Part shown: positions 1-21,860 of the stretch, piece by piece
Layout of the letters: every line of letters starts with the position of its first letter
Position numbering within the stretch: the first letter of the stretch is position 1
Source of the DNA: a virus
Virus record (IMG/VR): IMGVR_UViG_3300009155_000309
Span: 1-21,860 of that record
DNA: 21,860 bases
Direction: 5' to 3' (one strand)
Translations under genes and position numbers: made by a program
The notes under the pieces: model-generated
What the model was told of the DNA's origin: nothing
The model's input: only the letters and a program-made list of their open reading frames with translations
Databases searched by the model: none

Positions 1-1
1 A

Positions 2-217
2 ATGACTAACGATCAATTAGATCAACAAATGACTGAAACAGAAAAACTCTATAAAATCTGTATTCTTGATTTGCTTATAGCAATTGATGAGGATGTTGTA
101 GATTGGAGAGATCATCCTAAACTTTGGACTGCAATTCAAAAAGCAGATATTGCCCTTGATCTTTGGGCAGGAATGAATCTCAAACAAATCAAACAAGAAC
201 TGGAGCACACTAAATGA
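2..217 (+). CDS. Small hypothetical phage protein (71 aa), start uncertain at window edge
   Basis: I do not recognise a function. The 71-residue product is mildly acidic, with a short hydrophobic stretch (residues about 19-27, ILDLLIAID) that is too short and charged to be a convincing membrane segment. The C-terminal half is probably helical (ALDLWAGMNLKQIKQELEH). The first ATG is at position 2, so the upstream region and ribosome binding site are outside the window. An internal ATG at codon 10 is an alternative start. The stop overlaps the next ATG by 4 nt (ATGA), which suggests translational coupling and supports both genes being real. It reads in the same direction as the late baseplate cluster. 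Confidence 0.6.
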   Translation: MTNDQLDQQMTETEKLYKICILDLLIAIDEDVVDWRDHPKLWTAIQKADIALDLWAGMNLKQIKQELEHTK

Positions 218-405
218 ATATGATCTACAAAGAAGGATACGGTTGTGTATTCTCACTTGATGAATACAATGAACTTACATATGCTCCATTGTATGAGAAT
301 GGAATAGTTAATCTGAATGAGTTTGAAACAGTTGATATGGATATGATTGATATGGATGATATGGAAGTGTTTGATATTCGTAATCAATTAACTCGGATGA
401 ATTAA
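214..405 (+). CDS. Small acidic hypothetical protein (63 aa), conserved cyanophage type
   Basis: The N-terminal half (EGYGCVFSLDEYNELTYAPL, then YENGIVNLNEF) resembles a small hypothetical family I recall from T4-like cyanophages: an aromatic start, a 'FSLDE-N-YAP' core, then an acidic tail. No function is known to me. Residues about 40-53 are an Asp/Met repeat (VDMDMIDMDDMEV), encoded by tandem gatatggat-like DNA. The start is fixed by the ATGA overlap with the preceding gene, implying coupled translation. There is no clear terminator after the stop; the following DNA becomes extremely AT-rich. Confidence 0.65.
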   Translation: MNMIYKEGYGCVFSLDEYNELTYAPLYENGIVNLNEFETVDMDMIDMDDMEVFDIRNQLTRMN

Positions 406-478
406 TTGTATATGTGTTTGTATGTACTATTATAATGTAATATAATGATAATGTTATATTTAATGTATTGAGTATTCA
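399..478. other. Very AT-rich stretch beside DnaA-box repeats (candidate DNA unwinding element)
   Basis: By hand count, 14 of the 80 bases at 401-480 are G or C. It contains two TATAAT hexamers (431-436 and 441-446) and begins at the end of the 63-aa gene. It directly abuts the first 15-nt DnaA-box repeat at 485. AT-rich DNA next to DnaA boxes is the usual form of an origin unwinding element, but the assignment here is inference from composition and position only. The two TATAAT hexamers have only weak -35 partners (TTGTAT at 418-423, 17 nt before the second). Confidence 0.35.
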
Positions 479-484
479 ACAGGT

Positions 485-499
485 CTGTGGAAAACTTAT
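485..499 (-). repeat. 15-nt repeat copy 1 with cyanobacterial DnaA box
   Basis: The sequence CTGTGGAAAACTTAT is present here. On the minus strand it reads ATAAGTTTTCCACAG and contains TTTTCCACA (486-494), the DnaA-box consensus reported for cyanobacteria. Exact copies occur at 629-643 (opposite orientation) and 689-703 (same orientation). Three exact 15-mers within 220 nt of non-coding DNA are very unlikely by chance. Confidence 0.75.
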
Positions 500-567
500 G
501 TATCTCTGAGTTTCGATAGTGTTATTATTCTTTTTATGTCTGTTTATGTTGTTATCTTAGACTGCGT

Positions 568-596
568 ATCATAACACACTCGCCGCATAATGTCAA
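568..596 (-). promoter_or_regulatory. Leftward sigma70-type promoter
   Basis: Read on the minus strand, TTGACA (596 to 591) is followed after exactly 17 nt by TATGAT (573 to 568). That is a perfect -35 and a 5-of-6 -10 at optimal spacing. Transcription would start near position 561 and run leftward through the first DnaA-box repeat and the AT-rich stretch, then antisense to the 63-aa and 71-aa genes. No convincing leftward gene follows, so the product would be an antisense or primer-like RNA. The match is strong, but activity is unproven. Confidence 0.5.
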
Positions 597-628
597 TACC
601 CCCTGAGGGACTGTCAGAGTTCACACAT

Positions 629-643
629 ATAAGTTTTCCACAG
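629..643 (+). repeat. 15-nt repeat copy 2 with cyanobacterial DnaA box (inverted)
   Basis: The sequence ATAAGTTTTCCACAG is the exact reverse complement of copies 1 and 3, with TTTTCCACA at 634-642. The DNA after it (about 653-685) is a diverged direct copy of the DNA after copy 1 (about 501-531). Both share the order TATC, TGAGT, a TTTCG/TTTGC-like element, ATAG, then an AT run ending in ATTC. The array therefore seems to have arisen partly by duplication. Confidence 0.75.
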
Positions 644-688
644 ATTTTATAATTATCTGAGTGTTTGCAATAGTTTATAAGATTCGTC

Positions 689-703
689 CTGTGGAAAACT
701 TAT
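689..703 (-). repeat. 15-nt repeat copy 3 with cyanobacterial DnaA box
   Basis: A third exact CTGTGGAAAACTTAT, with TTTTCCACA on the minus strand at 690-698. It is followed 7 nt later by the weaker box at 711-719 in the same orientation. Repeat starts are 144 nt (copy 1 to 2) and 60 nt (copy 2 to 3) apart. Confidence 0.75.
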
Positions 704-710
704 ATAAACC

Positions 711-719
711 TGTGGATTT
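711..719 (-). repeat. Degenerate fourth DnaA-like box
   Basis: TGTGGATTT, which reads AAATCCACA on the minus strand. It keeps the TCCACA core of DnaA boxes but lacks the rest of the 15-nt repeat. It lies immediately beside copy 3 in the same orientation, as weak boxes often do in DnaA-box clusters. Confidence 0.45.
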
Positions 720-729
720 CGTTTACTTG

Positions 730-737
730 TATAAATA
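730..737 (+). promoter_or_regulatory. T4-type late promoter motif (TATAAATA)
   Basis: An exact TATAAATA, the T4 late -10 consensus (NATAAATA in cyanomyoviruses), immediately downstream of the DnaA-box cluster. Transcription would start near 745-750. No ORF of note follows for about 300 nt until the 55-aa gene at 1056, so the motif would give either a long leader or an untranslated RNA. A chance match is possible in AT-rich DNA. Confidence 0.45.
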
Positions 738-904
738 AAACATCTAACTCATTCGTTTGAGCAGCACTTGAACTCTCCTACGGGACCAAGAGGTAACAAT
801 CTGACAGAATGAAGCAGATAACCTATATCATACAAGAGGGAGTTTGAACACGGTCTCCGGCATAACAAAATCGTTGAGCAGCATACTCAGAAACACTTGA
901 TACG
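738..904. other. Gene-free, GC-richer stretch with a near-direct repeat
   Basis: I see no convincing gene here. The longest plausible reading frame is a 12-codon ORF at 809-847 without a ribosome binding site. The element TTGAGCAGCA occurs at 757-766 and 874-883. Both copies are preceded by TCGT, the first with one extra T, and each is followed by CACTTGA (immediately in copy 1, at 894-900 after copy 2). Short complementary segments such as GGAG/CTCC (840-857) are present but do not form a tRNA. Sitting between a late-type motif and early-type promoters, it could be a structured leader or untranslated RNA. That is inference. Confidence 0.35.
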
Positions 905-913
905 TTGATTGAT

Positions 914-922
914 TGTTATAAT
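914..922 (+). promoter_or_regulatory. Possible extended -10 promoter
   Basis: TGTTATAAT is an extended -10 motif (TGnTATAAT). The nearest -35-like hexamer, TTGATA at 897-902, is only 14 nt upstream of the -10, so the motif would have to rely on the extended element. It reads toward the 55-aa gene and lies about 75 nt upstream of a much better promoter. Confidence 0.3.
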
Positions 923-990
923 ACATAGCTCGTACTTACTAACCCTTTTTGAAGTGTATCAGATAAGGGTGGATTTGTTATATTCGTATA

Positions 991-1019
991 TTGACAGTTC
1001 GTTTGTTATGGTCTATAAT
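991..1019 (+). promoter_or_regulatory. Perfect-consensus sigma70 (early-type) promoter
   Basis: TTGACA (991-996), a 17-nt spacer and TATAAT (1014-1019): both hexamers and the spacing match the bacterial housekeeping consensus exactly. The predicted start is near 1026, giving a leader of about 30 nt that contains a strong Shine-Dalgarno before the ATG at 1056. Such promoters are typical of early phage genes transcribed by unmodified host polymerase. This one lies just upstream of a late structural cluster, so the 55-aa gene is probably an early gene within otherwise late territory. Confidence 0.75.
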
Positions 1020-1055
1020 CAAAGAAGTTCATTCTGTTTTACTGGGAGGTTTCTT

Positions 1056-1223
1056 ATGGTCAATTCGTATCTGTCAACTCAAAAGCATAAGTATCGTGTT
1101 ACTCTGGAACTTGATGTTCTTGAAGACTTTAATCCTCGTGATATTAATTGGAATAAACTCTTTAACCTTGAATCAAATGAACACGTAGATAGTTACGTAG
1201 AAGATCTCTCAGTTCGTTGGTAA
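1056..1223 (+). CDS. Small early-type hypothetical protein (55 aa)
   Basis: I chose the ATG at 1056 because GGGAGG (1044-1049) lies 6 nt upstream and a perfect sigma70 promoter ends 36 nt upstream. The same frame is open further left (from 909), but that extension would run through the promoter and is unlikely to be coding. The protein has a basic N-terminus (residues 1-15) and a core pattern, DVLEDFNPRDINWNKLFNLE, that I recall in general form from small cyanophage proteins (acidic-aromatic 'DFNP-INW-KLF'), ending EHVDSYVEDLS. The function is unknown. Its position beside DnaA-box repeats is reminiscent of the small rep genes by T4 oriE, but I see no sequence evidence that it is a replication protein. 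Confidence 0.7.
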   Translation: MVNSYLSTQKHKYRVTLELDVLEDFNPRDINWNKLFNLESNEHVDSYVEDLSVRW

Positions 1224-1241
1224 TCACTTGTTCGTTCTCTT

Positions 1242-1324
1242 ACAATTAAACAACAGTGATTGATTAGTTATTCGTTCAATCACTGTTCGTGTATGGACAG
1301 TATTATGTTATGTTGTTTAATTGT
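1242..1324 (+). repeat. Overlapping perfect inverted repeats (14 bp and 12 bp), structured-RNA candidate
   Basis: The outer arms are ACAATTAAACAACA (1242-1255) and its exact reverse complement at 1311-1324. The inner arms are AACAGTGATTGA (1252-1263) and its exact reverse complement at 1276-1287, with a 12-nt loop. The two helices share the bases AACA at 1252-1255, so they either stack with the outer one shortened or compete. A third pairing, TATGGAC (1292-1298) with GTCCATA (1342-1348), would cross the outer helix as a pseudoknot. Neither helix is followed by a T run, so these are not simple terminators. They lie just after the stop of the 55-aa gene. Confidence 0.6.
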
Positions 1325-1476
1325 TATTGGTGGGCGATGCCGTCCATATATAAAAAAAGGGTCCTTCCTAACCTACAGAGGTGACAAAACGAGCTCTCAA
1401 TATCACTTGAAATAAAAAAAATTTTCGCCAAATTTTATTATGAAAACCCCCTATTGGAATTTTTGGAGAGTATTGC

Positions 1477-1514
1477 TGGTCGGATGGATAATCAGATATC
1501 CACGACCATTTTTT
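1477..1514 (+). terminator. Rho-independent terminator
   Basis: The outer stem TGGTCG (1477-1482) pairs with CGACCA (1503-1508). An inner stem GGATA (1486-1490) pairs with TATCC (1497-1501) over a 6-nt loop, with a small internal loop (GAT opposite A). It is followed directly by TTTTTT (1509-1514). It would end rightward transcripts from the early-type promoter at 991, giving an RNA of roughly 490 nt, and isolate the region from the late genes downstream. Confidence 0.7.
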
Positions 1515-1596
1515 ATGGTTATTGGTTTTTGTTTTGCTCTGATATATAATGCGTTGACACGATAAATTTCCGAAAAAAAAAAATCGCGCAAAAATT

Positions 1597-1782
1597 ATGG
1601 ACAAAATATACCACATATATGTAAAGAATAAATGTGTCAGACACTCTCTTTCAGAGGAGCAGTTCAAAATTGAATGGTCTACTCTCAATTTACTGGCACA
1701 ATTACTAGACTGCCAAGCAACTGAGAGTGATCTTTCATATGAGGAACTGGACGTTATGAAAAATTTAGAGATGTCACATTGA
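1597..1782 (+). CDS. Small hypothetical protein (61 aa), conserved cyanophage type
   Basis: The pattern is a short beta-like start (KIYHIYVKNKCVRHSL), then SEEQFKIEWSTLNLLAQLLD and a DLSYEELD segment. It resembles small hypothetical proteins I recall from cyanomyoviruses ('YVK-K-V-SL-EEF-WTLN-L-LL... DLSYE'). The function is unknown. There is no clear Shine-Dalgarno; the upstream DNA is an 11-A run and an AT-rich segment. It stands alone between a terminator and the late promoter of the next gene. Confidence 0.6.
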   Translation: MDKIYHIYVKNKCVRHSLSEEQFKIEWSTLNLLAQLLDCQATESDLSYEELDVMKNLEMSH

Positions 1783-1787
1783 CAAAA

Positions 1788-1795
1788 TATAAATA
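1788..1795 (+). promoter_or_regulatory. Late promoter upstream of the glycosyltransferase-like gene
   Basis: An exact TATAAATA lies 35 nt before the ATG at 1831, immediately after the stop of the 61-aa gene. The spacing allows a transcription start near 1805 and a short leader. The motif matches the T4-like late consensus and makes this gene, and probably the small genes up to the terminator at 2979-3013, late-expressed. Confidence 0.65.
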
Positions 1796-1830
1796 GAACG
1801 CTAAAATTAAACTGAAATTGATTTCAAATT

Positions 1831-2601
1831 ATGGCAAAAGGATTTACTGTTAAAGCTGCTGCTCCGAAGCCCACAAAAAAGGAAGAGTGGGATTATGATG
1901 CGATTAAGGCACGTATGCGTGGAAAGAGCATTGTATTTTGCTTACCCGGTCGTGGATGTTCATTTACATTTCTCAAGGCATTTGTACAACTTTGTTTTGA
2001 CTTAGTACAAAATGGAATGAGCATTCAAATTTCTCAAGACTATTCATCAATGGTGAATTTCGCCCGTTGTAAGTGTCTTGGTGCAAATGTACTACGTGGT
2101 CCAAAGCAAATTCCCTGGGATGGAAAACTTCAGTATGATTATCAACTTTGGATTGATAGTGATATTGTTTTTGATTCACAGAAGTTCTGGCAATTGTGTG
2201 ATCTTTCACTCTCTGAAGATGGCACAGAACGTGAGATCACTGCCGGGTGGTATGCCACAGAGGATGGTTACACAACTTCTGTCGCTCATTGGTTAGAAGA
2301 AGATGACTTCCGTAAGAATGGTGGTGTAATGAATCACGAAAATACGGAATCTATCTCAAAGCGTAAGAAGCCATTCACTGTTGATTATACTGGTTTCGGA
2401 TGGGTGCTAATTAAGAAGGGAGTATTTGAAAATCTTGAATATCCTTGGTTCGCGCCGAAGATGCAGGTTTTTGAATCGGGTGCCGTACAAGATATGTGCG
2501 GAGAAGATGTATCATTCTGTTTAGATGCAATTGAGAAAGGTTTCAAGATCTGGTGCGATCCGCGCATTCGGGTTGGGCACGAGAAGACTCGTGTAATCTG
2601 A
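1831..2601 (+). CDS. Glycosyltransferase-like (GT-A fold) protein, 256 aa
   Basis: The sequence suggests a nucleotide-sugar-dependent transferase. Residues about 31-38 (GKSIVFCLPGR) form a first beta strand. YQLWIDSDIVF (about 104-114) contains the Asp-Ser-Asp (DxD-like) metal and nucleotide-sugar site typical of GT-A enzymes. Further motifs are TAGWYATEDGY (about 136-146), VDYTGFGWVLIKKGVFE (about 186-202) and a C-terminal CGEDVSFCLDAIEKGFKIWC (about 225-244), with the acidic ED-SFC element and a following DPRIRVGHEK typical of family-2-like enzymes. The acceptor is unknown: host surface glycan, phage DNA or a virion protein are all possible. A late promoter precedes it. Its stop overlaps the next ATG by one base (TGATG). 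Confidence 0.65.
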   Translation: MAKGFTVKAAAPKPTKKEEWDYDAIKARMRGKSIVFCLPGRGCSFTFLKAFVQLCFDLVQNGMSIQISQDYSSMVNFARCKCLGANVLRGPKQIPWDGKLQYDYQLWIDSDIVFDSQKFWQLCDLSLSEDGTEREITAGWYATEDGYTTSVAHWLEEDDFRKNGGVMNHENTESISKRKKPFTVDYTGFGWVLIKKGVFENLEYPWFAPKMQVFESGAVQDMCGEDVSFCLDAIEKGFKIWCDPRIRVGHEKTRVI

Positions 2602-2756
2602 TGAAAGAAAAAATTTACAATCTTTTATACAAAGGTCGTAAAATTTATATAAATCTCACTGCAGAAGAATGTAGTGAGATTCTTCAAGACTTCTCCGAAC
2701 AATTTTATGCCGGAGAAGATATTGATCCAAATGAACTTGAAATGGAGGAAATTTAA
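2601..2756 (+). CDS. Small acidic hypothetical protein (51 aa)
   Basis: The N-terminus (KEKIYNLLYKGRKIYINLTA) is basic and beta-like, followed by an acidic helix-prone half (EECSEILQDFSEQFYAGEDI, DPNELEMEEI). The layout, a beta hairpin then 'LT-EEC-EIL-D--EQFY', resembles small conserved cyanophage ORFs that I know only as hypothetical. There is no obvious ribosome binding site; the one-base stop-start overlap with the upstream gene implies translational coupling. The 3' end carries GGAGG (2744-2748), which serves the next gene. Confidence 0.6.
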   Translation: MKEKIYNLLYKGRKIYINLTAEECSEILQDFSEQFYAGEDIDPNELEMEEI

Positions 2757-2758
2757 CT

Positions 2759-2902
2759 ATGGCAACACGCAAATCACTGAGTGGATCAGATGGTATTGAT
2801 TCACATCCAAAGAATACCCGACAGGGTAATGGAAAGAATACAAAGTACTCTGCAACTAGCAGAAACAAACCACGTAAACCATTAAGAGGACAAGGTAAGT
2901 AA
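2759..2902 (+). CDS. Small basic hypothetical protein (47 aa), conserved cyanophage type
   Basis: The product begins MATRKSLSGSDGIDS, continues NTRQGNGKNTKYSATSRNKP and ends RGQGK. This pattern (RKS-SGSD ... TRQGNGK-TK-SATSRN ... RGQG) matches a very small protein I recall from many cyanomyovirus genomes. Twelve of 47 residues are Lys or Arg, with no hydrophobic core, so it is probably disordered and may bind nucleic acid or a virion partner; that is inference. The start is supported by GGAGG at 2744-2748, 10 nt upstream. The gap to the previous stop is 2 nt. Confidence 0.75.
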   Translation: MATRKSLSGSDGIDSHPKNTRQGNGKNTKYSATSRNKPRKPLRGQGK

Positions 2903-2903
2903 A

Positions 2904-2972
2904 ATGGGAGTTAAATGGATTCATAAGGGAGGTAAGTCCCGTCCAGATAAGCGTACATTACCTAAGAAATAA
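2904..2972 (+). CDS. Possible 22-aa lysine-rich peptide
   Basis: An ATG one base after the preceding stop opens a 22-codon ORF, MGVKWIHKGGKSRPDKRTLP then KK and stop. It ends 6 nt before the terminator stem at 2979. Eight of 22 residues are Lys or Arg, like the neighbour upstream. The tight spacing and the terminator directly after its stop favour a real gene, but it is very short and lacks a clear Shine-Dalgarno. Confidence 0.4.
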   Translation: MGVKWIHKGGKSRPDKRTLPKK

Positions 2973-2978
2973 TTCTTC

Positions 2979-3013
2979 AAAGCATTTGGAAGTTTTTCTG
3001 AATGCTTTTTTTT
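2979..3013 (+). terminator. Rho-independent terminator
   Basis: AAAGCATT (2979-2986) pairs with AATGCTTT (3001-3008), extended inside by GAA (2989-2991) with TTC (2996-2998), and followed by an 8-T run (3006-3013). It closes the run of genes starting at the late promoter near 1788. Confidence 0.8.
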
Positions 3014-3093
3014 GTATTTTTAAGAACTTATAATAAAAAAATTACCGGCGTTCCGCGTCTCTCTCTAGAAATAAACCGTTTGAAGAAAAGCAA

Positions 3094-3503
3094 ATGAGGC
3101 AATCTGAAGTTGAAAGAAACATTCGCAGATGGATTAAAGAAGTATCAAAGGTAAGAAAGGAATTAGGTAATTTTTCTATCTGTCCATTTGCAGCAAAAGC
3201 AAGATATCTGATTGTAGAGTGCGCTGCGAGCGCCATCGTGCCCGTTGAAGGATATCAGGTGATGTGTATGCCATTGAGAACTCATTTGACCTTCCGGAGG
3301 TTCAGAGATGGGTGCAAATTTATAACGAAAAGTATAGTGATTGGAAATTTTTTGAAGACTGTGCTTCTTATAATACCTACATAAAAGATATAAAGACAAA
3401 TAATGGACTTTATAATCTAATTCTAGCTCAACCAAAAGAAGAACTAAGGGAATTTAGAAAAAAGTTAGCGAAGACTGATTATGATTTAATTCAAAAGGGA
3501 TAG
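3094..3503 (+). pseudogene. Conserved cyanophage hypothetical gene broken by a -1 frame change
   Basis: Two overlapping reading frames together form one recognisable protein. Frame A (from ATG 3094) gives RRWIKEVSKVRKELGNFSIC PF, then AKARYLIVECAASAIVPVEG and YQV. Frame B (open from 3249, stop TAG at 3501) gives AIENSFDLPEVQRWVQIYNE, then FFEDCASYNTYI and YNLILAQPKEELREFRKKLA. The order 'LG-FS-CPFA ... IVP--GY-V ... FDL-EV--WV--YNEKY ... FFEDCA-Y-TYI ... TNNG-YNLILAQPK' is that of a cyanophage protein of unknown function as I remember it. Frame A beyond about 3270 loses all resemblance. A one-base loss near 3259-3272 would explain it. Alternatives are a sequencing error, or re-initiation at GTG 3264 (GAAGGA at 3247-3252 upstream). 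I see no slippery heptamer for programmed frameshifting. Positions 3014-3093 before it are non-coding. Confidence 0.65.
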
Positions 3504-3520
3504 AAACCCCTTTAAAAGTT

Positions 3521-3541
3521 CTGATTTCACAAAATCAGGAG
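3521..3541 (+). promoter_or_regulatory. Hairpin overlapping the ribosome binding site of the 80-aa gene
   Basis: CTGATTT (3521-3527) pairs exactly with AAATCAG (3532-3538) over a CACA loop. The right arm includes the first bases of the Shine-Dalgarno AGGAG (3537-3541) of the gene starting at 3548. A second small stem, AAAGGG (3494-3499) with CCCTTT (3508-3513), straddles the stop of the upstream gene. In T4, hairpins that mask ribosome binding sites on early read-through transcripts are known; a similar role here is inference. Confidence 0.4.
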
Positions 3542-3547
3542 AAAACA

Positions 3548-3790
3548 ATGGGCAAACAATCAGATAGAAATCAAGATTATATGAGAGAAATGTGGGGAAC
3601 AGAAAAATTAATCACTGATTATACAAAAAATTCATCAAAAATGCTTCGTGAAATCAACAATGATGATTTAACTCCCAAAAAACACGATTTTGCAATTCAA
3701 AATGAGATTCACGAAAAAATTCGTAATGATGATGACTATGATGATTGGGAGTATGGTACAGAACCACTATATGAAGTCAAGAAAAACTGA
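3548..3790 (+). CDS. Hypothetical protein (80 aa)
   Basis: I do not recognise it. It is hydrophilic, with no membrane segment or signal peptide. Basic and polar residues dominate the first half (GKQSDRNQDYMREMWGTEKL). The second half is acidic and aromatic (RNDDDYDDWEYGTEPLY). The start is well supported by AGGAG at 3537-3541, 6 nt upstream. The stop overlaps the late promoter motif of gene 25 (3790-3797). Confidence 0.65.
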   Translation: MGKQSDRNQDYMREMWGTEKLITDYTKNSSKMLREINNDDLTPKKHDFAIQNEIHEKIRNDDDYDDWEYGTEPLYEVKKN

Positions 3791-3797
3791 ATAAATA
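3790..3797 (+). promoter_or_regulatory. Late promoter of the gene 25-6 baseplate cluster
   Basis: AATAAATA matches the cyanomyovirus late motif NATAAATA, 20 nt before the ATG of gene 25. Its first base is the last base of the preceding stop codon. It probably drives 25, 6 and the giant gene, which follow with no gap or a 1-nt gap. Confidence 0.65.
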
Positions 3798-3817
3798 ACC
3801 ATAGATATAATAATTAA

Positions 3818-4219
3818 ATGCCTCTAGAAAGGGTAAGTCAAGGGTTTAAAGATCTTAGTATGACTTTTCAATATAATCCATTGAATAATGACTTAATTGC
3901 TCTTAAAAACGAGACAGCAATTGCACGTTCAATTCGCAATATCGTTTTTACCTTACCTGGCGAGAAGTTTTTTAATCCAAATTTTGGATCTAGAATTAGT
4001 AGATCACTTTTTGAAAATAATGACAGTGCATCTGCAAATATAATTCAAAATGAAATTGAAAATTCAATTAAAAATTATGAACCACGAGTTGCTTTATCTA
4101 GTGTTGATGTAGTTCCAAATTATGATAGCAATTCATTTGATGTGAGTATTGTATATAAGATAATAGGTGCAGATGTTCCTGCACAACAGTTAGAGTTCGT
4201 TTTGCTGCCAACCAGATAA
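3818..4219 (+). CDS. 25: Baseplate wedge subunit gp25 (133 aa)
   Basis: T4 gp25 is a small (132-aa) wedge protein of the gp25/lysozyme-like fold found in contractile tails and type VI secretion baseplates. It helps nucleate sheath assembly at the baseplate. The length here is nearly identical. After a short N-terminal extension, the family core runs through DLIALKNETAIARSIRNIVF, then LPGEKFFNPNFGSRISRSLF, with the characteristic EPR motif in NYEPRVAL (about residues 88-95). No catalytic function is expected. It is followed directly by gene 6: the ATG at 4220 abuts the TAA. The ATG at 3818 is chosen because the late promoter lies 20 nt upstream. An internal Met at codon 15 is a less likely alternative. 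Confidence 0.92.
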   Translation: MPLERVSQGFKDLSMTFQYNPLNNDLIALKNETAIARSIRNIVFTLPGEKFFNPNFGSRISRSLFENNDSASANIIQNEIENSIKNYEPRVALSSVDVVPNYDSNSFDVSIVYKIIGADVPAQQLEFVLLPTR

Positions 4220-6145
4220 ATGCCATTAGTAAATTTTACAAATCTGGATTTTGACCAGATAAAAACTACTCTTAGAGATTATTTGAGAGCAAACTCAAAT
4301 TTTACAGATTATAATTTTGATGGATCTAATCTATCATCAATTCTTGATGTGTTGGCATACAATACATATATCACATCATATAATGCAAATATGGTGGCAA
4401 ATGAATTGTTTATTGATAGTGCAACACTCAGAGAAAATGTTGTTGCACTTGCAAGAAATATTGGTTATGTTCCTCGTTCAAAAAAAGCAGCAAGTGCAGT
4501 TATAAGTTTCTTTGTTGATACTACAAACATTACTCCTTCACCATCAACATTAACATTAAAAAAAGGACCTGTAGCAGCAACTGCAAATCAGTTTGGTAAT
4601 CAATCATTTATATTTTCAATACTTGATGATATTACAGTTCCTGTAATTAATAATATTGCATCATTTGATAATATAAAAGTTTATGAAGGTATTTTATTAT
4701 CAAGTTCATTTACATATACTTCAAATAATCCAAATCAAAAATTTGTTTTACAAAATAGTGGAATTGATACAGATTTAATTTCAGTAATTGTAAAGTCTAG
4801 TCAGAATACAAATGTATCAAATAAGTATAGTTATCAAGATAGCCTATTTGAAATAAATGGTGAATCTAAAGTTTTCTTTTTGCAAGAAATACAAGATGAA
4901 CGATATGAAATATTCTTTGGAGATAATGTATTTGGTAAAGCATTATCTGAAGGAAGTTATATTGAGATATCATATATTAGTACAAATGGGGATAGTGCAA
5001 ATGGTATCTCAAATTTCTCATTTAGTGGAAGATTGATCTATAATCGCAATTCACAAGAATATATAATCACTTCTGGCATATCTTTATTATCTACTGGATC
5101 AATTTCTTCTGGTGGAGAATCTATTGAATCTGTAGAGTCAATTAAAAAATTTGCTCCAAGAATATACGCATCTCAAAATAGAGCACTTACTGTAAATGAT
5201 TATGAAACATTAATTCCAGCAAAAATATATCCAGAAACCGAATCAATATCAGTATTTGGTGGAGAAGAGTTAGTTCCTCCACAATACGGTAAAGTTTTCA
5301 TAAGTATTAAACCAAGGATTGGAGCTTTTTTATCAAATCTAATTAAAGAGAATATTAAACGAGATTTGAAAAAATATGCAGTTGCTGGAATTGTTCCTGA
5401 AATTTTAGATCTTAAATATCTGTATCTTGAAGTTGAATCAAAAGTTTATTATAATACAAATTTGGCACCAAGTTCTGAATATGTTTCAACTATTATTGTG
5501 AATAATACGAATAAATATTCAGAATCAACTGAGATGAACAAATATGGGGCAAGATTAAAATATAGTAAATTTTTGAAAATAATTGATGAAAGTCACGAAG
5601 CAATAACATCAAATATCACAAAGATTCAAATGAGAAGAGATTTGAGAGTTGCTTTAAATTCATTTGCAGAATATTCAATTGGATTTGGTAATCAATTTCA
5701 TATTAAAAGTATGAATGGATATAATATTAAATCTTCTGCATTTAAGACTAGTGATATTCTTCAAGATGTATATCTTTCAGACATACCAGATTCTAATCAA
5801 AAAACTGGATCTATATTTTTATTCAGTGTTCCAAATACATCTTCTTCTACACCAACTATCATAAAAAGAAATGTTGGTAGAATTGATTATGTAAAAGGTA
5901 TAATTACATTGAATCCCATTAATATTACATCAGGTAAAGTGAAGGATGGACAAACTATTATTGAAATCTCAGCAGTACCACAATCAAATGATGTAATTGG
6001 ATTGCAAGATTTGTATTTACAATTGGATATTGCAAATAGTACATTTGAAATGATTAGAGATGAAATATCTTCTGGACTTGACCCTTCAGCATCAAACTAC
6101 ATAGTATCATCAAGTTACAATAACGGAAACCTAGTAAGATCCTAA
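4220..6145 (+). CDS. 6: Baseplate wedge subunit gp6 (641 aa)
   Basis: Gp6 is the main structural protein of the T4 baseplate inner ring, where its dimers link the wedges. T4 gp6 has 660 residues; this one has 641. The N-terminal signature is clear: YNFDGSNLSSILDVLAYNTY (about 32-51), then NANMVANELFIDSATLRENV (about 55-74) and NIGYVPRSKKAA. The central part contains EIFFGDNVFGKAL (about 230-242) and the baseplate-J-like IKKFAPRIYASQNRALTVND (about 309-328), followed by DYETLI. The C-terminal half is beta-rich. The gene starts immediately after the gene 25 stop, and the next gene starts one base after its own stop, so the three are surely co-transcribed. Confidence 0.92.
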   Translation: MPLVNFTNLDFDQIKTTLRDYLRANSNFTDYNFDGSNLSSILDVLAYNTYITSYNANMVANELFIDSATLRENVVALARNIGYVPRSKKAASAVISFFVDTTNITPSPSTLTLKKGPVAATANQFGNQSFIFSILDDITVPVINNIASFDNIKVYEGILLSSSFTYTSNNPNQKFVLQNSGIDTDLISVIVKSSQNTNVSNKYSYQDSLFEINGESKVFFLQEIQDERYEIFFGDNVFGKALSEGSYIEISYISTNGDSANGISNFSFSGRLIYNRNSQEYIITSGISLLSTGSISSGGESIESVESIKKFAPRIYASQNRALTVNDYETLIPAKIYPETESISVFGGEELVPPQYGKVFISIKPRIGAFLSNLIKENIKRDLKKYAVAGIVPEILDLKYLYLEVESKVYYNTNLAPSSEYVSTIIVNNTNKYSESTEMNKYGARLKYSKFLKIIDESHEAITSNITKIQMRRDLRVALNSFAEYSIGFGNQFHIKSMNGYNIKSSAFKTSDILQDVYLSDIPDSNQKTGSIFLFSVPNTSSSTPTIIKRNVGRIDYVKGIITLNPINITSGKVKDGQTIIEISAVPQSNDVIGLQDLYLQLDIANSTFEMIRDEISSGLDPSASNYIVSSSYNNGNLVRS

Positions 6146-6146
6146 A

Positions 6147-9100
6147 ATGGTAGAAAAAAGAATTCAATTTAACAATATTGTTAAAAATCAACTTCCTGAA
6201 TATGTTAGAGATGAGTTTCCGTTAGTTTCTGAATTTTTATCTCAGTATTATATTTCTCAAGAGTTTCAGGGAGCACCTGCTGATTTAATACAGAATATTG
6301 ATCAATATTCAAAATTAGACAATAATACAAATCAGATTGACTATGTAATATTATCTTCAAGTATATCATTTATTGATGATACGATTACAATTGATTTGGT
6401 GAAATCATCAACTGGAACTGAAGGATTTCCAGAATCTTATGGATTACTTCAAATTGATGATGAAATTATTACATACATAGGAAAAACTTCTAATACATTT
6501 ACTGGATGTATTAGAGGATTTAGTGGAATTACTTCTCATAAAAAACAAAACAAACCAGATGAACTAGTATTTTCACAATCAGAATCTGCAGAGCATAGTG
6601 CTGGTTCTAAAATTTTAAATCTAAGTTCTTTATTTTTAAAAGAATTTCTATCTAAATTAAAATATCAATTAACACCAGGATTTGAAAATAGAGATCTTGA
6701 TGTAAAATTAGACCAATCAAATTTTATTAGACATATAAAGGATTTTTATTCAGTTAAAGGAACAAACGAGTCATTTAAAATTTTATTTAAAGCATTATAT
6801 GGGGAAAATGTAAGTATAATTAAACCAAAAGAACAACTTTTTAGACCTTCAGATGCTCAATATAAAGTATACAAATCTTTAGTTGTTGAAAGTGTTTCTG
6901 GCAATCCATACGATCTTGAAAATTCTACATTATTTCAAGATGAATATGGTAATATAACAAAATCATATGCACCAATTGCAAGTGTAGAAAAAATATCATC
7001 TGAACTTGGTTCATATTATAAACTAAATTTGGATTCTGGGTATAATAGAGATCTTATTGTTGATGGTGCAATATATGGAAATTTCTCAATTCATCCCAAA
7101 ACAAAATTGATAGGAAATGTATCTACAGGATCAACAGTTCTTGATGTAGATTCTACAATAGGATTTCCTCAAAGTGGAGAACTGAAAGTATTATATTCTG
7201 ACAATACTATTGGAATAGTATCATATTATTCAAAATCTATCAATCAATTTTTTGATTGTAAAAATATCACAAACACAATATTAGATGAATCAAATATTGG
7301 TATCAATACATATGCTTATGGGAAATCTTCAAAAAATTCAAACGAAACCATAACGATACAAATTCGTTCGGTTTTGAGCAATTTAAATATTGAAGATGAT
7401 ACATATTATCTGGCACCAGGAAATACTGGAAAAATTAAGACTCTTGGAGTTAATGAAAAAAATGCTGTATCTAATAATTGGTTATTTAATATATCACCAT
7501 CTTATGTTGTAGAATCAGTTTCAAAAGTAAATAATTCTGACTATAAAATTATAACTAAGGATTCTCACATTTTTAGACTTGGTGATATTGTTACAATTAC
7601 AAATAGTTCTGGTGTAAAAAAATCAGCTACTGTAATTGATGTATTTTCCAATAAAATTATTAAAATAAATGGACAAGGTACTTTATCCACTACAGATACG
7701 TATACAATAAAAAGAAATATTTTAAAATCAAATATTTCTAGTGCTATTTCCAATATACAAAACGTATATAAAATAAAAGATAGAACATTAATTGCTTCTT
7801 CATCTATTCCATATTATATTGATATACAAACAGGATCACCATACACATTAACTCCATCAGATAAATCAATAATTTTTTCTGGAACATTTGGAGTTGGTTT
7901 AGCATATACTGATATTTTTAAAATTACTTCAAATACTGATCACGGTTTTTATACTGGAGATGCAATATATTATAATCCAAGAGGATCCATAACTTCTTCC
8001 GGTTCATTATTTAATGAAGGAGTATATTTTGTAAAAAGAGAAGATTTCAATAATATTAGATTTGCAAAAAGTAGATCTGATATTTTTAACTCAAATTTTG
8101 AAAGAATAACCACATCAAAAACAGTAAGTTCAAATAAACTAGAACTTCAAAAATTTAATTCTAAAATAGTATCATCACAAAATTTATTGAGAGAAATCTC
8201 ACCACCAGTAAATGATGGATATCAATATGAAACTAATCCAGGAAAAATTGGCATTTTAATTAACGGTGTTGAGATTCTTAATTATAAATCCACAGATAAT
8301 ATTTCATATGGTGCATTAGAAGAAATTAATGTAGTATCATCTGGATTTGATTATGATATAATCAATCCACCAATTCTCAATATTAACGATTCTGTTGGAA
8401 CTGGTGCTACTGGATATTGTGCTATTAATGGAAATTTAAAAGAAATAAGAATAATTGATCCTGGATTTGATTATCTACAATCACCAATCATTAAAATAAC
8501 TGGTGGAAATGGGATTGGTGCAAAAGCCGAACCAAATATGAAATTAGTTACTCACCAATCAGTATTTAATTCAAATTTAACTTCTCAGTTAGTTGGCATA
8601 GGAACCACAATATCAACTATAGGTTTTACAACATATCATAAATTTATAAACGCAGAACAAGTAATTTATAAGACAGATGGACAAACTCCTGTAGGTGGTT
8701 TATCAACAGATTCAACATACTATGTAAATGTACAAACACCATATACAATTAAACTGCATAATACATTTGATGATGCAGTAGTTGGAGTAAATACTATTAC
8801 ATTGTCATCGTATGGAATAGGAAATCATACCATACAATCATATAATAAGAAATCTATTATAGGATCAATTAGTGTAATAAATTCTGGTAGTGGGTACGAG
8901 AATAAAAAAAGAACAACTGGATCAAGTGGTATTAATACTTCACTTGGATTAGTGTATATCAAAAATCACGATTATAAATCTGGAGAAATTGTAACATATA
9001 CTAACGATGATGCTGTAATTGGTGGATTACAAAATAATACCAATTATTACATATCAAAAGTTGATGATAACCAATTTAAACTATCTCAAATTGGAGTTGG

Positions 9101-12100
9101 TCTAACTAATCAAGATTTTTATTACACAACAAATCAATATATTGATTTTTCATCAGTTGGATCAGGAACACATACATTTAATTATCCAGATATTTTAGTT
9201 GAAATTATTGGAAATGTTGGAATTTCTTCAGTGTCTGGAGAAACATTCCAATCAAAAATTCAACCAATATTTAGAGGAACCATTACATCATTCCATTTAA
9301 CGAATGGTGGAGTTGGATATGGTTCATCGGAAATTTTAAATTATTATCGTGAACCAAATTTTACTTTGGATAGTGGATCTGATGCAATATTAACACCAGT
9401 TGTGTCAATAGATGGAAAAATTGTAGATGTTATAATAAACAAAACCGGAAATAATTACAATTCTTCTCCAAAATTATACATTAGTGGAGTTGGAAATGGT
9501 GCAGTCTTAACTCCTATTATACAAAATGGACAAATAGTATCAGTAAAAATTATTGAAAGTGGAGTTAATTATACTCAAGAAACTACAAAAATAGAAGTAA
9601 TTTCTTCTGGCACAAAATCAGTATTTAAATCTAAAATACAAACTTGGAAAGTAAATTTATTTCAAAAATATTTTAAATCTATCACAGATGATGATGGAAT
9701 AATTTCAGAAGGTTTGAATAGTGAGTATGGATTGGAATATACTCATTTATATGCACCAAGAAAACTTAGAGAAATTTTATATGCATCAGATCAGGGTGGA
9801 AATATTTTATATAAAACAGCAGATCTAAAAAAAGTAAATGGTTCAGAAATTTTATCTACCGATCATTCTCCAATTATAGGATGGGCTTATGATGGAAATC
9901 CAATATATGGTCCCTATGGATACTTAAAAAATCAAGGTGGAATAGTATCTCAGATGAAATCTGGATATAAAATTGATTTGAAAACAAATAGACCTCCAGT
10001 AAATGATAATTTCCCTGTTGGATTTTTTGTAGAAGATTATACTTATTATAATAGAGATGATGAAACAGTATTGGATGAGAATAATGGAAGATATTGTATT
10101 ACTCCAGAATTTCCAAATGGGACTTATGCATATTTTGTAACTATTAATAATATTTCAGTAGACTCTTCTGGACCATTTATAGGATATAAGCAACCAACAT
10201 TCCCATATATTATTGGGAATAATTTTAGATCAAAACCAATTGATTTTAATTTTGATAAGTTATCAAATCAAAAATATATTGATTTAAATAAAACCCAATG
10301 GATGAGAAATACTTATCCATACAATTTAATTGATGAAAATAGTTCATATCCATATTTAAATATTCCAAATAAATTAAATCAAACTGTTGATATAAAATCA
10401 GCATCACCTGGTGCGGTAGAGAATGTTGGAATTGTAACCGGAGGAAATGATTATAAAGTAGATGATAGTATTACATTCAACAATGAAAATTTACAAGGAG
10501 GATATGGAGCTTCTGCTAAAGTATCTAAAATATATGGAAAACCTATTAATACAATAAGTGTAGCAACTAGTAGTATTTCAAATGTAGAAATATATCCAAC
10601 AGAAGAAAAAGGAAATCTTGTTTTATTCACAAAGAATCCTCATAATTTCAAAGATAGTGATATCATTTCAATATCTGGATTAAATACAACATCATCATTA
10701 CTTGAAGCATTTTATACTGTAGGAGTTACAACAAATATTCTTACTCTAATATCATCTACTGGAAATTTGAGCAGCACAGGTATAATAACATACTTCTCAG
10801 TTTCTGGAAATTTGTCTTATCAAAATATTCGTGAGAATGATATTTTAGGTATAGGAACAGAAAAAGTACAAGTTTTAAGTATAGATGAAAGATCGTCAAG
10901 AATTAAAGTATTGAGAGGAGTTAATGGTTCAGTAGGAGTATCTCATACAGCATCATCTTTATTATTTGAAAATTCAAAAAGATTGAATATAAATGTTGGA
11001 TTTTCTACATTATTTGATTATAAAACAAATAAAGAAATATATTTAAATCCAATTGAATCTATTGGAATTGGAACTAAATCTGGTGTTGGAATAGGGACAA
11101 CAATATCATTCTCAAATCCTGGAGTTGGAATAACTCAAATTTTCATTCCAACTAAATCAATTTATATTCCATACCACAATTTAGAAACTGGAGATATTCT
11201 TACATATTCCGTAAATGGTGGTAGTCCACTGATAGTCTCACAAACTGGAATAGGAACAACAACTTTAGAAAATAATTCTACAGTATATGTCGCAAAAATA
11301 TCCAATAGTTTAATTGGAATATCAACGGTAAAAGTTGGACTTGGTTCAACAGGAACATTTGTTGGAATAGCAAGTACTACTAGCTCTTTAAGTACACTTT
11401 ATTTTACTGGACTGGGAACAGGAGTCAATCACAGTTTCAAAACAAATTATCTACCAATTACTGGAAAGATTTCTAGGAATCTTATTACGGTATCCACAGC
11501 ACAAACACACGGTTTACTAAATGGAGATACAGTATTTGTGGATGTAAATCCATCAATATCAACAACATTTACTATCAATTATAATGACTACAATAGAAGA
11601 TTAGTAGTTAATCCAAACACATTTTTATCTGCTGGAATAAGTACTATAACTAATACTATTACAATTCCAAATCACGGGTATGTAAAAGGTCAAAAGATAA
11701 TTCATACTTCTTCGTCACCATCAATTGGATTACAATCAAATAAAATTTATTATGCTGTAATTGTTGATGAAAATAATATTAAATTATCAAATACATATTT
11801 TGATTCAATTTCACTAAATCCAGAAATTGTTGGTATCAGTAGTGCATCATTTGGTACAATTTCTGCAATCAATCCACCAATAAAAGTTTATAAAGATTCA
11901 ACGGTTACTTTTGATTTATCAGATTCATCTCTTTCATATAATTTACAAGGAAATATTTACTCTGCATTCAAATTGGATTTTTATAAAGATTCAAATTTTA
12001 CAGAAAAATATACAACATCTGAGCAAACGAATATTTTTGAAATTACAAGATATGGATCTGTTGGAATAACAAATGATGCAAGAGTGATATTAACGGTCAA

Positions 12101-15100
12101 TCAATATCTACCAGAAAAATTATACTATAAATTAAATCCAATCTATGAAAATCAACTCCCAAGTACAAAACAAGAAATAGTTGTAGATAATTCTATACAT
12201 TCAAATAATGAAATACAAATACATCAAAGTAAATATAATGGAGAATATCAAGTTTCAGTTGCATCATCCACATCATTTACATACACTTCTGGGGAAATTT
12301 TAGAAGCAGATTTATATTCTTCATCCAGTTCAAAACTAGAATACCAAACGAATTCTAAAAATTGTTCTGGTACAATTTCAAATGTAGAAATTACAAATAA
12401 AGGTAAAAATTATTATACTCTCCCAACACTCACGAATATTACATCTACAGATGGATATGGAGCACTCTTAGAAGCATCAAGCAAATCAATAGGAAAAGTA
12501 AATAGCACAAAAATTAATGATATTGGATTTGATTTTCCTTGCGATTTTACAGTTAAACCATCTGTTCAGATGCCACAGGTTATAAAGGTTGAACCTCTAG
12601 CATCATTTGAATCAATAAAAGTATCCTCTTTTGGTAGAGGATACACAGTATCACCAAAACTAATTGTTATTGATGGCAAAACAAATAGAATTGCATCTGA
12701 GGTTGATTTAAAATATACTCTTGGTGATAATGATGTTAAAATATTAAAAAATACTTATGGACTCAATAACATTACCCCAAAAATTATTCCAATACAAAAT
12801 TCAAATGGTGTCGGAATAAGTTCAATTCAATTTAATAGTATATCAAAAGATGTGACAGTAACATTATCTGTTGGATTTAGTGTTGCAAATGATTTTCCAT
12901 TTAAAGTTAATGATAAGGTTCTTATTGAAAATGTTAGTGTTGGAATTGAATCAACTGGTAAAGGTTTTAATTCCGAAAATTATAATTATTCTCTATTTAC
13001 AATTACTGCAGTTGACGCAAATATTGGAGGAAATATTGGAACAGTAACTTATAATCTATCAAATTACTTAATAGGATCTGAAGTTCCAGGTACATATGAT
13101 TCCATTAATTCTGCAGGAAGAATAATACCAGAAAAATATTTTCCAATTTTTAATTCTATTTTGAAAAAAAATAATTTTCTTGAAAATGAAAAAGTATTAA
13201 CACTATCAGCATCTGGTTATGTGGACACTTGGAATTCTACAATAGATCAATTAAGAATAATTTCAAATCAAAAATTTGTAGCCAATGAAATAATAGAAGG
13301 GTATACATCAAAGAGTCAAGGAATTATTAGTAAATTAGACAACTTTGATGCAGTATTTGAATTAAATTCATCATCGGATATAAATGGTGGGTGGAATTCA
13401 AATGCTGGATTCTTAAATGATAATTTACAGAGAATACAAGATAATCATTATTATCAAAATTTTTCATATTCATTAAAATCAAAAGTAGACTATGATACTT
13501 GGAATGACGCAGTAAGTACATTAAATCATACATCTGGATTTAAAAAATTCAGTGATTATCAATTAGAAAGTTCAGAACCAAACATATTTGATCCAAAAAA
13601 TAATCAGGCATTAAGTGCAACAATAGATGTCATAACAGATATTGTTGGATATGCTGATTTGAATTGTTTTTATAATTTTGATTTAGTAAGAGAAAATTCA
13701 TTAGAAATTAATTCATCAGTCATTTCCAATGAGATAATATTTTCAAATACTATCTTAATTGATTATTTTGAATCTATCGGCAATAGAGTTTTATCAATAG
13801 ATGATATCAGTTCACAATTTAATAGCAATCCAAGACCTACTAATTATTCTGAGGTTCATAGATTTTTATTAACTGATGCAAGAGCACAGAAAAATTTCAT
13901 TTATATAAGAGATAAAAGATATACATCACAAAGACAATTGCTAATTTCTACGCTAATTCACGATGTTGGATTGGGACATATTAACCAATACGGTAGAGTT
14001 GAAACTACGTATGATATGGGATCTTTTGATTTTGGTATTGTGGGTTCTGAAGGTGTATTATATTTTTATCCAACAAAATATGAAGTAAACGATTATGATG
14101 TCACATTAATATCATACAATTTAAAGGATGTGTATACTTCCGTTGCAAGTACAAGTTTTGGAGATTCTGTAAGTTTTGCAACAACAAGTATTATAGTATC
14201 TTCTGGAACTACAACAAATATTTCCAATATTCCAACCACATATCAGTCTGCAAAAATTTTGGTTGAAATTGGGGCAAATAATGGAACAGGACCATTTCAA
14301 TTTAATGAAATAAGTATAATTCACGATGGTTCTGATGTACAATTTATTGATTATGGACAACTATCTACTGATAGTTTGACTGAAAATTCTTCTTCTGGTT
14401 TGGGAACTTATAATACATACATTTCTGGATCTGATTTTAAATTAGATTTTATTCCAAATTCAGGAATTGGTTTAACGGCAATTATTAATACGATACAGGT
14501 TTCTATTGCAAATACTGGATTTTCTGGTGTTGGCACCTTTGATTTGAAACATTCTAGATTAGAATCAAGATCAACTTCAATTGCATCAACATCAACACCC
14601 ACACCTATAGTAATTTCAGATTATTTGGATGATTATGATGGGGCATATTTTATAGTTCAAGCATCAGATATTACAAATAATAGACATCAGTTATCAGAGG
14701 TCGTTGTCATTGATGATGATACAGAAACATATTTTAATGAATTTGCAAATATTGAAACTTCTTCTGGAATTGGCACAATTGGAACAGCAAGAGTTGGTGG
14801 AGTAACACAATTAACTTTTACTCCCCTTCAAAATGTTGAAACAGGTATAAAAGTATTTTCAAATATTTTACGTTATGAAGATGATGATAAAGATGTAGTA
14901 TCATTTAATAATTCATCACTAGAAACAAACTATCAAAATTATTATGGAACTAATCGTGATATTAAAAGATCTTTTGAATTAAAACATAAAAATTATCCAA
15001 TATTCCAAAGATATTTTGATGGTACTGATTCTTCAATCATAAGCACAAGTTCAGATACAATATCAATTCCAAATCATTTCTTTGTTACTGGAGAAAATCT

Positions 15101-18100
15101 TACATATTCACATCCAGGAATAAGCACTAGTACTTATGGTGCAATTGGAATTGCATCAACATATTTTGTTGGTGTTGGTACAACTAGCAAACTCCCATCA
15201 TCTGTCTATGTAGTCAAAGTTAATGATAATAAGATTAAACTCGCAGCAAGTGCAAGTGATGCTTTAAATCCTATTCCCAAAGTATTAAATATTGTAAGTG
15301 TTGGTATTGGAGAAACATTACACTCATTCACATCAACAAATCAAAATGCAAAAGTTATTATTGCTATTGATAACTTGATACAATCCCCAATTGTAGCATC
15401 TGCTGTAACTACAACACTATCAAATAGAGTATTTACTACTGACGATATCATTTATCTTGATAACATTACATCATTATTTGGATCAAACTTACTTAAAATT
15501 GGTAATGAAATAATGAGAATTGATGAAGTTGGTATAGGAAGTACCAATGGAATCAGAGTTCGTAGACCTTGGTTGGGAACGGTTGTTGCGGGATATTCAA
15601 CAGGAACTTTGGTAACTAAAGTATCTGGAAATTATAACATTGTTGATAATACTCTTAATTTCATTGAAGCTCCATATGGAAATATTCCATATGGAACAAC
15701 TACAAATCCTCCAGATGAAAGAGATTGGGAAGGAATTTCAATTCATTCAAAATTCCAAGGAAGAACCTTTTTGAGATCTGGTGAATCTAATACATCAAAT
15801 GAGACTTATTATAAAAATTACATATTTGATGATATATCATCTGGTTTTAACGGTAAAGAAAAAACATTTAATCTAAAATCATTTGGATCAAATATATCTG
15901 GAATATCTTCAGAAAATGCGATTATATTAATTAATGATATTTTTCAGGGACCAGAATCCCAATATAATTATACATTATCTCAAACAGCAGGCATTACATC
16001 AGTTACTTTTACAGGAACTGCATCTTCAATTACATCAGATGTAAATACAGCATCTATTCCTCGTGGTGGTATTATTGTATCAGTAGGTTCATCTTCAGGA
16101 TTTGGATATCAACCATTAATTTCTGCTGGTGGTACTGCAACTGTATCGGCAGCAGGAACAATTTCATCTATTAGTATAGGTAATAGTGGATCTGGTTATA
16201 GACAAGGGTTACAGACCGTTAGAGTTGGAGTAGGAACATCTTCTACTGATATCTTAAATATAACAATTGTTGGAACAGCATCAATTAATAATGGATATAT
16301 CACTGGTGTTTCAATAACAAATCCTGGAGTTGGGTATACTTTCACAAATACACCATATGTCATATTTGATGCTCCACTTTCATATTCAAATATACCATTA
16401 GTTTATAGTTCTTCATCATCTGGAATTGGTACACAGGCAACTATTGATATTGTTGTTGGGCAAGGATCTAGTATAATTGATTATGAAATTAAAAATACTG
16501 GATATGGTTATAATGAAAATGATATACTAACAATTGGTATTGGTGGAACTGTAGGAATTCCAACAACATCCAATTCAAATTTTGAAGAATTTAAAATAAA
16601 TATACAAAAAACATTTACAGATAAATTTACTGGTTGGTCAATTGGAAAACTTCAAGTACTAGATAACTTTGACAGTTTATTTGATGGAAAAAGAAAAACC
16701 TTTACAATATCATATTCTAGAATTCCATTTTCAATATATTCAGCAAAAGGATCCAATATAAATGTTGAGGATACACTGCTAATTTTTGTAAATGATATTC
16801 TACAGGTTCCTGGAGAAGGATATCAATTTCCTGGTGGGAGTATTATAACTTTTACAGAACCTCCAAAATCTGGAGATACATCAAAGATCATTTTCTATAA
16901 AGGAAGCGGTGAAATTGATGTTGTATATAGAGACATATTGGAAACTGTAAAAGTTGGTGATGAACTTACGATTGGATATGATCCATATATTGGACAATCT
17001 ATATCTCTACAAGAAAATGAAAGGGCAGTTACAAGTATAAATTCAACTAATGTTTTAAGTACTAATCCATATTTTGGTCCAGGAAACGTCACAGACGCAA
17101 CACTTCTTCGTCCAGTTACTTGGTGCAAGCAAACTGAAGATATGATTATTGATGAAACTGTAATATCAAAAAGTAGAATATTATATGAACCATTGATCAA
17201 TCCTGTTGCATATTTAATAAATTCAGTTGGTATAGGTAGCACAATTATATTTGTTGATAATATTAAACCATTCTTTAATCAAATCAATGAAAATAGTACT
17301 AATTTAGATTATCAAAAAAATATTACATTAATTTCTCAAGAACCTAAAGTTTCTGCAGCAGCAACTGCAATAGTTTCAATTGCTGGAACAATTTCTTCAA
17401 TTGTTATTTCTAATGGTGGACAGGGGTATATTACAAATCCAACTGTTACAATTGCAGGTCCAATTGGATTTGGAACAACTGCAACAGAAAATACTGCTGT
17501 TGGTGTTGCATCAATAACTGCTGGTATAGTGACAACAATAACAATAACTACTCCAGGACTAGGTTATACGACAATACCTATAGTATTAATTGAACCACCA
17601 ACAATGAAAACTGAAAATAATGAAGTAAAATCATATGAGGGTGATTTTGGTATTATAACAGGTATAAAAACAACTTCTGTTGGAGTAGCCTCAACTGGAA
17701 TTGTATTTGACTTTGTTATTTCAAAAAATTCTTTCCTCAGAAATTCTTTAATAACTGGAGTAACAACTATTAGTGGAATTCAAACAGGTTATTATTTTGT
17801 TGTTTACAATTCCAATGTTGGAAATGGTGTAACTTCTTTAAATTCTTCTGGATCTATTGTTGGTGTAGGATCTACTTTCTTAGATAATGTATATCAAGTT
17901 GCTTCAGTATCAATTGCACAAACTTCTGCGGTTGGTTTTGGAATTACTTATGTTGCAAAAGTAACGGTAAGTGTTTCAAATTATAATGGATTGACTGGAA
18001 TTGGATATAGTAATTTTTATGGAGAATTTAGTTGGGGAAAAGTTTCACTTGAATCTAGAAATAAAGAATTATCTTATAATTCGTATAATTTACGTGGATC

Positions 18101-18170
18101 GGCAGGAATAACTACAGGAACTATTTTAAAAAGAACAAAACCTCTTGGTTATATCAATTATGTTTCATAA
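6147..18170 (+). CDS. Giant baseplate/virion structural protein (4007 aa) in the gp7 position, with YHYH-like domain
   Basis: A single uninterrupted ORF of 12 kb sits where T4 has gene 7 (about 1030 aa). The N-terminus (residues 1-55) and a phage-baseplate segment at about 187-240 (IRHIKDFYSVKGTNESFKIL, then FKALYGENVSII) probably anchor it in the wedge. The rest is built from repeated beta-rich modules. One type is 'GxGYxxxPxVxI' glycine-rich repeats. Another is 'NHGF/Y-xxGdxvxY...YYVxxVDxxxIKLs' modules, for example starting near 7920, 8640, 8945, 11665 and 15065. A third is 'IDDEII-Y-G...GC-RG-SG' modules near 6450, 10850 and 15490. A YHYH-type segment lies at about 1240-1331: GWAYDGNPIYGPYGY at 1245-1259, then LDENNGRYCITPEFPNGTYA, with YAYF in place of the usual His-rich signature. 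Homology to T4 gp7 is inferred from position only. A combined wedge and host-contact role is plausible. Confidence 0.8.
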   Translation: MVEKRIQFNNIVKNQLPEYVRDEFPLVSEFLSQYYISQEFQGAPADLIQNIDQYSKLDNNTNQIDYVILSSSISFIDDTITIDLVKSSTGTEGFPESYGLLQIDDEIITYIGKTSNTFTGCIRGFSGITSHKKQNKPDELVFSQSESAEHSAGSKILNLSSLFLKEFLSKLKYQLTPGFENRDLDVKLDQSNFIRHIKDFYSVKGTNESFKILFKALYGENVSIIKPKEQLFRPSDAQYKVYKSLVVESVSGNPYDLENSTLFQDEYGNITKSYAPIASVEKISSELGSYYKLNLDSGYNRDLIVDGAIYGNFSIHPKTKLIGNVSTGSTVLDVDSTIGFPQSGELKVLYSDNTIGIVSYYSKSINQFFDCKNITNTILDESNIGINTYAYGKSSKNSNETITIQIRSVLSNLNIEDDTYYLAPGNTGKIKTLGVNEKNAVSNNWLFNISPSYVVESVSKVNNSDYKIITKDSHIFRLGDIVTITNSSGVKKSATVIDVFSNKIIKINGQGTLSTTDTYTIKRNILKSNISSAISNIQNVYKIKDRTLIASSSIPYYIDIQTGSPYTLTPSDKSIIFSGTFGVGLAYTDIFKITSNTDHGFYTGDAIYYNPRGSITSSGSLFNEGVYFVKREDFNNIRFAKSRSDIFNSNFERITTSKTVSSNKLELQKFNSKIVSSQNLLREISPPVNDGYQYETNPGKIGILINGVEILNYKSTDNISYGALEEINVVSSGFDYDIINPPILNINDSVGTGATGYCAINGNLKEIRIIDPGFDYLQSPIIKITGGNGIGAKAEPNMKLVTHQSVFNSNLTSQLVGIGTTISTIGFTTYHKFINAEQVIYKTDGQTPVGGLSTDSTYYVNVQTPYTIKLHNTFDDAVVGVNTITLSSYGIGNHTIQSYNKKSIIGSISVINSGSGYENKKRTTGSSGINTSLGLVYIKNHDYKSGEIVTYTNDDAVIGGLQNNTNYYISKVDDNQFKLSQIGVGLTNQDFYYTTNQYIDFSSVGSGTHTFNYPDILVEIIGNVGISSVSGETFQSKIQPIFRGTITSFHLTNGGVGYGSSEILNYYREPNFTLDSGSDAILTPVVSIDGKIVDVIINKTGNNYNSSPKLYISGVGNGAVLTPIIQNGQIVSVKIIESGVNYTQETTKIEVISSGTKSVFKSKIQTWKVNLFQKYFKSITDDDGIISEGLNSEYGLEYTHLYAPRKLREILYASDQGGNILYKTADLKKVNGSEILSTDHSPIIGWAYDGNPIYGPYGYLKNQGGIVSQMKSGYKIDLKTNRPPVNDNFPVGFFVEDYTYYNRDDETVLDENNGRYCITPEFPNGTYAYFVTINNISVDSSGPFIGYKQPTFPYIIGNNFRSKPIDFNFDKLSNQKYIDLNKTQWMRNTYPYNLIDENSSYPYLNIPNKLNQTVDIKSASPGAVENVGIVTGGNDYKVDDSITFNNENLQGGYGASAKVSKIYGKPINTISVATSSISNVEIYPTEEKGNLVLFTKNPHNFKDSDIISISGLNTTSSLLEAFYTVGVTTNILTLISSTGNLSSTGIITYFSVSGNLSYQNIRENDILGIGTEKVQVLSIDERSSRIKVLRGVNGSVGVSHTASSLLFENSKRLNINVGFSTLFDYKTNKEIYLNPIESIGIGTKSGVGIGTTISFSNPGVGITQIFIPTKSIYIPYHNLETGDILTYSVNGGSPLIVSQTGIGTTTLENNSTVYVAKISNSLIGISTVKVGLGSTGTFVGIASTTSSLSTLYFTGLGTGVNHSFKTNYLPITGKISRNLITVSTAQTHGLLNGDTVFVDVNPSISTTFTINYNDYNRRLVVNPNTFLSAGISTITNTITIPNHGYVKGQKIIHTSSSPSIGLQSNKIYYAVIVDENNIKLSNTYFDSISLNPEIVGISSASFGTISAINPPIKVYKDSTVTFDLSDSSLSYNLQGNIYSAFKLDFYKDSNFTEKYTTSEQTNIFEITRYGSVGITNDARVILTVNQYLPEKLYYKLNPIYENQLPSTKQEIVVDNSIHSNNEIQIHQSKYNGEYQVSVASSTSFTYTSGEILEADLYSSSSSKLEYQTNSKNCSGTISNVEITNKGKNYYTLPTLTNITSTDGYGALLEASSKSIGKVNSTKINDIGFDFPCDFTVKPSVQMPQVIKVEPLASFESIKVSSFGRGYTVSPKLIVIDGKTNRIASEVDLKYTLGDNDVKILKNTYGLNNITPKIIPIQNSNGVGISSIQFNSISKDVTVTLSVGFSVANDFPFKVNDKVLIENVSVGIESTGKGFNSENYNYSLFTITAVDANIGGNIGTVTYNLSNYLIGSEVPGTYDSINSAGRIIPEKYFPIFNSILKKNNFLENEKVLTLSASGYVDTWNSTIDQLRIISNQKFVANEIIEGYTSKSQGIISKLDNFDAVFELNSSSDINGGWNSNAGFLNDNLQRIQDNHYYQNFSYSLKSKVDYDTWNDAVSTLNHTSGFKKFSDYQLESSEPNIFDPKNNQALSATIDVITDIVGYADLNCFYNFDLVRENSLEINSSVISNEIIFSNTILIDYFESIGNRVLSIDDISSQFNSNPRPTNYSEVHRFLLTDARAQKNFIYIRDKRYTSQRQLLISTLIHDVGLGHINQYGRVETTYDMGSFDFGIVGSEGVLYFYPTKYEVNDYDVTLISYNLKDVYTSVASTSFGDSVSFATTSIIVSSGTTTNISNIPTTYQSAKILVEIGANNGTGPFQFNEISIIHDGSDVQFIDYGQLSTDSLTENSSSGLGTYNTYISGSDFKLDFIPNSGIGLTAIINTIQVSIANTGFSGVGTFDLKHSRLESRSTSIASTSTPTPIVISDYLDDYDGAYFIVQASDITNNRHQLSEVVVIDDDTETYFNEFANIETSSGIGTIGTARVGGVTQLTFTPLQNVETGIKVFSNILRYEDDDKDVVSFNNSSLETNYQNYYGTNRDIKRSFELKHKNYPIFQRYFDGTDSSIISTSSDTISIPNHFFVTGENLTYSHPGISTSTYGAIGIASTYFVGVGTTSKLPSSVYVVKVNDNKIKLAASASDALNPIPKVLNIVSVGIGETLHSFTSTNQNAKVIIAIDNLIQSPIVASAVTTTLSNRVFTTDDIIYLDNITSLFGSNLLKIGNEIMRIDEVGIGSTNGIRVRRPWLGTVVAGYSTGTLVTKVSGNYNIVDNTLNFIEAPYGNIPYGTTTNPPDERDWEGISIHSKFQGRTFLRSGESNTSNETYYKNYIFDDISSGFNGKEKTFNLKSFGSNISGISSENAIILINDIFQGPESQYNYTLSQTAGITSVTFTGTASSITSDVNTASIPRGGIIVSVGSSSGFGYQPLISAGGTATVSAAGTISSISIGNSGSGYRQGLQTVRVGVGTSSTDILNITIVGTASINNGYITGVSITNPGVGYTFTNTPYVIFDAPLSYSNIPLVYSSSSSGIGTQATIDIVVGQGSSIIDYEIKNTGYGYNENDILTIGIGGTVGIPTTSNSNFEEFKINIQKTFTDKFTGWSIGKLQVLDNFDSLFDGKRKTFTISYSRIPFSIYSAKGSNINVEDTLLIFVNDILQVPGEGYQFPGGSIITFTEPPKSGDTSKIIFYKGSGEIDVVYRDILETVKVGDELTIGYDPYIGQSISLQENERAVTSINSTNVLSTNPYFGPGNVTDATLLRPVTWCKQTEDMIIDETVISKSRILYEPLINPVAYLINSVGIGSTIIFVDNIKPFFNQINENSTNLDYQKNITLISQEPKVSAAATAIVSIAGTISSIVISNGGQGYITNPTVTIAGPIGFGTTATENTAVGVASITAGIVTTITITTPGLGYTTIPIVLIEPPTMKTENNEVKSYEGDFGIITGIKTTSVGVASTGIVFDFVISKNSFLRNSLITGVTTISGIQTGYYFVVYNSNVGNGVTSLNSSGSIVGVGSTFLDNVYQVASVSIAQTSAVGFGITYVAKVTVSVSNYNGLTGIGYSNFYGEFSWGKVSLESRNKELSYNSYNLRGSAGITTGTILKRTKPLGYINYVS
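16120..17605 (+). repeat. Two diverged copies of an about 85-residue module in the giant protein
   Basis: Residues about 3325-3412 (16120-16380) and about 3734-3818 (17347-17600) share one layout: an Ala/Val-rich start, then AGTISSI, a GGxGY-type turn, a glycine-rich valine strand, an Ile/Thr-rich strand, a PGxGYT turn, and a strand ending in (D/E)(A/P)P. Examples are TVSAAGTISSISIGNSGSGY and AIVSIAGTISSIVISNGGQG. This indicates internal duplication as a source of the gene's length. It is a protein-level similarity; the DNA has diverged. Confidence 0.6.
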
Positions 18171-18178
18171 ATAAATAA
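18167..18178 (+). promoter_or_regulatory. Late promoter(s) of gene 8, tandem ATAAATA
   Basis: The sequence ATAAATAAATAA overlaps the stop codon of the giant gene and offers overlapping NATAAATA late motifs (18166-18173 and 18170-18177). They lie about 20-30 nt before the ATG of gene 8. It would let gp8 and the following gene be expressed independently of the 12-kb gene. The tandem layout could also be simple AT-rich sequence. Confidence 0.6.
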
Positions 18179-18194
18179 ATAAAAAACCATAAAA

Positions 18195-19748
18195 ATGTCT
18201 GCTATTATAACTGACCAAATTAGAATATTGAATGCTAAGAACTTTATATCTGGCGTAACAACATCTACGAATACATATTATTCTTTTATTGGACTACCAA
18301 ATCCGACAGACATTCAAACTGATTGGAATGCAAATCCTCCCTCACCTAAAGATAATTTTAATGAGGAGAATGATTATTGGGATAATATGATTGCTTTGAA
18401 AAAGATTACTTCAAATGATATACGACAAGTAATTCAGAAAAGAATGTGGTCTTCTGGCACAAAATATGATATGTACAGACACGATTATAATGTGTCAAAT
18501 ACTGCTCAAGTATCAGGTTCAACTAATCTATATTTTTCATCATATTACGTTTTAAATAGTGAATATAGAGTTTATATTTGCTTACAAAATGGAATGGACC
18601 CAGAAAATCCAACTGGAAAACCATCAATTGATGAACCAACTTTTACTGACTTAGAACCAAGATCGGCAGGTACAAGTGGTGATGGATACGTTTGGAAATA
18701 TCTATATACAATCAATCCATCAGATATAGTAAAATTTGAATCTACAAATTTTATGCCAGTCCCATCAAATTGGGAAACTGATACAAATAATTCATCTGTA
18801 AGAAATAATGCAGTTGATGGATCAATTAAAATCGTATCAATTACAAATAGAGGTGTTGGTGTAGGAACGGCAAATAGAACATATACAAGAGTTCCAATTA
18901 AAGGTAATGGTTCTGGAGCAGAATGCACAATAGTAATAAACAATGATCAACAAGTAGAATCCATTACAGTCTCAAATCAAGGATCTGGATATACTTATGC
19001 AAATGTAGATTTAGTATCTGGTGGAGTTCCTACAGGAACAACTAGACCAACTTTTGATGTTATTATTCCTCCCAAGGGTGGGCACGGATATGATATTTAT
19101 AGAGAACTTGGAGCATATAATGTATTGATATATTCTAGAATTGAAAATGATAATGAAAATCCAGATTTTATAACTGGAAATGAATTCTCAAGAATTGGTA
19201 TTATTGAGAATCCGAAATCATATGGATCAACTCAAATTTTGTCTTTGGATAAAGCAAGTGCTGTTTACGCAATAAGATTAACTGGAGTAGGTTATAGTTC
19301 GGCATCATTTACTGCAGATTCATTAATAAGTCAAACAGTGTCAACTGGAGTTACCGCAGTAGGTAGAGTTATAAGTTACGATCAGACTACTGCAGTACTA
19401 AAGTATTGGCAAGATAGGACACTATCCGGATTTAACACAGATGGAACATCACAAACAACCCCCCAGTATAGTTTTAACCTTACGCAATTTACAAGTTCAC
19501 CTTCTACTGGTGGAAGTTTAGTTGTATCGGGAAATTCTGGGACAACTCTCTCAATAGACAGTACATTTACGGGTATATCAACTGCAATAAATAATAGAAC
19601 ATATTACTTAGGTCAGTCATTTGTAAATGGTCTTGCAACTCCTGAGATAAAAAAATATTCAGGAAATATCATATATGTTGATAATAGACCATCAATAACC
19701 AGATCATCTAACCAAAAAGAAGATATTAAAGTCATTTTGCAATTCTAA
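18195..19748 (+). CDS. 8: Baseplate wedge subunit gp8 (517 aa)
   Basis: Gp8 binds the outer side of the T4 wedge and contacts gp6, gp7 and gp10. T4 gp8 has 334 residues. This one, like cyanophage versions I recall, is longer. The N-terminal half has the family pattern: ITDQIRILNAKNFI (about 5-18), a TYYSFIGLPNPTD segment (27-39), KKITSNDIRQVIQKRMWSSG (about 69-88), then TKYDMYRHDYN, and a VYICLQNGMDP...P--EP-F motif (about 126-160) with DGYVWKYLYTI. An insertion at about 208-280 carries the same glycine-rich 'NxGxGY' repeat as the giant protein (IVSITNRGVGVG, SITVSNQGSGYTY), which may account for part of the extra length. The gap after the giant gene is 24 nt, with late motifs in it. Confidence 0.88.
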   Translation: MSAIITDQIRILNAKNFISGVTTSTNTYYSFIGLPNPTDIQTDWNANPPSPKDNFNEENDYWDNMIALKKITSNDIRQVIQKRMWSSGTKYDMYRHDYNVSNTAQVSGSTNLYFSSYYVLNSEYRVYICLQNGMDPENPTGKPSIDEPTFTDLEPRSAGTSGDGYVWKYLYTINPSDIVKFESTNFMPVPSNWETDTNNSSVRNNAVDGSIKIVSITNRGVGVGTANRTYTRVPIKGNGSGAECTIVINNDQQVESITVSNQGSGYTYANVDLVSGGVPTGTTRPTFDVIIPPKGGHGYDIYRELGAYNVLIYSRIENDNENPDFITGNEFSRIGIIENPKSYGSTQILSLDKASAVYAIRLTGVGYSSASFTADSLISQTVSTGVTAVGRVISYDQTTAVLKYWQDRTLSGFNTDGTSQTTPQYSFNLTQFTSSPSTGGSLVVSGNSGTTLSIDSTFTGISTAINNRTYYLGQSFVNGLATPEIKKYSGNIIYVDNRPSITRSSNQKEDIKVILQF

Positions 19749-19754
19749 AGAATT

Positions 19755-21860
19755 ATGTCTCAGCAAACTAATTTAAATGTATCACCATATTTTGACGATT
19801 TTGATGCAAATAATGACTACTATAAAGTACTTTTTAAACCTGGTATTCCAATTCAAGCAAGAGAATTAACAACTCTTCAGTCAATATTACAGAATCAAAT
19901 TGAAAAATTTGGGCAACACTTCTTTAAAGAAGGCGCAAAAGTTATTCCCGGAAATACTGGTTATAATGCAATTTATTATGCAGTTGAATTAAATAATACA
20001 TATCTTGGAATTCCAATAGAAGCTTATATAAGTCAACTTGTAGGAACAAAAATTACAGGGCAGACTTCTGGAGTAACTGCTGTAGTAGAAAAAGTTCTAT
20101 CTGCAAATGATTCAGAAAGAGGAAATGTAACATTATATGTAAATTATATTTCATCAAATACTCAAAATAATTCAACACAACAGTTCTCTGACGATGAATT
20201 ATTAGAAACAAGTGTAACTATTATATCTGGACTTCTTGGAAATACATCAATTCCTTCAGGTAGTGTATTTGCATCTACAATTGCAAATAATTCAACATCA
20301 GTAGGATCTGCATTTTCTATCACTAATGGTGTATATTTTATTCGTGGACAATTTGTAAATGTAAATACAGAGACATTAATTTTAGATCAATATACAAATA
20401 AACCTAACTATAGAGTTGGTTTATTTATAAATGAAGAAATCATCAATGCAGATATTGATGAAAATTTAACAGATAATTCACAAGGATTTAATAATTATGC
20501 TGCTCCAGGTGCTGATAGACTGAAAATAACAGTTTCACTGTATAAAAAGAATTTAGCAGATTTTAATGATAACAATTTTATAGAATTATCAACAATTAAT
20601 GATGGAATTATAAAATCTCAATCAGTTTCATCAAATTATAATCTTGTTAAAGATGAATTAGCAAAAAAAACATACGCAGAGTCTGGAAATTATTACATAA
20701 ATCCATATAATATTTCTGTAGTAGAGTCATTAAATGATGGTGTTGGAAATCGTGGAATATTTAATTCTGGACAATTTACATATGGAGGATCAACATCGTC
20801 TGATGATTTAGCAATATATCAAATATCTCCAGGAAAATCTGTTGTAAGAGGGTATGAAGTTGAAAATACATCTCCAATATTTTTGGATGTACCAAAACCA
20901 AGAACAACAAAGACAATAAAAAATCAATCAATCAATTACAATACAGGATCAACATTAAAATTAAATAGAGTATATGGAACACCTACAATTGGAATTGGAA
21001 ATACTTATATATTAAGTTTAAGAGATGAACGTGTTGGATATTCTTCAACGACCGCACCAGGAAATGAAATAGGTGTCGCAAGAGTTTATGATTTTAGATT
21101 AGAATCTGGAAAATACAATACATCAAATAAAAATATAAATGAATGGGATATTTCATTATATGATATTCAAACTATTTCAGAGATTACATTAAATCAACCA
21201 ATTGATTTATCAATACCTACATTTATTAAGGGCAAATCTAGTGGTGCAACAGCATTTCTACGATATGCTGTTTCAGCCGGGACTGCAGTAACTGTATATG
21301 AAAAGTCTGGAGAATTTATTGCAAATGAATCATTTATATTTAACGGTATAGAAAATAATAGAGTAGCAATAGCAGTTACTTCATATGGAATCTCGGATAT
21401 TAAATCTGTTTATGGTATTGTTGGTTCTGCTTCAACATTTACTGCAGATGTAATTCAGTCAGATTCATTCAATATTGGAATAGCAACAATTTCAGCTTTG
21501 AGTGGTGGCATAAGTACGGTATATAGTTCAAATCCTCAATTTCCAGGAAAAAATATAAGAGCAAAAAATATTATAAAGTATAGTGGAGGATCTTCAGATC
21601 CAGTTTTTGCTAAAGTTGTAAGCGTTGGATCAACATCTATTACAATATCTGGAGTTACTACAATTACTGGTATAGTTGAAGGTAAATTGCCATCTAGTAC
21701 ATTAAATGTAACAGACTTAAAAATAATAACATCATCTTTATCATCTTCAAGTGACAACACATTATATACAAAATTACCAAAAGATAATATAGAATCTATA
21801 GATTTAACAGATTCTTATGTAACTATAAGAAAGATTCAAAATGTTAATATTTCCGGAAAT
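19755..21860 (+). CDS. DUF4815-type virion structural protein, 5' part (702 codons in window)
   Basis: The frame opens at ATG 19755, 6 nt after the gp8 stop, and runs without a stop to the right edge; the 3' end is outside the window. The N-terminus (SPYFDDFDANNDYYKVLFKP, then GIPIQARELTTLQSILQNQI, EKFGQHFFKEGAKVIPG) is the strong signature of the DUF4815 domain of T4-like cyanophage tail and baseplate proteins. Around residues 245-275 the motif GFNNYAAPGADRLKITVSLY is also typical. Further on are repeated beta-rich segments (SKVVSVGSTSITISG-like) and a PGKSVVRGYEVE segment (about residues 360-371). It is probably a distal baseplate or tail-fibre connector protein that replaces T4 gp9/gp10 functions; that role is inference. 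Confidence 0.85.
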   Translation, partial: MSQQTNLNVSPYFDDFDANNDYYKVLFKPGIPIQARELTTLQSILQNQIEKFGQHFFKEGAKVIPGNTGYNAIYYAVELNNTYLGIPIEAYISQLVGTKITGQTSGVTAVVEKVLSANDSERGNVTLYVNYISSNTQNNSTQQFSDDELLETSVTIISGLLGNTSIPSGSVFASTIANNSTSVGSAFSITNGVYFIRGQFVNVNTETLILDQYTNKPNYRVGLFINEEIINADIDENLTDNSQGFNNYAAPGADRLKITVSLYKKNLADFNDNNFIELSTINDGIIKSQSVSSNYNLVKDELAKKTYAESGNYYINPYNISVVESLNDGVGNRGIFNSGQFTYGGSTSSDDLAIYQISPGKSVVRGYEVENTSPIFLDVPKPRTTKTIKNQSINYNTGSTLKLNRVYGTPTIGIGNTYILSLRDERVGYSSTTAPGNEIGVARVYDFRLESGKYNTSNKNINEWDISLYDIQTISEITLNQPIDLSIPTFIKGKSSGATAFLRYAVSAGTAVTVYEKSGEFIANESFIFNGIENNRVAIAVTSYGISDIKSVYGIVGSASTFTADVIQSDSFNIGIATISALSGGISTVYSSNPQFPGKNIRAKNIIKYSGGSSDPVFAKVVSVGSTSITISGVTTITGIVEGKLPSSTLNVTDLKIITSSLSSSSDNTLYTKLPKDNIESIDLTDSYVTIRKIQNVNISGN

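Follow-up and report, generated by a model that had tools for sequence, protein, structure and literature searches.

A conserved array of DnaA boxes of the host type precedes the baseplate genes in a subset of T4-like cyanophages: a candidate counterpart of T4 oriE

Introduction

T4-type viruses are thought to start replication independently of host DnaA. DnaA-dependent origins are known from other mobile replicons, P1 (oriR) and pSC101, in which host DnaA boxes stand beside the replicon's own origin elements. In T4, oriE is annotated at 79355, directed leftward and placed upstream of gene 6 (81081), with 5.1, segC, 5.3 and 5.4 in between. It uses an early promoter and contains iterons of undefined role (PMC3016281). 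For T4-like cyanophages, which are among the commonest viruses of ocean phytoplankton, the only literature on origins that we found concerns Syn9, for which one theta origin has been predicted (PMC2984593). The 9-mer TTTTCCACA is the published DnaA box of cyanobacteria, with binding experiments performed in other cyanobacteria (PMC4674748). We searched the open literature and found no description of DnaA boxes in T4-like cyanophages; earlier mention in subscription papers is possible.

Here we analysed a 21.86-kb virus fragment from IMG/VR (hereafter, the window), for which a first-pass annotation had proposed that boxes of this type, lying beside baseplate genes, may recruit host DnaA for replication or for control of transcription. 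We conclude that these boxes form a conserved array, a result that the comparison with relatives supports well. On an evenly balanced judgement, we further propose that the array marks a cis-acting replication-control locus, most likely an oriE-like, transcription-assisted early origin that would recruit host DnaA.

Results

Three host-type DnaA boxes in a non-coding gap

The window comes from a T4-like cyanophage (Kyanoviridae) and has an overall GC content of 30%. Its nearest sequenced relatives by gp6, nearly all Kyanoviridae, are S-SM2 (73%), Bellamy (72%), a marine single-cell virus contig, SynMITS9220M01 (62%) and P-TIM68 (59%). The baseplate genes run in the order gp25 (wedge; 3818–4219, plus strand), gp6 (wedge; 4220–6145, plus strand), a 4007-aa protein at the place of gp7, whose S-SM2 counterpart is annotated "baseplate wedge initiator", and gp8-like and gp10-like reading frames. 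Further upstream, a 650-nt gap without any convincing coding frame extends from a 63-aa ORF (214–405, plus strand; phrog_13427, PHROG match 6.4e-06), which ends at its left edge, to a 55-aa ORF (1056–1223, plus strand; phrog_12516), which opens a rightward unit (o55). A 256-aa phrog_1574 protein (1831–2601, plus strand) served as positional anchor for finding relatives.

The gap contains three exact copies of the 15-mer CTGTGGAAAACTTAT, at 485–499, at 689–703 and, as the reverse complement, at 629–643, each including TTTTCCACA and together spanning 485–703, just as the first-pass annotation had described. The corresponding DnaA boxes lie at 486–494 (box 1, minus strand), 634–642 (box 2, plus strand) and 690–698 (box 3, minus strand). 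They are the only three copies of TTTTCCACA in the whole record, for which shuffled sequences led us to expect 0.61, and all lie in the non-coding gap; none of 3000 first-order Markov simulations of the record placed three boxes within 213 nt. The weaker box that had been reported at 711–719 (minus strand) is also present, as TGTGGATTT, with three mismatches and 21 nt after box 3 (690). It is the decayed copy of a box that stays intact in relatives, 21 nt after the corresponding part of the array.

Was the box correctly attributed to cyanobacteria? In agreement with this attribution and with the published form, 21 of 36 genomes of picocyanobacteria, the family of the likely hosts, carry an exact TTTTCCACA upstream of dnaN, at a distance of a few hundred nucleotides and mostly in one or two copies. 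Since the phage box is the same as the published one and as that upstream of host dnaN, host DnaA probably binds the phage array. At the RNA level, no Rfam family reached its gathering score at the locus, with chance-level matches only below it, and folding of 720–1000 showed no excess (z 0.88). From the array to the rightward promoter, ~270 nt (720–990) show no ORF, RNA family or unusual fold.

The array recurs at the same place in many relatives

Because positions 400–1060 showed no DNA similarity to annotated phages, relatives were sought through proteins and through the box pattern. Eighty-six relatives from IMG/VR and a phage collection were chosen solely for encoding phrog_1574, with boxes playing no part in the selection. 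In these loci, 40 of the 44 copies of TTTTCCACA fall 0.09–3.1 kb upstream of phrog_1574, mostly at 0.9–2.5 kb; the reversed control pattern gave two matches in the same upstream zone, and its downstream total was close to chance expectation. With no motif preset, TTTTCCACA was the top clustered 9-mer upstream of phrog_1574 (14 loci, versus none in a comparison set of 412 kb of downstream coding DNA). The array precedes gp6 by 3.5 kb in the window and by comparable distances in S-SM2, P-TIM68 and Syn9. Box clusters upstream of the baseplate genes, which the first-pass annotation had suggested looking for, are therefore present in many relatives, in a matching position.

The array is usually the only cluster in complete genome records. 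It accounts for 2 of 3 boxes in S-SM2, 2 of 4 in P-TIM68, 3 of 8 in S-PM2 and 7 of 10 in DSL-LC03; 2 of the 4 boxes of Syn9 form a close pair, and the single-cluster pattern is also found in long IMG/VR records such as G001, G003, G008 and G010. The objection that such clusters might be scattered genome-wide thus fails. In S-PM2 (NC_006820, 19177–19333; 5178–5334 of locus L380), two tRNA genes are annotated over the array, an annotation that looks wrong because ARAGORN finds no tRNA there. One 284-kb contig (G005, IMGVR_UViG_3300027541_000009) carries two arrays, at 29.3 kb and 239 kb (L232, L260), and a separate phrog_1574 for each of them, with 78% and 87% identity to that of the window; it is probably two phage genomes joined in assembly.

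Conservation has its limits. The array was found in 5 of 17 reference cyanophages, plus one partial case, and in 7 of 29 unbiased contigs that extend 3 kb or more upstream; boxes are missing in ~70–75% of relatives. We considered a single phylogenetic origin of the array and rejected it, as array presence is scattered on a phrog_1574 tree that is itself poorly resolved. Two contigs (L130 and L131) are near-identical in phrog_1574 and in much of their flanks, and only one of them has the box pair; what sets them apart is that the segment with the boxes has been replaced locally, the flanking promoter segment being shared at 98%. Given this scattered presence and the difference between near-identical sisters, the boxes are not essential to all of these phages.

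A 67-bp core with an oriented middle motif

Boxes 2 and 3 delimit a 67-bp core (633–699, plus strand), an inverted pair separated by 56 nt start to start and enclosing a conserved, asymmetric middle; the core consists of both boxes plus 45 intervening nt. Counts of the bare 15-mer in IMG/VR were not used as evidence, because chance matches are expected often, and the spaced 22-base core was used instead. A DNA-only scan of IMG/VR for GTTTTCCACAG-N45-CTGTGGAAAAC identified 59 contigs. With the window included, phrog_1574 lies downstream of the core in 52 of 60 loci, 50 times at 0.76–1.9 kb and twice at 7.8 kb; gp25 is present in a further locus, and the rest are without these marker genes in the sequence retrieved. 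A broader scan for inverted pairs of the box gave at least 120 rows, versus 41 for the reversed control pattern.

Between the boxes of the 56-nt pair, the consensus reads GTTTTCCACAGGTTTATAAnnAnTnnTAGTGTTTGCAAnGGTTTATAAGAATTGCCCTGTGGAAAAC. The conserved middle motif of the window is AGTGTTTGCAATAGTTTATAAG (660–681, plus strand), for which the family consensus is AGTGTTTGCAAnGGTTTATAAG. Relative to the downstream gene, the middle points the same way in 29 of 34 distinct cores and the opposite way in one. The motif AGTGTTTGCAAnGGTTTATAAG is possibly the site of a second protein besides DnaA. Another conserved non-coding element, CCTAACCTACAGAGGTGACAAA, lies at 1367–1388 (plus strand). Of 84 related loci, 53 match it at 18 or more of its 22 positions, and its place is always after the promoter region and before phrog_1574. 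It occurs once per genome in S-SM2 and P-TIM68, is degenerate in Syn9, and could form a short hairpin (ACCT-ACAG-AGGT), with folding not consistently above chance. Because of the middle motif and this element, another site-specific protein probably acts at the locus.

When contigs are oriented by the downstream gene, related arrays are found in 104 of them (67 non-redundant with full flanks) and comprise 2–12 boxes; most have only 2–5, and the largest has 12 consensus boxes (L306). The 56-nt spacing is the commonest among inverted pairs (23 of the 71 distinct pairs spaced by 41–71 nt). Boxes on the same strand are separated by 21, 32 and 42 nt, with a helical period of 10.7–10.8 nt (R = 0.63, n = 226 pairs, which are not independent by descent).

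Divergent promoters, a leftward leader and an AT-rich stretch

Two sigma70-type promoters lie in the gap: a leftward one, TTGACA-17-TATGAT (568–596, minus strand; 11 of 12 consensus matches), and a rightward one, TTGACA-17-TATAAT (991–1019, plus strand; 12 of 12). Both had been placed correctly in the first-pass annotation, which called them opposed; they are in fact divergent, pointing away from each other. Promoter-like sites in the region generally showed no excess over shuffles. The leftward promoter, oriented against all genes, is conserved among relatives, as is its start, CTTAGATnACAA; in the window the transcript start region, defined from the alignment of relatives ("CTTAGATnAC"), is TCTAAGATAAC at 551–561 (minus strand). 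The promoter occurs in phages with arrays (S-SM2 and many contigs) and in phages without them (Bellamy and SynMITS9220M01). The leftward promoter is therefore the more widespread feature, to which a subset of these phages has added the DnaA array.

No leftward ORF longer than 26 aa lies between the leftward promoter and the upstream gene in the window, and the predicted leftward transcript would cross box 1 and the AT-rich stretch without encoding a protein. The leader unit of this transcript is strongly one-stranded upstream (112 left, 16 right; 18 and 14 downstream), as scored with an iteron profile restricted to upstream DNA, the unrestricted profile having been drawn to a coding site in phrog_1574. 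In some phages, for example among L125, L127, L134 and L165, the unit is repeated at 33–34 nt. The window has no such direct repeats above threshold, and its boxes, named iterons in the first-pass annotation, are not strictly iterons. No consensus RNA structure was found in the leader across relatives. On the other side, a strong rightward promoter occurs 0–400 nt right of the array at ~3.6 times the background frequency (67 arrays). Depending on the phage, a promoter lies on either side of the array, and this variability weakens both a simple R-loop model and simple promoter control.

The AT-rich stretch reported next to box 1 is real: 402–481 has a GC content of 17.5% and is a candidate unwinding element. 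The best 80 nt in the region, at 16% GC, belong to the lowest 0.3% of the record; other stretches of the record are equally AT-rich, since its GC content is only 30%. Among the 67 non-redundant arrays, 21% have a GC content of 22% or less over the 50 nt that lead up to the first box, versus roughly 4% in most neighbouring bins, and such a stretch is not general. DnaA-trios beside the boxes showed no excess of trio runs in these arrays, on either side or strand.

Discussion

Comparison with T4 oriE and with bacterial origins

The cyanophage locus resembles T4 oriE in its genome interval, upstream of gene 6 and separated from it by small genes, and in its leftward direction, its early host-type promoter and the lack of any need for a protein from the leftward RNA. 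A homologue of T4 5.4 (PAAR) sits between the box pair and gp25-gp6 in Syn9. As at oriE, a host-type promoter is directed away from gene 6 (596–568), and its RNA is a putative primer. Of evenly spaced short direct repeats, a further trait of oriE, the window shows none above threshold; some relatives have the 33–34-nt repeats of the leftward leader. There are differences: oriE sits in the 3' part of gene 5 and has 12-nt iterons, whereas the cyanophage site lies between genes and comprises DnaA boxes and the 67-bp core. The T4 genome contains three scattered copies of TTATCCACA, with no DnaA-box cluster and none at oriE. Synteny and the conservation of the leftward promoter strengthen the parallel with oriE drawn in the first-pass annotation, and we infer that the locus is a positional and functional counterpart of oriE with host DnaA boxes added. 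The only direct-repeat array that we found by T4 oriE consists of six 24-nt units inside gene 5 (T4 79402–79569; 4403–4570 of locus L497), which resemble protein-coding repeats; should they be the published oriE iterons, iteron conservation may reflect the protein.

Cyanobacterial oriC shares with the phage array the same 9-mer TTTTCCACA in several copies, a non-coding location and, in the window, an AT-rich neighbourhood. In common with DnaA-dependent bacterial origins, the locus has a cluster of host-consensus boxes in helical phase, the arrangement that a cooperative DnaA oligomer needs. Unlike oriC, it has no dnaN, no DnaA-trios and no GC-skew switch, its box order and 56-nt core are not the host's, and the T4-type replisome is the phage lineage's own. 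Cumulative skew had been proposed as a check, and the outcome was negative: no minimum or switch occurs at the array in five complete genomes. T4-type replication need not give such a switch, and skew is uninformative as an origin indicator here because nearly all genes are on one strand. Like P1 oriR and pSC101, the phage is a mobile replicon with host DnaA boxes; unlike them, it is T4-like, and no Rep initiator gene or Rep iterons were identified in the window.

Origin, promoter control or titration

If the locus is an origin, host RNA polymerase would make the leftward RNA soon after infection and host DnaA would bind the array. The bent or opened DNA could let the leftward RNA stay as a primer and let the phage helicase and primase (gp41/gp61) load. 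DnaA would thus be a helper in a transcription-primed origin and not the sole melting factor. The original proposal of DnaA recruitment, for replication or transcription control, is partly supported, by the host-type box, the recurrent single-cluster arrays and the synteny with oriE. Against an origin stand the presence of the array in only ~25–30% of relatives, the lack of a skew switch and of trios, an AT-rich stretch that is not general, the varying side of the promoter, and the fact that T4 oriE itself has no DnaA boxes.

These points leave room for readings without an origin. DnaA is a known bacterial transcription factor (PMC6015884), and on the array it might activate or repress the divergent early promoters, for the leftward RNA and the rightward o55 unit. 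The array does lie among strong divergent promoters, which are ~3-fold enriched, and in the window the core starts 38 nt upstream of the leftward -35. However, the distance and side of the promoter vary widely between phages while box-to-box spacing is exact to the base, and the leftward promoter is retained in phages without boxes; we consider promoter control without an origin unlikely. That phage DNA instead titrates host DnaA and stops new rounds of host chromosome replication, like E. coli datA, is improbable. A dispensable, patchy array would suit an accessory trait of this kind, the largest array has several times the one or two boxes typical upstream of host dnaN, and datA-type loci (PMC4585315) are likewise non-coding clusters of DnaA boxes. 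Yet most arrays, at 2–5 boxes, are small against the host DnaA pool, and a sink needs no fixed genome position, no strictly spaced, inverted 56-nt core and no oriented middle motif, all of which set the phage array apart from such loci.

Nor is it at all likely that the boxes are bound by a non-DnaA protein of phage or host, or that they belong to a packaging or other cis site resembling DnaA boxes by convergence. DnaA does not explain the conserved middle motif of the core, and a second single-copy element lies nearby, but the invariant 9-mer is an exact host DnaA box that also marks the region upstream of host dnaN. An oriE-like origin recruiting host DnaA is the reading that we favour, at about even odds.

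Implications

We tentatively suggest, as something short of an even prospect, that in a subset of T4-like cyanophages host DnaA has come to govern an oriE-like origin, or to act beside it, by means of a modular 67-bp element for DnaA and a second factor. This would be the first DnaA-using origin in the T4 superfamily, and it would couple phage replication to the state of host DnaA and so perhaps to light and the cell cycle. If DnaA acts at the array, the textbook DnaA-independence of T4-type replication is broken. A conserved element at a single locus offers a precise, testable site, present also in the cultured phages S-SM2, Syn9, S-PM2, P-TIM68 and DSL-LC03, and near-identical phages with and without the array provide a natural experiment. 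Many IMG/VR contigs (among L130–L209) end 1–3 kb upstream of phrog_1574, as if assemblies break in the non-coding region.
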